Assembly: GCA_024684055.1 (NCBI GenBank)
Contig: JAIKXN010000166.1
Span: 1 to 64,000 of the forward strand
DNA length: 64,000 nucleotides
Direction: 5' to 3'
From: Lachnospiraceae bacterium
Lineage (GTDB): Bacteria; Bacillota; Clostridia; Lachnospirales; Lachnospiraceae
Shown one piece after another: positions 1 through 64,000 of the stretch. A program made the translations under genes and the position numbers. The notes below the pieces were generated by a model. That model saw only the letters and a program-made list of their open reading frames with translations, made no database searches and had not been told where the DNA came from. Each line of letters opens with the position of its first letter. Positions within the stretch are counted from its first letter, which is position 1.

Positions 1-21
1 CAAGACTTAAAGGGAAAAGAC

Positions 22-2361
22 ATGAAAGACAACAAACTTACTAAAAATTCAATTAAAGCACTTGAACAGCACAAAATTCATGAAAATGATGTTTTGTCCG
101 TATGTCCGACAGATTTGTCGTTCGAAGGTGAGTACATTCTCGGCTATCTGGTTTTAACAAAGGATATGCTGGGTGTATGCAAAAGTGAGGTTCCCTCCGA
201 CTACACGCATTTCTTCAGAGGAACCAAAATGCATTCGGCAGGTAATGAAGAAGATTTCGCTGAGTATGAAGTAACTCTTTATGATCTGAAAAAAATCGAT
301 CATCTTCATATTGAGAGACAGATCGGAGCGGTTACCCTGACGGGACAGTTTGGCGGCGAAACGATCAGAATCGCGGCTTCAAGCAATACTTATCTTGAGC
401 AGATGATGCTTTTTGTAAGGCATTTTAAGAACTTAAAGAACGGCCACAGCATCGATTATGAAATAAAAACAAACGAAGCCGAAGAGGATGAAGAGGAAGA
501 GTCGCTCTACTGCCCGATCTGCGGAACAATGTATCCCGATCCGGCCAAGAAACTCTGCCCGAAATGTACCAACAAACGAACGATCTTCGCGAGAGTATTG
601 AAATATTTCTTCAAATACAAATTTTCGGTTGCACTTTTGTTTCTGGCATATGCGCTGGCAGCGGTAGTGAGCGTGGCATGGCCGTATCTGAGCGGAACAG
701 TGCTTTTCGACACGGTACTCGGAAAGGATGATGTGTTTCTTGCAAGATTCGGTCTGGCAGGAAAATACATGCTCGCACTTCTTTTGCTTGCGGTATTAAT
801 GGTCGGAGCAAGACTTATCTCCGAACTTACCAATATGCTTTTAATGGCTGTTATGGCAAAGGTTGCGACGGCTACGGTTAACGATATCAAGACGGATGTT
901 TTTTCGGCGATGAACAAACTTTCTCTTAACTTCTTTACCAGCAAACAGACCGGCGGACTGATGACACGAGTAATGACCGACTCAAACCGTGTTACGGAAT
1001 TCTTTATCGACGGAATTCCCTCGATTTTCATACAGGGTCTGACCATCATTGCGACATTTATCGTAATGTACAGACTTAACTGGCAGATGGCACTGATCGC
1101 GTGCATTTTGCTTCCGCTTCTGGTATTCATGACGGTCAAACTTCGTCCCGGGCTCTGGTCGCTTTCGGGAAAAAGACACCGTGCCGAAAAAGCGGTATCC
1201 GGAAAAGCGAACGATAACCTGACAGGTGCGAGAGTCGTAAAGGCCTTCGGTCAGGAAGAAGCGGAGCTTGAAAGATTCGCCGGACCTAACGCAAATCTTC
1301 GTGACGCGGAAATAAATATAGTAAAACTAAAAAACAGATTTACGATCCTTTACAATCTTGTTCAGGAAGTATCGAGCATCTGGATATGGATTCTGGGAGT
1401 TTTCTTTGTAATAAAAACGAAACAGATAGATCTCGGTGTGCTCATCACTTTCGTGGGATATGTGGCGCAGCTCAACGGACCGATGAATTTCTTTTCGAGA
1501 GTTTTCAGAATGTGGTCCGAGAGTATCAATGCGGCACAGAGGCTTTTTGAGATAATAGATTCAATCCCCGAGATAACGGAAAAAGAGAATCCCGTGAGAC
1601 TTATGGAACCCCGCGGAGAGATTGAACTTGATAACGTTACTTTCGGATATACAGTCAGCAAGAATGTACTTAAAGGCATAAATCTTAAGGTAAAAGAAGG
1701 TGAGATGCTCGGCATTGTCGGACGTTCCGGAGCCGGCAAATCCACACTGGTCAACCTTATCTCAAGGCTCTATGACGTAAACGAAGGCTCGATAAAAATA
1801 GACGGAACGGATGTCAAGGATCTTGCTCTTTCGGATCTGAGAAGAAATGTTGCCATGGTTTCGCAGGATACTTATATCTTCATGGGTTCTGTGGCAAAGA
1901 ATATCGCATACGGAAGAGAAGATGCGCCGAAAGAAGAGATCATCAGGGCCGCAAAGCTTGCGGGAGCGCACGATTTTATCTCGAAAATGCCTGACGGATA
2001 CGACACGATCATCGGTGCTTCGGGCAAGGATTTATCGGGCGGTGAAAGACAGCGTATTTCAATAGCGAGGGCAATCCTTTCGGATCCGAAGATCCTGATT
2101 CTCGACGAGGCTACGGCAAGTGTGGATACGGAAACCGAGAAGGCTATTCAGAATTCATTAAGATATCTGGTTAAAGGCAGGACAACGCTTTCGATCGCGC
2201 ACAGGCTGTCAACGCTTAGGGATGCCGACAGGCTTATTGTTATAGATAACGGACGGATCGTTGAGGAAGGAACTCACGAAGAACTCGATAAACTCGAGGA
2301 CGGAATCTTCCACAAACTTAACGAGCTGCAGAACAAGTCACTTGCAATTAAGAGTTTTTAA
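22..2361 (+). CDS. ABC exporter (fused permease/ATPase) with zinc ribbon
   Basis: A 779-residue half-transporter of the type 1 exporter family, expected in the cytoplasmic membrane. Residues 1-150 form a soluble domain I do not recognise. An acidic linker and a zinc ribbon (CX2C-X11-CX2C, Cys164 to Cys182) follow, then about six membrane helices (about 195-480) and an ATPase domain. The Walker A GRSGAGKST is near residue 566, the signature LSGGERQR near 672, Walker B LILDEATA and the H-loop IAHRLS follow. The start has AAAGGGAAA upstream. The next gene begins 2 bases after the stop, and a second exporter of the same architecture follows, so the two may form a heterodimer. The substrate is unknown. 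ABC assignment is certain; the role of the N-terminal domain is not. Confidence 0.95.
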   Translation: MKDNKLTKNSIKALEQHKIHENDVLSVCPTDLSFEGEYILGYLVLTKDMLGVCKSEVPSDYTHFFRGTKMHSAGNEEDFAEYEVTLYDLKKIDHLHIERQIGAVTLTGQFGGETIRIAASSNTYLEQMMLFVRHFKNLKNGHSIDYEIKTNEAEEDEEEESLYCPICGTMYPDPAKKLCPKCTNKRTIFARVLKYFFKYKFSVALLFLAYALAAVVSVAWPYLSGTVLFDTVLGKDDVFLARFGLAGKYMLALLLLAVLMVGARLISELTNMLLMAVMAKVATATVNDIKTDVFSAMNKLSLNFFTSKQTGGLMTRVMTDSNRVTEFFIDGIPSIFIQGLTIIATFIVMYRLNWQMALIACILLPLLVFMTVKLRPGLWSLSGKRHRAEKAVSGKANDNLTGARVVKAFGQEEAELERFAGPNANLRDAEINIVKLKNRFTILYNLVQEVSSIWIWILGVFFVIKTKQIDLGVLITFVGYVAQLNGPMNFFSRVFRMWSESINAAQRLFEIIDSIPEITEKENPVRLMEPRGEIELDNVTFGYTVSKNVLKGINLKVKEGEMLGIVGRSGAGKSTLVNLISRLYDVNEGSIKIDGTDVKDLALSDLRRNVAMVSQDTYIFMGSVAKNIAYGREDAPKEEIIRAAKLAGAHDFISKMPDGYDTIIGASGKDLSGGERQRISIARAILSDPKILILDEATASVDTETEKAIQNSLRYLVKGRTTLSIAHRLSTLRDADRLIVIDNGRIVEEGTHEELDKLEDGIFHKLNELQNKSLAIKSF

Positions 2362-2381
2362 TAATGAAAGAGAGAGAAGAA

Positions 2382-2921
2382 ATGGCAGACAATAACGCAT
2401 TGGATATTTACGAAAAAGAAGCCGAAGAAATGACGGCAATGCACAAAATAACCGACAAAGACAGATTCGAAAGAACGGGCGGAGGATTTGTTAACCTTTT
2501 CTTTAAAGGTAATCTTTATGAGAGGGTAAAAGTCGTAAGACTCTTCCCTTTCACGGATGCCGATAAATATATTTCCATAAGGGAAAACGACGAAAAGGCA
2601 AAGGAAATTGGCATTATCGAGGATCTTAACGACTTGAGTGAAGAAACAAAAGAAATGTTAAAAGAGCAGTTAAGGCTCAACTATTTCACACCGGTTATTC
2701 AGAAAATTTACAGTATTAAAGATGAGTACGGGTATGCATATTTCCACGTTTTAACGAACAAGGGCGAGTGCAAGTTTGCCATCAACATGGCATCAAATGC
2801 AGTTACAAAGCTTTCCGATTCAAGACTTATCATCATGGATCTTGACGAAAACAGATTCGAGATAAGAGACGTAAATGCGCTTACCCAGAAAGAAAGAAGG
2901 AAACTGGATCTGTTCCTGTAA
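2382..2921 (+). CDS. DUF1854 family protein
   Basis: Soluble protein of 179 residues with no membrane segment. I recognise the DUF1854 pattern (a domain with GGFVNLFFKG near the start, and LTNKGECKF, then DLDENRFEI toward the end). From family knowledge, DUF1854 genes sit beside paired ABC exporters, in proteobacteria linked to cyanophycin metabolism; the same pairing is seen here with exporters on both sides. An upstream in-frame ATG at 2364 overlaps poorly with a ribosome site, whereas the ATG at 2382 has GAGAGAAG six bases before it, so the later start is chosen. Its role is probably as an accessory or regulatory subunit of the exporters; that is inference. Confidence 0.8.
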   Translation: MADNNALDIYEKEAEEMTAMHKITDKDRFERTGGGFVNLFFKGNLYERVKVVRLFPFTDADKYISIRENDEKAKEIGIIEDLNDLSEETKEMLKEQLRLNYFTPVIQKIYSIKDEYGYAYFHVLTNKGECKFAINMASNAVTKLSDSRLIIMDLDENRFEIRDVNALTQKERRKLDLFL

Positions 2922-3004
2922 TCTTTCACGAAACATAATGGAGGGAATGAAAAACCAAAGAATACGGAACATTCCCCGTTTGAGACTGACGGAGATTAGC
3001 TTAT

Positions 3005-5170
3005 ATGATTTTGCATTATAATTTACCAAAAAAAATAATCGATACAATTCCGCTTTCGGAAAACGAGCGGATCTATTATGCTGTTCCTTTCGATATCGAC
3101 GGGGAGGGACAGTGGACGGAAGGCTCATATCTCATTGTGACTACCGGGAAGATCCATATATATGAGAATGAAAAAATAACAGAGACAATAGAAATAAAAA
3201 ACTGCACGAAGGCAAAGGCTGAGGCAAAAGTCGGAGGCGGGATACTGACGGTAACGATCGGTGACGAACCGAGAGTTCTCGTTCATTATTCGGCAAAGCA
3301 TTTAAGCAGATATGCTTACATAGCGAGAGGCATCAATATTCTTATTTCGGGAAGATTCGAGGAAGTTGAAAGCAACGAATACGAGAAAATGTGTCCCAAA
3401 TGCGGTCGTGCGATTCCCGGAACAAAGAATTGTCCGCACTGCTCCAAAGAAGGCGGATTTTTAAAGAATTTTCTTAGAATGGCGAAGCCGTACAAAAAGG
3501 GTTTTTTCGGAGTTTTTGTTCTGATGGTCCTGGCGGCTGTTACCACACTTTTAAATCCCGAGATTCAAAAGCATCTGATTAACGATGTTTTAAGGGGCGG
3601 AGGGGGCATGAAGCAGGCACTCGTTTATTTGGCCATCATGTTTTCTCTCAGTGTCGGAATCGTTATAGTCAACATTTTAAAGAGCAATGCATCAACAAGA
3701 CTCGGCGCAAGGATATCCGAAGATTTGAGAATGGCATTGTTTCAAAAATACCAGGAGCTGCCTTTAAGTTTCATAAATGACAGGAGACCGGGTGAACTGT
3801 TAAACAGAATTACTCAGGATACGACATTTATCCGCGAATTTATGGAAGATGTTTTCTGCAACCTGTTTGCGGTATTTTTCATCTTTATCTGGGATGTCCT
3901 CTTTATGATGATACTGAATATAAAGCTTGCGCTTCTGACGTTTGTAACGGTTCCCATCGTAGTGGTGATGGTACTTGCTTTCAGAAAGAGCGTTCACAGG
4001 ATTTTCCATCTCCAGTACAAGAAGAATGATGACGTATCAAGCGATCTCCAGGATGTTATTTCCGGTATGCGAGTAGTTAAAACATACGGCAGGGAAGAAG
4101 CGGAAGCAAACAGATTCAAGGCGCTTTCAACAGAGTTTTCAAATACGCAGCGAAGAAACGAAACGTTCTGGGCAATATTCAATCCCATTATTTCATTCCT
4201 TATGGGAATGGGTGCGATCGTAGTTGTTTATTTTGGCGGCTGGGATGTATTTAATGAGAAAATGGATGCCGGCGAACTTTATCAGTTCATGACTTATACG
4301 GTTCTTTTGTTCCAGTATATCAACTGGATGAGCTGGCTTCCGAGAACGCTGACTCAGCTTACAAGTTCGCTTGAAAGAATAAATGACATACTTTCACAGG
4401 ATGTGAAAAAACTTGATGACGCAGAACTTGCGGAAGTGGATATAAAGGGCGAGATCACATTCGATCATGCGACATTCGGATACAAATCCTACCAGCCCGT
4501 GCTTGAAGACATCAATGCGGTCATTAAACCGGGCGAAATGATCGGTATAGTCGGAGCTTCCGGTACCGGAAAATCCACACTCATAAATCTTTTGATGGGA
4601 CTTTACGAAATCGACGACGGACATCTTCTGATAGACGGAACCGACATACGAGACATCAAAAGGAAATCTTATCACTCGCAGATTGGCGTGGTTCTTCAGG
4701 AAACATTCCTTTTCTCGGGAACCATCATCGACAACATAAGATTTTCAAAGCCGGATGCCACTTATGATGAAATAATCAGGGCAGCCAAAATGGCAAATGC
4801 CCATGATTTCATCTCCCGGACGCCTGACGGTTACAACACGTACGTCGGTGAAAAAGGTTATTCGTTATCGGGCGGTGAAAGACAGAGAATCGCGATTGCG
4901 AGAGCAATACTTACGAATCCGAGACTCCTCATACTCGATGAAGCTACGGCCAGTCTTGATACCGAAAGCGAGTTCATGATTCAGAAGGCGCTCGAGCGAC
5001 TGACGGACGGCAAGACAACATTCGCCATCGCACACAGACTCTCGACTCTCAAAAAGGCCGACAGGATAATGGTTATCGACGGTCACAGGATCGCGGAGAT
5101 CGGTACGCATGAAGAACTTTTAAACAGCAGGGGAATTTACTACAAACTTCATATGGCACAGATCGGATAA
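3005..5170 (+). CDS. ABC exporter (fused permease/ATPase) with zinc ribbon, partner
   Basis: A 721-residue type 1 exporter half-transporter. A beta-rich N-terminal domain (1-125) is followed by a zinc ribbon CPKC...CPHC near residue 130-145, about six membrane helices (160-450) and an ATPase domain. Walker A is GASGTGKST near residue 516, signature LSGGERQR, Walker B LLILDEATA, H-loop IAHRLS. It shares the same unusual layout as the exporter at 22-2361, with DUF1854 between them, so a heterodimeric transporter is likely. It is the last gene of the unit and a clear terminator follows at once. The membrane span arrangement is inferred from hydrophobicity. Confidence 0.95.
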   Translation: MILHYNLPKKIIDTIPLSENERIYYAVPFDIDGEGQWTEGSYLIVTTGKIHIYENEKITETIEIKNCTKAKAEAKVGGGILTVTIGDEPRVLVHYSAKHLSRYAYIARGINILISGRFEEVESNEYEKMCPKCGRAIPGTKNCPHCSKEGGFLKNFLRMAKPYKKGFFGVFVLMVLAAVTTLLNPEIQKHLINDVLRGGGGMKQALVYLAIMFSLSVGIVIVNILKSNASTRLGARISEDLRMALFQKYQELPLSFINDRRPGELLNRITQDTTFIREFMEDVFCNLFAVFFIFIWDVLFMMILNIKLALLTFVTVPIVVVMVLAFRKSVHRIFHLQYKKNDDVSSDLQDVISGMRVVKTYGREEAEANRFKALSTEFSNTQRRNETFWAIFNPIISFLMGMGAIVVVYFGGWDVFNEKMDAGELYQFMTYTVLLFQYINWMSWLPRTLTQLTSSLERINDILSQDVKKLDDAELAEVDIKGEITFDHATFGYKSYQPVLEDINAVIKPGEMIGIVGASGTGKSTLINLLMGLYEIDDGHLLIDGTDIRDIKRKSYHSQIGVVLQETFLFSGTIIDNIRFSKPDATYDEIIRAAKMANAHDFISRTPDGYNTYVGEKGYSLSGGERQRIAIARAILTNPRLLILDEATASLDTESEFMIQKALERLTDGKTTFAIAHRLSTLKKADRIMVIDGHRIAEIGTHEELLNSRGIYYKLHMAQIG

Positions 5171-5178
5171 AGACAAAA

Positions 5179-5210
5179 GCGGAAAGGAATTTTTCTTTTC
5201 CGCTTTTTAT
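5179..5210 (+). terminator. Rho-independent terminator after ABC/DUF1854 unit
   Basis: GCGGAAAGGAA pairs with TTCTTTTCCGC (one G-T wobble, 3-base loop) and is followed by a T run. Confidence 0.85.
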
Positions 5211-5248
5211 GTGCAGAACCGCTAAAGAAAAATTTTCTAAAAAAGATG

Positions 5249-5294
5249 TTGACAACAAACTGTTTATAGGTGTATATATAACACATAAACAGTT
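5249..5294 (+). promoter_or_regulatory. gntR/ABC promoter with palindromic operator
   Basis: A -35 TTGACA (5249-5254) and a -10 TATATA (5273-5278) are 18 bases apart. A perfect 10-bp inverted repeat, AACTGTTTAT (5258-5267) and ATAAACAGTT (5285-5294), brackets the -10 box with a 17-base spacer. This geometry suits a dimeric GntR protein, and the downstream gene is a YtrA-type GntR, so autorepression is the likely control. Confidence 0.75.
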
Positions 5295-5308
5295 GAAGGA
5301 GGAAGACT

Positions 5309-5683
5309 ATGAAACTGTTGCATAATTCAGGGACCCCGATTTACAAACAGATAGCCGAACAGCTGAAAGAAGATATATTATCCGGAAAAATAAAAGAGGG
5401 AGAATATCTTCCGTCAATAAGAGGACTTGCTCAGGACTTGCGGATCAGCGTTATTACGACAATGAAAGCATATGAGGAACTGGCAAACGAGGGACTTGTG
5501 ACGGCGGCTCAGGGAAAAGGCTTCTATGTCAATTCGCAGGACACCGAACTTTTGAAAGAGCAGCATATACGAAAAGTCGAAGAGAATCTGACTCTGGCGA
5601 TAAAGGCTTCCAAGGTTGCCGGATTAACCGATGAAGAATTGATCGATACCTTAAAAATGCTTATTGATATAGAAAAAGAATAA
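5309..5683 (+). CDS. GntR family regulator, YtrA subfamily
   Basis: 124 residues: a winged helix-turn-helix (about 8-75, with PIYKQIAEQLKEDILSG and the wing AQGKGFYV) and a short 45-residue helical tail. That is the size and layout of the YtrA subfamily, which has no large effector-binding domain and represses neighbouring ABC exporter operons, often relieved by cell-wall antibiotics. GGAGGAAG precedes the start. The ABC ATPase and two membrane proteins that follow in the same direction are the expected targets, together with its own promoter, which carries a perfect inverted repeat. Confidence 0.9.
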   Translation: MKLLHNSGTPIYKQIAEQLKEDILSGKIKEGEYLPSIRGLAQDLRISVITTMKAYEELANEGLVTAAQGKGFYVNSQDTELLKEQHIRKVEENLTLAIKASKVAGLTDEELIDTLKMLIDIEKE

Positions 5684-5745
5684 AGAAAAAGTTTTATAAG
5701 CGAATAATTTGCGAACAGGCAAATGAACGCGGAACGGAGAAAAAG

Positions 5746-6651
5746 ATGGAATTCAAAGATGCAATAACAGGAAAAAACATAAATAAGAAATTCGGTAAAT
5801 TTGAACTGGATATTCCCGAAATTCATATTCCGGAAGGATTTGCAACGGCATTTATCGGAGAGAACGGTGCAGGAAAGACAACGCTTCTTAATATTCTTGC
5901 CGGTTTAAGACAGGACAACAAGGGTGAGGTCAGATACTTCGAAAACAGTTTAAGCATAGATGATAACGGAGTCCGCGAAAGAATAGGATATTCCGGAACG
6001 AAGCATCACCTTCTTCCTCACTGGACAGGCGAACAGGTAAAGGATCTTTCGAAAATGCTTTTCGATAATTTTGACGAGAAAAAATTCGAAGAAATCTGCA
6101 AAGCAATTAACATAGACGATTCGGTTTTCGGACCGAACGGAAAGATGATCGCAAAGCTTTCTGACGGTAACAAAATGAAACTTTCTCTTGCAACCGTATT
6201 TGCAAGAAGCACGGATATGCTTATCCTGGATGAACCGGCGTCCCCCCTCGATCCTTTAATGAGGGACCTGCTTTCCGATATGCTTCGTTCTTATCTTGCA
6301 GACGGTAACGGACAAAGAACAGTGGTTTTTTCAACGCACAACATCTCGGATATGGAAAATGTAACAGACTACATTTATGTAATAGATGACGGAAAGATTC
6401 TTGAGCACGGGTTTGTTACGGATATTAAGGAAAAGTATGTACTGGTTAAGGGAGACGGAAAGGCAGATAAAAAAATAAAGGATCTGATGATAAACTTCCA
6501 TGAGAACAGTTTCGGATACGAAGGAATTGTTCTGTCCGATAAAATGGACAGTTTCGCGGGTATGAATTTATCTTTTGAAACCCCGGGGCTTTTCCAGATA
6601 AGCGTAGCTCTTTTAAAGATGAATTCAAAACTCAGAATGCCTGAGATGTAA
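5746..6651 (+). CDS. ABC transporter ATP-binding protein (YtrB-like)
   Basis: 301 residues. Walker A GENGAGKTT is near residue 40, Walker B MLILDEPASPLDP near 160-172, and the H-loop STH near 194. The signature is the degenerate LSDGNKMKL instead of LSGGQ, as is common in YtrB/BcrA-type exporters. The C-terminal 80 residues are an exporter-specific extension. It is the second gene of a GntR-ABC unit and is followed by two integral membrane proteins that would be its permeases. The transported substrate cannot be read from sequence; a role in the cell-envelope stress or antimicrobial response is typical for this arrangement. Confidence 0.9.
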   Translation: MEFKDAITGKNINKKFGKFELDIPEIHIPEGFATAFIGENGAGKTTLLNILAGLRQDNKGEVRYFENSLSIDDNGVRERIGYSGTKHHLLPHWTGEQVKDLSKMLFDNFDEKKFEEICKAINIDDSVFGPNGKMIAKLSDGNKMKLSLATVFARSTDMLILDEPASPLDPLMRDLLSDMLRSYLADGNGQRTVVFSTHNISDMENVTDYIYVIDDGKILEHGFVTDIKEKYVLVKGDGKADKKIKDLMINFHENSFGYEGIVLSDKMDSFAGMNLSFETPGLFQISVALLKMNSKLRMPEM

Positions 6652-6680
6652 CAAAGTTTACGATTAGGAAAGGCAGAAAA

Positions 6681-7397
6681 ATGATCAGAATGATTAAGAA
6701 TTATCATGCGTTTTATCCAAAGAAAAATTTTTTGCTCACATATATATTATTCCCGGTTTTACTTATAGCGCTGTTAAATCTTATAACACATGTTTTTATA
6801 AGAAACCCTCAGCCGGAATCTTTCACGGCTATAAGAAGCGCGATCAGTATCATGGTTCCGACGTATTTTATGACAGCGGTGATTATATGCGACAGATTTG
6901 CGCTTGGAGCGATTCAGACAAAGAAAGGTTTAGTCAGTGAATATGTAAAGTCATCGGCAGGCGGAAAAAAACTTGTGACTGATGTTTTGGCATGGGATAT
7001 TTTTACAAGACTTTTTCTGGCAGCAGCTTTATTCGCGGGGCTGTTTCTTGCGATATATAAATTCATGCCGGAAGACAGTATGGTAAATATTTTGCTGAGA
7101 GCTTTTCTCGGAATAGTTTCGGCGCATATGGCCACAACGATCAATGTATTTTTTTCAAGAAAGATTGACAACCTTTTTTTGTTCCTTATAGTCACTTACT
7201 TTTCGATCACTGTATTGATACCTTACGCTGTTCTGGTAACTTTGGGAGCAGAGAATTTCATACTGATGATCACAGCCGGCATTCTTTTAATAATAGATGC
7301 GGTATTCAGTATCCTGTCGGTAACAGGTATGAAAAAAACAATAAATAAATACTGGTATTCGGATAACAGTCAGAAAGGAAACGATGATGACAATTAA
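6681..7397 (+). CDS. ABC transporter permease, ABC-2-like membrane protein
   Basis: 238 residues with about six hydrophobic segments (about 20-40, 55-75, 105-125, 140-155, 168-190, 196-212) and no soluble domain. I do not recognise a named family, but its position between an ABC ATPase and a second membrane protein of similar size indicates a permease subunit. AGGAAAGGCAG precedes the start. The last codons overlap the next gene, which suggests translational coupling. Confidence 0.75.
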   Translation: MIRMIKNYHAFYPKKNFLLTYILFPVLLIALLNLITHVFIRNPQPESFTAIRSAISIMVPTYFMTAVIICDRFALGAIQTKKGLVSEYVKSSAGGKKLVTDVLAWDIFTRLFLAAALFAGLFLAIYKFMPEDSMVNILLRAFLGIVSAHMATTINVFFSRKIDNLFLFLIVTYFSITVLIPYAVLVTLGAENFILMITAGILLIIDAVFSILSVTGMKKTINKYWYSDNSQKGNDDDN

Positions 7398-8091
7398 AGA
7401 ATCCATAAAATTGTATGATTACGTATATAAGAAAAATACACAGATACTTATAATAATAATGCAGTTTTTCATGTTTTTCGGTTATGCCTTTACAAATAAT
7501 CTGCAGACCATCGGCATTGTTCTTCTGAATACCGTTCTGGCAACGATCGCAACACAGTTTGCGCTTGTAACATTTTCTTCCTATGTAGTGTCTTCGGAAA
7601 AAATACAAAAATACGGTATCAGGAACCTTACGATAATAATGACGGCTGCAAATGTTGTGTTTTTCGCAATTTACCTTGGATTGAAACTCCTTAAGGGGTT
7701 TGCCTTAAAGGACTTCGATGATCTCTCGACTATGTTGTTTATTTACTGTATTGCAAATATTCTGATGTTCGTTTACGGAGCAATCGGATGCAAAAAAAGG
7801 GCAGCGGGCACTGTCATTCTTATCCTCCACGTAATCATTGGGCTTTCACAGATGCCTTTCTATATCAGAGGAACGGTATTGAAGATCATAAGCCGGATGC
7901 CGGGCGCGGAACCTTATACGGAAAGCAGGTTTGTCTTCACTTTTTTGCCGAATCCCGTAGTTATGATAATCATTTCGGTACTGGTTGTTTCGGTAATCTC
8001 TCCGCTTCTTTTATACGCACTTTCCATGAGCGTAAGAAAAGTATCCTACAGCAACCGCCTGCTGGATCGTCAGGAATACAACAAACTGTAA
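7384..8091 (+). CDS. ABC transporter permease, second membrane subunit
   Basis: 235 residues, six or seven hydrophobic segments, overlapping the previous gene by 14 bases. The start region reads ATGATG (7384 or 7387) after AAAGGAAACG. Like its neighbour it has no recognised motif, and the assignment rests on topology and on the GntR-ATPase-membrane-membrane order, which fits YtrA-controlled exporters with two permeases. No clear terminator follows; 8092-8288 carries only short palindromes (GAGAATTCTC at 8164, TTCACGTGAA at 8200). Confidence 0.7.
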   Translation: MMTIKESIKLYDYVYKKNTQILIIIMQFFMFFGYAFTNNLQTIGIVLLNTVLATIATQFALVTFSSYVVSSEKIQKYGIRNLTIIMTAANVVFFAIYLGLKLLKGFALKDFDDLSTMLFIYCIANILMFVYGAIGCKKRAAGTVILILHVIIGLSQMPFYIRGTVLKIISRMPGAEPYTESRFVFTFLPNPVVMIIISVLVVSVISPLLLYALSMSVRKVSYSNRLLDRQEYNKL

Positions 8092-8288
8092 CGAACTGAG
8101 GATGCCGGATTATCTGTAAAAACGCGGCAGCACCCGGATTATTTCCGATAAAAAGACAGCACGGAGAATTCTCAAAAACCATATGACAACTCCGAAATTT
8201 TCACGTGAATACACAAAAAGGTTTCCCATAAAAATATAATCATGTTATCGTATATATGTATGAAAATACTAAAAGGGAGAATTCACAT

Positions 8289-8825
8289 ATGAAAAAAATT
8301 GCATTATCATTTGTTTCTGTTTTGATGCTGCTTATATTAGGAGGCTGCTCGTCACTTCTTAACAAAGGACCGACTATAGACGATCTGAAAAAAACGAGCG
8401 GAGTCATGATGGTGGCGGAAAGCAGTTACGTGGGAATCGTTACGAAAGATGATTATATCGAAAGCACTGTATACACGGTGAATTTTGACGGAAGCATGAC
8501 GGCCGTCAGAACATATCATAATTCGGGTGTTTTTACGACAACGGAAACTTTAACTGACGATGATTTAATGCTGTTGTTTTCATCGTGCAACAAGATGTCT
8601 GAAAACAGGGACGATATCGATAACTATCAGGTTGATCTGGCCGGAAACATCCCCAAATGGAAAATAACATTTTATAACGACAAGCATCCTAACGGCATAA
8701 ACATCGCAAACGGAGTATATGCGGGCGGACATCAGTTATTTGATATTATTACCGGAGTGCTTGAGTACTATGTTCGTGACGATTTGTTCACGAATTCACA
8801 GGGAGTTGAAGTTCAGAGCAGATAA
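8289..8825 (+). CDS. Lipoprotein of unknown function
   Basis: 178 residues. A lysine-bearing signal sequence (MKKIALSFVSVLMLLIL) ends in the lipobox LGGC, so the protein is predicted to be lipid-anchored on the outer face of the membrane at Cys22 or so. The mature part is small, beta-rich and lacks motifs I know. An upstream in-frame ATG (8256) is possible, but AAAGGGAGA lies 8 bases before the ATG at 8289, which also begins the signal peptide, so that start is preferred. It lies downstream of the YtrA-like exporter genes in the same direction, with about 200 bases between, so membership of that operon is uncertain. Confidence 0.8.
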   Translation: MKKIALSFVSVLMLLILGGCSSLLNKGPTIDDLKKTSGVMMVAESSYVGIVTKDDYIESTVYTVNFDGSMTAVRTYHNSGVFTTTETLTDDDLMLLFSSCNKMSENRDDIDNYQVDLAGNIPKWKITFYNDKHPNGINIANGVYAGGHQLFDIITGVLEYYVRDDLFTNSQGVEVQSR

Positions 8826-8918
8826 TAGAAAACATTAATTCTCAAAAAGAAATTCATTAAAAAGGGCTGTAAAAAGGCATCCGCCTTAAACTGTTCACTG
8901 AAAAAACGGAAAGAAAAA

Positions 8919-9563
8919 ATGAAGCAAAACGAAAGAATCGGAAAAATAATAGAAGCACTGGATGAAAGATACGGAACAGAGGCAATCTGCTATCTTGACC
9001 ACATGAACGAACTCGAACTTCTGATAGCGACCATTCTTTCCGCACAGTGTACGGATGCGAGAGTCAATACAGTTACACCGACTCTTTTTGCGAAATATAA
9101 AAATGCCGCCGATTTTGCGGCAGCAGACTTAAAAGAACTCGAAGAGATAATCCATCCGCTTGGATTCTATCATTCAAAAGCCGTTAATATTATAGGGTGC
9201 TGTAAGAAGATCTGCGAAAATTTCGGCGGACAGGTTCCCCGTGAAATGGAAGATCTGTTGACGCTTCCGGGAGTCGGCCGGAAAACAGCCAATGTTATTC
9301 GCGGAAATGTCTATAACGAACCGAGCATTGTTGTCGATACTCATGTCGGACGTATCAGCAGGAAACTCGGGATTACAAAAAAAGAAGACCCGACCGAAGT
9401 CGAGTTTGATTTGATGAAGAAGATTCCCAAAGATCACTGGATACTCTGGAACATGCATTTAATTACTTTGGGAAGAACGATCTGCAAAGCACCCACGCCC
9501 AAATGCGCTGAGTGTTTCCTTCGGGAATACTGTCCTTCCGTTCAAAAGGGTAAAAATAAATAA
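8919..9563 (+). CDS. nth: Endonuclease III (DNA glycosylase/AP lyase)
   Basis: 214 residues, the usual length. It removes oxidised pyrimidines and cleaves the abasic site in base excision repair. The helix-hairpin-helix LPGVGRKTANV holds the catalytic Lys, VVDTHVGRIS holds the catalytic Asp, and the C-terminus has the [4Fe-4S] signature CX6CX2CX5C (C-KAPTPK-C-AE-C-FLREY-C). CGGAAAGAAAAA precedes the start. It is transcribed toward the minus-strand gene at 9582, with which it converges. Confidence 0.97.
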   Translation: MKQNERIGKIIEALDERYGTEAICYLDHMNELELLIATILSAQCTDARVNTVTPTLFAKYKNAADFAAADLKELEEIIHPLGFYHSKAVNIIGCCKKICENFGGQVPREMEDLLTLPGVGRKTANVIRGNVYNEPSIVVDTHVGRISRKLGITKKEDPTEVEFDLMKKIPKDHWILWNMHLITLGRTICKAPTPKCAECFLREYCPSVQKGKNK

Positions 9564-9572
9564 AGAATCAGG

Positions 9573-9608
9573 GCCTTCTTTTTAACCGAATATGCTTATA
9601 AAGAAGGC
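9573..9608. terminator. Convergent hairpin between nth and the minus-strand gene
   Basis: GCCTTCTTT (9573-9581) pairs with AAAGAAGGC (9600-9608). T-rich tracts lie on both sides, weakly. The stem overlaps the last codons of the minus-strand gene. A bidirectional terminator is plausible. Confidence 0.45.
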
Positions 9609-9773
9609 TGCCATGATTCCCATAAAAAAGAGTACGCCTGCGATGCAGACTATGTTGAAAATGATCATATCCGATCTCAAATTTCCTCTTTTCCTTCTCG
9701 CGAATAAAAACCAGTCACTGAAGTGTCTGAGTGCCTGGGTAAATTTTTCCATCAATTCAAGTAATTCGTCCAT
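9582..9773 (-). CDS. Small single-pass membrane protein, unknown
   Basis: 63 residues. An acidic helix at the start (MDELLELMEKF), a basic stretch RRKRGNLRSD, and one hydrophobic helix (about residues 37-60) at the C-terminus. GAGGGTG lies immediately before the ATG at 9773; an in-frame start ten codons further upstream would lie inside the preceding gene and has no ribosome site. The upstream gene at 9787-10467 stops 13 bases before, so the two are one operon. No family recognised. Confidence 0.65.
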   Translation of the reverse strand: MDELLELMEKFTQALRHFSDWFLFARRKRGNLRSDMIIFNIVCIAGVLFFMGIMAAFFISIFG

Positions 9774-9786
9774 GTCACCCTCACGA

Positions 9787-10467
9787 TCAGTCAAGAATAT
9801 CAAGAATGCTGTCTTCTTTTTCTTTTTCGGAAGGAATAATTTCCTTCAGGTAATTAAGGATCGGTGCTTTTGTAAGACCGGTTAAAAGAGAAGCGGAAGA
9901 AACAAGGTAATTGATCTTGCTTAAATCGTCTTCCTCGAGATAAAGTGATGCCAGCAGCTTATAAGTGCTTATTGCATCGCTTCCGGAGGAAACGGCAAAT
10001 TCAAGCATGTTTTTGGCGGTTTCCTTATCCCCCTTTGAGTTAAAATATTCGCCCATGAGCTGAAGTGTTCTGACAAGCAGGACGAAATTCTGATCGTAAA
10101 GCGTAAGCTCGGGAAGGTTTGCCGCCCCGTAAGTGAGTTTCAAATCGGTATTCGAAATATTTGAAAAGTTGACGATTTTGCTTGTTTTCAAGTGTTTGAA
10201 AGCCGTAAGAGCTTCGGCAAAAACTTTTTCATGGCTTTCATCGGCTTCGATGAACTCGCCTTTGCCGTTTAAGAACGGAGCATATATTTCATCGGGGATG
10301 ATTATGTAATGAAGGTCATCGAGCGGCATTTTTCTTGTATTATCCGCTTCGGCTTCTCTTGCCCAGAAGGCTTTTTCGGCTTTTTCACCCTTTTTGTTGC
10401 TTTTTCTGATTTCATATGCAAGCCATATACAGAAGACTATAACGCTTGCAAAAACAGGAAATATCAT
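9787..10467 (-). CDS. Membrane-anchored helical (TPR-like) protein, unknown
   Basis: 226 residues. An N-terminal membrane helix (about 3-20, FPVFASVIVFCIWLAYEI) is followed by a basic stretch and a cytoplasmic or exposed domain; the last 100 residues are helical and resemble tetratricopeptide repeats (YFNSKGDKETAKNMLEFA). AAAGGAATTATAA precedes the start. It is divergent from the small ORF at 10510 with only 42 bases between, so the two share a control region. I cannot name a function. Confidence 0.7.
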   Translation of the reverse strand: MIFPVFASVIVFCIWLAYEIRKSNKKGEKAEKAFWAREAEADNTRKMPLDDLHYIIIPDEIYAPFLNGKGEFIEADESHEKVFAEALTAFKHLKTSKIVNFSNISNTDLKLTYGAANLPELTLYDQNFVLLVRTLQLMGEYFNSKGDKETAKNMLEFAVSSGSDAISTYKLLASLYLEEDDLSKINYLVSSASLLTGLTKAPILNYLKEIIPSEKEKEDSILDILD

Positions 10468-10509
10468 TTATAATTCCTTTCGTACACGTAGTTAAGAGGT
10501 GCACTTATT

Positions 10510-10611
10510 ATGATGAATTTACACACCAAAAAATCAAAAACCATTCTTGCCATTGTCGCGATCGTTTTATGCGTTGCGATGATTATTCCTTTTTTGGTAT
10601 CAATGTTTTAA
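10510..10611 (+). CDS. 33-residue membrane miniprotein
   Basis: MMNLHTKKSK is followed by a single hydrophobic helix of about 20 residues and ends LVSMF. AGAGG lies about 10 bases before the first ATG (10510) and slightly further from the second (10513). The basic N-terminus and C-terminal helix resemble small single-pass proteins such as the stressosome-associated Prli42 of Bacillus in layout only; I do not claim homology. It is divergent from the gene at 9787-10467. Reading frame, ribosome site and charge asymmetry support a real gene; conservation has not been tested. Confidence 0.5.
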   Translation: MMNLHTKKSKTILAIVAIVLCVAMIIPFLVSMF

Positions 10612-10727
10612 TCATGTTCCGATAAGGGTTATGGGTACATGCCGGTTAGAAGTTTAGCATGTAATTTTGTATCGTACGTAAAGTATAAGTGAAAAAGATA
10701 AAAAAAGCAACAAACCGGTGATACGCT

Positions 10728-11768
10728 ATGATAGAAGGTAAGATCCCTGAAAATGTTCTGAAAAGAAGCATTTTAAAGGAATTAAAAGTTAAAAATGAGA
10801 ATGTAATTACTGGCGCAGCTTTCGGAGAAGACTGCGCCATTTTGAATATGAATGGGGATAAAAAAATCCCTGCAGAAGCGTACGGAAAACTGGGAGCGGC
10901 GACTGCGTTTGCCGAAGGAAAAGAAAACGCAGGCACGGCAATTCACAAGGCTGCCAATAATCTTTATGCTTCGGGTTTTGATTTTGAATTTGCGGAAGTT
11001 TCTTTGATGCTTCGGGAAGATACTGAAGAAGCTGAAATAAAAGAAGTGATGCGCGAGGTCGATTCGGTTTGCGTCAAACTCGGGGGAACCATAGTCGGCG
11101 GACATACTGCGGTTTTGAAAAATCCGACCGGCGGAAATTCTGAAAATGAAGGGAAAAGCGGAAATATACTTCTCAGTGTAACCGCATTCGGCAGGTCTTT
11201 CGAGGAAAATCAAAAAGGCGTTTTAAGTAAGAAGAATATTTCGCCCGGAGATTCGATCGTGGTTTCGAAACAGATCGGAATCGAGGGTGCCCTGGAAATA
11301 TTACACACAAAGAGAGATGTGACAGCGGATCATTTCGGAGAATCTTTCCTTGGATTTTTCGAAGGATACGAAAATCTTCTTTCCGTAAAAAAAGAAAGCA
11401 AAATTGCCGTGAAAACAGGTGCGGTTTCGATGAAAGATGCGTCGGAACACGGAATATTCGGAGCACTCTGGGAGTTGGCGAGCGCTGCAAATCGCGGATT
11501 AAAAGTCGATCTGAAAGCGATTCCCGTAAGACAGGAGATCATCGAAATCTGCAATCTTTTCGACATCAATCCGTATGAGATGAAATCCTCGGGAATGCTT
11601 ATCATGGTAACAAAGGAACCCGATATTCTGACCGAAGCCCTTTTGAAAGAGGGAATTCCCGCAGCGGTAATCGGCACATTTACGGATAACAATGACAGAA
11701 TCGTTATAAACGGGGAAGAAACCAGATTCCTTGAAAAGATAAAACAGGATGCGGTTTATAAACTGTAA
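10728..11768 (+). CDS. AIR synthase-related protein (HypE/PurM superfamily)
   Basis: 346 residues with the two-domain layout of the PurM/HypE/ThiL superfamily: an N-terminal ATP-binding half with a GEDCAILN motif (like GDDAAV of HypE/ThiL), a Gly-rich GGTIVGGHT loop near residue 122, and a C-terminal half with GALWELASAANRG and KSSGMLIMV. Such proteins use ATP to activate a carbonyl or carbamoyl oxygen. No hydrogenase genes are nearby, so a HypE role is unlikely and the substrate is open. The Lrp regulator and aminotransferase follow in the same direction after 41 bases. The ribosome site (GGTGATACGCT) is weak. Confidence 0.75.
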   Translation: MIEGKIPENVLKRSILKELKVKNENVITGAAFGEDCAILNMNGDKKIPAEAYGKLGAATAFAEGKENAGTAIHKAANNLYASGFDFEFAEVSLMLREDTEEAEIKEVMREVDSVCVKLGGTIVGGHTAVLKNPTGGNSENEGKSGNILLSVTAFGRSFEENQKGVLSKKNISPGDSIVVSKQIGIEGALEILHTKRDVTADHFGESFLGFFEGYENLLSVKKESKIAVKTGAVSMKDASEHGIFGALWELASAANRGLKVDLKAIPVRQEIIEICNLFDINPYEMKSSGMLIMVTKEPDILTEALLKEGIPAAVIGTFTDNNDRIVINGEETRFLEKIKQDAVYKL

Positions 11769-11809
11769 AAAAGCTTACATTATATTTTGGAATACGAGGG
11801 AGAAAAAAG

Positions 11810-12292
11810 ATGCGTGAGAAAATTTTAAAAGCAATCGAAAAAAACAGCAGAATCGATCTTAAAGAACTCGCGGTAATGCTTGGCGAGGAAGAAATCGACG
11901 TGGTTAACGAGATCGCGGCGATGGAAGCGGAAGGAGTTATCTGCGGATATCATACGCTTATCGACTGGGAAAAGACCAGCATCGAAAAGGTAAGCGCACT
12001 CATCGAAGTTCGCGTAACACCTCAGCGCGGTCAGGGATTCGATACGATTGCCGAGAGAATTTACAAGTATCCTGAAGTAAACAGCGTATACCTTATTTCC
12101 GGCGGTTACGATCTGCTCGTTTCACTCGAAGGAAAGTCGCTTAAGGAAGTATCGAACTTCGTATCTGACAAGCTCTCGACACTTGATACCGTATTAAGTA
12201 CGGCTACTCATTTTATTCTTAAGAAATACAAGGATCACGGTACGGTTCTTGCTAAAAAATATGTGGATGAAAGGTTGAAAATGACACCATGA
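11810..12292 (+). CDS. Lrp/AsnC family transcriptional regulator
   Basis: 160 residues: N-terminal helix-turn-helix (about 1-50, with LKELAVMLGEEEIDV) and a C-terminal RAM/ligand domain (about 68-150, ALIEVRVTPQRGQGF and VYLISGGYDLLV). Lrp proteins sense amino acids and control amino acid metabolism. GAGGGAGAAAAAAG precedes the start. Its stop overlaps the aminotransferase start by 4 bases (ATGA), indicating coupling; it likely controls this operon in response to the substrate or product of the enzyme. Confidence 0.93.
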   Translation: MREKILKAIEKNSRIDLKELAVMLGEEEIDVVNEIAAMEAEGVICGYHTLIDWEKTSIEKVSALIEVRVTPQRGQGFDTIAERIYKYPEVNSVYLISGGYDLLVSLEGKSLKEVSNFVSDKLSTLDTVLSTATHFILKKYKDHGTVLAKKYVDERLKMTP

Positions 12293-13458
12293 GAAATGCT
12301 CTTTCAGACAAAATAACAACGATAAAACCATCAGGTATCAGAAAGTTTTTTGATATCGTAAGCGAGATGGATGATGCGATTTCTCTCGGCGTCGGCGAAC
12401 CTGATTTTGACACACCCTGGCATATAAGGGATGAGGGTATTTACTCGCTTGAAAAAGGTAAAACCTTCTATACTTCAAATGCCGGACTTAAGGAACTTCG
12501 CCAGGAAATCTGCAATTATTACGGCAGAAAACAGGGCGTGATCTATGACCCTTTAAGAGAAACACTTGTTACGGTCGGCGGTTCGGAAGGAATTGACCTT
12601 GCGCTCAGATGCATGCTGAATCCGGGCGATGAAGTTATCATCCCGACACCCTGCTATGTATCTTACGAACCCTGTACGATAATGGCTGACGGTGTTCCCG
12701 TAATTTTACCTTTAAAGAACGAAAACCAGTTCAGACTTACACCTGAGGAATTGGAGAGTGCTATTACCGAGAAAACAAAAATTCTTATCCTTGCATTCCC
12801 CAATAATCCTACCGGTGCGATTATGGAAAAAGAAGATCTCGAGAAGATTGCGGCCATCATCGAAAAGCATGATATTTACGTGATTTCCGATGAGATTTAC
12901 TCGGAACTTTCCTATAAATCAAAGCATGTTTCAATCTGCTCGATACCCGGAATGAGAGAAAGAACCATCGTTATTAACGGTTTCTCAAAAGCTTATGCAA
13001 TGACGGGATGGAGACTCGGATATGTCCTCGGTCCCGAGCTGATCGTAAAGCAGATGATAAAACTTCATCAGTTCGCGATTATGTGCGCTCCGACAACGAG
13101 CCAGTATGCTGCGATCGAAGCTTTGAAAAACGGCGATGATGATGTAGCGGAAATGACTGAAGCCTATAACCAGAGAAGAAGATTTTTGATGAACGAATTT
13201 AAGGAAATGAATCTTCCCTGCTTCGAGCCCTTCGGTGCATTTTACGTTTTCCCCTGCATAAAGGAATTTGGAATGACAAGCGAAGAATTCGCGCTTAAAT
13301 TCCTGGAGGAAGAAAAGGTTGCCGTTGTTCCCGGAACCGCATTCGGAGACTGCGGCGAAGGCTTTCTTCGAATTTCCTATGCATATTCGATCGAAGATCT
13401 GAAGGTTGCGATCGGAAGACTCAGGAAATTTGTTGAAAAACTGAGAAACGAAAAGTAA
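12289..13458 (+). CDS. Pyridoxal phosphate aminotransferase, class I/II
   Basis: 389 residues, the usual length of fold-type I aminotransferases (PatA/aspartate aminotransferase-like). Visible family motifs: VGEPDFDTPWHI near the start, PNNPTGAI with the Asn contacting the cofactor, the Asp/Tyr pair in VISDEIYSEL, the Schiff-base Lys in FSKAYAMTGWRLGY, and the Arg in FLRISYA near the end that binds the substrate carboxylate. It overlaps the Lrp gene by 4 bases. Substrate specificity (aspartate, aromatic or alanine) cannot be read with confidence. Confidence 0.93.
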   Translation: MRNALSDKITTIKPSGIRKFFDIVSEMDDAISLGVGEPDFDTPWHIRDEGIYSLEKGKTFYTSNAGLKELRQEICNYYGRKQGVIYDPLRETLVTVGGSEGIDLALRCMLNPGDEVIIPTPCYVSYEPCTIMADGVPVILPLKNENQFRLTPEELESAITEKTKILILAFPNNPTGAIMEKEDLEKIAAIIEKHDIYVISDEIYSELSYKSKHVSICSIPGMRERTIVINGFSKAYAMTGWRLGYVLGPELIVKQMIKLHQFAIMCAPTTSQYAAIEALKNGDDDVAEMTEAYNQRRRFLMNEFKEMNLPCFEPFGAFYVFPCIKEFGMTSEEFALKFLEEEKVAVVPGTAFGDCGEGFLRISYAYSIEDLKVAIGRLRKFVEKLRNEK

Positions 13459-13587
13459 GTGAAACTGTTATACTGTATAAGGCCCAAAGCAGATTATGCA
13501 GTACAAAAGGCAATCATAAAAGAAAAAAGTTAAAGCAAAAAGAAATAAAGAAAAAGTAACATTAAATTCAAAACACAAAGAAATAAA

Positions 13588-13614
13588 GCCTCCCTTCGCG
13601 GGGAGGTTTTGTTT
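13588..13614 (+). terminator. Rho-independent terminator after the aminotransferase
   Basis: CCTCCC (13589-13594) pairs with GGGAGG (13601-13606) around TTCGCG, followed by TTTTGTTT. A short palindrome TTATACTGTATAA (13468-13480) lies just after the aminotransferase stop and is unexplained. Confidence 0.8.
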
Positions 13615-13622
13615 AAAAAGGA

Positions 13623-13646
13623 TTTGTCAAAAAAGATTTTGACAAA
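13623..13646 (+). promoter_or_regulatory. Perfect hairpin next to the trmL ribosome site
   Basis: TTTGTCAAAA (13623-13632) and TTTTGACAAA (13637-13646) are perfect complements with a 4-base loop AAGA, and end 2 bases before the AAAGGAA ribosome site of trmL. It could be an operator or an RNA stem that affects translation. Confidence 0.45.
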
Positions 13647-13661
13647 AGAAAGGAACAACAC

Positions 13662-14153
13662 ATGAATATAGTGCTTCTTGAACCTGAGATTCCGTTCAAT
13701 ACCGGAGCCATCGGCAGAACATGCGTGGCGACGGGAACGACTCTTCATCTCATAGAGCCGCTCGGATTCGTGCTAAATGAGAAGAGTGTAAAAAGAGCCG
13801 GAATGGATTACTGGGACAAACTTGATGTCAGAAGATACATTAATTTTGATGAGTTTCTTGAGAAAAATCCCGATGCTCATATTTATATGGCAACGACTAA
13901 AGCGAAACATGTTTATACCGAAGTGAAATATGCCGAAAACGATTTCATCATGTTCGGAAAAGAAAGTGCCGGAATTCCCGAAGAAATTCTTGTTGAACAT
14001 AAAGATGACTGTATCAGGATTCCGATGCTTGAAGATATAAGATCGCTGAATCTTTCCAATTCGGTGAGCATCGTTTTGTATGAAGCGCTTCGTCAGAACA
14101 ATTTCGCAGGACTTGAAAAGGAAGGCGAACTTCACAGACTTCACTGGAGTTGA
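13662..14153 (+). CDS. trmL: tRNA (cytidine(34)-2'-O)-methyltransferase TrmL
   Basis: 163 residues, SPOUT fold. It methylates the 2'-O of the wobble base of leucine tRNAs. Motifs: NTGAIGRTCVATGTTLHLI at the start, FGKESAGIPEE (motif 2) and IPMLEDIRSLNLSNSVSI (motif 3), which form the trefoil knot and S-adenosylmethionine site. The conserved core ends at YEALRQ, near residue 146. The last 17 residues lie in a region of short DNA repeats that continue past the stop, so the tail looks recently altered. Confidence 0.93.
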   Translation: MNIVLLEPEIPFNTGAIGRTCVATGTTLHLIEPLGFVLNEKSVKRAGMDYWDKLDVRRYINFDEFLEKNPDAHIYMATTKAKHVYTEVKYAENDFIMFGKESAGIPEEILVEHKDDCIRIPMLEDIRSLNLSNSVSIVLYEALRQNNFAGLEKEGELHRLHWS

Positions 14154-14256
14154 AAATAAGTGAACTTCACAGACTTCGCCGGACTGAAATATGCTGATTT
14201 TACCGGCTTCATAGTAGTGTAAAAAAGGCAGCTTTACAGACTTTACCGAGTTGAAA
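14102..14256 (+). repeat. Degenerate short repeats over the trmL 3' end
   Basis: Variants of GAACTTCACAGACTTC plus GGAGTTGAAA recur at 14125-14155, 14160-14188 and 14229-14256, with shorter pieces at 14102-14120 and 14193-14209. The first full copy contains the trmL stop. Copy spacing is not a multiple of three, so the repeat is at the DNA level. In two frames the copies read variants of FTDF(A/T)G(L/V). Confidence 0.6.
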
Positions 14257-14314
14257 AAGAAAGAGAACAACACAATCTTCATTTGTAATTTGTATTTGAA
14301 TATCATGCATTAAT

Positions 14315-14345
14315 AAAAAGGCAGGAACATGTTCCCGCCTTTTTG
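14315..14345. terminator. Bidirectional terminator, trmL / ABC-2 exporter
   Basis: AAAAAGGCAGGAAC pairs with GTTCCCGCCTTTTT (one A-C mismatch) between convergent genes; A run on the left and T run on the right serve both strands. Confidence 0.8.
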
Positions 14346-14403
14346 TGTATTGGAGATATTTACTTTTATTATTTAAGATTATTACATTTTTTATCTCCGG
14401 ATA

Positions 14404-15321
14404 TCAGTTCTTTTTGTAAACCTTTGTGTATAAAAAGATCATTACAAGGAGACTTACGAATGTGAAAAGAACGATGTAAATGCACATTACGTTTACAGGA
14501 AGGCTCTTTTCGAAAACCGATGCATTGAAGGTCATTGACTGACGGATCGCTTCTGCGAAGGCGCCGTTATCGATACCGCCGATCGAACGGTTCATTTCAT
14601 CAAGACATCCGTTTAAAAGCGTGTTTCTGAGCAGAGCGCAGATCTGGCTTGCAGGAAGGAGGTTGCATACAGTCTGAATTTTTGAAGAGAACTGTGAGAT
14701 GGGAATGTAAGCACCGATCACAAAACCTGCGGCTGCCGAAAGGATTCCGAAGAATGCGCCTGCAGCGGAAGAGGATTTGAAGAACAAAACAATACTCATA
14801 AAGATTGCGCTTGATGACATGCAGCCCAAAAGGATGATTCCGTAAGCACCGAGGATGTTTAATGCGCTGAGGTGAAGATTTCCGAGTGCGGCAAGCATTA
14901 CGAGTCCTGCGGTAAGAATAAGTGATGTCATTACAAAAGAAGAGATAACTGCAGCGGTGAGGTAGGAAAGAATGATCTGCCATCTCTTGACCGGTGTAGC
15001 GAGAATGTCATAATCAACTTTTCTTTCGCGGTCTTTAACTATCGTTGTAAGGCAGTTGTAAGGGATCGTAATGGTTGCGGATCCCAGTATTCCGACCAGA
15101 AGGACACCGTTTACGAACATTTTGACATCGGCTGCGTTTACCAGGTTTTCGAGTCCCTGCATGGAACCTTCGATCGCACTGACGAAAGTTCCTTTTAAGA
15201 AAAGAAGGTAAAGCACGAATACTATGATTGAAGTAAGCAGTGAGAATATTACCGAGTGAATATCTTTAAAATAAATCTGTATGTTTCTTTTTGTTAATCC
15301 GATAAAGCCTTTCATTTTCAT
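14404..15321 (-). CDS. ABC-2 type exporter permease
   Basis: 305 residues with six hydrophobic segments: one near 22-45, one near 70-90, a group of three between 118 and 205, and one at 280-300. VKDRERKVDYDILATPVKR is the typical cytoplasmic loop of ABC-2 permeases of the DrrB/NodJ type. AAAGGAGAT lies before the ATG at 15321. The ATPase gene precedes it by 60 bases on the same strand. Together they form a two-gene exporter under the LytTR/DUF3021 pair upstream. The substrate is unknown; such pairs often export lipids, polyketides or antibiotics. Confidence 0.9.
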   Translation of the reverse strand: MKMKGFIGLTKRNIQIYFKDIHSVIFSLLTSIIVFVLYLLFLKGTFVSAIEGSMQGLENLVNAADVKMFVNGVLLVGILGSATITIPYNCLTTIVKDRERKVDYDILATPVKRWQIILSYLTAAVISSFVMTSLILTAGLVMLAALGNLHLSALNILGAYGIILLGCMSSSAIFMSIVLFFKSSSAAGAFFGILSAAAGFVIGAYIPISQFSSKIQTVCNLLPASQICALLRNTLLNGCLDEMNRSIGGIDNGAFAEAIRQSMTFNASVFEKSLPVNVMCIYIVLFTFVSLLVMIFLYTKVYKKN

Positions 15322-15381
15322 ATCTCCTTTAATCTGAATGTAAATTGTCAGTTTGTTTTGGTTTGCAGATTCAATAAAACT

Positions 15382-16287
15382 TTAGTTTGCGATCGTTCTT
15401 CCCGTGAGGTTTAAGAATACGTCGTCCATGCTGCCCTTAATGATTTCAAAGTCTATAAATTTATCTTTATTTGCGTTAAGAACATCCAGTATGTCATTTT
15501 CAAAAAGAATGTTGTAATGGTCTGCGTCATAGATGATTTTTTCGTTAATCTTTCCGGCTGTCCGGTCGTTTTCTTCATTTCTTTTCGCATACCAGAGAAG
15601 CTTTGAAGATGCGTAACTGCTCTTGAGTTCTGCGGGAGTACCTTTTGCAATGACCTCGCCTTTATCGAGGATTACGACATGATTGGCATCTCTTGTTTCT
15701 TCCATGTAGTGTGTTGTCAGGAAAATGGTCATTCCTTTTTCGCGGCGAAGGTAGTCAATGTATTCCCATACGATCTTTCTGGATTTTGGATCGAGTCCCG
15801 TTGTCGGCTCATCCAGGAAGAGAATTTTGGGATTGTTTAAAAGTGCTCTGACTATGTCGACTCTTCTTCGCTGACCGCCCGAGAGTTTTTCGTATTTTCT
15901 TTTCATTATGTCGCCGAGTTCGAAGCGTTCGTAAAAATCTTCAAGTCTTTCTTCAATCTGTTTTTTGGAAAGTCCGTAATAGCTTCCTCTCGTGAAGAGA
16001 TTTTCTTTTACGGTAAGTTTGTCATCGAGTACCGAGTTCTGAAAAACGATTCCGATTTCTTTTCTTATCGCGTCATCGTCCTTGCCGAGTGTGTGTGAGC
16101 AGATGTTTACTTCGCCGGATGTCTTTTCGAGGATCGTGCAGAGGATGTTGATGGTCGTTGACTTTCCCGCTCCGTTCTCACCGAGAAAAGCAAAGAGCTC
16201 GCCTTCTTTTACATCAAAATCGATTCCTTTTACTGCGGTGTGTTCATTATATTTTTTTACAAGATTTCTAACTTCGATTGCGTTCAT
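15382..16287 (-). CDS. ABC exporter ATP-binding protein (DrrA-like)
   Basis: 301 residues. Walker A GENGAGKST near residue 37, Q-loop IVFQNSVLD, signature LSGGQRRRVDIVRALL near residue 135, Walker B ILFLDEPTTGLDP near 155, H-loop TTHYMEE, and a C-terminal exporter extension ending in VFLNLTGR. AAAGGAACTGAAT precedes the start. It lies 284 bases downstream of the DUF3021 gene, with 25-bp repeats in the gap; a T-rich run with weak dyad at about 16365-16420 could terminate the upstream unit. It powers the adjacent ABC-2 permease. Confidence 0.95.
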   Translation of the reverse strand: MNAIEVRNLVKKYNEHTAVKGIDFDVKEGELFAFLGENGAGKSTTINILCTILEKTSGEVNICSHTLGKDDDAIRKEIGIVFQNSVLDDKLTVKENLFTRGSYYGLSKKQIEERLEDFYERFELGDIMKRKYEKLSGGQRRRVDIVRALLNNPKILFLDEPTTGLDPKSRKIVWEYIDYLRREKGMTIFLTTHYMEETRDANHVVILDKGEVIAKGTPAELKSSYASSKLLWYAKRNEENDRTAGKINEKIIYDADHYNILFENDILDVLNANKDKFIDFEIIKGSMDDVFLNLTGRTIAN

Positions 16288-16463
16288 ATTCAGTTCCTTT
16301 CTTTTCGGTTTTCGATTTATCCTGTTTGTTTTCCTTAGCTGTTGAGTTCATTTTATCGGAAAGAAAAAATAAAAAAAGAGCAACCCGACCAAGATGCAAA
16401 AAAGCTCTACCAAGTTGCGTCATAATTAAGTTATTTTGTATAAAAAACCTGCAAATGAGGAAA

Positions 16464-16563
16464 ATTGTTTTTCGTCAGTTGCAGGCGGATTGTTTTTTAT
16501 CAATTGAAGGAAAATTGTCTTTTGCCGATTGCAGGCAGAGTGTTTTTCTGATATCCGAAGAGA
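16464..16563. repeat. Four degenerate 25-bp tandem repeats
   Basis: Units start at 16464, 16489, 16514 and 16539, each beginning A(T/G)TGTTTTT-like and containing (A/G)TTGCAGGC-like sequence. They fill the space just downstream of the DUF3021 stop on the minus strand. A weaker half-unit (GCAAATGAGGAAA) precedes the first. They have no spacers, so they are not CRISPR. A plus-strand ORF over them only translates the repeat. Confidence 0.7.
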
Positions 16564-16571
16564 AATAATAA

Positions 16572-16991
16572 TCAGTCTTCATCCCTTATTGAATTGAGTG
16601 CATTGTTTATTTCTTTGTCATCCTTGAAATATATCCACTTTGTAACGATCCAGACGAAAATGTAGACAAAGACGAAAATAAGCATTACGACTGCATATTC
16701 CGTAATCGCCGTATACCATTTGAACAGCCATCCGAGAAGGGAAACCGCAGCAAAAAGAGTGCAGAAATGCAGGATTATTCTTAAAAAAAAGGGGTTAATT
16801 TTTTCAGCATATAAAATCAGTGAGGGAAGCGAACAAAGCATTCCCGCAAGAATAACGCTTAAAAGAAAATACCATTCCACGATATATGTTTTTCCGGCGA
16901 AATGCATTATTAAATTGGTAAGTCCGACACCGAAAAATATGCCTACGGAGATAAAGCTTGTCTGTAAAAAGAGTAATTTCAGTTTGTTCAT
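16572..16991 (-). CDS. DUF3021 family membrane protein
   Basis: 139 residues with four hydrophobic helices (about 8-30, 40-60, 70-90, 98-120) and a charged tail. This is the DUF3021 layout, and these proteins are almost always encoded beside a LytTR regulator, whose activity they are thought to hold in check at the membrane. The gene overlaps the LytTR gene by 4 bases, so the two are co-translated. The ABC exporter downstream is the probable target. Confidence 0.85.
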   Translation of the reverse strand: MNKLKLLFLQTSFISVGIFFGVGLTNLIMHFAGKTYIVEWYFLLSVILAGMLCSLPSLILYAEKINPFFLRIILHFCTLFAAVSLLGWLFKWYTAITEYAVVMLIFVFVYIFVWIVTKWIYFKDDKEINNALNSIRDED

Positions 16992-17422
16992 AGATCAAGC
17001 CTCCTTTTGATTTCTTTTACGTAACTTCTTGAGATCACGATTTTTTCATCATTTAACATGGTGGCTTCCATTCTTCCGCTTAAGTCGGATTTTACACCTT
17101 TGATCTTTTTTAAATTAACTATCATGGATTTGGATATTCGAAGAAAATAAGTTCCCAGAGTCTCTTCAAGTTCATAAAGTCTCAGCTTCGTTTCGAAACA
17201 GTCATCCCTGGTATAGACATAGGTCCTTTTGTCTACGGATTCAATATAATAAAAGGACGTTACAGCCATAAGGACTGTTTCGCCGTCTTTTAAAAGAGGG
17301 ATTTTACGCTTTCCTCCTTCGAGAAGTTCCATGGCGGCCTTTATGTCGTCGGTATTTGATTGTGCTCTTATGATTGCTTCTTCCTTTTCGGGAGAGTCAA
17401 CTTTTTCAAAAGTTACCTGCAT
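16988..17422 (-). CDS. LytTR family DNA-binding regulator
   Basis: 144 residues. After a 40-residue leader, residues 45-144 form a LytTR domain (FYYIESVDKRTYVYT, then LRLYELEETLG, FLRISKSMIVNLKKI and SRSYVKEIKRRL). There is no receiver domain. This stand-alone LytTR plus DUF3021 module is typical of Firmicutes, and it often governs an adjacent ABC exporter, as here. The promoter candidate and a 5' stem-loop lie just upstream on the minus strand. It precedes and overlaps DUF3021. Confidence 0.93.
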   Translation of the reverse strand: MQVTFEKVDSPEKEEAIIRAQSNTDDIKAAMELLEGGKRKIPLLKDGETVLMAVTSFYYIESVDKRTYVYTRDDCFETKLRLYELEETLGTYFLRISKSMIVNLKKIKGVKSDLSGRMEATMLNDEKIVISRSYVKEIKRRLDL

Positions 17423-17479
17423 TTTTCCTCAAAGACCTTTTCTTTAGCAAAGACAGAACGTAAGTGAAAAATATATGAA

Positions 17480-17522
17480 ACGGTCCCACATGAGCGCGGG
17501 ACCGTAAAGGTTGGCCATTATA
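17480..17522 (-). promoter_or_regulatory. LytTR promoter -10 and 5' stem-loop
   Basis: On the minus strand TATAAT (17517-17522 on the plus coordinates) is a strong -10 without a clear -35. About 10 bases downstream, ACGGTCCC (read at 17498-17505) and GGGACCGT (17480-17487) form an 8-bp stem with a 10-base loop, followed by a T-rich tract. The stem would lie at the very 5' end of the transcript. The rest of 17423-17733 (311 bases) holds this leader and the terminator of the next minus-strand unit. Confidence 0.5.
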
Positions 17523-17670
17523 ACAGTATTATTCCGACTCGATCGGGATATCGATTATTCATCAGCTCTTTCAAAAATAAAGGTTGTGACCTGCCCCATA
17601 AATCAAAGAAATTGTATCATGATTTGACGTTTTATTAAACATTTTTTGAATGAATGACATATTTTCAAAT

Positions 17671-17710
17671 GAAAAACAGCGAAGATCATCGTGAAAGAGG
17701 ATCTTCGCTG
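17671..17710 (-). terminator. Terminator of the ECF sigma/anti-sigma unit
   Basis: CAGCGAAGATC (17678-17688) and GATCTTCGCTG (17700-17710) are perfect 11-bp complements; on the minus strand a T run follows. Confidence 0.88.
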
Positions 17711-17733
17711 TCTTAAGATATTAAGCGGCTTTT

Positions 17734-18324
17734 TTATCTGAACTCGCTGGTATCGGGATATTTGTCGGAGTCGATACCGTAACTTCCGTCATTCTTTATG
17801 GTCATGTAGAAGTTTTTCTTTCCGTCAGTCACATGTGTGAAGCAGAAGCCGTCGGAATTGAATTTGTCTGTGATATCGATAGTCTGCGCATGATAATAAA
17901 CTATTATCGTTCCGTCATCATTAAATGCTACATCCGGCATGTCGAGATGATCCATGATCTCTTCTTCGGTAACGGGACGTTCACGTCCGAATGCATCCAG
18001 TGAAACACCGCCGCCATGCATTTCTTTTGCTTCTCCGTTTTCATCAACATATGAGATCGTGTAGTTGCCCTGATCTATCTCCATTGTTGCGGTTGTCTGA
18101 TCGCCGTGGATCCAGAGCTGGATCTGACGCTGTATGCCTCCGAGGTTGGCGGCATAAGCCGTGGTGCTCAAACCTGATACTGTAAGTACTGCTGCAACTC
18201 CTGCTACGATTCCTTTTATTTTGTTTTTCTTAGATATTTTTTCCATCATTTCTACCTCCGGTGAAAAATTTTCGGAGGTATGCAATACCGAAAATGCTTG
18301 TTTATATTTTTCTTTGTTAGTCAT
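17734..18324 (-). CDS. Putative membrane anti-sigma-like protein
   Basis: 196 residues. A short cytoplasmic N-terminal part (1-36), one membrane helix (about 37-58, IKGIVAGVAAVLTVSGL) and an extracytoplasmic domain of about 135 residues with no motif I know. It overlaps the ECF sigma gene by 8 bases and is co-transcribed with it, which is the usual position for a regulator of the sigma factor. No zinc anti-sigma motif (HX3CX2C) is visible in the N-terminus, so the assignment as anti-sigma is by position and topology only. Confidence 0.65.
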   Translation of the reverse strand: MTNKEKYKQAFSVLHTSENFSPEVEMMEKISKKNKIKGIVAGVAAVLTVSGLSTTAYAANLGGIQRQIQLWIHGDQTTATMEIDQGNYTISYVDENGEAKEMHGGGVSLDAFGRERPVTEEEIMDHLDMPDVAFNDDGTIIVYYHAQTIDITDKFNSDGFCFTHVTDGKKNFYMTIKNDGSYGIDSDKYPDTSEFR

Positions 18325-18796
18325 CTTCCCATCCCTCCTTTAATGTTTCCTTGAGAAGGCTTCTTCCACGTGATAATCTGACTTTCACATTGCTCTCGGA
18401 TATTTTCAGAATATCCGCAATTTCTTTGATGGTGTAATCCTCGTAATAAAATAGGTGAATGGCGATACGATATTTTTCCGGAAGCTTCATTACCGTTTCG
18501 AAAAGCTGTTTCGAGTCTTCCGTTTCGAAAGCCAGTGTTTCCATCGATTCGTCCAGAGTGATCTTGTTTTTTCTCCAGAAAGAATTGTTTATATTTTTTG
18601 CTTTATTGATTGCCACCCGTATAAGCCATGCTTTTACGTGTTCTTCCGTCTCAAATTGTTTGCGGTTCGAGAAGTACGCCACGAATGTATCCTGTACTGC
18701 ATCCTCTGCATCATCGGGGTTCTTGCAAATGTTGAACGCCACAGCATAGAGGTTGTTTTTGTACTTCCCGACCAGTTCCATAACAGATGGTCTCAT
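18317..18796 (-). CDS. ECF-type RNA polymerase sigma factor
   Basis: About 159 residues with sigma region 2 (LVGKYKNNLYAVAFNICKN, DAEDAVQDTFVAYF, and a AWLIRVAINKAKN linker) and region 4 (LPEKYRIAIHLFYYEDYT, then IAEILKISESNVKVRLSRGR-type helix-turn-helix). Two starts are possible: a GTG at 18832 that overlaps a -10-like TATTAT, and an ATG at 18796 with AGGAG at ideal distance. The latter is chosen. The membrane partner gene follows with an 8-base overlap. The signal it answers to is not visible. Confidence 0.93.
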   Translation of the reverse strand: MRPSVMELVGKYKNNLYAVAFNICKNPDDAEDAVQDTFVAYFSNRKQFETEEHVKAWLIRVAINKAKNINNSFWRKNKITLDESMETLAFETEDSKQLFETVMKLPEKYRIAIHLFYYEDYTIKEIADILKISESNVKVRLSRGRSLLKETLKEGWEDD

Positions 18797-18885
18797 GAGT
18801 TCTCCTGTATTCTTGTTTTTTAGGCCTTTCACCTATAATACAAACCGAATAAAGAAAAGGTTACAAATTTAAAAATATTTTTTTC

Positions 18886-18917
18886 AAAAAAAGATAAAGC
18901 CCGAAAAAATCGGGCTT
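18886..18917 (-). terminator. Terminator after the histidine kinase gene
   Basis: AAGCCCGA (18897-18904) and TCGGGCTT (18910-18917) form an 8-bp stem; on the minus strand a long T run follows. Confidence 0.88.
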
Positions 18918-18920
18918 GTT

Positions 18921-20342
18921 TTAATCTTCGTTAATGTCGGAAAGCGTAAGGGTGAAAATAAATTCGGTGCCCTCGCCCTCCGTACTTATTACATTTATGT
19001 TTTCTCCGTGAGCACGGATGATCTCTCTCGTGATCGAGAGGCCGAGTCCGGTTCCTTTTTTGTCTTTGCCTCGGGAGAGGTCTGTTTTATAGAAACGGTC
19101 CCAGATAAGATTAAGACTGTCTTTCGGAATTCCGATTCCCTGATCTTTTACGCTTACAAAAACTTTTTTGTGCTTTTCCTTGGTTTCGATAAAAATCGTC
19201 GAATCCTTGTTGCTGAATTTGATCGCGTTATCGAGAAGGTTGTAAAGTACCTGCTGGATTTTTGAAATATCACCTTTTACGAAGAGCTGTTCGCCGGTAA
19301 GCGAAAGGTCGATGGATATTTTCTTTTTGGAACATGCTCCTTCAAAGGTTGCGGCAGTTTTTCTGATGACGGTGTTGATGTCGAAATCGCTTATTTCAAG
19401 GATCATTCCTTCGGTATTTAAGTTGTTTAACGTTAAAAGCGAGTTGGTAAGCTTGATTAATCTGTCCGATTCATTGGACACTATTTCAAGATACTTTCCG
19501 TGAAGTTCGGGCGGGATCGTGCCGTCGAGCATGGCTTCGGAATATCCTTTAATGCTTGTTAAGGGAGAACGGAAATCGTGGGAAACGTTTGCAACGATCT
19601 GCTTCTGGTTGTCCTCGCCTTTGGAAAGTTCGTTTGCCATGTAGTTAAGCGATGCGGCAAGGTATCCGAGTTCGTCTTCCGAATCTATCTGGAATTGATA
19701 ATGCAGGTTTCCGGATGCATACTCTTCGGTAGCTTTCGTAATCTTTCTTAAAGGTCTGTAAACATTGCTTGTAAAGAAAATAAGAATGATTAACGACAAA
19801 GCGAAAAGTACGAAGAAGAGATAGTAGGAAACGGTCAGAAGCTTTTCGGAAAGTTCGTTTAACTGTGCGATGTTTTTGTGGATGACAACGTATCCTAAAA
19901 CCTGATATCCGTCGGTGATCGGGGCGAAAACGCTTAATACGTCTTCTTTGAAATATCCGTAGAATTTTCCTATTGTATAATATCCGCCGGTATTGTCGGT
20001 TGCGTTGAAGTTGTTGACCGAAGGCGGGTTTTCGATATCGATGGGTTTGTCCGAAGAAAGAACGATAAGTCCCGAAGGGTTCATTATCCAGAGTGTCGAA
20101 TCAAGATAAAGGTCCAGGACATCGAGCTGTTTCTTAACGGACTCAAGGCTTGTTTCGGAATTGTAAAGGTCTTTTGCATAAGTATCGGAAATAAGAAGCG
20201 CTTCCTTGTAAAGCTTGTCCGCTTCGGTTTCCATTACCAGGTCGTTGATGGCTCTTGAAAAGAAAGTTGCAACAACCAGAAATCCGAAGAATGCAAAAAG
20301 AAGATATGCAAATATGAACTTGGTATAAACGGTTTTTCTCAT
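18921..20342 (-). CDS. Sensor histidine kinase, orphan
   Basis: 473 residues. Membrane helix 1 (about 8-30), an extracytoplasmic sensor domain (31-168), helix 2 (171-191), HAMP (192-245), dimerisation domain with phospho-acceptor His255 in ANVSHDFRSPLTSIKGYSE, and ATPase domain with N box LLDNAIKFS, G1 VKDQGIGIP and G2 GTGLGLSITREII. All catalytic elements are present. It lies 13 bases downstream of an HtrA/PDZ protein on the same strand and a terminator follows. No response regulator is encoded in this unit or elsewhere in the window, which is unusual for a kinase of this PhoR/VicK-like layout. Confidence 0.95.
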   Translation of the reverse strand: MRKTVYTKFIFAYLLFAFFGFLVVATFFSRAINDLVMETEADKLYKEALLISDTYAKDLYNSETSLESVKKQLDVLDLYLDSTLWIMNPSGLIVLSSDKPIDIENPPSVNNFNATDNTGGYYTIGKFYGYFKEDVLSVFAPITDGYQVLGYVVIHKNIAQLNELSEKLLTVSYYLFFVLFALSLIILIFFTSNVYRPLRKITKATEEYASGNLHYQFQIDSEDELGYLAASLNYMANELSKGEDNQKQIVANVSHDFRSPLTSIKGYSEAMLDGTIPPELHGKYLEIVSNESDRLIKLTNSLLTLNNLNTEGMILEISDFDINTVIRKTAATFEGACSKKKISIDLSLTGEQLFVKGDISKIQQVLYNLLDNAIKFSNKDSTIFIETKEKHKKVFVSVKDQGIGIPKDSLNLIWDRFYKTDLSRGKDKKGTGLGLSITREIIRAHGENINVISTEGEGTEFIFTLTLSDINED

Positions 20343-20355
20343 GTTTATCTCCGGA

Positions 20356-21678
20356 TCAGTCGGTTAATGTTACCTTTAAATCCATGTCTATGTAAGTATC
20401 CCCGTTCGGTCTCATAACGGAAACCGTAACATTGTCTTCGGGGGAGTAGTCTTTAAGTTCAAGTTCGTAATCAACAACGCTTGAAATAACCGCATCGTTG
20501 ATCGCAACGATAACGTCGCCTTTATGAATTCCGCTGTTCATTGCGGGAGAATCAAGGGCAATATCGGTAACGTAAGCTCCCATGGGAACTCCGTAATAAT
20601 TCATTGCAACGGAAGAAACATTTGTGACTTTGACACCCATGTGCGCATTCGAAACATCATTGCAGAGATCTTCCATAAGAGGTGCAAGCTCATTGATTCC
20701 CACTGCGGATATCATGTTTTTGAATTCGGATTTGTTGTACTTCTGCGTGATGATCCCAACGATCTTTCCGCTCTTGTTTATAAGAACACCGTTGGCATTC
20801 TCGGAACCGAAAATGTCGGTTGTGAGAAGTTCGAAGTTTTTGTCGAGAGTCTGTATTTCATTGCCTGTTGAAGTAACCGTGCCGTATCCGACCGAAGAAC
20901 CGTAACCGTAGGGATCGCCGATGGCCATGACGATATCTCCCGGCTTACATCCGTATTTCGAATTGCCGAAAGATGCATACACGATCGTTTCCTTTGTGTT
21001 ATCGTTTATATCCGCAAGAGGGATCGTGAGAATGGCGAGGTTAGTGTATGTATTGGTGGTTTTAAGCGTGGCGATGCATTCCGCATTATTCAGAAAAGTA
21101 ACAATAATGTTGTTTTCTTCTTTAATAATGGAAGCGTCGGTCACTATGAAAAGATCCGTGCCGTTATCCTCGAGAATGATACCGGTCGCACGTGTCGTGC
21201 TTTCATACTGCGCATTTAACCAGTTGGTCTTGTCTTCGATGCATTTTACGGAAACTATGGATTTGTTGGCTTCCTGCGCTACGGTTTTCATTTTGTTGAA
21301 AATACCCTGATAATCGTCGATATCGGGTTCATATGCGGCAAGAGCATCGGCTATTTTGTTGGAATTGTCGGGAATGATGACCAGGGGCGAATCGGGAACC
21401 GGAGCATCCTCCGACTGGATCATGTCCTCGGGAAGAATCTCTTCGGTTGTTTCCTGAAGGTTTAACTGAATCTTTGCGGATTCTTTTTCCTTGCTGAAAC
21501 CTTCGATGATACCCTGTTCAAAGAAGAAGAAAATAAAACATGCAACCAGAGCGAAAGTGATCGCAAGCGCAATGGTAAGAAGCGACTGCTTGAAAACTTT
21601 TCGTCTGTTGATCGGTCGTTCGTTTATTTTCTCGCGTAAGAATTGATAATCGTTATTTTCGTTATGCTGTTCACTCAT
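20356..21678 (-). CDS. HtrA/DegP-like PDZ protein, catalytically inactive
   Basis: 440 residues: cytoplasmic basic N-terminus, one membrane helix (about 33-53), acidic linker, trypsin-like domain (about 130-310) and a PDZ domain (about 340-438, GAYVTDIALDSPAMNSGI and KGDVIVAIND). Alignment by eye to DegP shows all three catalytic positions replaced: the His of TNNHVV is Ser183 (VTDASII), the Asp of SDIAL is Asn213 (YTNLAIL), and the Ser of GNSGG is Ala295 (ENANGVLIN). It therefore should bind but not cut. It is the first gene of a two-gene unit with the histidine kinase and may be a sensor or scaffold for it. Confidence 0.88.
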   Translation of the reverse strand: MSEQHNENNDYQFLREKINERPINRRKVFKQSLLTIALAITFALVACFIFFFFEQGIIEGFSKEKESAKIQLNLQETTEEILPEDMIQSEDAPVPDSPLVIIPDNSNKIADALAAYEPDIDDYQGIFNKMKTVAQEANKSIVSVKCIEDKTNWLNAQYESTTRATGIILEDNGTDLFIVTDASIIKEENNIIVTFLNNAECIATLKTTNTYTNLAILTIPLADINDNTKETIVYASFGNSKYGCKPGDIVMAIGDPYGYGSSVGYGTVTSTGNEIQTLDKNFELLTTDIFGSENANGVLINKSGKIVGIITQKYNKSEFKNMISAVGINELAPLMEDLCNDVSNAHMGVKVTNVSSVAMNYYGVPMGAYVTDIALDSPAMNSGIHKGDVIVAINDAVISSVVDYELELKDYSPEDNVTVSVMRPNGDTYIDMDLKVTLTD

Positions 21679-21747
21679 AATATTTCACCGTATTTAAACG
21701 CCCGGGCCGGTGTCCGGGACGGAATTCCCCACTTCAAATCACATATT

Positions 21748-21776
21748 ATCATATAAGAAATAAGTGACATTTACAA
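21748..21776 (-). promoter_or_regulatory. Promoter of the HtrA-like/kinase unit
   Basis: On the minus strand, -35 TTGTAA (21771-21776) and -10 TATGAT (21748-21753) are 17 bases apart. A GC-rich hairpin-forming stretch (about 21697-21724, with CCCGG and CCGGG arms) lies in the leader. Confidence 0.55.
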
Positions 21777-21838
21777 GAAATAAAAAAAGCGGAGCCGAAG
21801 AGAAAAGGAAAAAAAAGACAGACAAAAAAGGGAAACGT

Positions 21839-21865
21839 TAATTTATCCGGAAAACTTGCCGAAAT
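21839..21865 (+). promoter_or_regulatory. Candidate sigma-28 (SigD) flagellar promoter
   Basis: TAAT (21839-21842) and GCCGAAAT (21858-21865) are 15 bases apart; the SigD consensus is TAAA-N15-GCCGATAA, so 10 of 12 positions match. It lies about 120 bases before the operon carrying flagellin. A separate vegetative -10-like TATTAT near 21958 is an alternative. The rest of 21679-21983 (305 bases) holds these promoters only. Confidence 0.45.
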
Positions 21866-21983
21866 ATAAAATGCGAACAAACAAATACGCTTTTCAAAAG
21901 GTCATGAAGACCCGGAAATACGTAATTTTCAGAAAAGTTTGGCACACGGGCAACAGGTATTATACATGCAAGGAGAAAAATGA

Positions 21984-24935
21984 ATGATTCATTTATATAC
22001 TCAGAAAAGTGCTGAAAATCAAGGAGTTTCTGTTTCTCTTCCCAAAAACGATCAGGAAACAAAAATCATAAAGTCGTCGGAAATGGCCGTGCAGGTTACT
22101 TCCGGCAGTAATTTAATGTCTCTTTACAGCAATCAGAGCGTCGAATCCGATAAAAAAGGCATCGAGAATCTCAGTCTGGATGTAAAAAACAATCTGGATT
22201 ATCTTACGGTAATGGCAAATACGGTCAGCAGCCGGGATTTCAATGAGATGTTTGAAGAAGGCAAAAATCCTGCCGACATGGACATGAGCGAAAGCGTCAA
22301 CACGCTTGACAGGATCAAAGCGAAAATGGCGGAAAGCGGTGTTATCATCGAAGGCTACAATGACGATCTTCCGATCGAGGTTATAGAAGAAACAACCGGC
22401 AGCAGAGCAGCGGCAGAGGCTTTAAAAAAGGAATTCTCCGAAAGAGATTTATCCATTAACAAAGATAATCTTGAAGAAATTTCGGAAATAATGAAGAAAG
22501 CATCCGAGATTGAAGAAATAACGGACGGCATGTGCGATTACGTATTAAGAAACGCCGTAGAACCCACCATTGAGAATCTTTACAGAGTAAGATTTTCGGC
22601 GGCGGAAGTTCCTTTTAAGGAAGGCGGATATTTTACGGATGAATACGGTCACATCGTTAAAGACGGCGAAAGCGACCTTACAAAATCGGATTATTTTGAA
22701 GGAAAAATAAAAGAGATAGCCGAAAAACTCGGAATGGAAGACGAAGCCGAAAAAGAAAAACTTCTGGAAGAAGGAAGCTGGCTTGTAAAATCCAGGATAC
22801 TCTGCAACGAGTCGAATCTTTCCGTGCTTCATGAATTAAGAAGCCTCAGTCTTCCTTTTTCAGAAGAGCAGACGGCAGCAGCCATAGCCAATGCGGTCGA
22901 AAGAGGCGAAGGAGTTTCGAAAGCCGAATTTACGAGAACGGACAATCTTTTAAGACGTGCGGCTGATGCGAAGGAAGTTATCGACAATGCGGCTGATGAA
23001 GATATTGTTTCCGTGGTAAACGAAGGAAAGATCTTAAATATCGAAAATCTCGCGCTTGCAAAAGATTCCTCAGAAAGCGGTGCAATGGCTCAGAATGACA
23101 ATCCGGAACTTATCAAGGGAAGAAGGATTCTCGAAGAAACCAGACTGAGAATGAGCGTCGAAGCCAATTACATGATGTTAAAGCGCGGCATTTCGATAGA
23201 AACCGTTGCGCTTGAAGAAACCGTAAACGTGCTTAAAGCGCTTGAAGACAAAGTGAGCCGGGAGTTCTTCGGAAATGACGAAGTCAAGGCGGCAGAGAAG
23301 TCGGTTCTTTACAAAGAAAGCAGACAGGTAATTGCTGAAATGCCGTATCTGCCAGTAAGATCGGTCGGCGATGCAATCAAATCCGGCAATTTCTTTACAC
23401 TTAAACTTACATACGAGATCGGTATCAGCATAAAGACTCAGTTCGACAAGGCGCAGCAGACATATGAAGCTGTGGGAACCGAAGTCAGAGGCGATCTCGG
23501 CGACAGCATAAAGAAGGCATTTGCGAATGTCGACGATATCCTGAAAAGTCAGGAAATGGATATTAACGAGACGAACCGCAAGGCAGTCAGAATTCTCGGT
23601 TATTCGGAAATGGAGATCACGAAGGAAAACATCGAAGAAGTCCGTGAAAAAGAAACGATGCTTAACCGTGTGATCAACAAGATGAATCCGGCAAATACAC
23701 TCGAACTTATAAGAGAAGGCATCAATCCTCTCGAAATCGGGCTCGAGGAACTTGAAGCCAAACTTGATTCATACGGAAGAGATGCTCTTTCGCTTTCGGA
23801 TAATTACGCTTCCTTTATCTGCAAACTCGACAGAGCGGGAGATATCAGCGAAGAAGAAAGAAATTCCTACATAGGTATCTACAGACTTCTCGACAAGATA
23901 GAAAAGAGCGACGGTGCCGCTGTCGGCAGTCTTATCAAAGCGGAGGCCGGCATTAACTTTAAGAATCTTCTGACGGCGATCAGAACCGGAAGATCGGGCG
24001 GACTTGATGTTAAACTCGACGAATCCGTAGGAGAGATCATCGAAGCCGCAGGATACGAATACGACATAAGCACCCAGATCGCATCGGCATTTACGGATAC
24101 AGTGAAATCAGAGGATGGTGCGAACGAATATCTTAAGAGAGAATTCGAAGAATACAAAGCATCTCTTGTGAGAGATGAAAAGAATATCGAAGAAGAACTT
24201 CATTTCCTGGGCGAAAAAGTGACACCGAACAACCTAAAGGCCATGAGTGAGATCCTCGGAAACGACAGGGATTACAATCCATGGAAAAAGATGAATGATT
24301 TCGCCGAAAAACTTGAAGACGAAAGCCTTAAGGCAGCGATCGAATCTTTAAACGAAGCTTTTGAAGATGAAGAAAGTGTCAGAAAAGCTTACGAGAATGT
24401 TTTTGAAGAAACGAAAAGCGCACTCGGAAGAATTTCCGAAAGCGGTATAAGCGATTATTTTGACATAAAGGCGATGAAACAGACCTTCAGACAGATTGGT
24501 CTCATCAGCAGAATGACCAGAGAAGAAAACTATGAAGTTCCTCTTGAAGCAGGCGAGGGAACCATCAACCTTCGTGTCAAGATAATGAGAAAAGCCGAGA
24601 AAGAAGGCAAAGTATTTGCTTCGTTTGAGACCGAAAAATTCGGCAGCGTGCTTGCACAGTTTTCTGTTAATGAAGGAGTCCTGTCGGCACTGGTGGCAGC
24701 AGACAGCGAGACCGGTCTCGCAAGACTTAAAGATGAAGGAAATATCGAAGAATCATTTAAAATTGCGGGGTTTGAAGAGGTTACGTTTAATTATATTCAG
24801 ACCGATATAATAAATGTAGATTATTTCAGACAGCATTTTAATCGTGGAAACAGCGATGAAGTGACGACGAAACAGCTTTACAGCATCGCTAAAACATTTA
24901 TACAGACAGTTAAGAAAGCAGGTAATCAGTTATGA
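21984..24935 (+). CDS. Large flagellar-associated protein with FliK-like C-terminus
   Basis: 983 residues, soluble, Glu/Lys-rich and mostly helical, with no signal peptide or membrane segment. The last about 130 residues resemble the C-terminal domain of hook-length control proteins (FliK): an INLRVKIM strand, FETEKFGSVLAQFSV, and a final helix and strand (FEEVTFNYIQTD). I believe this corresponds to DUF6240, found beside flagellar genes of Lachnospiraceae, but I cannot verify it. AAGGAG precedes the start by 8 bases and its stop overlaps the flagellin start by 4 bases, so the two are translated together. A role in flagellar assembly or export is inferred. Confidence 0.75.
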   Translation: MIHLYTQKSAENQGVSVSLPKNDQETKIIKSSEMAVQVTSGSNLMSLYSNQSVESDKKGIENLSLDVKNNLDYLTVMANTVSSRDFNEMFEEGKNPADMDMSESVNTLDRIKAKMAESGVIIEGYNDDLPIEVIEETTGSRAAAEALKKEFSERDLSINKDNLEEISEIMKKASEIEEITDGMCDYVLRNAVEPTIENLYRVRFSAAEVPFKEGGYFTDEYGHIVKDGESDLTKSDYFEGKIKEIAEKLGMEDEAEKEKLLEEGSWLVKSRILCNESNLSVLHELRSLSLPFSEEQTAAAIANAVERGEGVSKAEFTRTDNLLRRAADAKEVIDNAADEDIVSVVNEGKILNIENLALAKDSSESGAMAQNDNPELIKGRRILEETRLRMSVEANYMMLKRGISIETVALEETVNVLKALEDKVSREFFGNDEVKAAEKSVLYKESRQVIAEMPYLPVRSVGDAIKSGNFFTLKLTYEIGISIKTQFDKAQQTYEAVGTEVRGDLGDSIKKAFANVDDILKSQEMDINETNRKAVRILGYSEMEITKENIEEVREKETMLNRVINKMNPANTLELIREGINPLEIGLEELEAKLDSYGRDALSLSDNYASFICKLDRAGDISEEERNSYIGIYRLLDKIEKSDGAAVGSLIKAEAGINFKNLLTAIRTGRSGGLDVKLDESVGEIIEAAGYEYDISTQIASAFTDTVKSEDGANEYLKREFEEYKASLVRDEKNIEEELHFLGEKVTPNNLKAMSEILGNDRDYNPWKKMNDFAEKLEDESLKAAIESLNEAFEDEESVRKAYENVFEETKSALGRISESGISDYFDIKAMKQTFRQIGLISRMTREENYEVPLEAGEGTINLRVKIMRKAEKEGKVFASFETEKFGSVLAQFSVNEGVLSALVAADSETGLARLKDEGNIEESFKIAGFEEVTFNYIQTDIINVDYFRQHFNRGNSDEVTTKQLYSIAKTFIQTVKKAGNQL

Positions 24936-26035
24936 GAATCAGTACAAACATTTCCGCAATGACAGCAAACAATGCGCTTAAGAGAACAGATACAAATTTA
25001 ACCAAATCTCTGGAGAAACTTTCCACAGGTTTGAAGGTTAATCACGCAAAGGATAATCCTGCCGGAATTGCCATGGCAAAGAGAATGAATTCCCAGATCA
25101 AAGGTCTTTCGCTTGCGGGCGACAATGCAGGCGATGCAATTTCCGTTATCGAAACTGCAGACGGTGCGCTCAGCGAGATTCATGCAATCCTTCAGAGAAT
25201 GAATGAGATCGCGGTTCAGGCAGCAAACGGAACAAACAGCGATAAAGACAGAGAGACGATCGACAGCGAGATGACTCAGTTAAGAGAGGAAATCGACAGA
25301 ATCGCAAAGTCCACCGACTTTAACGGACAGAAACTTCTCGACGGTACTTTTGATCTTAAAGGATACACATCCGATCAGAGAGTAAGAGTTGCTTATTATT
25401 CAGATGAAGTTGAATGCAAAGAATATAATCTTAAGAACATTACAACAGGTACTGATGCTGACGGAAATACGATCATAACGGGTGCAACTCCCGACACATC
25501 GGCTAAAGGCGGTTTCCCCAAGGAAGCAATGGTTTCAAAGATTGTCGGCAATCTTGTTACGATTACGGCACCCGGAGGATTTGAAGTTACTCTTGAGGCT
25601 ACCGGCAATGCGAAAAACGTAAAGCTCGATCTTACCGGAATCGGTGCAATGCGTATGCAGATCGGTGCAAACGAAGGTCAGGTTCTTGCAATGAGATTCC
25701 CAGAAACTTCGGTTAAGATGCTCGGACTCGAGAACACAAATATCAAAACCGCAGACAATGCATTAAAGACAATTGAAAGAATTTCGGATGCTCTTGATTA
25801 TGTTTCGAAGATCAGAGCAAGACTCGGTGCATATCAGAACCGTCTCGAAAGCGCTTCAGAAAATATCGACGTTTCCGAAGAAAACATGACTTCAAGTTAC
25901 TCGAGGATCATGGATGTTGATATGGCAAGCGAAATGACGGTTTATACAACACAGCAGGTACTCATTCAGGCAGGCACGAACATGCTCGCACAGGCTAACG
26001 AGAGACCTCAGCAGGTTTTGCAGCTTTTACAGTAA
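24932..26035 (+). CDS. Flagellin
   Basis: 367 residues. The conserved D0/D1 N-terminus (MRISTNISAMTANNAL, then LSTGLKVNHAKDNPAGIAM) and C-terminus (RLGAYQNRLESA, then VLIQAGTNMLAQANERPQQ) of bacterial flagellins are intact. The central variable domain is short. It polymerises into the flagellar filament after export by the flagellar type III system. It overlaps the preceding 983-residue gene by 4 bases, which is unusual because flagellin is mostly transcribed alone. FliS, its chaperone, follows after 43 bases. Confidence 0.97.
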   Translation: MRISTNISAMTANNALKRTDTNLTKSLEKLSTGLKVNHAKDNPAGIAMAKRMNSQIKGLSLAGDNAGDAISVIETADGALSEIHAILQRMNEIAVQAANGTNSDKDRETIDSEMTQLREEIDRIAKSTDFNGQKLLDGTFDLKGYTSDQRVRVAYYSDEVECKEYNLKNITTGTDADGNTIITGATPDTSAKGGFPKEAMVSKIVGNLVTITAPGGFEVTLEATGNAKNVKLDLTGIGAMRMQIGANEGQVLAMRFPETSVKMLGLENTNIKTADNALKTIERISDALDYVSKIRARLGAYQNRLESASENIDVSEENMTSSYSRIMDVDMASEMTVYTTQQVLIQAGTNMLAQANERPQQVLQLLQ

Positions 26036-26078
26036 AAGGGTTGTGTCGCTGGCACGAAAGTATTGAAAGGCGGAGTGT

Positions 26079-26552
26079 ATGACAAACGAAAAAAAGCAGG
26101 AATTCACACTCAGAATAACATCGGCTAACCGGACCGAACTGATTGAAATTCTTTATGAAATGCTTCTTGAATACGTGAATGACGCGGAAGCATCCATAGG
26201 GAAAAAAGATCTCATCGAAATTCACGAATCCATAAGAAAAGCCAGAGGGTGTCTGCGTGAACTTATGGAATCGATTGATTTCGGAAACGATCTGGCCGGA
26301 AACTTTATGAGCCTTTATGCCTATGTCAACAAGGAACTGATGCTTGCGGAAATCCGAAAAGATGTGTCGGTATTCGCCAACATCCGCACAGTCATCGAAC
26401 CCTTGCGCGATACTTACATTGAACTTTCGAAGGCGGATAAGTCCGGACCCATCATGGAAAACACTCAGAAAGTTATGGCGGGACTGACCTATTCAAAGAA
26501 TTTAATGAACGAGTCTCTGGACTCTCAGAATAACAGAGGATTCTACGCATAG
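26079..26552 (+). CDS. fliS: Flagellin chaperone FliS-like
   Basis: 157 residues, all helical. The FliS pattern is visible: ANRTELIEILYEMLLEYVNDA (positions about 15-35), a basic charged middle, and the conserved LAGNFMSLYAYVNKELMLAE segment. FliS binds the C-terminal D0 helix of flagellin in the cytoplasm and stops premature polymerisation. It is about 25 residues longer than typical FliS at the C-terminus. Position just after flagellin supports the call. The coding end lies in the terminator stem. Confidence 0.8.
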   Translation: MTNEKKQEFTLRITSANRTELIEILYEMLLEYVNDAEASIGKKDLIEIHESIRKARGCLRELMESIDFGNDLAGNFMSLYAYVNKELMLAEIRKDVSVFANIRTVIEPLRDTYIELSKADKSGPIMENTQKVMAGLTYSKNLMNESLDSQNNRGFYA

Positions 26553-26571
26553 TAGAATCCTTTGTGCATTT
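26538..26571 (+). terminator. Terminator overlapping the fliS stop
   Basis: GGATTCTAC (26538-26546) and GTAGAATCC (26552-26560) are perfect 9-bp complements; the stop codon TAG lies at the loop edge. A T-rich tail TTTGTGCATTTT follows. Confidence 0.8.
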
Positions 26572-26604
26572 TCACAATAAAATTAAAAAAATTCAAATTT
26601 TTTA

Positions 26605-26633
26605 TTTACAAAATTCACAAAATCATCTATAAT
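26605..26633 (+). promoter_or_regulatory. Promoter of the Tad pilus locus
   Basis: TTTACA (26605-26610) and TATAAT (26628-26633) with a 17-base spacer, about 95 bases before the first Tad gene. Confidence 0.75.
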
Positions 26634-26728
26634 CAAACTCACCCGATGAAGAAGACAGTCGTCTCGGATTCGGATTTCTTATATTTCAAAAGCTTTCCCG
26701 ATAAATACAAATTAATAAAGCAAAGGAA

Positions 26729-27265
26729 GTGAAACGAATTTTTTTACTGGTACTTATCTTAATTGGCGCAGTCGCGTTTGATTTTGCTACCGATAAAATT
26801 CCCAACGCATACATTTTAGTATCTGCCGCAATACTTCTTGTTCAGAAATTCGTTCAGAATCAGGGAATTGATTTTTTCGGTAGTTTATTTTCTCTTATTT
26901 TTCCCGTTTTGCTTCTGTTTCCCGTTTTCGTCCTTGGCGGAATGGGAGGCGGAGATATCAAACTCTATGCATTAATCAGCATAGTATTTTCACCGGAAGC
27001 AACACTTTTAATAATATTAAAATCTTTGATCGCAGGCCTTGTTATCGGTCTTTTCAAAGTGATTGTAAACCGTTCTTATAAGGAAAGGCTTTGTTATCTT
27101 TACCGATTTTTTAAGGATCTGATCAAAGGAATTTTAATGAAGGATAAAGATGTTTTGGAAAATTCGTATATGGAATCGCTCGACAGGGAGAAGCTACAAA
27201 AAGGCTGTATTCATTTTTCGCTGCCGATAGCGATCGGAGTAGTTTTGAGTATTTTTGGAGGTTAG
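26729..27265 (+). CDS. Prepilin peptidase, A24 family (TadV/CpaA-like)
   Basis: 178 residues, about five hydrophobic helices. The two catalytic Asp motifs of type IV prepilin peptidases are present: ATDKIPNAY (Asp near residue 20) and GGMGGGDIKLY (GXGD-type, near residue 74). It lacks the N-terminal methylase domain, as in TadV/CpaA. The start is a GTG placed very close to AAAGGA, so a slightly later start is possible. It is the first gene of the Tad locus and should cut the Flp pilin and pseudopilin leader peptides at the cytoplasmic membrane. The next gene follows directly. Confidence 0.88.
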   Translation: MKRIFLLVLILIGAVAFDFATDKIPNAYILVSAAILLVQKFVQNQGIDFFGSLFSLIFPVLLLFPVFVLGGMGGGDIKLYALISIVFSPEATLLIILKSLIAGLVIGLFKVIVNRSYKERLCYLYRFFKDLIKGILMKDKDVLENSYMESLDREKLQKGCIHFSLPIAIGVVLSIFGG

Positions 27266-28234
27266 ATGAAAAAGAAAGTCCTTGCACTGCTGGATTCAAA
27301 TACAGGTTATATGGAGAAACTGTACAGATATCTTGAGGAACAAAGAAATATAGGTTTTACAATATGTGCTTTTACCGGGGAGAACAGGCTTTATGAATAT
27401 CTGAACAGGGAAAAAATCGATTATCTTATAGCATCGGAGGATCTGCAGGGGAAAGTTAAGGGAGTGGAAAGGGTTATCTGGATATATGAGGATGAAGAGA
27501 AGGACGGAATATATCGTTACAGCCCGGGTGATGTGGTGGTCGAAAGGCTTAGAGACCTTATAGGATTCGAGGAAGTCAAGACCGGAGCGGCGGCAAAGAC
27601 AAAGTTTATCGGGGTATATTCGCCGGTCGGAAGGTGTATGAAAACGTCATTCTGCATGGTGCTCGGTCAGATGCTTTCGAAGAAGAACAGGGTCCTTTAT
27701 CTGAATTTCGAGAGTTTTTCGGGAATGTCCGTGATGGAAAGCGCTTCCCGAAGAACGAATCTGGCGGATGTTCTTTATTATTTCAACAATATAAAGAATG
27801 AGTTTTCGGTTAAATTTAAGAACAGTCTGGTTAATTACAACGGACTCGATATGGTGACACCGGCTTATTACTATCTGGATTTATCGTATATTACTGCGGA
27901 AATATGGGACCGGTTTCTGGAAGAAATAAGCAGCATGAACGAGTACGATTACGTGATTCTTGACCTGTCTGATTATCTTCAGGGACTTTTTGATTCTTTT
28001 CTTATGAGATGTTCTGTCGTCTATACGCTGACGTCGAATGATTCCAGGGCTCAAAACAAGATTTTTCATTATGAGCAGATTCTAAGCGAGTACAACCATG
28101 AAGACATTTTAAACAAAACGAGGAAGTTTACCATTCCGTCCGTCAGGAATCTTCCTAACGAAATCGACAGACTTCTTTATACGGAACTGGTTGATCTGGT
28201 CAGAAAAGAAACCGCCACGGATTTTGAGTGGTAG
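27266..28234 (+). CDS. TadZ/CpaE-like pilus localisation protein
   Basis: 322 residues. An N-terminal receiver-like domain (1-100, VLALLDSNTGYMEKLYRYL) without the phospho-acceptor pattern is followed by a MinD/ParA-like domain. The deviant P-loop is VYSPVGRCMKTSFC near residue 117-131, with the Lys kept but most glycines lost, and DYVILDLSDYLQG resembles the switch II strand. TadZ proteins place the pilus machine in the cell. It begins right after the prepilin peptidase gene with GGAGGTTAG overlapping its end, and lies before tadA. Confidence 0.8.
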   Translation: MKKKVLALLDSNTGYMEKLYRYLEEQRNIGFTICAFTGENRLYEYLNREKIDYLIASEDLQGKVKGVERVIWIYEDEEKDGIYRYSPGDVVVERLRDLIGFEEVKTGAAAKTKFIGVYSPVGRCMKTSFCMVLGQMLSKKNRVLYLNFESFSGMSVMESASRRTNLADVLYYFNNIKNEFSVKFKNSLVNYNGLDMVTPAYYYLDLSYITAEIWDRFLEEISSMNEYDYVILDLSDYLQGLFDSFLMRCSVVYTLTSNDSRAQNKIFHYEQILSEYNHEDILNKTRKFTIPSVRNLPNEIDRLLYTELVDLVRKETATDFEW

Positions 28235-28262
28235 GAAAGAATAAAGAAAGGGGGAAAAATTC

Positions 28263-28317
28263 AGTAATGGAAGAGAATGAAATAAAAATACGGTAATGGG
28301 AAAAAAGAAATAAAAAT
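28263..28317 (+). repeat. Two degenerate copies of a ~29-bp repeat
   Basis: GTAATGGAAGAGAATGAAAT-like and GTAATGGGAAAAAAGAAAT-like copies, each ending AAATAAAAAT, at 28263-28289 and 28292-28317, in the gap between tadZ and tadA. Confidence 0.45.
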
Positions 28318-28367
28318 TTTGTGACAGGAGAGATGAGTTTGAATTTTTGAAGCGAGGGAAGGTATTT

Positions 28368-29573
28368 ATGCATGATATACGAGCTGAAAATTTAAAAGGA
28401 ATTGTAAGAAGCGAGATTGAACCGTATTCGGAAATGGATGAATCGGAGATAAAGCGTCTGATTGCTGAGATTGTATACAGGGAAACGAGCGATGTGCACT
28501 TGTCGTTGAAAGAAAAAGAAGCGCTGGTAAAAAGCATATTCGATTCCATAAGAAAACTGGATATCCTGCAGGAACTTATCGAGGATGAGGAAGTTTCGGA
28601 AATAATGGTGAACGGTTACGAGAGGATCTTTATCGAAAAAGGCGGAAGCATACGCGAGTGGGATAAAAGTTTCGCCACCAGGGAAAAACTTGATGACGTG
28701 ATCCAGCAGATAGTTTCGTCCTGCAACCGTGTCGTCAATGAAAGCGAACCCATTGTGGACGCGAGGCTTACCGGCGGTGAGCGTGTAAATATCGTTCTTT
28801 CACCGCCTGCGATAAACGGACCGATCATGACCATAAGAAGATTTCCGAAGGAAGTCTTTACAATGAAAAAGCTTATCGAAAACGGAAGCATTTCGAGCGA
28901 AGCGGCAGGATTTCTAAAAGATGCGGTAACGGCGGGCTATAACATCTTCGTATCGGGCGGAACCTCCAGCGGAAAGACCACGCTTTTAAACGTTCTCTGC
29001 GATTTTATTCCGCCGAAGGAGAGAGTGATCACGATTGAAGATTCTGCGGAATTAAACATTAAAACCATAGAGAATCTCGTAAGACTCGAAACCAGGAATT
29101 CCAATTCTTCGGGTTGTGAAGCAATTACTATAAGGGACCTTATAAAGACCGCCCTTAGAATGAGACCGGACAGAATTATCGTCGGTGAGGTCAGGGGAGC
29201 GGAAGTGGTTGATATGCTGCAGGCCTTTAATACCGGCCACGAAGGTTCATTATCGACGGGGCATGCGAACAGTGCGAGGGATATGATCACGAGACTTGAA
29301 GCCATGTATCTTCAGAGTTCGGAAATACCGCTTGAAGCGATAAGAAAACAGATAGCTTCCGGAATAGATATTCTTGTTCATCTCGAAAGAGGGCGCGACG
29401 GCAAAAGAAGGGTGACCGAAATTGACGAACTGACCTCGGACGGAAACAGAAGCATTGCGCTTAACACTCTTTTCGAACTTGAGGAAGGTCCGGAAGGTAT
29501 AAGGATTGTGAAAAAAGGCGAGCTTATCAATACCTCGAAGCTTAACAAAGTGAAAAAGCCTGAAAGAAAATGA
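28368..29573 (+). CDS. tadA: TadA/CpaF pilus assembly ATPase
   Basis: About 401 residues. A secretion ATPase of the VirB11/GspE superfamily: Walker A VSGGTSSGKTTLLNVL, Asp box VITIEDSAEL, Walker B RIIVGEVRGAEVVDML and the His box STGHANSARDMITRLE. It powers Flp pilus assembly from the cytoplasmic face. The ATG at 28368 has GAGGGAAGG upstream; a TTG seven codons earlier is less likely. TadB and TadC, its membrane partners, follow, with a 79-bp tandem duplication in between. Confidence 0.95.
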   Translation: MHDIRAENLKGIVRSEIEPYSEMDESEIKRLIAEIVYRETSDVHLSLKEKEALVKSIFDSIRKLDILQELIEDEEVSEIMVNGYERIFIEKGGSIREWDKSFATREKLDDVIQQIVSSCNRVVNESEPIVDARLTGGERVNIVLSPPAINGPIMTIRRFPKEVFTMKKLIENGSISSEAAGFLKDAVTAGYNIFVSGGTSSGKTTLLNVLCDFIPPKERVITIEDSAELNIKTIENLVRLETRNSNSSGCEAITIRDLIKTALRMRPDRIIVGEVRGAEVVDMLQAFNTGHEGSLSTGHANSARDMITRLEAMYLQSSEIPLEAIRKQIASGIDILVHLERGRDGKRRVTEIDELTSDGNRSIALNTLFELEEGPEGIRIVKKGELINTSKLNKVKKPERK

Positions 29574-29581
29574 AGACTTTG

Positions 29582-29740
29582 AATATTTAGAGAACAAAAA
29601 ACTGAAAAAAGTAAATCTTTCAGAGAAAGCAAACCTGAAGCGAATGAGAATATTAACCATAATATTTAGAGAACAAAAAAACTGAAAAAAATAAAACTTT
29701 CAGAGAAAGCAAACCTGAAGCGAATGAGAATATTAACCAT
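29582..29740 (+). repeat. 79-bp tandem duplication between tadA and tadB
   Basis: Copy A (29582-29660) and copy B (29661-29740) are directly adjacent and differ only by one base of A-run length and about three substitutions. Both end AATATTAACCAT. The unit starts 8 bases after the tadA stop. Confidence 0.9.
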
Positions 29741-29751
29741 ACACAGGAAAA

Positions 29752-30537
29752 ATGAAAATAAGAAATAAACAGAAAACATGGAATTTACAGAGGGAAAACA
29801 TGAGATATGACGTATATAAACTTAATCCTTTGGAAATAATCGTAAGTGTGCTTATATGGGTTTCGGTTTCCGCATTTCTGGCATTCTTTTTCTACAGGTC
29901 CGTGATAGCGGCGATAATAATTTTTCTTTTTGTTCCCATATTTATAAAGTACGTAAAAAAATATCTGAAGGAAAGAAGAAACAGGAAACTGGAAGCGGAA
30001 TTTAAAGAAATGATAAGGATTCTTTCGATTAACCTTCAATCGGGAAATTCGGCGGAGAATGCTTTTGTAAATACTCTGTTCGAGATGAAGAAACTTTACG
30101 GAGAAAAAGCAATGATGACAAAAGAATGTGAAGTTATCGTAAGAGGCCTTGAAAACAACGTGGTAATAGAGGATCTGATATTATCGCTCGGAGAGAGAAG
30201 CGCCAATGAGGAAATCGCTGATTTTGCGGGTATTTTCGCTATCGCCAAACGAAGCGGAGGGAATCTTAAGGAAATAATAAGCGATACCGTGGAGGTTATC
30301 GAGTCAAAGATAGAAATGAAAAGGGAATTCATGATACTGATCTCATCCAAACAGTTCGAGCACAGAATAATGTGCATTATTCCTTTTGCAATCGTTTCAT
30401 ATATCGGGATCAGTTCTCCGGGATATTTTGACGGGCTTTACGGCAATCCTTTCGGAATCGGAATAATGAGTGTTTGTCTGGCAGTTTATTTAGGAGCATT
30501 TATATGGGGAGAAAAAATAGCGGACATCAAATTTTAG
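29752..30537 (+). CDS. TadB-like pilus assembly membrane protein
   Basis: 261 residues of the type II secretion F-domain family. After a 35-residue N-terminus come two membrane helices (about 26-70), a cytoplasmic helical F-domain (about 85-200, FKEMIRILSINLQSGNSAE then IFAIAKRSGGNLKEII) and two C-terminal helices. A second start at 29800, after AGAGGG, would shorten it by 16 residues and is about equally good. It forms the inner membrane platform with the following TadC and is driven by TadA. It overlaps the next gene by about 34 bases. Confidence 0.88.
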   Translation: MKIRNKQKTWNLQRENMRYDVYKLNPLEIIVSVLIWVSVSAFLAFFFYRSVIAAIIIFLFVPIFIKYVKKYLKERRNRKLEAEFKEMIRILSINLQSGNSAENAFVNTLFEMKKLYGEKAMMTKECEVIVRGLENNVVIEDLILSLGERSANEEIADFAGIFAIAKRSGGNLKEIISDTVEVIESKIEMKREFMILISSKQFEHRIMCIIPFAIVSYIGISSPGYFDGLYGNPFGIGIMSVCLAVYLGAFIWGEKIADIKF

Positions 30538-31727
30538 ATAAGAAAAAGACTTTTATATTAATAGCAATTCTTGCAGTCGGAATTCCTTTGATCATCCTGA
30601 CTTCGGGGAAAGGCGGAGGGAAGAAGAATTTTGATGAAAGCATATTAAGAAGCGAAGACGGCGAAAGCACGAAGGTCAGGCTTATAGCGGACAGTGTTTA
30701 CGGCGAGGAAGTTATCGATGTTGAAGTTCTTTCGAGAACGTATTCAAAAGAAGAGATCGAAAAGATGAAGCCGTCGTTTTTAAAAGATCTGAAACTCACA
30801 GTTTTAGGGGAAAACGAATCTTTTGATTCGGTAAGTTCGCCGCTTGATCTTAAGGACAAAATAACCGGATATCCTTTTGAAATAAGCTACCGGATAAGGC
30901 CTCGCGGGTTCATAAACTCTTCCGGCGAAATAACTGAATATCCGAAGGAAAAAACGGATATTGAGATCGAAGCAGAATACCGGATTGCTGATTTTGAGGA
31001 TAAGGAAATAATACATCTGACACTTTTACCGGAAGTGCTTCCCGAAGAGAGGGTGTTTTATGAAGAGCTGAAACGTCAGGTTGAATTCGAAAACGAGAAT
31101 GACAGAAATAACAGCGAATTCATACTTCCCACAACAATAAACGGTGTGGATGTCAGCTGGAAGAAGCCGGGGAAAAACACGTTTTTTAAACTGACGGTTC
31201 TGACGGTATTCTGTGCCATAGTTTTTCTTTTTAAAGATAAACTGGCTTTTTCGGAAGATGACAGAAAAAGAAGGGAAAAGATAATTAACGATTATCCCGA
31301 GTTCGCCATGAAGTATGCGCTTTTGTGCGAGGCAGGGCTTACTCATGCCCAGGCACTCGAAAGAATGGGGGATGAGTATTTAAAAAACAAAAAGAACAGT
31401 CCGCTTTATGGGGAACTGTATAAGGTCAGAACGGACATAAAGGGAGGAGTGCCTGTAACTCAGGCTCTCGACCGGATGGCATCCGACTGCAACATCAGGG
31501 AAATATCGTATTTTGTCGGACTTATTAACAGAAATATAAGAAAAGGAGGAAGAGAAATCTCTTCGGGCATACGTAAGGCAGCAGGCGAAAGTATAAGGGA
31601 TAAAAGAGAGAAGATACGAAGAAAAGCCGAAACGGCCGGAACAAAACTTTTATTACCGATGGTTTTTCTTTTAATTATAGTTTTTGTACTTATTATGATT
31701 CCGGCCTTCGACAGTTTTTCGTACTGA
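30504..31727 (+). CDS. TadC-like pilus assembly membrane protein
   Basis: About 407 residues. A membrane helix at the start (about 15-33), a 175-residue extracytoplasmic or linker part, a helix near 220-240, an F-domain (YPEFAMKYALLCEAGLTHAQ, then EISYFVGLINRNIRKGG) and a final helix (LLLPMVFLLIIVFVLIMIP). TAGGAG lies 8 bases before the ATG at 30504; an ATG ten codons upstream has no good site. The long N-terminal insert (about residues 40-215) is more than usual for TadC and has no motif I know. Confidence 0.85.
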   Translation: MGRKNSGHQILDKKKTFILIAILAVGIPLIILTSGKGGGKKNFDESILRSEDGESTKVRLIADSVYGEEVIDVEVLSRTYSKEEIEKMKPSFLKDLKLTVLGENESFDSVSSPLDLKDKITGYPFEISYRIRPRGFINSSGEITEYPKEKTDIEIEAEYRIADFEDKEIIHLTLLPEVLPEERVFYEELKRQVEFENENDRNNSEFILPTTINGVDVSWKKPGKNTFFKLTVLTVFCAIVFLFKDKLAFSEDDRKRREKIINDYPEFAMKYALLCEAGLTHAQALERMGDEYLKNKKNSPLYGELYKVRTDIKGGVPVTQALDRMASDCNIREISYFVGLINRNIRKGGREISSGIRKAAGESIRDKREKIRRKAETAGTKLLLPMVFLLIIVFVLIMIPAFDSFSY

Positions 31728-31750
31728 ATATAAAAGAAAGGAGGATGAAT

Positions 31751-31933
31751 ATGAAATCTGCATTAAGCATTATTAAGAGATTTGCGCTTGATGAAACGGG
31801 ATTGAGTACTGTGGAAGTAATTCTTATCCTGGTTGTCCTGATAACGCTGGTGATTATTTTCAGAGAAGAGATGATTGAGATTGTTGAAGATGTGTTTAAA
31901 GCTATTACAAAGAAAATCAGTACTATTACATAA
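31751..31933 (+). CDS. flp: Flp-type pilin
   Basis: 60 residues. A basic N-terminus (MKSALSIIKRF) and the prepilin peptidase motif DETGLSTVEVILI, where cleavage is expected after Gly with Glu5 of the mature pilin kept, then one hydrophobic helix and a short amphipathic tail. AAAGGAGG lies 7 bases before the ATG at 31751; an ATG two codons upstream overlaps the ribosome site. This is the major structural subunit of the Tad pilus. The following gene starts inside it in another frame. Confidence 0.93.
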   Translation: MKSALSIIKRFALDETGLSTVEVILILVVLITLVIIFREEMIEIVEDVFKAITKKISTIT

Positions 31934-33410
31934 AAAGGGAGAAATATCAATTTATCTCAGTCTTGTTTTCACGCTGATAATATCGTTGCTTTTAACGGTT
32001 ATTTCAGCTGCGAGAGGAGCTGCGATCCAGGTCCTTTTTGAATGTGCGACCGAAAGCGCGCTTCTCTCGGTTTTTGGAGAATACAACAGGGAACTGCTGG
32101 ATAAATATGATGTGTTTTTCATAGACCTGTCCTATTTGTCCAACAGTCCCGATCCCAAAAATCTGGAAGTCAGACTGAACGGTTATTTTGATGACAATTT
32201 TCATCCGGATAAAGAAGCATCATTTTTATTCTATTCGGATATTGCGGATGTGACCGGTACAAATGTTTCGCTAACGGGATACGAACTTGCAAGCGACGGA
32301 CTCGGAAAACCGTTTGCCGATCAGGTTGTTAAGTACATGTCGAATCTTTACGGAGCGGATTTTATTGAAGAAATGACGGACATGATTTCGGTTTACGATT
32401 CATATGATCTAAGCAGTGAAAGATATGAAGAACTGAAAGACTACTCGATAAAAGGTATTTCTTCAACGTCGGGAGAAGAAGAAACATGGGAGCAGACTGT
32501 TTTAAAAAAGAATATCCTCTCGCTCCTTGATCTGGCGGATGCGGAAAAAAAGTCCAAAATCCCGATCGGGCTTTCTCTTGAAAGCATACCGCCTGCGCAG
32601 ACGCTTCTTTTAAGGGAAAAAGAAAAGGGAACGGAAAACACGGGAAATGTATTTTTCTCGCCTGCCGAAAACATCCTTTTTGACGAATATGTGATGACAA
32701 AGATGGGTAATTACGTCAATAAGAAAGAAGAAAGCAAATTAAGATATGAGACAGAATATATAATAGTCGGTTCCTTCCTGGACATTGATAATTTCAGCAA
32801 AGTCTATGAAGTGCTTATGGTGACAAGAACTTTGGCTGATTATATTTCACTGAACATGGCGTCCGATAAGGTTGAAAAGGTCAGAGAGATTGCCGAACCC
32901 ATTGCATCATTCTTACATCTGCCGGAGGAAGTTGTTACGCAGTTTTTTCTTATGATATGGGCTGAATTTGAAGCTTCGTTTGACTGTATTGCGCTTTGTC
33001 TCGGAAAAGAGATTCCGCTTATTAAAAAATCAGAGGAGATATATGCAAGTTTTGAAGGGATACTTGGTTATATCGAGCTTATTCTTTCCGAACTTAAAAT
33101 ACCGTCGGGCTCCGACGACTCCGAAGACTCCGGAATTTCTCCCAATCCTGACAGTGAAACTCAAAGCGGTATTCCGGAAATTAAACTTGATTATGAAGAC
33201 TATATGAGGATATTTCTGTTTTTTGTTCCTCCGCAGTTAAAGGTGTACAGAACAATGGATATGATCGAAGCGGACATGAGAAAAGCAGGTACGGAAAACG
33301 AGTATTTCAGATTTGATGCCTGTGCGGACAGAATAAAAGCCGTATTTTCCATAGAAACCGGTTATGATTTCAGGTTCACGAGCGAGAAGAAATATTCGTA
33401 TTTTGAGTGA
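31890..33410 (+). CDS. DUF5702-like pseudopilin-associated protein
   Basis: About 506 residues. The N-terminal hydrophobic helix (KGEISIYLSLVFTLIISLL then TVISAARGAAIQ, about residues 22-50) matches DUF5702 proteins of Firmicutes Tad loci, which resemble TadG-type minor pilins. A large extracytoplasmic domain without motifs follows. The start is uncertain: the frame is open into the flp gene, with TTG at 31875 or ATG at 31890, neither with a strong ribosome site, so translation may be coupled to flp. The gap of 33411-33540 to the next gene shows nothing clear. Confidence 0.78.
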   Translation: MCLKLLQRKSVLLHKKGEISIYLSLVFTLIISLLLTVISAARGAAIQVLFECATESALLSVFGEYNRELLDKYDVFFIDLSYLSNSPDPKNLEVRLNGYFDDNFHPDKEASFLFYSDIADVTGTNVSLTGYELASDGLGKPFADQVVKYMSNLYGADFIEEMTDMISVYDSYDLSSERYEELKDYSIKGISSTSGEEETWEQTVLKKNILSLLDLADAEKKSKIPIGLSLESIPPAQTLLLREKEKGTENTGNVFFSPAENILFDEYVMTKMGNYVNKKEESKLRYETEYIIVGSFLDIDNFSKVYEVLMVTRTLADYISLNMASDKVEKVREIAEPIASFLHLPEEVVTQFFLMIWAEFEASFDCIALCLGKEIPLIKKSEEIYASFEGILGYIELILSELKIPSGSDDSEDSGISPNPDSETQSGIPEIKLDYEDYMRIFLFFVPPQLKVYRTMDMIEADMRKAGTENEYFRFDACADRIKAVFSIETGYDFRFTSEKKYSYFE

Positions 33411-33540
33411 TGAGTGAATTTGAAACAGAGAATGTATTCTTGATCATCTGAAAAGAAAGAGAAGGTTTTGAAATTTCTTAGGAATGTGAAAACTGCGACG
33501 TGGAATTTATATGAAGAACTGATAAATGGGAGGATCCATA

Positions 33541-34458
33541 TTGGGGAAAAGCAGAAAAAGAAAATTAAAGGGAAGTCTGACGCTTGAAACTTCTCTTGTT
33601 TTGCCGATTTTCATGTGCCTTGCGATATCGCTTGTTTCGTTTCTCGAGATGATGAATCTTTATGCGAAAGTCGAATACGCTCTGCATGAGACAGCCAGGG
33701 AAATAGCCCTGTTTACGTATCCCGTTGAGGAAATAAGCGAACTGGGAGAAGATTTTCTTAAGAATTATTCCGATTCCGAAACGGATGAAGAAAACGTTAT
33801 TGATGAAATGGAAGATGCGGACCTTCACCTAACGGATGCGATATTGGATGAAACGCTTGTCAGAGCAGCATTTACGGAAAGATTCGGTCTTGAGAACATA
33901 AATAATACTCTCATAAGAAAAGGCGAAGCGGGACTATTGTTTTTCAGATCGACACTTTATGATGGGGGCGGAAATATTAATCTGATCGTGACGTATGAAG
34001 TTGAGCCGCTTATGAATATTTTCGGAGTCGGCGAAACGACATTCTGCAACAGCGTGAAAATGCATCCATGGACAGGCTACAGCAAAGGTTTCACGATTAC
34101 AGACGAACAGTATGTTTATATCACGGAGAATGCAAGTGTTTATCATACCAATCCGCACTGTTCTCATCTTCATATATCGGTAGATACGGTAAATAAAAAT
34201 GAAATAGAGCAGTGTCGAAACAAAAGCGGCGGGAAATATCATGCATGCGAAAAATGCTGCGGTAACGGAAAGTTCGAGGAATGCTTTTTTCTGTTTATAA
34301 CACCTTACGGAGACAGATATCATACATCTCTTTCATGCAGCGGCTTGAAAAGAACGGTTTTTAAAGTGAAACTCAGCGAAGTCTCTGACAAAAAAGAGTG
34401 TGAAAGATGTGCATCATACAGGGAAGGCGGAAGCTGTAAGGAGGAGGATTTTGAATAA
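33541..34458 (+). CDS. TadE-like pseudopilin with Cys/His C-terminal modules
   Basis: About 305 residues. The basic N-terminus and the helix KGSLTLETSLVLPIFMC (TadE pattern, Glu after the cleavage site) are followed by a 190-residue domain and a C-terminus with two similar modules: VYHTNPHCSHL...CEKCC and RYHTSLSCSGL...CERC. Each could bind a metal or form disulfides outside the cell. The ATG at 33526 lies too close to GGGAGGA; TTG at 33541, 7 bases after it, is preferred. The next gene overlaps its stop. Confidence 0.78.
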   Translation: MGKSRKRKLKGSLTLETSLVLPIFMCLAISLVSFLEMMNLYAKVEYALHETAREIALFTYPVEEISELGEDFLKNYSDSETDEENVIDEMEDADLHLTDAILDETLVRAAFTERFGLENINNTLIRKGEAGLLFFRSTLYDGGGNINLIVTYEVEPLMNIFGVGETTFCNSVKMHPWTGYSKGFTITDEQYVYITENASVYHTNPHCSHLHISVDTVNKNEIEQCRNKSGGKYHACEKCCGNGKFEECFFLFITPYGDRYHTSLSCSGLKRTVFKVKLSEVSDKKECERCASYREGGSCKEEDFE

Positions 34459-34891
34459 TGCGATTTTGTTAAGAACTGTAAGTGTCGGAATTCTTCTGAT
34501 TACTGAAGGAATAAGGGATATAAGGAAAAACGAGGTTGGAATCATTATGCCCGTTTTAAATGCGCTGGCAGCCATAGTATTCATTTTTGTATTTAAGGAT
34601 ATGGGGATACCGGGAGTTTTGATTGCACTGGCCGAAGGTATTTTTGTGATAATTCTTTCGTTTCTGACCAAAGAGGGAATAGGGCTCGGTGACGGAATAA
34701 TCCTGTGTTCGACAGGTCTCATGCTTGGCTGGAAGAATAACCTTATCATGATATTTATTGCATGTTTTATAAGTGCGTTTGTTTCTGTATTGCTGATGAT
34801 TTTCATGAAAGCCGACAAAAAAACAAAGATACCGTTCGTTCCTTTTATGATTCCCGCATTTCTTGTAACGATCATTATAAGAATGACATGA
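34451..34891 (+). CDS. Second prepilin peptidase, A24 family
   Basis: About 146 residues, four or five hydrophobic helices. Catalytic Asp motifs: GIRDIRKNEVG (near residue 20) and GIGLGDGIIL (GXGD, near residue 82). The TTG at 34451 lies just after AAGGAGGAGG and overlaps the previous stop; no ATG in frame is as well placed. It is the second A24 peptidase of this locus, so it may be dedicated to the TadE-like substrates rather than to the Flp pilin. That split is inference. Confidence 0.8.
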   Translation: MNNAILLRTVSVGILLITEGIRDIRKNEVGIIMPVLNALAAIVFIFVFKDMGIPGVLIALAEGIFVIILSFLTKEGIGLGDGIILCSTGLMLGWKNNLIMIFIACFISAFVSVLLMIFMKADKKTKIPFVPFMIPAFLVTIIIRMT

Positions 34892-34910
34892 AAAATCGGG
34901 AGGATTGACG

Positions 34911-35402
34911 GTGATTCAAAAAATAAAAGGATTAAGAGCAAATGCAAATCTGACGGTTGAATGTGCCCTGATCATGCCGATGATACTGCTCGTTATCATA
35001 TCGATAATCTGGCTGATGATTTATCTTTACGATGGTCTTACGGTACAAAAAGCCCTTGTTCATGCGGTAATCGCAGCGGATTACAGGGTAAGCAAAAGTA
35101 ATGGCGAGCTGATGAAGGAAATTGAAGAGAGAATAAACGAAGCTCTTGAAGGACAGATCGTCGGATGCGAAGAACCTGTTGTTTCGGTTAAGGTCAGCAA
35201 GTACAGCGTCAGCGCAAAAGTGGAAACGAAACTTAACATACCGCTTAATCTTCCGGGAATATCGAAGCTTACCGATCTGAAAGCAGAGATAAAAAAGAGG
35301 AGACTTTACGGAGCGGACCTCATTTACGACGTTAAAAGAATAAAGGCGATCGCAGAATTTCTAAAGGAAAACGAAGAAGGCGACGGAGAAGGCGAGAACT
35401 GA
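34911..35402 (+). CDS. TadE-like minor pseudopilin
   Basis: About 163 residues. The N-terminal helix ANLTVECALIMPMILLV has the TadE pattern with Glu at the +5-like position, followed by an extracytoplasmic domain of about 115 residues. GGGAGG lies 7 bases before the GTG at 34911; the TTG two codons upstream is too close. A minor component of the Tad pilus that is expected to be cut by one of the two A24 peptidases. The 127 bases to the next gene show no feature. Confidence 0.78.
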   Translation: MIQKIKGLRANANLTVECALIMPMILLVIISIIWLMIYLYDGLTVQKALVHAVIAADYRVSKSNGELMKEIEERINEALEGQIVGCEEPVVSVKVSKYSVSAKVETKLNIPLNLPGISKLTDLKAEIKKRRLYGADLIYDVKRIKAIAEFLKENEEGDGEGEN

Positions 35403-35535
35403 TTTTTTAAGAAGAGCAATATCAGAACAGCAAATCAGCTTCGATGAAAATGCCAAAACAGGAATCGGAAAAGACAGGAATCCGGGATAACCGGACTGAT
35501 ATAAAGGAAAAGTTTTCAAATGAAAGGGAATGCTT

Positions 35536-36645
35536 ATGAAGGCTGAATATAAAAGAGATTTAAACAGAAATTATCTGGTACTTACGGATAATTCGGACGG
35601 ATTTCAAACGGATATGCTGATAAAAAACAGATCCGAAGGATTTATTTCGATAAAAAAAGAAGAGTGGGACGGAGAGAAGAAACTCTATTATGACATAACG
35701 GGAAAGCAGTCTTTTGAGAGGGGCTTTTCAAAGAGGAAAATAGGGTTTAACGAACTGGCGGATCTTCTTTATTCCATCAGCGTTCTTGTGAAGGAATGCA
35801 GGAGGCTTTTTCTGGATATTTCCGGAATAATTTTTTCACCGGAATATATTTACAGGGACCTTGGAGATGAAAAGATCTACTGGATTTTTTATCCCGGAGA
35901 AAAGAAATCGGAAGATATCATGGAACTTGCTGAATTCCTTCTGGAACATATCGACAACAACGATCCGGCGGTTGTAAAAACAGCGTATGAACTTTACAGG
36001 AGAGCCAAAGAAGGCGGGATCGAGGCCGAAAACCTCTTTGAAATACTGAAATCAGATCCCGATAATACGATGTCGAAAGAAAAAGAAGAAAAAAACGGAC
36101 ATTTCAAAAAGCGTATCACAGAGACAGTTTCCGAAGATTTTTCCAAAACAGAGAGCACGAAGAAAAAGTGTAAAAGCAAACTTGAGGAAACGGTGGATAA
36201 AATCTTTTCTCTCATAAAGAAGAAAGATGAAGAGTATAAAGCGGTTTCGCCCGATGAGTTTTTCGAACGAAGTCTGGCTTCGACAACAGCAGAAATCGAG
36301 GAAGATACAGAAACGCAGGGACCCGCTCCGACAGTCCTTTTGAATATTCCGGACGGAAATAAGAGACGGCTTATCAGCAGGGACAGCAGGATTCCCGATG
36401 CGGATATCGAATGCTTTCCATGTGTGCTCGGTTCTTACAGGGAATGCGTGGATATAATGCTTACCGACAAGAGTGTATCCAGAATGCATGCCCAGATCGA
36501 CGAATCTCAGGGCCGTCTTTTCATTTACGATCTCAATTCCAGCAATGGAACTTTTGTGAACGGAAAGAGACTGGTGTCCGAAGAAAGAGAATTGAACGAA
36601 GGAGATGAGATAAGGATCGGAAACGTCCGTTTTGTGTTGGCATGA
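35536..36645 (+). CDS. DUF6382-FHA domain protein
   Basis: About 369 residues. Residues 1-170 match DUF6382 as found in Firmicutes Tad loci (DISGIIFSPEYIYRD, YWIFYPGEK), a basic/acidic linker follows, and residues 275-369 are an FHA domain (CFPCVLGSYRECVDI, then DKSVSRMHAQI, LNSSNGTFVNG). FHA domains bind phosphothreonine, so pilus assembly may be tuned by a Ser/Thr kinase; none is encoded in the window. AAGGGA lies 7 bases before the ATG at 35536; the one at 35530 is too close. It ends the Tad locus. Confidence 0.88.
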   Translation: MKAEYKRDLNRNYLVLTDNSDGFQTDMLIKNRSEGFISIKKEEWDGEKKLYYDITGKQSFERGFSKRKIGFNELADLLYSISVLVKECRRLFLDISGIIFSPEYIYRDLGDEKIYWIFYPGEKKSEDIMELAEFLLEHIDNNDPAVVKTAYELYRRAKEGGIEAENLFEILKSDPDNTMSKEKEEKNGHFKKRITETVSEDFSKTESTKKKCKSKLEETVDKIFSLIKKKDEEYKAVSPDEFFERSLASTTAEIEEDTETQGPAPTVLLNIPDGNKRRLISRDSRIPDADIECFPCVLGSYRECVDIMLTDKSVSRMHAQIDESQGRLFIYDLNSSNGTFVNGKRLVSEERELNEGDEIRIGNVRFVLA

Positions 36646-36670
36646 CACATAAATTTCACCAATGTCTGTG

Positions 36671-36698
36671 TTGTATTTTTCCCTAAAATCATTATAAT
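36671..36698 (+). promoter_or_regulatory. Promoter of the flavodoxin/SCP2 gene
   Basis: TTGTAT (36671-36676) and TATAAT (36693-36698), 16-base spacer. Confidence 0.7.
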
Positions 36699-36728
36699 CA
36701 TTGATAGGTACAGATGTATTAGGAGAAG

Positions 36729-37736
36729 GTGAAAAAAAGGGTGAAAATCAATATCTATTACGGCGGACGCGGCCTTATCGGCGATCCTACGCTTTATGTT
36801 ATAAAAAAAATGCAGGAAGTTTTTGAAGAACTGAATGTAACCACCGAAAGATTTGATCTTTACGACATCAAAAACGCCATCACAACACTTCCGAAGACAC
36901 TTAAGGAAGCAGATGGTGTAATACTTGCGACCACGGTCGAATGGTACGGGATCGGCGGATACATGCAGCAGTTTCTTGATGCCTGCTGGCTTTACGGTGA
37001 CAAAGAAGTAATTTCCAAAATATACATGTGCCCTGTTTGTATGTCCACGACATACGGAGAACGCGAGGGCAAACTCAATCTAACGACGGCATGGGAGATA
37101 CTCGGAGGCAAGCCTGTCAGCGGACTCTGCGGATACATTCCCGAGATTTCAATGCTCGAATACAAGCCGGAGTATGACAGGATTATTGAGAAAAAATCCG
37201 AGAATATGTACAGAAGCATTTCACAGAAACTTTCCACGCTTCCTTCCAGCAACCAGGCTGTCAAGCAGAAGATTTCCGTAACCCAGAATGTGGATCTGAC
37301 ACCTCAGGAAACGGAACAGCTTTCGATGTATGCGGCAAACGAAGAGTATGTTGCAAGACAGAAGGAAGATATCAAGGAGCTTACAGGACTTTTCACCAAC
37401 AAACTTGAAAATCAGGAAGTTGATGATGAAGGAAAGTATATAGACGAATTTAAAGATGTCTTCAAACCGCAGGCAGGAATAAATGCCATTTACAGACTGA
37501 AGATAAAGAACTTTAAAAAGGATCTGATCATCAAGGTTGCAAATGCCAAACTTGATGTTTACTACGGACAGAGCGAATACAGCGATGTCAAGCTCGAACT
37601 CGATTCCGATGTACTCGACAAGATCATCGCGGGAGAGAACAGTTTCCAGAGAACATTTATGAGCGGAAAGATGACTTCGAAAGGCGATTTCAATCTGTTA
37701 AGAGCGCTCGACAATCTTTTCCCGTTTGTGATTTAA
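36729..37736 (+). CDS. NAD(P)H-dependent flavin oxidoreductase-like / SCP2 fusion
   Basis: 335 residues. Residues 5-150 resemble a flavodoxin-fold FMN reductase (IYYGGRGLIGDPTLYVI, ILATTVEWYGIGGYMQQFLD). After a helical linker, residues 215-335 resemble an SCP2 sterol-transfer fold (INAIYRLKIKNFKKDLIIKV, LKLELDSDVLDKIIAGE-like strand, ending SGKMTSKGDFNLLRALDNLF). The combination suggests a flavoprotein that handles a hydrophobic ligand. The start is a GTG close to AGGAGAAG. It has its own promoter and is probably monocistronic. Confidence 0.75.
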   Translation: MKKRVKINIYYGGRGLIGDPTLYVIKKMQEVFEELNVTTERFDLYDIKNAITTLPKTLKEADGVILATTVEWYGIGGYMQQFLDACWLYGDKEVISKIYMCPVCMSTTYGEREGKLNLTTAWEILGGKPVSGLCGYIPEISMLEYKPEYDRIIEKKSENMYRSISQKLSTLPSSNQAVKQKISVTQNVDLTPQETEQLSMYAANEEYVARQKEDIKELTGLFTNKLENQEVDDEGKYIDEFKDVFKPQAGINAIYRLKIKNFKKDLIIKVANAKLDVYYGQSEYSDVKLELDSDVLDKIIAGENSFQRTFMSGKMTSKGDFNLLRALDNLFPFVI

Positions 37737-37849
37737 AAAGACCGACCGGATCTGTAATAAAGATTCGCTGATTTGCAAAGAAAATAATTTGCACTGATAA
37801 ATATATGGCTTAATAACCATGAAAAATATAAAGAAAAGAGACTGAAATT

Positions 37850-38257
37850 ATGAAAGATGACTGCATTTTCTGTAAACTTGCCAACGGAATCATTCCTACC
37901 AATTCCATCTATGAAGATGATGATTTTAATGTAATCCTTGATGCGGGTCCCGCCACAAAAGGCCATGCACTGATCCTTCCCAAGGAACATTATGCAAATA
38001 TTTACGAGATTCCCTCTGAAACAGCAGGAAAGGTAATGATCCTTGCAAAGAAACTGGCTACCGAAATGACGGAAAAGCTTTCTGCAGACGGATTCAACCT
38101 TGTTCAGAACAACAATCCCTGTGCGGGACAGACTGTTTTCCATTTTCATTTTCATCTTATTCCCAGATATGAGAATGACGGACAGAATCTTTTGTGGAAA
38201 CCGACCAGTCCTACTCAGGAAGAACTCGCTGAAATAAAGGATATTCTTACTAAATAA
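37850..38257 (+). CDS. HIT family nucleotide hydrolase
   Basis: 135 residues, normal length. N-terminal zinc-type Cys pair (CIFCKLANGIIP) and the histidine triad FHFHFHLIP near residue 100. HIT proteins of this Hint branch hydrolyse nucleoside phosphoramidates and adenylates. The TTATG start follows AAAGAGACTG. Immediately downstream is a DUF3137 protein. Function in this organism is not known beyond the family activity. Confidence 0.93.
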   Translation: MKDDCIFCKLANGIIPTNSIYEDDDFNVILDAGPATKGHALILPKEHYANIYEIPSETAGKVMILAKKLATEMTEKLSADGFNLVQNNNPCAGQTVFHFHFHLIPRYENDGQNLLWKPTSPTQEELAEIKDILTK

Positions 38258-38280
38258 TTTCACGATATCCGGAGGTTTTT

Positions 38281-39207
38281 ATGGCAGACATAAAAGAAAA
38301 AAATCCTTCAGAAAATGTATCTGCATCGGAAGATATCAATGCACTCAGAAAAAAATATCTTAAAGCGGATATTACCTGGAAAATCGTTTCGATTACCGTT
38401 TTTGTGATAACGGCAGTTTTCATTTTCCTCGTATTCAGAAAAATAATTAATTTTGAATTATATGTTACTTCGATAATCGTACTTGTTTTGCTTGCGGCTA
38501 TTTTTACTTGTGTATATCTGCTTCCTCATTTTCTCAAAATGAATTCGAAGTACAAGGCTTATACCACGAGATACAAGGAACTGTTTTTAAAACCCATTCT
38601 CGAAGATGCTTTCAATGACGGCGAATACAAGGATTTCGACAAAATATCCACAAAGGATATCACCAAAAATTCCATGCTCAAAAAAGCAAAAAGCGCCATC
38701 GCCAATGACTGCATCAAGGGTGTTTACAAGAAAATTCCTTTCTTAAGATATGACCTTGCATTAAGATACGGCAAGAAAAAAGCAAGTTCCAACTGCGTTA
38801 TGATAGTTGCGCAGGCCAATACTAAGGTTAAATCCGAAGTTCAGATAGTTGCGAACAATTTTAAAATAGGCGGAATGGATTACGAACAGCCTGAATCCTT
38901 CTGCAGGATTTTAAGCTCCGATTCTTCATTCGATTCGAAGTTTTCCGTTTATGCAAAGGATCAGGAAGTCGGACAGAAAGTACTTAAGAATTCTTTTATC
39001 AACAAAGTTGAAAAGTTTAAAGCCGGAGGTCCGTTTGCTCTTTTCATCGATAAGGACGAAATCAGTCTTATCATCAGAAGAAACAAAGATACAATGGAAG
39101 CTTCCGTTTATACCAAAGTGACAAAAGAAAAGGCCTCAAAAGAGGCCGCTGAAGAAGTTAAAATAATCAGGGAATGGATTGAAATACTCGATGATGTCGG
39201 ATATTAA
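38281..39207 (+). CDS. DUF3137 family membrane protein
   Basis: 308 residues. Two membrane helices in the N-terminal third (about 32-54 and 60-82) and a soluble cytoplasmic domain with KISTKDITKNSMLKK and a barrel-like C-terminal part, which I match to DUF3137. GGAGGTTTTT precedes the start. It shares its last 4 bases with the convergent murG gene, so no terminator separates the two. The function of DUF3137 is not established. Confidence 0.75.
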   Translation: MADIKEKNPSENVSASEDINALRKKYLKADITWKIVSITVFVITAVFIFLVFRKIINFELYVTSIIVLVLLAAIFTCVYLLPHFLKMNSKYKAYTTRYKELFLKPILEDAFNDGEYKDFDKISTKDITKNSMLKKAKSAIANDCIKGVYKKIPFLRYDLALRYGKKKASSNCVMIVAQANTKVKSEVQIVANNFKIGGMDYEQPESFCRILSSDSSFDSKFSVYAKDQEVGQKVLKNSFINKVEKFKAGGPFALFIDKDEISLIIRRNKDTMEASVYTKVTKEKASKEAAEEVKIIREWIEILDDVGY

Positions 39208-40277
39208 GGTCTGTTGACTACAGCGTCTTCGATAAGAGCAATGATCTTATCGATGGCGTTGATCTGATTGCTTTCTTCCATTGCTTTGATGTATTTTTCT
39301 TTATTCTCGTTCAGTTCATGAACTTTATTCACCAGTGAAATTTCATCAAGATCTTCTTCCTGAAGTACCAGGGAGTATCCCTGTGCATCAAAGGAATTTG
39401 CGTTGAGGATCTGATCCCCGCGGCTTGCTGCCTTTGTCAAAGGAATAAGAAGATTGGGTTTTCTCAGAGAGAGAAGTTCACAGATTGCATTTGCTCCCGC
39501 ACGTGAAATAACGAGGTCGCTCATGGCCATTACATCTTTTAATTCACCCTTTAAATATTCAAACTGTTTATAACCTTCTGTTGTAAGGAGCAGATTGTCG
39601 ATTCTGCCGTTGCCGCAAAGATGTACGACCTGGAATTCCTTGAGAAGTTCGGGAAGTGCTTTTCTTACGGCTTTGTTGATGGCTACGGAGCCTGTACTTC
39701 CGCCGATTACCATGATAACGGGTTTTTCCGTATTGAATCCGCACATTTCTCTTGCTGCATCTGCGTTACCCGTGAAAAGCTCTGCTCTGACGGGCGAACC
39801 CGTAAGCTCTGCCTTCTTTTCGGGAAGCTTTTTAACGGTTTCCGGGAAGTTACAGCAGACTTTAACGGCCTTGGGGATACAAAGCTTGTTGGCAAGACCG
39901 GGTGTCAGATCGGATTCGTGGATAATGCAGGGGATTTTAAGGCTTGCCGCTGCTCTTACGATGGGAACGGAAACATATCCGCCCTTGGAGAAAACCACGT
40001 TGGGCTTGATCTCCTTTAAATATTTTCTTGCTTCCGCATAGCCTTTTATTACCTTGAAAGGATCCGTGAAATTCTTGGGATCCAGATATCTTCTGAATTT
40101 TCCTACGGGAACTCCGTAGTAGGGAATGTCAAAATCCGCGATAAGTTTCTTTTCGATCCCGTCAACGGAACCCATATATACGATTTCATAACCGAGTTCT
40201 TTAAGTCTGGGTAAAAGTGCGAGATTGGGGGTAACGTGACCTGCGGTTCCGCCACCGGTAAGAACGATCTTTTTCAT
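39204..40277 (-). CDS. murG: UDP-GlcNAc:lipid I glycosyltransferase MurG
   Basis: 357 residues, the usual length. It adds GlcNAc to lipid I to give lipid II on the inner membrane face. Motifs: GGGTAGHVTPNLAL (glycine-rich loop 1), VVFSKGGYVSVPIVRAA, HESDLTPGLANK, GGSTGSVAINKAV and SRAGANAICELLSLRKP, which contacts the nucleotide. The ATG at 40277 has AGAGGA 7 bases upstream; an in-frame ATG six codons earlier has none. The gene stands alone, outside any dcw cluster, and overlaps the convergent DUF3137 gene by 4 bases. Confidence 0.97.
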   Translation of the reverse strand: MKKIVLTGGGTAGHVTPNLALLPRLKELGYEIVYMGSVDGIEKKLIADFDIPYYGVPVGKFRRYLDPKNFTDPFKVIKGYAEARKYLKEIKPNVVFSKGGYVSVPIVRAAASLKIPCIIHESDLTPGLANKLCIPKAVKVCCNFPETVKKLPEKKAELTGSPVRAELFTGNADAAREMCGFNTEKPVIMVIGGSTGSVAINKAVRKALPELLKEFQVVHLCGNGRIDNLLLTTEGYKQFEYLKGELKDVMAMSDLVISRAGANAICELLSLRKPNLLIPLTKAASRGDQILNANSFDAQGYSLVLQEEDLDEISLVNKVHELNENKEKYIKAMEESNQINAIDKIIALIEDAVVNRP

Positions 40278-40367
40278 AATCAATCCTCTGAACATTAAAT
40301 ATATTTAAGAATAAAGCCTGTCAATAAGGCTTTTTTGCGTTATATTCATACTCATTCAGTGGGTATT

Positions 40368-40381
40368 TTCAAGCGCTTTCA
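40368..40381. promoter_or_regulatory. Candidate catabolite-responsive element
   Basis: Palindromic TTCAAGCGCTTTCA matches 12 of 14 positions of the CcpA cre consensus TGWAANCGNTNWCA. It lies in the divergent region between murG and pgi, about 150 bases before the pgi promoter. Confidence 0.35.
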
Positions 40382-40518
40382 AATCTTACAAATTGAAATT
40401 ATAACAAAATGATAATTTGATTTCCACAAAATTTCAATCGTTTGGCAAACATAAATGAAAACGTATAAGTCAACGCACGCTAAATACCCGTATTTTTTGA
40501 TTACGAAGGTTTAGCAAC

Positions 40519-40590
40519 TTGAATAAAAGGTTTCAATAAAGTATAATTTTATTCGAATTGACCGTCTGAAGACGGAAAAAGCATTCAGAC
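40519..40590 (+). promoter_or_regulatory. pgi promoter and structured leader
   Basis: TTGAAT (40519-40524) and TATAAT (40542-40547), 17-base spacer. The leader can form CCGTC-TGAA-GACGG (40562-40575) or, instead, GTCTGAA (40564-40570) with TTCAGAC (40584-40590). The rest of 40278-40629 (352 bases) holds only these and the candidate cre. Confidence 0.65.
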
Positions 40591-40629
40591 CAAATAACAA
40601 ATTTATATAAATTTTCGGAGGAACTGATA

Positions 40630-42210
40630 ATGATAACATGGAGCAATCTGGACACGCTTAAAGCTTTTGATGAGCTTACAAAGAAGGAAAAAGTCAGTGT
40701 TAAAGAAGTAATGAGCGGCGATTCCGGCGCAAACAGAGTTAAAACCTACAATGCAAAAATGGCAGCAGGTCTTACTTACAACTATGCGGCTAAAGCCGTT
40801 AATGACGAAATCCTTGATGTTTTCGCAAAACTTGCCGAAGAAGCACAACTTGCGGAAAAATTTGAGGCTCTCTTTAACGGAGAAGTAATCAATACAGGTG
40901 AGAAGAGACTTGTTCTTCACCACCTTACACGTTCACAGCTCGGAGCTGACGTGGTTAAAGACGGCGTTAACAAGAGAGAATTCTATGTTGCTCAGCAGAA
41001 GAAGATCGAAGAGTTTGCAAATGATGTTCATTCAGGCAAGATCACAAACGCTGCGGGCGAGAAATTCACAACAGTAGTTCAGATAGGTATCGGCGGCTCC
41101 GATCTCGGTCCCCGTGCAATCTATATTGCCCTTGAAAACTGGGCAAAGAAGACCGGAAACTTCAATATGGAAGCAAAATTCATCAGCAACGTTGACCCTG
41201 ATGATGCTGCAGGCGTTCTTGCAGGCATCGATGTTGCTCATTCGCTTTTCGTACTTGTTTCCAAATCCGGTACAACACTCGAAACACTTACAAACGAATC
41301 ATTCGTAAAGGATGCGCTTGCAAAGGCAGGCCTCGATGCGGCTAATCACATGGTAGCCGTTACAAGCGAGACATCCCCTCTTGCATCCAACAGCGGATAT
41401 TTAAAGGCATTCTTCATGGATGACTTTATCGGCGGAAGATTTTCTTCATGCTCGGCAGTAGGCGGTGCGGTTCTTTCACTTGCATTTACTCCCGATGTAT
41501 TCGCACGTTTCTTAAACGGTGCGGCTGAAGAAGACAAACTTGCTACAAACAAAAACATAAAAGAAAATCCCGCGATGCTTGACGCATTGATCGGTGTGTA
41601 CGAAAGAAACGTTCTCGGATTCCCTTCAACGGCTCTTCTTCCTTATTCACAGGCATTAAGCCGCTTCCCTGCACATCTTCAGCAGGCAGATATGGAATCA
41701 AACGGAAAATCCGTTAACCGTTTCGGAGAATTCGTAAACTATCCTACAGGTCCCGTACTCTTCGGTGAGCCCGGAACAAACGGACAGCATTCGTTCTACC
41801 AGCTATTACATCAGGGAACAGACATTATCCCTCTTCAGTTCATCGGCTTTAATGACAGCCAGCTCGGCATTGATGTTGACATTCAGGGCAGCACAAGCCA
41901 GAAGAAACTCTGCGCCAACGTTGTAGCTCAGATCATTGCTTTTGCATGCGGCAAAGACGATGACAATAACAATAAGAAATTTGCGGGCAACCGTCCTTCA
42001 AGTATCATTATCGGAAAGCAGCTTACACCCGAATCAATGGGCGCACTTCTTTCACACTTCGAGAACAAGATCATGTTCCAGGGATTCTTATGGAACGTAA
42101 ACAGCTTCGATCAGGAAGGTGTTCAGCTTGGTAAGGTACTTGCCAAGAAAGTTCTTGCACACGAAACAGAAGGCGCACTCAAGGAATTAAGCGATCTTTT
42201 TGGGATTTAA
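40630..42210 (+). CDS. pgi: Glucose-6-phosphate isomerase, long form
   Basis: 526 residues. Interconverts glucose-6-phosphate and fructose-6-phosphate. Motifs: VQIGIGGSDLGPRA, SKSGTTLETLTN, signature GGRFSSCSAVGG, GEPGTNGQHSFYQLLHQGT with the catalytic His, and KQLTPESMGALLSHFE. This is the 520-550 residue form known from Escherichia coli and eukaryotes, not the 450-residue form usual in Bacillus and many Firmicutes. Strong promoter upstream, a terminator downstream; TTCGGAGGAACTGATA precedes the start. Confidence 0.97.
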   Translation: MITWSNLDTLKAFDELTKKEKVSVKEVMSGDSGANRVKTYNAKMAAGLTYNYAAKAVNDEILDVFAKLAEEAQLAEKFEALFNGEVINTGEKRLVLHHLTRSQLGADVVKDGVNKREFYVAQQKKIEEFANDVHSGKITNAAGEKFTTVVQIGIGGSDLGPRAIYIALENWAKKTGNFNMEAKFISNVDPDDAAGVLAGIDVAHSLFVLVSKSGTTLETLTNESFVKDALAKAGLDAANHMVAVTSETSPLASNSGYLKAFFMDDFIGGRFSSCSAVGGAVLSLAFTPDVFARFLNGAAEEDKLATNKNIKENPAMLDALIGVYERNVLGFPSTALLPYSQALSRFPAHLQQADMESNGKSVNRFGEFVNYPTGPVLFGEPGTNGQHSFYQLLHQGTDIIPLQFIGFNDSQLGIDVDIQGSTSQKKLCANVVAQIIAFACGKDDDNNNKKFAGNRPSSIIIGKQLTPESMGALLSHFENKIMFQGFLWNVNSFDQEGVQLGKVLAKKVLAHETEGALKELSDLFGI

Positions 42211-42303
42211 AGATTCAGGGAATTGGAAAGATTTCTGAGACTGCGGGGATTTTGCGCGAAGCAGTCAGACTTCTTGGCGGAATGATTATTTCGAATTAAA
42301 TGT

Positions 42304-42337
42304 AAGCGGAAGGTCGGTTATCCGATTTTCCGCTTTT
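42304..42337 (+). terminator. Terminator after pgi
   Basis: AAGCGGAAGGTCGG pairs with CCGATTTTCCGCTT (two G-T wobbles), loop TTAT. Confidence 0.8.
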
Positions 42338-42410
42338 GAAGACTTTTCAAAGTAGAGGCAGGGAAACGTAAAGACCAAAGAGTGTAGCGTTTTGAAAGGA
42401 AAGGTGAAAA

Positions 42411-43124
42411 ATGAATCAGCCCAAAATGATTATGTTTGACTACGGTCAGACGCTCGTAAATGAAAAGAAGTTTGACGGCGTAAAAGGAACCGCAGAGGTT
42501 TTAAAATATGCTACCGAAAATCGTTACAACCTGAGTCCGGAGTGGGTTCAGGCGGAAGCGAACAAAATAAACAAGGAAATCGGAAGATTCAATTATCTTA
42601 CCGAAACGCTTGTGAATCTCGAAGTTCACAACAGAGCTTTCGGCGCATACCTTTATGAATCGCTCGGAATTAAATTAAGTCTCACTCCCGAAGAACTTGA
42701 CAGGGTATTCTGGGAAAATGCGGTGGATGCCGAACCGACCGAGGGAATCGCCGAACTTCTTAAAGAGCTTGACGATATGGGAATCAGAACCGCAGTTGTA
42801 AGCAATATGGCTTATGCAGGCTCGGTTGTTACCGATAGAATTAACCGTATTCTTCCGGACAATAAATTCGAATTTATTATTGCAAGCAGCGAATACATAT
42901 TCAGAAAACCCAATCCGAGAATTTTCAGACTTGCTCTTGAAAAAGCAAGGCTTAACGCTTCGGATGTCTGGTACATCGGCGACAATTACGAGTGCGATGT
43001 GGACGGTGCCAGAAATGTCGGAATTACACCCGTCTGGTACAAGGGCGCGCTAAGAAGCGAGCAGCAGGACAGAGACGATGTAATAAAGATTACGTCATGG
43101 TCCGAACTCAAGAGCTATTTATAG
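42411..43124 (+). CDS. HAD superfamily hydrolase
   Basis: 237 residues. Motif I is MFDYGQTLVN: the nucleophile Asp is present, but the usual DXD second Asp is Gly. Motif II VVSNMAYAG, motif III Lys in FRKPNPRIF and motif IV WYIGDNYECDVDGARN with the Mg Asps complete a subfamily I cap enzyme. The loss of the general acid Asp is known in some DYGGTL/DYGNTL-type HADs. AAAGGTGAAAA precedes the start. Physiological substrate not visible. Confidence 0.88.
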   Translation: MNQPKMIMFDYGQTLVNEKKFDGVKGTAEVLKYATENRYNLSPEWVQAEANKINKEIGRFNYLTETLVNLEVHNRAFGAYLYESLGIKLSLTPEELDRVFWENAVDAEPTEGIAELLKELDDMGIRTAVVSNMAYAGSVVTDRINRILPDNKFEFIIASSEYIFRKPNPRIFRLALEKARLNASDVWYIGDNYECDVDGARNVGITPVWYKGALRSEQQDRDDVIKITSWSELKSYL

Positions 43125-43164
43125 GATAATTACAAATCAAGAGTAATTTTCGGAATGAGGAAGT

Positions 43165-44181
43165 ATGTTTTTTGATTTAAGGGGAAGAAAACAGAATACA
43201 TACGAAGCAAAGAAAGTGTTTCTGACCGGGTTGTCGGGATTTCTTTTATCGGGCATCTTAATGACGGCAGGCTGTGAAAATACCGAAATTAAAGAAGATT
43301 CAGCAGCCGGCAAAGAAAGCGTAACGATCGCTTCGCTGCAGCAAAAAGAAACTCCCGAGGAAACGAAAGAAGAACCGGCGGCAAAAGAAGCATCGGGAAA
43401 TTCGGGAAACATTATTACGGAAACTCCCGCACCTGCAAAAGTCAGATACAAAGAAGTGGAAAAGATCATAAATCTTTACCTTAATTCAGGCGAGGCCGCC
43501 AGAGACGAAATAAACGAAAATCTCGAGACATTAAGGGAAAAAAATCCCGAAGCGGCTCTTCAGTGGGAAGAAATAATTAACCTCTGGAGCGCAGTCGAAA
43601 GCAGCAGCCCGAATGAGTATAACACGTTAAATCCGGACATTCTTCCCGACGGACTCTCCGAAACGGATTCCTTATGCCTTGTGGTATTGGGATATCAGCT
43701 CAATTACGACGGCTCGATGAAAGATGAGCTTATCGGACGTCTTGAGACGGCAAAAAGAAGTGCCGAAAAGTATCCGAATTCCGTAATTCTCTGCACAGGC
43801 GGCGGTACGGCGCTCAGCAATTTAAAGGCCACCGAAGCGGGCGAGATGAAAAAATGGCTTATCGATCACGGCATAGACGAAAGCAGGGTTATTGCGGAGC
43901 AGTCTTCCTTATCGACAGGCGAAAATGCGATCTACAGTCTCGAAATCCTAAACCGCGATTATCCCGAGGTCTGTGACATAGCGATCATAACGAGCGATTA
44001 TCACATGGCTACCGGCGAGCTTCTTTTCGGAGCCGAGAGCATACTGAGATATCAGGTTGACGGGATCAGCAAATATAAAATAGTATCGAATGCGGCTTAC
44101 ATGGCGTCATCGGATACCCTTTCAAAAAATTTTCAGGCGACATCTCTTAAAGAACTTTATTCAGATTCGATAAATCATTAA
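43165..44181 (+). CDS. YdcF/DUF218 family lipoprotein-like
   Basis: 338 residues. A signal or membrane helix (about 19-38) is followed by Cys in LMTAGC, which could be a lipobox although Thr at -3 is unusual. A Glu/Lys/Pro-rich linker follows, then a DUF218 domain (about 165-320): CLVVLGYQLNYDG, GRLETAKRSAE, ILCTGGGTAL, SLSTGENAIYSLEIL and TSDYHMATGELLF. DUF218 proteins act at the cell envelope (SanA/YdcF). GAGGAAGT precedes the start. A terminator follows. Confidence 0.88.
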   Translation: MFFDLRGRKQNTYEAKKVFLTGLSGFLLSGILMTAGCENTEIKEDSAAGKESVTIASLQQKETPEETKEEPAAKEASGNSGNIITETPAPAKVRYKEVEKIINLYLNSGEAARDEINENLETLREKNPEAALQWEEIINLWSAVESSSPNEYNTLNPDILPDGLSETDSLCLVVLGYQLNYDGSMKDELIGRLETAKRSAEKYPNSVILCTGGGTALSNLKATEAGEMKKWLIDHGIDESRVIAEQSSLSTGENAIYSLEILNRDYPEVCDIAIITSDYHMATGELLFGAESILRYQVDGISKYKIVSNAAYMASSDTLSKNFQATSLKELYSDSINH

Positions 44182-44231
44182 AACAACATAATGTGGTTTC
44201 CGTAATGGAAATTTTATATTAAACACAAAAG

Positions 44232-44262
44232 AGCGGGAAAGTGCCATCTTACCTGCTTTTTT
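44232..44262 (+). terminator. Terminator after the YdcF gene
   Basis: AGCGGGAAAG pairs with CTTACCTGCT (one mismatch, one wobble), loop TGCCAT, then TTTTTT. Confidence 0.7.
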
Positions 44263-44309
44263 CATTTAAGATGATACGGACGATTTTTCAATAAAGTTTA
44301 CATAAAGTA

Positions 44310-44338
44310 TGGAACAAAAGGGAAAATCGTGTTATACT
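44310..44338 (+). promoter_or_regulatory. Promoter of the single-pass membrane protein gene
   Basis: TGGAAC (44310-44315) and TATACT (44333-44338), 17-base spacer. It lies downstream of the GTG at 44329 candidate start, which therefore cannot be used. Confidence 0.55.
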
Positions 44339-44376
44339 TTAAAAGAATATGTGTATTTACAAAGGGAAAATGCGAT

Positions 44377-44925
44377 ATGGATGGAAGGAAAGTCGGATCC
44401 ATATGGGATGAAGTGGATGCACTGCAGAAAGAAAAGGAAGTAAGCGAAGAAGGGGGCAAATTCGCCGAGAATACCAGACTTGAAGTAGCGGAAAATAAGG
44501 AAAACGAATCCGTTTTCACAAACAACGACTCATCACAAAACGGACTGAAAGAAAACAACGTTAAATTAACAACCGAAGAAAATCCTGCAAGAACCAAAGG
44601 GTTTGAAATGAAACTTATCAGGGATGACCAGGCAGAAAAGAAAGGATTTATAAGCATTATCGCACTTGCACTCTGTGTGCTTGTGCTGGTGGGAGCCACG
44701 GTAAGCATCGTTAATATCGTAAGGGCACGTAACAGTGAACTTAAGGCTTCACAGGAGGAAATGGACAAGCTCGACAGACTAAGGAGTCTGGAATTTACCG
44801 ATGCGTCAGGCTTCTTTGGAGGAGTTGAAAGCATCTGGAGCGAAAACATTGAAAGCGAAGATAACCGTACGGATGCTCCAAAGGAAAATGAAGAAGAAAC
44901 CGGAGAAGATACGGATTCCGAATAA
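44377..44925 (+). CDS. Single-pass membrane protein, unknown
   Basis: 182 residues. A strongly charged N-terminal half (Glu/Lys-rich, about 1-90), one membrane helix (about 93-117, FISIIALALCVLVLVGA) and a short charged C-terminal tail of about 60 residues ending in many Glu/Asp. No family recognised. The ATG at 44377 follows AAAGGG and lies after the promoter TSS. Topology with the N-terminus inside is likely from the charges. It precedes the FAD protein gene by 57 bases; the two may share a transcript. Confidence 0.7.
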   Translation: MDGRKVGSIWDEVDALQKEKEVSEEGGKFAENTRLEVAENKENESVFTNNDSSQNGLKENNVKLTTEENPARTKGFEMKLIRDDQAEKKGFISIIALALCVLVLVGATVSIVNIVRARNSELKASQEEMDKLDRLRSLEFTDASGFFGGVESIWSENIESEDNRTDAPKENEEETGEDTDSE

Positions 44926-44982
44926 ACTGTTTTAAAATGACCGAAAGATTTTTACTAAAATACAATCCGGGGGGATTTACAA

Positions 44983-46362
44983 ATGAAATATGACATCATA
45001 ATCGTCGGTGCGGGACCGGGCGGAATATTCTCGGCTTACGAACTGACAAAGCTTAACAGTGATTTAAAGATTGCAATTTTTGAGGCGGGCAATCCGCTTG
45101 AAAAGAGGAAATGTCCGATTGACGGCGTCAAAGTCAAAAGCTGCATTAAGTGTCCGAGCTGTGCGATAATGAACGGCTTCGGCGGTGCGGGAGCTTTTTC
45201 GGACGGCAAATACAATATCACCAATCAGTTCGGCGGTTCTTTATACGAATATATCGGAAAAAAAGAAGCCATCGACCTCATGAAATACGTTGACGAGATC
45301 AATCTTGCGTACGGCGGGGAAGGAACAAAGTTATATTCAACCGCAGATACCAAAATAAAGAAGATGTGCCTTGAAAACGGACTTCATCTTCTGGATGCGC
45401 AGGTTAGACACCTCGGTACCGACATTAACTACGTGGTACTTGAGAATTTATACAATTATCTTAAAGAGAGAGCGGACTTTTACTTTAGAACACCTGTTGA
45501 AAAAGTTACGAAACTCGAAGACGGAAAATACGAAGTTCATACGGCCGATGCCTCGTACTCCTGCGATAAATGCATTATTTCCGTAGGACGAAGCGGAAGC
45601 AAGTGGATGGAAACGGTTTGTGCCGACCTTGACATACCCACCAAATCAAACAGAGTGGATATCGGTGTCAGAGTGGAACTTCCGGCAGAAATCTTCTCGG
45701 CGCTTACCGATGAACTTTATGAAAGCAAGATCGTTTACAGAACCGAGAAATTTGAAGACCTTGTCCGTACTTTCTGTATGAATCCGCACGGCGCCGTTGT
45801 TAACGAGAATACAAACGGCATCATTACCGTAAACGGACACAGTTACGAAGATCCTTCGAAACATACGGAAAATACGAACTTTGCACTTCTTGTATCCAAA
45901 CATTTTTCAGAGCCTTTTAAGGACAGCAACGGATACGGCGAAAGTATCGCAAGACTTTCGAACATGCTCGGCGGCGGTGTTATCGTACAGCGTTTCGGCG
46001 ATCTGGTAAGAGGAAGACGAAGCAATACGGAGAGAATTCAGGAAGGCTATGTAACACCCACGCTTGCTGCGACGCCCGGTGACTTAAGCCTCGTAATTCC
46101 GAAACGAATCCTCGACGGAATCATCGAGATGATCTATGCACTTGACAAGATCTGCCCCGGAACGGCGAATGACGACACGCTTCTTTACGGTGTGGAAGTC
46201 AAGTTTTACAACATGGAAGTCGAACTCGACAACAATCTTGAGACCAGAAACAAAGGTCTGTTTGTAATCGGCGACGGTTCCGGAGTTACACATTCGCTCT
46301 CACATGCTTCGGCAAGCGGCGTGTATGTAGCAAGATATATTTTATCCGAAATGAACAAATAA
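44983..46362 (+). CDS. FAD-dependent dehydrogenase (COG2509-like)
   Basis: 459 residues. The N-terminal dinucleotide-binding motif DIIIVGAGPGGIFSAYEL binds FAD. A Cys-rich segment with CPID...CIKCPSC (near residues 46-62) precedes the GFGGAGAFSDGKYN loop. The C-terminus has GLFVIGDGSGVTHSLSHASASG, which caps the FAD. This matches the uncharacterised FAD-dependent dehydrogenase family seen in anaerobes, where the substrate is not known. GGGGGGATTTACAA precedes the start. Next to a thioesterase. Confidence 0.9.
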   Translation: MKYDIIIVGAGPGGIFSAYELTKLNSDLKIAIFEAGNPLEKRKCPIDGVKVKSCIKCPSCAIMNGFGGAGAFSDGKYNITNQFGGSLYEYIGKKEAIDLMKYVDEINLAYGGEGTKLYSTADTKIKKMCLENGLHLLDAQVRHLGTDINYVVLENLYNYLKERADFYFRTPVEKVTKLEDGKYEVHTADASYSCDKCIISVGRSGSKWMETVCADLDIPTKSNRVDIGVRVELPAEIFSALTDELYESKIVYRTEKFEDLVRTFCMNPHGAVVNENTNGIITVNGHSYEDPSKHTENTNFALLVSKHFSEPFKDSNGYGESIARLSNMLGGGVIVQRFGDLVRGRRSNTERIQEGYVTPTLAATPGDLSLVIPKRILDGIIEMIYALDKICPGTANDDTLLYGVEVKFYNMEVELDNNLETRNKGLFVIGDGSGVTHSLSHASASGVYVARYILSEMNK

Positions 46363-46415
46363 TAAGCTTTGCTTCACATCGGATCTCACACTAAACACTA
46401 ATACCGGAGACAAAA

Positions 46416-46811
46416 ATGAAAAGCCTCGAAGAAGTAAGAGCATTTTTTGAAAATGACAGATTTGCAACCGAAAACGGAATGGTAATAGACAGCATCGGAG
46501 AAAACAGCGCGGTTTGCAGCATGGTAATCGGCAAGCGTCATCAGAACGCAGTCGGAAACGTAATGGGCGGAGTGTATTACACACTTGCGGATTTCACCTT
46601 TGCGGTAGCAGTTAACCACGAAAAAATGGGAATCGTTTCCCTTTCCTCCACGATCAATTATCACTCGGTGGCAAAAGGCGAAAAGATCATTTGCGAAGCA
46701 AAGAAAATAAAACACGGAAGAACAACGTGCAGTTACGAGATGACCTTAACGGACGAGAAAGGAAACCTCCTCGCAACTGTACTGACAACGGGGTTTGATA
46801 CCTCAAGGTAA
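46416..46811 (+). CDS. PaaI-like hotdog thioesterase
   Basis: 131 residues, hotdog fold. Motifs: GKRHQNAVGNVMGGVYYTLADFT, with the conserved Asn/Gly-rich loop and Asp near residue 60, and SSTINYHSVAKGEKI. It should hydrolyse an acyl-CoA of unknown chain. GGAGACAAAA precedes the start. It lies 53 bases after the FAD protein gene on the same strand, so the two may act in one pathway. Confidence 0.88.
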   Translation: MKSLEEVRAFFENDRFATENGMVIDSIGENSAVCSMVIGKRHQNAVGNVMGGVYYTLADFTFAVAVNHEKMGIVSLSSTINYHSVAKGEKIICEAKKIKHGRTTCSYEMTLTDEKGNLLATVLTTGFDTSR

Positions 46812-46856
46812 CCACAGTAACAATCGAATCGTTGAATTAGTTAAGGAGATTTAAGC

Positions 46857-47951
46857 ATGATAAGATTGGGAAAGGCATTTGGAATAACGAAAATAAGTGC
46901 GCTTCAGGCAGCAGCGCTTTCTGCTTTGTTTTTTGCCGTATTTATTACGTCATACAGCAGCCGTGCCGCGGGAAACAAAGACGAGCTCGGATGGGACAAC
47001 GTTAAGATCCGCGAAGTTGCCGTTTTTGAACCTGCAACCGGAATAGACAGCTACGAAGTTGCCGAAGCTGAGATCAGCGGCGGCGACAGAAACATGGAAC
47101 TTGCCTGCGGAAGCAATATTGAAGTTATCACTCCCGAAGCACAGCTTCTTATGGATATAAGCAATACACTGGGCGGACAGATCGGTATCGCCTGCGTTGA
47201 TTCGTATGTAAACGTACGTGTCGCTCCGGATCCCGAAGCAGAACCCACCGCAAAGATTTATGACGGTTCCGTTATCTTTATTAACGAAAAAGTCGGCGAC
47301 TGGTTCAGAATCACATCCGGTAATGCACAGGGATATGTAATGAGCAAGTATTTCCTTTACGGAGATCATCTTGCCGAACAGATCCTCATCGATGAGCCTT
47401 ATACAAGAGACGAGCTTCTCGTAGAAAAGAGCTACACACTCGGTATTACTCTTGAAGAAGAGGAAGCAATCAGACTTGAAAAGGAAGAGGAAGAAAGAAA
47501 AGAGAGAGAAAGACAGGCGGCAGAAAGAGAAGCTGCAAGAAAAAAAGCAATGGAAGCCGGCAACAGCTACTCTCTTGAAAATACAACGGAACTCAGAAAA
47601 GAACTGGTTAACTATGCATGTCAGTTCGTTGGTCTTAAATATGTCATGGGCGGTAACTCACTTGAAACAGGTACCGACTGCTCCGGATTCACGAAACTTA
47701 TCTACGCACATTTCGGATATGGAATCGACAGAACACCTTCGGGACAGTTCAACAACAACGGACGTCTTGTAACATATGCTGAAGCGCAGCCCGGCGATAT
47801 CATTATCTACGGCAAGAACGGCGTATGTACTCATGCCGCCATCTACATCGGCGACGGAAAGATCGTTCATGCTGCAAACAGCCGTCAGAATACATACATC
47901 GGTAATGCAACATACAACACCATCATGGGTGTTAAGAATATTATTGACTAA
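46857..47951 (+). CDS. SH3 and NlpC/P60 cell-wall hydrolase
   Basis: 364 residues. A hydrophobic N-terminal segment (about 12-36) acts as signal or anchor. Residues 85-170 hold a bacterial SH3 domain (CVDSYVNVRVAPD, SVIFINEKVGDWFRI, GYVMSKYF). A charged coiled coil (about 195-240, EEEERKER) follows, then an NlpC/P60 domain (about 245-364) with the catalytic Cys in GTDCSGFTKL, His in GVCTHAAIYIGDG and a third residue near the end. It cleaves peptidoglycan stem peptides. AAGGAGATTTAAGC precedes the start. Confidence 0.93.
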   Translation: MIRLGKAFGITKISALQAAALSALFFAVFITSYSSRAAGNKDELGWDNVKIREVAVFEPATGIDSYEVAEAEISGGDRNMELACGSNIEVITPEAQLLMDISNTLGGQIGIACVDSYVNVRVAPDPEAEPTAKIYDGSVIFINEKVGDWFRITSGNAQGYVMSKYFLYGDHLAEQILIDEPYTRDELLVEKSYTLGITLEEEEAIRLEKEEEERKERERQAAEREAARKKAMEAGNSYSLENTTELRKELVNYACQFVGLKYVMGGNSLETGTDCSGFTKLIYAHFGYGIDRTPSGQFNNNGRLVTYAEAQPGDIIIYGKNGVCTHAAIYIGDGKIVHAANSRQNTYIGNATYNTIMGVKNIID

Positions 47952-48019
47952 TCTTTGCATGGCGAAGATAATATTCAGTGCATCGCGAAATAACAGTATC
48001 TTTATCGGAAGTGTGGAAA

Positions 48020-49444
48020 ATGACTAATCTGCCCGAGGAATTTGAAAAAAGAATGAAAGAAATGCTGGGCGGGGAATACGAAGCATTTAAAGCGTCCTTT
48101 AACGAGTCCAGACGGATCGGGATCAGAGTCAATACGCTGAAAACGGATACGGATACCTTCCTTAAGTTATTTCCGGGCAATCCTGAAAAAATAAAATGGT
48201 GTGAAACGGGATTTTTCACATCTACAGATGAAAAGTACGGAAGGCTCTCTCAGCATGATGCGGGAGCCTTCTATATGCAGGAACCTTCTGCACAGGCAGT
48301 TGCGGCATCCCTCGGAAGCGTCATGGATTTAAAGGGACGAAAAGTCCTGGATCTCTGTGCGGCGCCCGGCGGCAAATCCACCCAGCTTGCATCAATGATG
48401 GCAGGCGAAGGAGTGCTTGTTTCCAATGAGATAAACAGGGAAAGAGCCGCGATCCTTTCTTCGAATATCGAAAGAATGGGCGTCAGAAACTGCGTGGTTT
48501 TAAACGAAACACCCGAAAGAATAGCGGAGACTTTCGAAAACTGGTTTGACGCGGTTGTTGTTGATGCACCGTGCTCCGGAGAAGGAATGTTTCGAAAAGA
48601 CGAGACGGCACTTCGCGAATGGAGTCCCGCAAACGTTGAAATGTGCGCAGACAGACAGAAGGATATATTAAGGGAAGCCGTAAAGACTTTAAAGGACGGC
48701 GGAATTCTTGTTTATTCGACATGTACTTTCGCGGTTGACGAAGATGAAAAGCAGATGGCTGAATTTCTTTGCGAATACCCCGAATTTGAAATCATCGAAT
48801 GTGAGAATTTTAAGTTTTTCGACAAGGGTTTTACTTCCTTTGAATTTGAAGGAAAGAAAGTTTCGGACGATCCGAAGTTAAAAGAAAGCCTGGAAAAATG
48901 TGCAAGGCTCTGGCCTCATAAAATCGACGGCGAAGGACATTTTATCTGCATCCTTAAAAAGAGGGGTTCGGATGAAACCGTCGGGGAAAAGAAAAAGAAA
49001 AAATCGGAAAGAAACAACAGACCGGACAAAAAGTCAATCGGGCTTATAAAAGATTTTTTCAGTGATATGATCGTAAATTTTGAACCGGACTTCGACAATA
49101 CTGTATGTTTTGCGGATTCGGTTTATCTTTTGCCGAAAGACTTTAATATTTCTTTAAAAGGGCTTAAAATTCAAAGAGCGGGACTTCTGCTCGGCGAGAT
49201 AAAAAAAGACAGATTTGAACCGTCGCATTCCCTTGCGATGGCTTTGAATAAAAACAACTGCATAAGATGTGCAGAACTTGACGAGGATGAAGCGCTTAAA
49301 TTCAGACACGGTGAAGAACTGAGAAAAGATCTTCCCAACGGCTGGACGCTCATGCTTGTAAACGGGGTTTCTCTTGGCTGGGGAAAGGTTGCAAACGGGG
49401 CAATAAAGAATCATTACCCCAAGGGTTTACGTATCAAATTTTAA
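48020..49444 (+). CDS. RsmF/RsmB-type rRNA cytosine-C5 methyltransferase
   Basis: About 474 residues. N-terminal RNA-binding part, then a SAM-binding domain with LDLCAAPGGKSTQLA, the two catalytic Cys in VDAPCSGEGMFRKDE and STCTFAVDEDE, and a C-terminal PUA-like RsmF domain (GLKIQRAGLLLGEIKK). This layout is that of RsmF/YebU-like enzymes that methylate C in 16S rRNA. The start is uncertain: ATG 48020 has a weak GGAA site, and an upstream GTG in frame is possible. Substrate position is from family knowledge only. Confidence 0.9.
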   Translation: MTNLPEEFEKRMKEMLGGEYEAFKASFNESRRIGIRVNTLKTDTDTFLKLFPGNPEKIKWCETGFFTSTDEKYGRLSQHDAGAFYMQEPSAQAVAASLGSVMDLKGRKVLDLCAAPGGKSTQLASMMAGEGVLVSNEINRERAAILSSNIERMGVRNCVVLNETPERIAETFENWFDAVVVDAPCSGEGMFRKDETALREWSPANVEMCADRQKDILREAVKTLKDGGILVYSTCTFAVDEDEKQMAEFLCEYPEFEIIECENFKFFDKGFTSFEFEGKKVSDDPKLKESLEKCARLWPHKIDGEGHFICILKKRGSDETVGEKKKKKSERNNRPDKKSIGLIKDFFSDMIVNFEPDFDNTVCFADSVYLLPKDFNISLKGLKIQRAGLLLGEIKKDRFEPSHSLAMALNKNNCIRCAELDEDEALKFRHGEELRKDLPNGWTLMLVNGVSLGWGKVANGAIKNHYPKGLRIKF

Positions 49445-49462
49445 TTTTCAAGGGAGACAAAT

Positions 49463-50422
49463 ATGAAAACAAAGGTTTATATCGACGGAAGCGAAGGAAC
49501 CACGGGGCTTCGTATCAATGAGAGATTCGAAAACAGAGACGACATCGAAATCTTAAGAATTGATTCCGAAAAACGTAAGGATCCCGAAGAACGAAGAAAG
49601 TTCATCAATGCTTCCGACATTACATTTCTCTGCCTTCCCGATGCGGCGGCAATAGAAGCGGTAAGCCTTATAGATAAGGATAATGACCATACGGTTATTA
49701 TTGATGCATCGACAGCACACAGAACCAATCCCGACTGGGCATACGGAATTCCCGAACTCGGCAAGGATTTCAGAGAAAAGATTGCAAAGAGCAACAGGAT
49801 CGCAGTTCCGGGATGTTATGCTTCGGGATTCATGATGGATGTTTATCCCCTTTTAAAAATGGGCTACATCGGAAGCGATTATCCTGTATGCGTTAATGCG
49901 CTTTCAGGTTATTCGGGAGCGGGAAAGAAAGCCATTGCCCTTTACGAAGCAGAGGACAAGAGAAACGATCTTTATGCGCCCAGAATGTATGCGCTCGCAC
50001 AGCAGCATAAGCATCTTAAGGAAATGAAAGCGATTTCCGGACTCGACAGAGAACCTCTTTTCGTTCCGGTTGTAGACGATTATTACTGCGGAATGATTGT
50101 TACATTCCCCATTTATACATATCTTTTAAAGAAAAAAGCCACACCCGAAGATTTGCAGAAAGCAGTAAGCGAATACTTCGAAGGCGAACAGTTCATTAAG
50201 GTTATGCCTTTCGGCTCAGAGGAAGAGATGAACAGTTTCTTCCATGCTAATGATTTCGCCGGTCGTGACGATGCCAAAATTTATATCACGGGAAATGAAG
50301 AAAGAATCCTTGTTTCTTCCATTTTCGACAATCTCGGAAAGGGAGCTTCGGGTGCAGCGATCCAGTGCATGAACATCCGTCTTGGCCTTCCCGAAGAGAC
50401 CGGATTAAATATCGGCAAATAA
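49463..50422 (+). CDS. argC: N-acetyl-gamma-glutamyl-phosphate reductase, type 2
   Basis: 319 residues. It reduces N-acetylglutamyl phosphate in arginine synthesis. The N-terminal NAD-binding motif YIDGSEGTTGLRINERF, the catalytic Cys in VPGCYASGFMM, and the length (shorter than 345-residue type 1 enzymes) indicate the type 2 form. AAGGGAGACAAAT precedes the start. No other arginine gene is in the window, so it is separated from the rest of the pathway. Very close to the plsC-like gene after it. Confidence 0.92.
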   Translation: MKTKVYIDGSEGTTGLRINERFENRDDIEILRIDSEKRKDPEERRKFINASDITFLCLPDAAAIEAVSLIDKDNDHTVIIDASTAHRTNPDWAYGIPELGKDFREKIAKSNRIAVPGCYASGFMMDVYPLLKMGYIGSDYPVCVNALSGYSGAGKKAIALYEAEDKRNDLYAPRMYALAQQHKHLKEMKAISGLDREPLFVPVVDDYYCGMIVTFPIYTYLLKKKATPEDLQKAVSEYFEGEQFIKVMPFGSEEEMNSFFHANDFAGRDDAKIYITGNEERILVSSIFDNLGKGASGAAIQCMNIRLGLPEETGLNIGK

Positions 50423-50510
50423 CAACCGGAATCAGCGCGGTTAAATAATTTTGAATTTCTGAGAAAATCAAACTAAAATTTACCCGTTTCAGGGTTAGAA
50501 AGAGGCAAAA

Positions 50511-51356
50511 ATGCTTTATATTTTATCGGCACTTGCATTACTCAGTGCCATTGGAACACATCTTTTGTTTAAATGGTATACTTCCCCCTGGCACATCCTT
50601 GTATTTGTCGGTGTGCTTCTCGGATGGGTTATTATCTGGGAACTGCTCTGGTGGCTGTTTATATTTATCAACTCACTTTTTGTGGACAAAAAGAAAGAAG
50701 TGACCAAACCGTCGTTATATTACAGATGGTTCTTCCTGGAAACGATCAGAATAGCATTTTTCTTCCTTAATGTTCATATTCATGTTGAAGGAATGGAAAA
50801 ACTTCCGAAACCCGGCGAGAGATTTCTTGTGGTATCGAACCATTTGTCAAACTACGATCCCATGAGTGTTCTTTACGTTTTAAGAAAACATCTTCTTGTT
50901 TTCGTCAGCAAGCCCGAAAACTTCAATATCCCCATGGTAGGTTCTCTGATTCACAAACTCGGATTCATGGCAATCGACAGGGATAATGTCAAAAATGCGC
51001 TTGTTACGATAAACAAAGCTGCCGATTACATCAAAAACGACGTATCCAGCGTTTTCATTTTCCCGGAAGGAACAAGAAACAGAACACAGACGCCGCTTCT
51101 TGAGTTTAGAAACGGTGCTTTCAAAATAGCGACCAAGGCCGGATGTCCCATGGTTGTAATCGCAATTTCAGGAACTGAAAAGGTTAAAAAGACCATACCC
51201 AGAAGATCTGACGTATATCTTAAAATAGTTGAAGTTATTCCTGCCGAGACAGTAAAGTCAATGCGTACGACCGATCTTTCGGAGCATACGTTCAAGCTTA
51301 TCTACGACAATATCACTCACGGCAAGGAAAACCTTGAAAAAGATGAAAACAAATAA
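50511..51356 (+). CDS. 1-acylglycerol-3-phosphate acyltransferase (PlsC-like)
   Basis: 281 residues. Two hydrophobic N-terminal segments (about 1-55) anchor it. The acyltransferase motifs SNHLSNYDP (HX4D) and FPEGTRNR are intact near residues 104 and 184. It makes phosphatidic acid for membrane lipids. AGAAAGAGGC precedes the start. The 3' end, including the stop codon, is duplicated 71 bases downstream, which is described under repeats. Confidence 0.92.
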   Translation: MLYILSALALLSAIGTHLLFKWYTSPWHILVFVGVLLGWVIIWELLWWLFIFINSLFVDKKKEVTKPSLYYRWFFLETIRIAFFFLNVHIHVEGMEKLPKPGERFLVVSNHLSNYDPMSVLYVLRKHLLVFVSKPENFNIPMVGSLIHKLGFMAIDRDNVKNALVTINKAADYIKNDVSSVFIFPEGTRNRTQTPLLEFRNGAFKIATKAGCPMVVIAISGTEKVKKTIPRRSDVYLKIVEVIPAETVKSMRTTDLSEHTFKLIYDNITHGKENLEKDENK

Positions 51357-51429
51357 AACCTGAACCGCTGCCGCAGGATGGCATGTCGAAAACGCAGGAT
51401 AATATCGAAAAAGATGAAAACAAATAAAA
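51336..51429 (+). repeat. Duplicated 3' end of the PlsC-like gene
   Basis: An identical 23-bp sequence GAAAAAGATGAAAACAAATA plus AAA occurs at 51336-51358 (last codons and stop of the gene) and at 51407-51429. The second copy lies just before the ribosome site of the DUF805 gene. Confidence 0.9.
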
Positions 51430-51458
51430 GGGCAAAGCAGAAACAACGGAGGGGAGAT

Positions 51459-52079
51459 ATGGACGTTAATTTTTTTTCAGCCCAGATAAAACAGTGGAAA
51501 AGAATATTTGATTATAAAGGAACGAGCACGGTAAAGGAATTTATATTCCCTGTGATCTTTAATGTCATTCTCGGCGTGATCGACCTGATATTAACATTCT
51601 TTGCTTTTTGTTTCGCAGCAAATTATGATGAATTGCTTTTCTTTATTTTCGTCATACCTGCGAGCATCATCACGCTTTATCTGCTTCTTTCGATCATCCC
51701 CGGAATTTCTCTTACGGTAAGAAGACTTCGCGCCGCAGGAAAGAGCGGATGGTGGGCGCTGCTTCTTCTTGTTTTCGGAATAGGACATGCGTATCTTCTT
51801 GTTTTGTGTACAGCGGTTACGATTTCCGCAGGAGGTTCGGCATTTATTCCGTCTTCCAACGCGCCGGAAGCCATTTACGGACCGCCGCCCGAATATTTCG
51901 ATCCCGATTACAATCAGAATGTCGATGTATACGGACCGCCGGAAGATTTTGAGCCGGATGAAAATCAGAATGAAGACGTATACGGACCGCCTTATACCAT
52001 AGAGCCGGATCCAAACGATTTCGATCCGATAGAGAACGCTGAGCCTGCCATTTACGGACCGCCTGAAATGTTCAAATAA
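51459..52079 (+). CDS. DUF805-like membrane protein with YGPP-repeat tail
   Basis: 206 residues. Residues 28-122 hold three or four hydrophobic helices with a DUF805 pattern (LTVRRLRAAGKSGWWALL). The last about 70 residues are acidic and contain four YGPP repeats at 140, 158, 175 and 199, most in the frame [IV]YGPP[PE]. The ATG at 51459 follows GGAGGGGAGA; in-frame starts farther upstream lie in the 3' duplication of the preceding gene. It lies 23 bases before the radical SAM/SPASM gene and may be its substrate. Function unknown. Confidence 0.85.
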   Translation: MDVNFFSAQIKQWKRIFDYKGTSTVKEFIFPVIFNVILGVIDLILTFFAFCFAANYDELLFFIFVIPASIITLYLLLSIIPGISLTVRRLRAAGKSGWWALLLLVFGIGHAYLLVLCTAVTISAGGSAFIPSSNAPEAIYGPPPEYFDPDYNQNVDVYGPPEDFEPDENQNEDVYGPPYTIEPDPNDFDPIENAEPAIYGPPEMFK

Positions 52080-52102
52080 ATAATCAGACCCGGGAGACTG
52101 AA

Positions 52103-53206
52103 ATGTTAAAAAAAGCAAAAAACAACTCCGGTCTTACCGCAAAAATTAAAAAAGATCATATGCAGCAACTTGCAGACTACAGGGAAGAGACATTGAGACC
52201 GAATCCGGATCTCAGGTCTCTTTTCTTGGAAATAACCCCGTTTTGCAATGAGCATTGTCTTCACTGCGGTTCAAGATGCGGAGATATAGACGTAAGCGGA
52301 ATGCTTACGGCTGATGAAATAAAAGATATTCTCATACAGGTAAAAAACGATTTCGACATATCCAATATGCGCCTTTGCGTAACCGGCGGAGAGCCTCTTC
52401 TTCGCCCTGAGTTTTTTGAAATAATGGAATTTGCGAAAAACGCAGGCTTCAGATGGGGCATGACTTCAAACGGAACGCTTATCACAAAGGAAGTTGCCCA
52501 AAAACTTAAAGAAACCGGACTCAGGACCGTATCGATAAGTGTCGACGGTCTTAAAGAAAACCACGAATGGTTCAGACAGTCGCCCGGCGCTTACGAAAAG
52601 ACCATAGAGGGAATCAAAAACCTTATTGAGCAGGATATTAACCACGTCCAGATCACAACAGTAATCTATCACAAAAACATAAATGAACTCGACGCCATGT
52701 ACGAGGAATTCAAAAAAGTCGGTGTCCGTTCATGGAGAGTCATAAACATCGAGCCCATCGGAAGGGCAAAGGACAATCCGGATCTTATGCTTTCAAAAGC
52801 CGAATACAGAAAGCTTTTCGACTTCATCAGAAACAAAAGATTCGAAGACAAAATGGAAGTTACCTACGGCTGTTCCCATTATCTCGGTGTTGACATGGAA
52901 AGGGAAGTCAGAAAATGGTACTTCCTCTGCAACGCCGGCGTTTACACAGCCAGCATCATGTACAACGGGGATATCGGCGGATGCCTTGATATCGAAAGGC
53001 GCCCCGAGCTCATTCAGGGAAATGTCAGAAAAGACAACTTCAAAGAAGTATGGCAGAACCGCTTCGAGAATTTCAGAAACGATTTCCGAAAGACCGGTCC
53101 CTGCGCCGACTGTCCCGATTACAAATTCTGCGCAGGAGATTCCTTCCACACCTGGAACTTCGACGAAATGAAGCCAAACCTCTGCATGAAAGGCATTTTA
53201 TTTTGA
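52103..53206 (+). CDS. Radical SAM/SPASM enzyme
   Basis: 367 residues. The AdoMet radical motif is CNEHCLHC (CX3CX2C, Cys48, Cys52, Cys55), with CVTGGEPLLRPEF for SAM binding. The C-terminal SPASM domain has YGCSHYLGV, FLCNAGVY, CADCPDYKFC and a last Cys, enough for extra Fe-S clusters. From memory it resembles the rSAM/lipoprotein family (TIGR04133) of Bacteroides, with the WECTLRCN-like strand and CADC. The gene follows the YGPP protein by 23 bases; a lipoprotein lies about 520 bases downstream. Substrate unknown. Its stop TGA begins a REP-like palindrome. Confidence 0.92.
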   Translation: MLKKAKNNSGLTAKIKKDHMQQLADYREETLRPNPDLRSLFLEITPFCNEHCLHCGSRCGDIDVSGMLTADEIKDILIQVKNDFDISNMRLCVTGGEPLLRPEFFEIMEFAKNAGFRWGMTSNGTLITKEVAQKLKETGLRTVSISVDGLKENHEWFRQSPGAYEKTIEGIKNLIEQDINHVQITTVIYHKNINELDAMYEEFKKVGVRSWRVINIEPIGRAKDNPDLMLSKAEYRKLFDFIRNKRFEDKMEVTYGCSHYLGVDMEREVRKWYFLCNAGVYTASIMYNGDIGGCLDIERRPELIQGNVRKDNFKEVWQNRFENFRNDFRKTGPCADCPDYKFCAGDSFHTWNFDEMKPNLCMKGILF

Positions 53207-53232
53207 CACAGGGGGACGGGGTTTGTGTGTCA
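53204..53232 (+). repeat. REP-like palindrome at the radical SAM stop codon
   Basis: TGACACA (53204-53210) and TGTGTCA (53226-53232) are perfect arms around GGGGGACGGGG. From memory TGACACA-GGGGACGG-TGTGTCA elements are dispersed in many Clostridia and are linked to Y1 (RAYT) transposases. The rest of 53233-53400 shows nothing further. Confidence 0.7.
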
Positions 53233-53400
53233 TTTCCACAGATCCGGGCTTTTTATATCATAATAATGCAAATCGCAATTTGATGGGATAAAGCAAAAGG
53301 GAGACAGCTGAAAGAAATGAAACAGATCGGGTATTAGATGTCAGGACTGCAACGAAGGGATTCATTCAGATATTTTCAATAAAGGAAAGAAGGAACATAA

Positions 53401-53577
53401 ATGGATATTTCTTGTGAAGAATGCGCAAATTTTGTATTTGACGATGATGAAGAAGAATATGTATGCTGCGTGAGCATGGATGAGGACGATTATATTCGTC
53501 TGAATACGGACTCACATTATCAGTGTCCGTACTATCAGTGCGGGGATGAATACAAGATAGTCAGACACCAGATGTGA
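53401..53577 (+). CDS. DUF6472-like Cys-rich miniprotein
   Basis: 58 residues, very acidic, with Cys in CEEC, VCCV and CPYYQC, which could bind one metal ion. The pattern (Y-D-D-E, MDEDD, CPYY, DEY-IV-HQ) matches the DUF6472 family of Lachnospiraceae miniproteins. AAGGAACATAA precedes the ATG. It is shorter than 60 codons and easily missed. Confidence 0.85.
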   Translation: MDISCEECANFVFDDDEEEYVCCVSMDEDDYIRLNTDSHYQCPYYQCGDEYKIVRHQM

Positions 53578-53721
53578 TTTAGACATTTGAGCAAACAGAC
53601 ATCAGACGAAATTAAGGATTCAGATGTAATCAGGACTTTGCAAAATATAAAATCCGGGCCGGTGTAAGATAAACATCGGATATAATAAAAAAAAGAAAAT
53701 GAAAAGTGAGGGGAAATAAAT

Positions 53722-54126
53722 ATGAAGAAAGCAATCAGTATATGCCTTTGTACGATTTTTTCGGTGCTTATGCTTTGCGGATGCGGCGGGGCGCAGTATG
53801 ATGAATCGGGAAACGCATCGATCAACAATAAGTGGGAGCTTGTTGAATATACCATAAACGGGAGCAGAAGCGAAATGGCATCGATCCCGCCTGCCGTCAA
53901 AATATTTACGGCTTCCAAGGAGCCTAAGTTTGTGGTTAAAAACGGCGGAACGACATGCATATTCAGCGTAAATGAAAACGATCGTGAAGGAACGATAACT
54001 GACGAAGGAGATCACTACAGGATCGATTTTGATAAGGGAAAAGATCTGCTTGCGACAATAAACGGGAACGAGCTCGTGCTTGTGAACGAAACGCAGACTC
54101 TGGAAATGATATTCAAAGTAAAATAA
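53722..54126 (+). CDS. Small lipoprotein, lipocalin-like
   Basis: 134 residues. A signal sequence ending in the lipobox MLCGC predicts a lipid anchor; the mature part of about 110 residues has a beta-strand pattern (WELVEYTINGS near 38, YRIDFDKGKDLLATINGN near 100) seen in lipocalin-like or DUF4923-like proteins. GTGAGGGGAAATAAAT precedes the start. It may be the lipoprotein partner of the radical SAM enzyme upstream; that is inference from position. Confidence 0.8.
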   Translation: MKKAISICLCTIFSVLMLCGCGGAQYDESGNASINNKWELVEYTINGSRSEMASIPPAVKIFTASKEPKFVVKNGGTTCIFSVNENDREGTITDEGDHYRIDFDKGKDLLATINGNELVLVNETQTLEMIFKVK

Positions 54127-54169
54127 AAATACCGGACATGGATTTTTGAATGTGTATGGAGGGGTAACT

Positions 54170-54922
54170 ATGGATGAGAAAATCGCTACTTTAAAGAAAT
54201 GGGTCGAGGAAAGCAATAATATCGTTTTCTTTGGTGGAGCAGGGGTGTCCACCGAAAGCGGAATACCCGACTTCAGAAGCGTGGACGGGCTTTACAATCA
54301 GAAATACGATTATCCGCCCGAAACCATTTTAAGCCATACTTTCTTTATGAGAAAGACGTCTGAATTTTACAAATTCTACAAGGACAAACTTCTTCTTGAA
54401 GGTGCGAAGCCCAACAAGGCTCACATCAAACTCGCCGAGCTTGAGGCACAGGGTAAGTTAAAAGCGGTCATCACCCAGAATATCGACGGACTGCATCAGG
54501 CAGCCGGCAGCAAAGAGGTTATGGAACTTCACGGAAGCGTTCAGAGAAATTACTGTATGAAGTGCAGCAAATTCTTTGATTTTGCCGCAATCAAAGAAAA
54601 AATAGACGAAAATTCCAAAGATCCCGGCAGTAAGAATTACATGGTACCCTTATGCGAATGCGGCGGTGTAATCAAACCCGACGTTGTTCTTTATGAAGAG
54701 GGACTCGACGGTACAACCATGACCAAATCAATTCAGTATATTGCCAATGCGGATGTTCTGATTATTGCGGGTACTTCGCTTGCCGTTTATCCTGCAGCGG
54801 GACTTATCGATTACTACAGGGGTAACAAACTGGTTCTCATCAACCTTCAGCCCACACCGCGCGACAGTTTTGCAAATCTTTGCATTAACGAAAAAGTCGG
54901 CGAAGTATTTTCACAGATATAG
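54170..54922 (+). CDS. NAD-dependent protein deacylase (sirtuin)
   Basis: 250 residues, class III deacetylase. The NAD-binding GAGVSTESGIPDFRS motif, catalytic His in QNIDGLHQAAGS, and the zinc Cys pairs CMKC and CECGG are present, with VVLYEEGL afterwards. The ATG at 54170 follows GGAGGGG; the ATG at 54146 in frame has no site and is less likely. It removes acyl groups from lysine residues of metabolic enzymes. Downstream lie 36-bp tandem repeats. Confidence 0.95.
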   Translation: MDEKIATLKKWVEESNNIVFFGGAGVSTESGIPDFRSVDGLYNQKYDYPPETILSHTFFMRKTSEFYKFYKDKLLLEGAKPNKAHIKLAELEAQGKLKAVITQNIDGLHQAAGSKEVMELHGSVQRNYCMKCSKFFDFAAIKEKIDENSKDPGSKNYMVPLCECGGVIKPDVVLYEEGLDGTTMTKSIQYIANADVLIIAGTSLAVYPAAGLIDYYRGNKLVLINLQPTPRDSFANLCINEKVGEVFSQI

Positions 54923-54931
54923 ATCAAATTT

Positions 54932-55039
54932 TTAACAGCTGTTTTGCCGGTATTTAGATTTAAACTTTTAACAGCGGTTTTGCCGGTACTAATATTAAAA
55001 TTCTTAACAGCGGTTTTTGCCGGTATTTATATAAATAAA
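54932..55039 (+). repeat. Three 36-bp tandem repeats after the sirtuin gene
   Basis: Units start at 54932, 54968 and 55004 with TTAACAGC(T/G)GTTTTGCCGGTA; period exactly 36. Middle and last parts are more degenerate. A partial fourth copy (TGCCGGT) may lie near 55048. No spacers and no CRISPR-type palindrome. Confidence 0.85.
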
Positions 55040-55071
55040 GAAGATCATGCCGGTTTAACCGAGAGAATAAT

Positions 55072-55239
55072 ATGCAGAATATAAAAGAAAACGAAATAAT
55101 CGAATTTAAGAAAAAGCATCCGTGCGGTGGCAATAAATGGAAGATATTGCGTGTCGGATCGGATTGCAGAATAGAGTGCACAACATGTGGGCATCAGGTG
55201 GAAATACTCCGAAGCAAACTCGAAAAAAACATGAAATAA
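55072..55239 (+). CDS. DUF951 family miniprotein
   Basis: 55 residues. The family pattern HPCGGNKWKILRVGSD and IECTTCGHQVEILRSKLEK is clear, with the Cys pair likely binding zinc or nucleic acid. In many Firmicutes DUF951 lies just upstream of rpsF, as here. The ribosome site (GAGAG) is weak. Confidence 0.9.
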   Translation: MQNIKENEIIEFKKKHPCGGNKWKILRVGSDCRIECTTCGHQVEILRSKLEKNMK

Positions 55240-55256
55240 GAAAAATAAAAAAATTC

Positions 55257-55285
55257 TTGCGGATTGAAATTGTGTGTGTTATTAT
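55257..55285 (+). promoter_or_regulatory. rpsF operon promoter
   Basis: TTGCGG (55257-55262) and TATTAT (55280-55285), 17-base spacer, about 75 bases before rpsF. Confidence 0.7.
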
Positions 55286-55311
55286 GTAAGTCCGTGATGA
55301 AATAATTCCTT

Positions 55312-55333
55312 GCTCCTATATATGAGTAGGGGC
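55312..55333 (+). promoter_or_regulatory. Structured leader of rpsF (possible S6:S18 site)
   Basis: GCTCCTA (55312-55318) and TAGGGGC (55327-55333) form a stem with one G-U pair in the untranslated leader. Autoregulation by the S6:S18 dimer is known for rpsF-rpsR operons; this stem is where such a site would be expected, but its consensus was not verified. Confidence 0.4.
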
Positions 55334-55358
55334 CAGAGACCAAAAGGAGGTAATTAGC

Positions 55359-55649
55359 ATGAATAAGTATGAGTTATGTATTGTTGTCAATGCTAAGATT
55401 GAGGACGATGAAAGAGCTGCAGTTGTTGATAAGTGCAAAGCTTACATCGAAAGATTCGGCGGAACGATTACAGAAGTTGAAGATGCCGGAAAGAAGAAAT
55501 TAGCTTACTCAATTCAGCATATGAATGAAGCATTCTACTACTTCGTTCGTTTCGATGCAGAAGGAACAGCTCCTGCTGAAATCGAAAATCGTGTTCGCAT
55601 TATGGACAACGTGCTCAGATTCTTAATTGTTAGAACTGACGAACAATAA
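55359..55649 (+). CDS. rpsF: 30S ribosomal protein S6
   Basis: 96 residues, the usual length. YELCIVVNAKIEDDER at the start and the MNEAFYYFVRFDAEG strand are family signatures. It binds S18 on the 30S platform. AAAGGAGG precedes the start. First gene of rpsF-ssb-rpsR. Confidence 0.97.
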   Translation: MNKYELCIVVNAKIEDDERAAVVDKCKAYIERFGGTITEVEDAGKKKLAYSIQHMNEAFYYFVRFDAEGTAPAEIENRVRIMDNVLRFLIVRTDEQ

Positions 55650-55664
55650 GAAAGTAGGTAAAAT

Positions 55665-56093
55665 ATGAATAAAGTTATTCTTATGGGTCGTTTGACCAGA
55701 GATCCCGACATGAGGGGTGAAGGAACGGGTCTCGTGGCAAGATATTCTCTTGCTGTAGACAGAAGGTTTTCCAGAAACGAGGAAAACAACACAGATTTCA
55801 TCAACATTGTTGTTTTCGGAAAAGGCGCTGAGTTCGCTCAGAACTATCTCAAGAAGGGAACCAAGGTATTGGTTACAGGTCGTATTCAGACTGGCAGCTA
55901 TACCAACAAAGATGGTCAGAAGGTTTATACAACCGACGTTATTGCTGAGGATCAGGAATTTGCTGAAAGCAAAAATGCCGCAGCTTCAAACGGCGGACAG
56001 TCAGATACATATTCATCCGCGAACACATCAGTTCAGGACGACGGAGATTTCATGAATATCTCCGACGGAGTAAAGGATGATATGCCGTTTTAA
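55665..56093 (+). CDS. ssb: Single-stranded DNA-binding protein
   Basis: 142 residues: N-terminal OB-fold (NKVILMGRLTRDPDMR, VARYSLAVDRRF, NIVVFGKGAEFAQNYLKKG) and a Gly/Asp-rich tail ending DDMPF, which binds partner proteins. It lies 16 bases after rpsF, in the normal rpsF-ssb-rpsR order. Confidence 0.97.
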   Translation: MNKVILMGRLTRDPDMRGEGTGLVARYSLAVDRRFSRNEENNTDFINIVVFGKGAEFAQNYLKKGTKVLVTGRIQTGSYTNKDGQKVYTTDVIAEDQEFAESKNAAASNGGQSDTYSSANTSVQDDGDFMNISDGVKDDMPF

Positions 56094-56111
56094 TTTTTAG
56101 GAGGATTAATC

Positions 56112-56378
56112 ATGGCATTCGTTAAAGAGAATAAAACAGCCGATCCTGCAATGAAAAGGAAAGGCGGAATGCGCAGAAGAAAGAAAGTTTGCGTATTTTG
56201 TGGCAAAGAGAACGGGATAGATTACAAGGATACAGCAAAGCTTAAAAGATATGTATCCGAAAGCGGTAAGATTCTTCCCAGAAGAATTACCGGAACATGT
56301 GCTAAGCATCAGAGAGCTTTAACATTAGCTGTCAAGAGAGCACGTCACGTTGCTTTAATGCCCTACACAGTAGACTAA
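56112..56378 (+). CDS. rpsR: 30S ribosomal protein S18
   Basis: 88 residues. The zinc-type CVFCGKENG motif indicates the Zn-binding (C+) form. The conserved core [17 protein letters not shown] and [18 protein letters not shown] are present. AGGAGGATTAATC precedes the start. It ends the rpsF operon. Confidence 0.97.
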
Positions 56379-56388
56379 TATCAAAACC

Positions 56389-56421
56389 GGACGGATTGCG
56401 AAATCGCATCCGTCCTTTTTT
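56389..56421 (+). terminator. Terminator after rpsR
   Basis: GGACGGATTGCGA and TCGCATCCGTCC form a long stem with one bulged T, then TTTTTT. Confidence 0.85.
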
Positions 56422-56439
56422 ATGCCCGAGAATCACTTC

Positions 56440-56651
56440 GGGGAGCACATACCGCACCGCGGGCACGCTCCCGCTAAGCCGCTGCACGTAGCGGCTACTA
56501 AATTCGCAGCCTCCGGAGAGACTGCTCATTAAGTACCGACGGCATCGGATTACCCGCTTGTGCGGAGTGTGCTCCCCTATGTCATGATTTGAGAGCATAT
56601 ATCACGCCACAGACACGCTCCCGCTAAGCCGCTGCACGGTATGTGCTCCCC
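56440..56651. mobile_element. GC-rich 212-bp element with inverted ends
   Basis: GGGGAGCACATACCG (56440-56454) and CGGTATGTGCTCCCC (56637-56651) are perfect 15-bp inverted repeats. Inside, a 25-bp sequence beginning CACGCTCCCGCTAAGCC is repeated at 56464-56488 and 56614-56638, and TGTGCTCCCCT(A/T)TGTCA occurs at 56568-56584 and, partly over the end, 56642-56658. The element is much more GC-rich than its surroundings, has no open frame, and fits a MITE-like or REP-derived repeat. No target-site duplication was seen. The 389-base gap 56379-56767 holds this element, the rpsR terminator and the gdpP promoter. Confidence 0.65.
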
Positions 56652-56692
56652 TTTGTCAGATCAAGGGGCAGATGTATACAATATGTAGTATA

Positions 56693-56721
56693 TGGAATAA
56701 GCGGAGTGATTGTGGTATAAT
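56693..56721 (+). promoter_or_regulatory. gdpP promoter, extended -10
   Basis: TGGAAT (56693-56698), 17 bases, then TGG-TATAAT (TATAAT at 56716-56721). TG before the -10 box makes it an extended -10. Confidence 0.6.
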
Positions 56722-56767
56722 ACTCGTATCTTTTGGTATAAAAGCGATTTTATCGAGAGGACTTAAA

Positions 56768-58810
56768 ATGGCAAAAAAAGTTAAGGTGAAGGGTAAGTTA
56801 AGAATATATTTTTCGCTTCTTTTAGCGTTTGGAGTCGTACTGGCTATAGTTGACATACCCATTTATATTCTGAATGTTATTTCGGGTGTAGTGATTTCCG
56901 TATTTCTGATTTTCTATTTTGCGGGAATTCTGGTGATGTGGCTTTACTTCAGGCAGTTTCTGATAGACGAGATGGTAAGCTTCGCCACGGAATACGGGCA
57001 GATTCAGAAACAGATTTTAAAGGAGCTGAATTTGCCGCACGCCTTACTTGATCACAGAGGAAAAATAGTCTGGACAAACGAAGCGTTTGACAAAACGGTC
57101 GGAATGGACAGATTTTTCGGAAAATCCATTTTCTCTATTTTTGAAGGTATTACGCTTGAAAACTTTCCGAAAGATGAAAAAGAAAATGAAATTCATATTT
57201 CGTTCGATTCGAGAGAATTCAGAGCGAATATCAAAAAAATAAGCATTGAAAACATGGTAAAAAACAGCAGATTCATCGAAGAATCGGGGGACGAGGATTT
57301 TCTTTTCGGACTTTATCTTTTCGATGAAACCGCTTTGAAGATAGCTCTTAAGGAAATCGATGACCAGAGTATCGTAGTCGGAATGATCTACATCGACAAC
57401 TACGAGGAAGCGCTCGAGAACGTTGATGACGTACGTCGCTCGCTCTTGCTCGCACTCGTGGACAGAAAGATTACCCAGTGTATCTCGTCGCTTGACGGTA
57501 TCGTAAGAAAGACCGAAAAAGACAAGTACATGGTAATCCTCAGAAAGAAATCCTTAAGCGTACTCAAGGATTCGAAGTTTGATATTCTTGAGGAGATCAA
57601 AACCGTCAGCATTGGTAACGAACGTCCTATAACGCTCAGTATCGGTGTGGGTCTCGACGGACTCTCGTACAGTCAGAATTCAGAATTTGCGAGAGCGGCG
57701 ATAGACCTTGCACTCGGACGAGGCGGAGACCAGGCCGTTATCAAATCTCCCGGAAATGTACAGTATTACGGAGGTAAGAGTCAGTCTTCGGAGAAGAATA
57801 CCCGAGTTAAAGCCAGAGTTAAGGCTCAGGCTCTCAGAGAAATCCTTGTCAACAAGGATCAGGTATTCATCATGGGACACAGAATGGCGGACGTGGACAG
57901 TTTCGGTTCCGCAGTCGGTGTTTACTGTATCGCGAGGGCTCTCGACAAGAAAGCGTACATCATTTTGAACGAAGTTACGCCTTCACTCAGACCGCTTGTA
58001 AATCTCTTTGCCAATAACGAAGAGCTGTACCCCGGAATGCTTGTGAACAGTGAAACGGCACTTCAGATGGTAGGCAACAATGCCGCTCTTGTAGTCGTTG
58101 ACACCAACAAGCCTTCTATTTCCGAGTGTGCGGAAATTCTCAAATACGTAAAAGCTATCGTGGTTCTCGATCACCACAGACAGGGCGAGGAAATAATCGA
58201 TAATGCGACTCTTTCATATGTCGAGCCGTATGCTTCGTCAGCCAGCGAAATGGTTGCGGAAGTATTGCAGTACATCGACGAGGGCGTAAAATTATCGGGT
58301 ATTGAAGCCGATGCTCTTTATTCCGGTATCATGATCGATACCAACAATTTCATGACGAAGACCGGTGTAAGAACCTTCGAGGCGGCTGCTTACTTAAGAA
58401 GAAGCGGCGCAGACGTCACAAGAGTACGTAAGCTCTTCAGAGAAGATGCTTCTGAATATCTTGCAAAAGCAAAGACCATCAACGATACGAATATTTACAG
58501 AAACGATTATGCGATTTCCGTATGTGATTCCGCAGGATGTCAGTCACCCACGATTGTAGCGGCACAGACGGCAAACGAACTTTTAAATATCAACGGTATC
58601 AAGGCAAGTTTTGTATTTACGGAATATCAGGGCAAGATTTATCTGAGTGCACGTTCCATTGACGAACTCAATGTTCAGGTAGTTACCGAAAAACTTGGCG
58701 GCGGCGGACATATGAACATCGCAGGCGCACAGTTTGAAGGAATCAGTATCGAGGAAGCTGTCGAAAGACTTAAAGACATACTTGATTCCATGATTGACGA
58801 AGATATATAA
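56768..58810 (+). CDS. gdpP: GdpP-type cyclic-di-AMP phosphodiesterase
   Basis: About 680 residues. Two membrane helices (about 15-60), a PAS-like domain (about 70-190), a degenerate GGDEF domain (about 200-330, no GGDEF motif; KTEKDKYM in its place) and a DHH/DHHA1 phosphoesterase. The DHH motifs GHRMADVDSFGSA, VVLDHHRQGE and GGGGHMNIAGAQF carry the metal ligands. It degrades c-di-AMP and affects cell wall and osmotic control. The ATG at 56768 follows GAGAGGAC. rplI and dnaB follow in the usual order. Confidence 0.93.
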   Translation: MAKKVKVKGKLRIYFSLLLAFGVVLAIVDIPIYILNVISGVVISVFLIFYFAGILVMWLYFRQFLIDEMVSFATEYGQIQKQILKELNLPHALLDHRGKIVWTNEAFDKTVGMDRFFGKSIFSIFEGITLENFPKDEKENEIHISFDSREFRANIKKISIENMVKNSRFIEESGDEDFLFGLYLFDETALKIALKEIDDQSIVVGMIYIDNYEEALENVDDVRRSLLLALVDRKITQCISSLDGIVRKTEKDKYMVILRKKSLSVLKDSKFDILEEIKTVSIGNERPITLSIGVGLDGLSYSQNSEFARAAIDLALGRGGDQAVIKSPGNVQYYGGKSQSSEKNTRVKARVKAQALREILVNKDQVFIMGHRMADVDSFGSAVGVYCIARALDKKAYIILNEVTPSLRPLVNLFANNEELYPGMLVNSETALQMVGNNAALVVVDTNKPSISECAEILKYVKAIVVLDHHRQGEEIIDNATLSYVEPYASSASEMVAEVLQYIDEGVKLSGIEADALYSGIMIDTNNFMTKTGVRTFEAAAYLRRSGADVTRVRKLFREDASEYLAKAKTINDTNIYRNDYAISVCDSAGCQSPTIVAAQTANELLNINGIKASFVFTEYQGKIYLSARSIDELNVQVVTEKLGGGGHMNIAGAQFEGISIEEAVERLKDILDSMIDEDI

Positions 58811-58838
58811 CAGATTTACGGATTACGGAGGGACATAA

Positions 58839-59285
58839 ATGAAAGTTATATTATTACAGGATGTTAAACCCCACGGCAAAAAGGGAGATATGGTTGAAAT
58901 AAACGACGGATATGCAAGAAACTTTATCATTCCCAAGAAACTGGGAGTTGAAGCTACTTCGGCAAACTTAAATGACCTTAAACTTCAGAAGGCAAATCAG
59001 GAAAAGATAGCAAAAGAGCAGCTTGATGAAGCAAAAGCACTTGCCGAAAAACTCGAAAAACTCAAAGTTAACATGAAGATCAAAACAGGTGAGGGCGGAA
59101 GAACCTTCGGATCCATCACCGCCAAGGAAATAGCTGCGGAACTCAAAAAGCAGCACAACATTGACATTGACAAAAAGAAGATCGTTATGAACGATGCGAT
59201 CAAGAGCATCGGTCAGTTTAGCGTAACAGTTAAGCTTCATACCAAGGTCAGCGCCGAATTGAGCGTAAACGTTGATTCGGAATAG
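58839..59285 (+). CDS. rplI: 50S ribosomal protein L9
   Basis: 148 residues, normal length. The N-terminal domain MKVILLQDVKPHGKKGDMV and GYARNFIIPKKLGVEAT is conserved, a long connecting helix follows, and the C-terminal domain begins at GGRTFGSITAKEIA. CGGAGGGACATAA precedes the start. It lies between gdpP and dnaB. Confidence 0.97.
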   Translation: MKVILLQDVKPHGKKGDMVEINDGYARNFIIPKKLGVEATSANLNDLKLQKANQEKIAKEQLDEAKALAEKLEKLKVNMKIKTGEGGRTFGSITAKEIAAELKKQHNIDIDKKKIVMNDAIKSIGQFSVTVKLHTKVSAELSVNVDSE

Positions 59286-59320
59286 CATTGTCAAAATAAT
59301 AAAAAAAGGCGGGTTATGAT

Positions 59321-60676
59321 ATGGAAGAACCTTTGGTAACACAAAAGCTTCCAAATGATTTGGACGCAGAAAAAAGTATACTGGGTTCCATTCTTATGGA
59401 CCCTGAAGTGGTCATCACTGCATCGGAAATGATTAGCGGTGATGACTTTTATCTCAGAGAACATGGTCTGATCTACGATACCATGGTCAAAATGTTTAAC
59501 AACAAGATACCGATCGATCCCGTTACTCTTCAGGATAAATTAAGAGAAACAAATCTTCCGGAGGATGCATTTTCACCCGATAAGATGAACGCATGCATCG
59601 ATCTGGCGACCACATCGGCAGGTATCAAACATCATTGCATAATCGTTTATGAAAAGGCCGTAAAGAGAAGACTCATCAAGGCCTGCAATGAAATTACAAA
59701 AAGCTGTTATACCGGAAAGGGAGAATTATCCCTGCTTCTGGATACAACTGAAAAATCGATTTTTGATATTGTTCAGAGAAGAAATACAGAGGATTTTGTG
59801 CCTATCGACAGAATAGTCATGAATTCCCTTGCGATGATCGAAAAGGCACACAATACCGACGGTACGGTTACGGGAATCCCTTCCGGATTTACGGACCTCG
59901 ATTACAAAACCACAGGTTTCCAGCCTTCGGATCTTATTCTTCTTGCCGCACGTCCTTCAATGGGTAAAACGGCGTTTGCTTTAAATATCGCCATTCACGT
60001 GGCAGCACATGAGAAAAAACATGTAGCGGTATTCTCGCTGGAAATGAGCAAGGAGCAACTCGTTAACCGTCTTCTTGCACAGGAATCGCATGTTGATTCG
60101 CAGAAATTAAGAACGGGTAATCTTGCCGACAATGAATGGGCATCTCTTATCGAAGGTGCCGAGACAGTCGGAAAATCATATCTTGTAATAGATGATACTC
60201 CCGGTATTTCCGTTCCCGAACTTCGTTCGAAATGCCGTAAGCAGAAACTCGAAAGAGGTCTCGACATGATCATCATCGACTACCTTCAGCTTATGTCGGG
60301 CTCGGGCAAATCGGAGTCAAGACAGAATGAAGTTTCGGAGATATCCAGATCGCTCAAGGCCATCGCGAGAGAGCTCGGAGTTCCCATCATTGCACTTTCA
60401 CAGCTTTCACGTAAAGTTGAAGAACGTGCCGATCACAGACCTCAGCTTTCCGACCTTCGTGAGTCGGGTGCCATCGAGCAGGATGCCGACGTTGTAATGT
60501 TTATCGACAGAGAGAGACAGGAAACGGCGGATGTAAACAAAGCGACGATCATTATTGCCAAGCAGAGAAACGGCCCCATCGGCGATGTCAACCTGCTCTG
60601 GTTACCTCAGTATACACAGTTCGCCGATATCGGAAGCGAAAAAGCGAACAACTACAAGCAGGCTGAAAACCAGTAA
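59321..60676 (+). CDS. dnaB: Replicative DNA helicase DnaB
   Basis: 451 residues, normal length. The N-terminal DnaB domain (KLPNDLDAEKSILGSIL) and a RecA-fold ATPase: Walker A AARPSMGKTAFALN, MIIIDYLQLMSGSGKS (Walker B), AREL..IIALSQLSRKVE and QDADVVMFIDRE. It unwinds the parental duplex at the fork. AAAAAAAGGCGGG precedes the start. End of gdpP-rplI-dnaB; a terminator follows. Confidence 0.97.
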   Translation: MEEPLVTQKLPNDLDAEKSILGSILMDPEVVITASEMISGDDFYLREHGLIYDTMVKMFNNKIPIDPVTLQDKLRETNLPEDAFSPDKMNACIDLATTSAGIKHHCIIVYEKAVKRRLIKACNEITKSCYTGKGELSLLLDTTEKSIFDIVQRRNTEDFVPIDRIVMNSLAMIEKAHNTDGTVTGIPSGFTDLDYKTTGFQPSDLILLAARPSMGKTAFALNIAIHVAAHEKKHVAVFSLEMSKEQLVNRLLAQESHVDSQKLRTGNLADNEWASLIEGAETVGKSYLVIDDTPGISVPELRSKCRKQKLERGLDMIIIDYLQLMSGSGKSESRQNEVSEISRSLKAIARELGVPIIALSQLSRKVEERADHRPQLSDLRESGAIEQDADVVMFIDRERQETADVNKATIIIAKQRNGPIGDVNLLWLPQYTQFADIGSEKANNYKQAENQ

Positions 60677-60696
60677 CGGAAAAAAGACAAAAAATA

Positions 60697-60724
60697 AAGG
60701 CAACCTGAATTATCGGGTTGCCTT
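60697..60724. terminator. Bidirectional terminator dnaB / ferredoxin
   Basis: AAGGCAACC (60697-60705) and GGTTGCCTT (60716-60724) form a strong stem between convergent genes; T-rich sequence lies downstream on both strands. Beside it TATACG(TTTTT)CGTATA (60730-60746) is a second small hairpin. Confidence 0.85.
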
Positions 60725-60758
60725 ATTTGTATACGTTTTTCGTATAAGTGCTGCTTAA

Positions 60759-60929
60759 TTAAGCCTGCTCGATAGCACCTGCGGGACATCCGTCTGCACA
60801 GCTTCCGCAGTCAAGACATTTGTCAGCATCGATAACATACTTGCCGTCTCCTTCAGAGATAGCTTCTGCAGGACACTGAGCTGCACAAGCGCCACACATT
60901 ACACATGAATCGCTGATTACATAAGCCAT
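60759..60929 (-). CDS. 2[4Fe-4S] ferredoxin
   Basis: 56 residues with two clusters CX2CX2CX3CP: CVMCGACAAQCP and CLDCGSCADGCP. Low-potential electron carrier of clostridial type. AAGGAGG precedes the start. It is too short for many ORF screens and is transcribed convergent to dnaB. Confidence 0.97.
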   Translation of the reverse strand: MAYVISDSCVMCGACAAQCPAEAISEGDGKYVIDADKCLDCGSCADGCPAGAIEQA

Positions 60930-61168
60930 GATAGTTTCCTCCTTACCATTATATAAAAAACAATATGCTAGCCGTACATATTAAGCATATTTTATTATAT
61001 GTTTTTATAAATATCAAGAAGTTGAGAAAAGATAATTGCGTTATGTGTTATTAAAGACGAAAAAAAGGCTTAAAGTAAGGTATATCAAACTTTTTTGATG
61101 CATATTTTCACAAAAAAATTCTTCATTTTTCAAAAAAATGCGGAGCGTGCACAAAAAGGGCTTCAAAC

Positions 61169-61197
61169 TTTACATATCAGTACCCGAATGCTATAAT
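61169..61197 (+). promoter_or_regulatory. ileS promoter
   Basis: TTTACA (61169-61174) and TATAAT (61192-61197), 17-base spacer, about 40 bases before the ileS start. The divergent gap 60930-61239 (310 bases) shows this promoter, A/T-rich sequence and no T-box. Confidence 0.75.
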
Positions 61198-61239
61198 AAA
61201 TAGTTGTTTTTAGGCAATTATATTAAAAGGAGTTTTACT

Positions 61240-64000
61240 ATGTATAACAAGGTCGAAACCGACTTGAACTTCGTCGGAAGAGAGAAAGAAGTAGAAAATT
61301 TCTGGAAAGAAAATGACATTTTCAGAAAAAGTATGGAAAACAGAAAGGAAGGACCGACATATACTTTCTATGACGGACCGCCTACTGCAAACGGTAAGCC
61401 TCATATCGGACACGTGCTTACCAGAGTTATAAAGGACATGATTCCCAGATACCGTACCATGAAAGGTTACATGGTTCCGAGAAAAGCGGGATGGGATACT
61501 CACGGTCTTCCCGTTGAACTTGAAGTTGAAAAGCTTCTCGGTCTTAACGGAAAAGAGCAGATCGAAGAATACGGAATGGAGCCCTTCATTGACAAATGCA
61601 AGGAATCCGTCTGGAAATACAAAGGCATGTGGGAGGATTTCTCCGGTACTGTCGGATTCTGGGCAGACATGGACGATCCTTACGTAACATATCATGACAA
61701 CTACATTGAGTCTGAGTGGTGGGCACTTAAAGAAATCTGGAACAAGGGCCTCCTTTACAAAGGCTTTAAGATCGTGCCTTACTGCCCTCGCTGCGGAACT
61801 CCTCTTTCAACAGCAGAAGTTTCACAGGGCTACAAGACATTAAAAGAGCGTTCAGCCATCGTTCGTTTCAAAGTCAAGGGTGAAGATGCATTCTTCCTTG
61901 CATGGACGACAACACCCTGGACACTTCCTTCGAACGTTGCACTTTGCGTGAACCCTTCCGATGAGTACTGCAAGGTAAAGGCAATCGACGGAAATACATA
62001 CTACATGGCTAAAGCACTTCTTGACAGCGTTCTTTCTCCGCTCTCAAAAGAAGGCGAAGCCGCTTATGAAATCCTTGAATCATACACAGGAAAAGACCTT
62101 GAATATAAAGAATATGAACCTTTATACGAATGCGCAGCCAAAGTGGCAGAAAAGCAGAACAAGAAAGGTTTCTTCGTAACATGTGACGATTACGTTACAA
62201 TGTCAGACGGCACGGGTATCGTTCATATCGCACCTGCTTTCGGTGAAGACGATGCCAATGTAGGAAGAAATTACGATCTTCCTTTCGTACAGATGGTTGA
62301 CGACAAGGGCGTTATGCTCGATGAAACTCCTTTCGGCGGTATGAGATGCAAACCCACACAGGCTGAAATGGACAGAGGCGTTATCAGTGCCGACCCCGAA
62401 GTTATCAAAGAGCTTTCTTCAAGAAAACTCCTCTTTGATGCTCCCAAGTTCGAACACGAATATCCTCACTGCTGGAGATGTGACACTCCGCTCATCTACT
62501 ATGCAAGAGAGTCATGGTACATCAAGGAAACAGCAGTAAGAGACGATCTTATCAGAAACAACAACACCGTAAACTGGATTCCCGAATCAATCGGTAAGGG
62601 AAGATTCGGCAACTGGCTTGAGAACATTCAGGACTGGGCTATTTCAAGAAACCGTTACTGGGGTACTCCGCTTAACATCTGGGAGTGCGAATGCGGCAAG
62701 TTTGAATGTATCGGAAGCAGAGAAGAATTAAAAGAAAAGAGCGGTATCGCTGATGCCGACAAGATAGAACTTCACCGTCCGTATATCGACACCGTTACCA
62801 TCAAGTGTCCGGACTGCGGAAAGGAAATGCACAGAGTTCCCGAAGTTATCGACTGTTGGTTTGACTCAGGTGCGATGCCTTTTGCACAGCATCATTATCC
62901 TTTCGAAAACAAGGAACTTTTTGAATCACAGTTCCCCGCACAGTTCATCTCCGAAGCTGTTGACCAGACAAGAGGATGGTTCCATTCACTTATGGCCGAG
63001 TCCACACTTCTTTTCAACAAGAGTCCTTATGAAAACGTAATCGTTCTCGGACTCGTACTTGATGAGAACGGTCAGAAGATGAGTAAATCAAAGGGCAATG
63101 CTGTAGATCCTTTCGAAGCATTGAAGAAGCATGGCGCAGATGCCATCAGATGGTATTTCTACACCAACTCGGCTCCCTGGCTTCCCAACAAATTCTCGGA
63201 CGCAACGGTTGTTGAAGGTCAGAGAAAATTCATGGGAACACTCTGGAACACATATGCGTTCTTCGTTCTTTATGCAAATATCGACGAATTCGACGCTACA
63301 AAATACACGCTTGATTACGACAAGCTTCCCGTAATGGATAAGTGGTTATTATCAAGACTCAACACCACGATCCGTGAAGTAGACAACAACCTTGACAATT
63401 ACAGAATCCCCGAAGCAGGCCGTGCACTTGACGATTTCGTTGACGAAATGAGTAACTGGTATGTTCGTCGCGGCAGAGAGCGTTTCTGGGCGAAGGGAAT
63501 GGAGCAGGATAAGATCAACGCTTACATGACTCTTTACACGGCTCTGGTAACGATTGCCAAGACTGCAGCACCCATGATTCCTTTCATGAGTGAGCAGATT
63601 TACAGAAACCTTGTCTGCTCGATCGACAAGAGTGCACCCATTTCGGTTCATCTTTGCGACTTCCCCGAAGTTAACGAGAAGATGATCGATACCGAACTCG
63701 AGAAGAACATGGATGCGGTATTAAAGACTGTAGTTATGGGACGTGCGTGCCGTAACGCTTCTGCTATCAAGAACAGACAGCCTATCGCAAACATGTTTGT
63801 AAAAGCAGACTTCACACTTGATGAGTTCTACAAAGAGATCATCGAGGATGAATTGAATGTAAAAGAAGTTACATTTACGGAAGACGTAAGCGAACTTACA
63901 ACATACAACTTCAAGCCCCAGCTTAAGACCGTAGGTCCCAAGTACGGCAAGCAGCTCGGCGGTATCAAAGCATACCTTTCCGCAGTTGACGGAAACAAGG
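61240..64000 (+). CDS. ileS: Isoleucyl-tRNA synthetase, 5' part (type 2 class)
   Basis: Runs off the window; about 920 residues are seen. Class I motifs: HIGH in DGPPTANGKPHIGHVL and KMSKSKGN near residue 615. Zinc-type CECG and CPDCG lie near residues 485-525. The catalytic context WDTHGLPVELEVEK and DCWFDSGAMPFAQ is typical of the eukaryal-like IleRS2 type (about 1040 residues), less so of the Escherichia coli type. AAAAGGAGTTTTACT precedes the start. It charges tRNA-Ile. Confidence 0.93.
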   Translation, partial: MYNKVETDLNFVGREKEVENFWKENDIFRKSMENRKEGPTYTFYDGPPTANGKPHIGHVLTRVIKDMIPRYRTMKGYMVPRKAGWDTHGLPVELEVEKLLGLNGKEQIEEYGMEPFIDKCKESVWKYKGMWEDFSGTVGFWADMDDPYVTYHDNYIESEWWALKEIWNKGLLYKGFKIVPYCPRCGTPLSTAEVSQGYKTLKERSAIVRFKVKGEDAFFLAWTTTPWTLPSNVALCVNPSDEYCKVKAIDGNTYYMAKALLDSVLSPLSKEGEAAYEILESYTGKDLEYKEYEPLYECAAKVAEKQNKKGFFVTCDDYVTMSDGTGIVHIAPAFGEDDANVGRNYDLPFVQMVDDKGVMLDETPFGGMRCKPTQAEMDRGVISADPEVIKELSSRKLLFDAPKFEHEYPHCWRCDTPLIYYARESWYIKETAVRDDLIRNNNTVNWIPESIGKGRFGNWLENIQDWAISRNRYWGTPLNIWECECGKFECIGSREELKEKSGIADADKIELHRPYIDTVTIKCPDCGKEMHRVPEVIDCWFDSGAMPFAQHHYPFENKELFESQFPAQFISEAVDQTRGWFHSLMAESTLLFNKSPYENVIVLGLVLDENGQKMSKSKGNAVDPFEALKKHGADAIRWYFYTNSAPWLPNKFSDATVVEGQRKFMGTLWNTYAFFVLYANIDEFDATKYTLDYDKLPVMDKWLLSRLNTTIREVDNNLDNYRIPEAGRALDDFVDEMSNWYVRRGRERFWAKGMEQDKINAYMTLYTALVTIAKTAAPMIPFMSEQIYRNLVCSIDKSAPISVHLCDFPEVNEKMIDTELEKNMDAVLKTVVMGRACRNASAIKNRQPIANMFVKADFTLDEFYKEIIEDELNVKEVTFTEDVSELTTYNFKPQLKTVGPKYGKQLGGIKAYLSAVDGNK

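Follow-up and report, generated by a model that had tools for sequence, protein, structure and literature searches.

The window, a stretch of 64,000 nucleotides from a Lachnospiraceae bacterium, contains a DUF805 gene and a radical SAM/SPASM gene followed by two small genes (Table 1). The DUF805 protein, read from an ATG at 51459 to a stop codon ending at 52079, scores 49.5 bits against PF05656, above the gathering cut-off of 25.7, and a gap of 23 bases separates it from the radical SAM start at 52103. Sequence and Pfam together confirmed the original prediction of a DUF805-like protein with four YGPP repeats followed, after 23 bases, by a radical SAM/SPASM gene, and the Cys-rich miniprotein (DUF6472) and small lipoprotein that it placed downstream are both present. 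The DUF805 protein was aligned with 10 relatives, and members of the genus carry 3–8 YGPP units each.

Table 1. Features of the YGPP locus in the window, with the basis of each assignment.
Feature	Description	Position	Strand	Basis
DUF805 membrane protein	206 aa, acidic C-terminal tail with four YGPP units; proposed substrate	51459..52079	+	PF05656
YGPP unit 1	AIYGPPPEYF	51876..51887	+	sequence
YGPP unit 2	DVYGPPEDF	51930..51941	+	sequence
YGPP unit 3	DVYGPPYTI	51981..51992	+	sequence
YGPP unit 4	AIYGPPEMFK, C-terminal end	52053..52064	+	sequence
Radical SAM/SPASM enzyme	367 aa; proposed YGPP-tag modifier	52103..53206	+	PF04055, PF13186, TIGR04133 kinship
DUF6472 Cys-rich miniprotein	neighbour, probably outside the system	53401..53577	+	PF20076, 84.1 bits
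Small lipoprotein	neighbour, unlikely substrate	53722..54126	+	no YG, 0/38 related loci

NCBIfam and Pfam scans of four neighbours (a PlsC-like protein, DUF6472, the lipoprotein and Sir2) showed neither an RRE nor a PlpY-like truncated RRE. Two PqqD-like domains score over their cut-off on another contig (C170) of the same genome, and a partner acting in trans is possible. The features by which RiPP systems are recognised (a small precursor with a leader, a protease and an exporter) were not found among these four neighbours, the proposed substrate being a 206-residue membrane protein.

Downstream genes were compared in 38 related loci of the 80 fetched. The DUF6472 gene lies 3′ of the enzyme in 12 of the 38, the closest relatives (L076–L087); its product lacks YG and was set aside as a substrate. 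The lipoprotein at 53722, which has a lipobox-like LCGC, had been put forward as an alternative substrate in the style of the rSAM/lipoprotein system, and TIGR04133 is indeed the nearest named family of the enzyme. However, this lipoprotein contains no YG, fails to match TIGR04134 (as does the DUF805 protein) and has a counterpart in none of the 38 loci, some of which stop too early downstream to tell; its modification by the enzyme is extremely improbable.

Conservation of the enzyme–YGPP pairing

The pairing of the enzyme with YGPP repeats is real and above chance, across 79 loci and 61 genomes. A YGPP frame lies directly upstream of the enzyme gene in 69 of the 79 related loci, and in nine of the ten remaining loci a YGPP gene occurs elsewhere in the genome. 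The 69 comprise 68 loci, counted after a false match in L129 had been dropped, and L085, which is cut by the contig end; L112, where the start of the enzyme is missing, was left out of the 79, and L129 entered the count without an adjacent gene. The YGPP of L129 belongs to a chance frame of 50 aa, which remains, with YG outside the tags, among the 323 tag windows considered below. Frames of 51 and 23 aa in L209 and L211, respectively, were likewise judged to be chance occurrences, and the rest of the upstream frames were taken on visual inspection rather than checked individually.

Within the genus, coding DNA for [VILM]YGPP[ED] was found in 22 of 23 enzyme-positive genomes, compared with 0 of 8 enzyme-negative genomes, and the reversed control pattern matched one genome in 61. 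Two census matches outside the genus (G053 and G054, with frames of 43 and 34 aa) were judged to be chance. The presence of enzyme and tag within the genus follows the FolP tree (18 of 20 rows used; G018 and G047 left out), on which only one or two changes suffice. This gives no support for many independent co-losses, and the census hence does not represent many independent events. Taken together, the neighbourhood survey and the census show the predicted pairing to be conserved far outside the window, with the repeats behaving like the target of the enzyme.

The YGPP tag on unrelated proteins

No description of a YGPP motif was found in the literature searched, with VYGPP, IYGPP and YGPPE absent among the matches listed. 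Published occurrences of YGPP were, by their titles, unrelated. In the genome from which the window comes, the YGPP DNA pattern gave four further matches outside the DUF805 gene, two of them being RuvB and an MgsA/RarA-type ATPase (named by Pfam), in which it forms part of the P-loop, YGPPG-GKT, and two being open frames only 41 and 47 aa long. P-loop ATPases apart, this pattern search found no tagged protein in the genome beyond DUF805.

Far from being confined to DUF805, YGPP acts across the related loci like a portable tag shared by unrelated proteins. Among 81 carrier frames, Pfam identified 21 DUF805, 20 Dockerin_1 and one LGT protein, and a loose lipobox pattern is present in 31. The tag also stands at the C-terminus of FolP (dihydropteroate synthase; PF00809, 281 bits) in six species and, in one case, at that of an MFS transporter (PF07690). 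Of 14 enzyme-positive genomes in which the end of FolP could be read, 6 have a tagged FolP, and these belong to a single clade. Since FolP is cytosolic, a purely surface role fits poorly, and a surface-only tag was dropped from consideration once FolP had been found to carry it.

Within the tag, conservation is stricter for Tyr-Gly than for Pro-Pro. Of 78 Q-x-h-Y units, 74 have Gly directly after the tyrosine, with Pro at the next position in 58 and at the one after that in 50, and degenerate units retain YG while the rest varies. We propose that the enzyme recognises a modular tag of ∼17 residues, roughly [FY]-x-P-x-x-N-x-x-x-x-[VIL]-Y-G-P-P-[E/P]-[WMF]-[F], and that its Tyr-Gly core would be chemically modified, presumably with the carrier still in the cytoplasm. 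That the enzyme modifies the YGPP tag is, from the pairing and these patterns, highly probable. Of the two targets first suggested within the repeats, Tyr or Pro, the former is favoured as part of a likely Tyr-Gly site, as at the XYG sites of spliceases, and Pro is less so.

The tag might instead be a docking or localisation signal, with the enzyme acting on something else and the two merely co-inherited side by side. The tracking of the tree by presence within the genus would agree with this, and the occurrence of the tag on FolP, MFS and Lgt proteins hints at recruitment. However, unrelated carriers adjoin the same enzyme in differing genomic contexts, tags that are not adjacent are still found elsewhere in the genome, and kin enzymes likewise adjoin YG-bearing partners, so that we regard a docking role as improbable.

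Enzyme family and candidate chemistry

Matches to PF04055 (94.4 bits) and to the SPASM domain PF13186 (38.4 bits) place the enzyme among the radical SAM/SPASM proteins. Its CxxxCxxC motif (C48, C52 and C55) is invariant in an alignment of 24 sequences, as are eight more cysteines (C59, C257, C276, C294, C334, C337, C343 and C361). The structure model (pLDDT 90.5) has SkfB, SuiB, MoaA, PqqE and anSME as its best PDB neighbours; SkfB/SuiB/PqqE/anSME-like folds do not discriminate between chemistries and were rejected as a pointer.

The likeness to the rSAM/lipoprotein family (TIGR04133 with TIGR04134; Bacteroidota and Treponema) that had been predicted holds in so far as TIGR04133 is the best NCBIfam match and the closest named family, with which the YGPP enzymes cluster (support 98/97), but the score of 292.5 bits falls under the cut-off of 425. 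Two distant YGPP enzymes gave 282.1 and 294.4 bits. The TIGR04134 lipoproteins that adjoin TIGR04133 enzymes carried YG[STM]P (YGSP, YGMP or YGTP) in all three cases seen. In contrast to that system, the partner in the window is a DUF805 protein with four YGPP units, and the carrier varies at other loci. No TIGR04134 lipoprotein was found in the genome of the window, a weak result in that the search also matched no control genome.

Against TIGR04103, which we take to be the model matching PlpX (IPR026482), the enzyme scored only 127.9 bits (cut-off 725). Six other NCBIfam models, including AhbD and NirJ2, scored higher, with mycofactocin just behind, and in the tree the enzyme does not group with the TIGR04103 sequences, whose own place lacks resolution. 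Neither HMM nor tree placed the enzyme within the splicease family.

Splicease-like tyramine excision at XYG is nevertheless the leading candidate chemistry. PlpX, a member of IPR026482, excises tyramine at Xaa-Tyr-Gly (PMC11002830). A second paper gives its natural sites as MYG and LYG, with no need for the leader, and describes short splice tags accepted by PlpX in several foreign proteins; in its FtsZ table most of the tags shown, among them those with PLYGLPI, stayed unmodified (PMC10533398). The system in the window resembles PlpX-PlpY in having a SPASM radical SAM enzyme and XYG sites (AIYG, DVYG, DVYG and AIYG). Also similar is LYGLPPELF, the C-terminal end of a Nif11 precursor that adjoins a TIGR04103 enzyme. 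The window system differs in its low TIGR04103 score, in the lack of an RRE seen beside the enzyme, and in its proposed substrates, which would be complete membrane, secreted and cytosolic proteins and not Nif11/nitrile-hydratase-type precursors. A further comparison is the GDL-motif/DUF1843 system (TIGR03913), where two of five partner peptides have PYG and a third AYG; these are, however, small peptides, two of the five lack YG, and the enzyme family lies nearer to TIGR04103.

The main rival keeps the same tag but has the enzyme, instead of excising tyramine, crosslink the Tyr ring, for example to the β-carbon of the residue after Gly (of the Trp-Gly-Lys or three-residue cyclophane type) or to the preceding Val; Trp-Gly-Lys, three-residue cyclophane and Val-Tyr crosslinks all exist. 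The SPASM fold is shared with the peptide crosslinkers SuiB, PqqE and SkfB, the scores of the WgkB and mycofactocin models are close to that of TIGR04103, and the residue two places after Tyr is never Gly in the 78 units. However, the residue after YG is mostly Pro, an unusual crosslink partner, and the Gly directly after Tyr is not obviously needed for crosslinking. Because this near-fixed Gly is required by XYG splicing, excision is favoured, and a crosslink seems unlikely.

SPASM enzymes are chemically diverse, and the tag could carry another change, such as epimerisation, hydroxylation, decarboxylation or an alteration at Pro, Asn or the aromatic residues. Asn at −6 and Pro at −9 are frequent (166 and 172 of the 323 tag windows), but the persistence of YG in degenerate units speaks against such changes, which we consider less likely still than a crosslink. 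Thioether (sacti/ranthipeptide) chemistry was set aside as unlikely because the tag has no conserved Cys, any Cys at all occurring in only 47 of the 323 windows.

For tyramine excision itself we put the chances at about even. The explanation as a whole, in which the enzyme recognises the tag, modifies its Tyr-Gly core with loss of tyramine and so produces a displayed electrophilic array, has our support with a probability of roughly 0.55. The acidic four-copy tail of the DUF805 protein would lie outside the cell by the positive-inside rule, and the finished protein would display an array of electrophilic β-residues. Spliceotides have been termed protease inhibitors (PMC11117315), and by analogy our best guess for the use of the product, a speculative one, is that it binds tightly or covalently or inhibits proteases.

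Possible tag-directed protein editing in gut and rumen bacteria

Judged from the sequences, the combination of a radical SAM enzyme with a YGPP tag on differing proteins in gut and rumen bacteria looks like tag-directed protein editing. In its most specific form, gut and rumen Clostridia would use one radical SAM enzyme together with a genetically portable tag (F-x-P-x-x-N-x-x-x-x-V-Y-G-P-P-E-M-F) to alter the backbone of full-length proteins that are unrelated to one another, each tag gaining a keto-β-amino acid; this we advance tentatively, at somewhat less than even confidence. The proteins concerned in that reading are membrane proteins, lipoproteins, dockerin proteins, a lipoprotein-processing enzyme and a folate enzyme.

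If correct, ordinary proteins, including cellulosome-type dockerin proteins and FolP, would be edited by way of a short portable sequence, and the tag would direct the editing of proteins, as opposed to the biosynthesis of a peptide natural product. The tags would also offer natural multi-site sequences for site-specific protein labelling. Moreover, three pairs that NCBI keeps apart (TIGR04133/TIGR04134, TIGR04103/Nif11 and the YGPP pair) would be joined by a single Tyr-Gly target, and the TIGR04133 family would gain a testable chemistry.

The YGPP protein and its probable enzyme in the window

All the features from which the original prediction had proposed a RiPP-like modification system were present: in the window, an ArgC-like semialdehyde dehydrogenase gene and a PlsC-like acyltransferase gene are followed by those for the DUF805 protein with its YGPP tail, the radical SAM/SPASM enzyme, a DUF6472 miniprotein, a small lipoprotein and a Sir2 deacylase. 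The acidic tail of the DUF805 protein contains AIYGPP, DVYGPP, DVYGPP and AIYGPP. The top NCBIfam model for the enzyme is TIGR04133 (the rSAM/lipoprotein enzyme), with a score under the TIGR04133 cut-off. The DUF6472 gene also lies 3′ of the enzyme at 12 of 38 related loci (L076-L087), those of the closest relatives, with Sir2 next in most.

Coordinates of the features described in the text (those in the window carry no locus handle).
Feature	Locus	Position	Remark
DUF805 protein		51459-52079	above Pfam cut-off
Radical SAM enzyme		52103-53206	above radical SAM and SPASM cut-offs
DUF6472 miniprotein		53401-53577	downstream of enzyme
Dockerin-like YGPP proteins	L119, L120, L128, L130, L135, L140, L142, L146-L148, L151, L153, L155		5′ of enzyme, Ruminococcus and relatives
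Tandem dockerin-enzyme pairs	L155	7363-10999	second enzyme frame 9938-10999
Lgt (lipoprotein-processing enzyme)	L126	6542-7591	YGPP C-terminal tail
Tagged FolP	L204	1279-2160 (-)	also L202, L203, L205, L212, L219
MFS transporter	L210	4-1353	PF07690
Small protein of G009	L207	1225-1449
Small protein of G009	L208	1236-1481
TIGR04134 'radical SAM-associated putative lipoproteins'	L158	4072-4914
	L159	4559-4948
	L160	6026-6514
Nif11 precursor, Nostoc sp. C057	L161	4615-4884
Radical SAM and peptidase genes, Tropicibacter oceani	L165	2174-4982

Occurrence of the pair

The enzyme was searched for at E ≤ 1e-60 in 61 genomes (60 relatives and the genome of the window) and was found in 23, two of them as partial matches, every one among the 31 genomes of the genus. 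A profile search placed the DUF805-YGPP protein, which has 3 to 8 YGPP units in the genus, in 22 of the 23 genomes that have the enzyme and in none of the 8 genus members that lack it; the sole exception, G021, is 73% complete. The DUF805 domain itself shows a parallel pattern (22 of 31, and 0 of 8 enzyme-free). Outside the genus the profile gave two weak matches, in other families of the order and in frames lacking YGPP. Likewise, DNA coding for [VILM]YGPP[ED], scanned genome-wide, occurred in 22/23 enzyme-positive and 0/8 enzyme-negative genomes of the genus and in 2 of 30 outside it, both matches lying in tiny frames, with a reversed control pattern matching in 1 of 61 genomes. The link is independent of adjacency, since gene and enzyme lie on separate contigs in seven genomes (G002, G004, G014, G017, G024, G025 and G028). 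This census calls for caution, as enzyme presence on the FolP tree (18 rows) requires only 1-2 changes. Genome G023 has two copies of the pair (contigs C44 and C88; L012, L032) and a contamination estimate of 6%.

A wider scan compared a genome collection with the enzyme profile via two conserved enzyme peptides and was therefore free of selection for YGPP. The best 80 of 119 enzyme relatives were retained for locus comparison, and came from records labelled Lachnospiraceae, Oscillospiraceae, Ruminococcus, other Clostridia and Bacillota; rumen or gut samples account for many of them. Among the 79 of these loci with the enzyme start present, 69 have a YGPP frame directly upstream, in 68 of them no more than 142 bases ahead of that of the enzyme (L129 excluded) and in L085 running off the contig end. 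Of the ten others, six (L088, L091, L095, L097, L101, L129) have an unlinked DUF805-YGPP gene in the genome, and three (L131, L138, L139) have YGPP frames elsewhere, in L131 one frame with a single unit; L094, in G021, is the sole locus of the 79 for which no YGPP frame was found, adjacent or elsewhere in the genome. In a phylum sample of 398 genomes (E ≤ 1e-70) the enzyme was present in two, that of the window and that of L157, where the YGPP frame overlaps the enzyme start.

Carriers and grammar of the tag

The 81 YGPP frames at enzyme loci include 21 DUF805 proteins, 20 with dockerin type I (Dockerin_1) and one Lgt, whose gene seems to share an operon with those for a YGPP lipoprotein and the enzyme; a loose, lipobox-like expression, counted by eye, matched 31. 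Several Ruminococcus loci (L119, L120, L130, L151) have two to four consecutive YGPP genes, and the dockerin-like proteins of Ruminococcus and relatives are possibly cellulosomal. Locus L155 apparently holds two tandem pairs of YGPP dockerin protein and radical SAM/SPASM enzyme.

In six species (G003, G005, G007, G013, G020, G023) the tag also ends FolP (dihydropteroate synthase; PF00809, 281 bits), and there FEPPMNEPQCIYGPPEMFNQ and similar tags begin right where the untagged FolP of other relatives ends. It is absent from the eight further enzyme-positive genomes in which the FolP end could be read, that of the window included, and from the three enzyme-negative genomes readable at this point; the tagged species form a single tree group (83/80) and so represent one gain. 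Away from the enzyme, an MFS transporter ends in VYGPPEEM. A single IYGPPE tag, likewise away from the enzyme, is present in each of two small proteins of G009 that have no Pfam match. DUF805-tail units such as FDPSQNVQEEVYGPPEIF follow the same grammar as the tags on FolP, MFS and small proteins, and this grammar, common to unrelated carriers, is the strongest sign that YGPP is a portable tag.

Core statistics were taken from 323 different windows around YG in YGPP carriers, a choice that fixes Y and G at 100%. Position -1 is V in 62%, L in 10% and I in 8%, and P occupies +2 in 88% and +3 in 83%; P at -9 (172), N at -6 (166) and both (124) also recur. In 78 Q-x-h-Y units, for which G was not required, the next residues are G (74), P (58) and P (50). 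As judged from these counts, the core of the tag is Tyr-Gly. Only 47 of the 323 windows contain Cys, evidence against thioether chemistry.

Related systems, chemistry and possible function

Tree reconstruction joined the YGPP enzymes to TIGR04133 (98/97). Plasmid-borne TIGR04133 enzymes (Parabacteroides, Treponema, Phocaeicola) adjoin TIGR04134 lipoproteins with CEYGSP, CYGMP and CEYGTP; all three examined have one YG[STM]P near the lipobox Cys, which suggests YG as the target of the TIGR04133 family. The TIGR04103 (splicease-type) and TIGR03913 enzymes form a group separate from the YGPP enzymes, its placement not settled and outgroup branches long. In Nostoc sp. C057 a TIGR04103 maturase (853 bits) adjoins a Nif11 precursor ending in ALYGLPPELF, strikingly like the VYGPPEMF of YGPP tags; a second Nif11 precursor near this enzyme has no YG. 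Among five DUF1843 peptides from TIGR03913-type systems, two have PYG, a third AYG and two no YG. In Tropicibacter oceani the gene for a trypsin-like peptidase overlaps that for a radical SAM enzyme resembling TIGR04103/TIGR03913.

The SPASM radical SAM enzyme PlpX removes tyramine at Xaa-Tyr-Gly, leaving an alpha-keto amide, and acts together with the RRE protein PlpY (PMC11002830). The [V/I]-Y-G-P-P of the window fits this target class; in contrast to PlpX/PlpY, no RRE was found among the four neighbour genes scanned around the window enzyme. Elsewhere in the same genome, two PqqD-like (RRE-type) domains scored above cut-off on contig C170 (401- and 95-aa frames; L289, L290), with a weaker match on C171 (480-aa frame with CxxxCxxC; L291). 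The AlphaFold model of the enzyme is of high confidence (pLDDT 90.5) and has SkfB, SuiB, MoaA, PqqE and anSME as nearest solved folds; these neighbours indicate a SPASM-type enzyme without telling which reaction. We therefore consider it very probable (roughly 0.88) that the radical SAM enzyme modifies the YGPP tag, and give tyramine excision an even chance of being the reaction, with a Tyr crosslink the next candidate. Most of the FtsZ splice tags in the table part compared stayed unmodified, and modification was recorded for one longer GYGLPI tag (PMC10533398); spliceotides are described as protease inhibitors (PMC11117315). The papers listed in literature searches on the YGPP motif, TIGR04133/TIGR04134 and radical SAM enzymes with dockerin gave no description of such a system; overlap is possible with the 2022 survey of Scott et al. 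and the 2018 one of Morinaka et al.

The DUF805, lipoprotein and dockerin carriers suggest that the tag is displayed at the membrane or outside it. FolP is cytosolic, as the Lgt and MFS tails probably are. A reactive keto-beta-residue could, as a guess, bind amines or proteases, and on dockerin proteins it could conceivably serve in shielding or anchoring.
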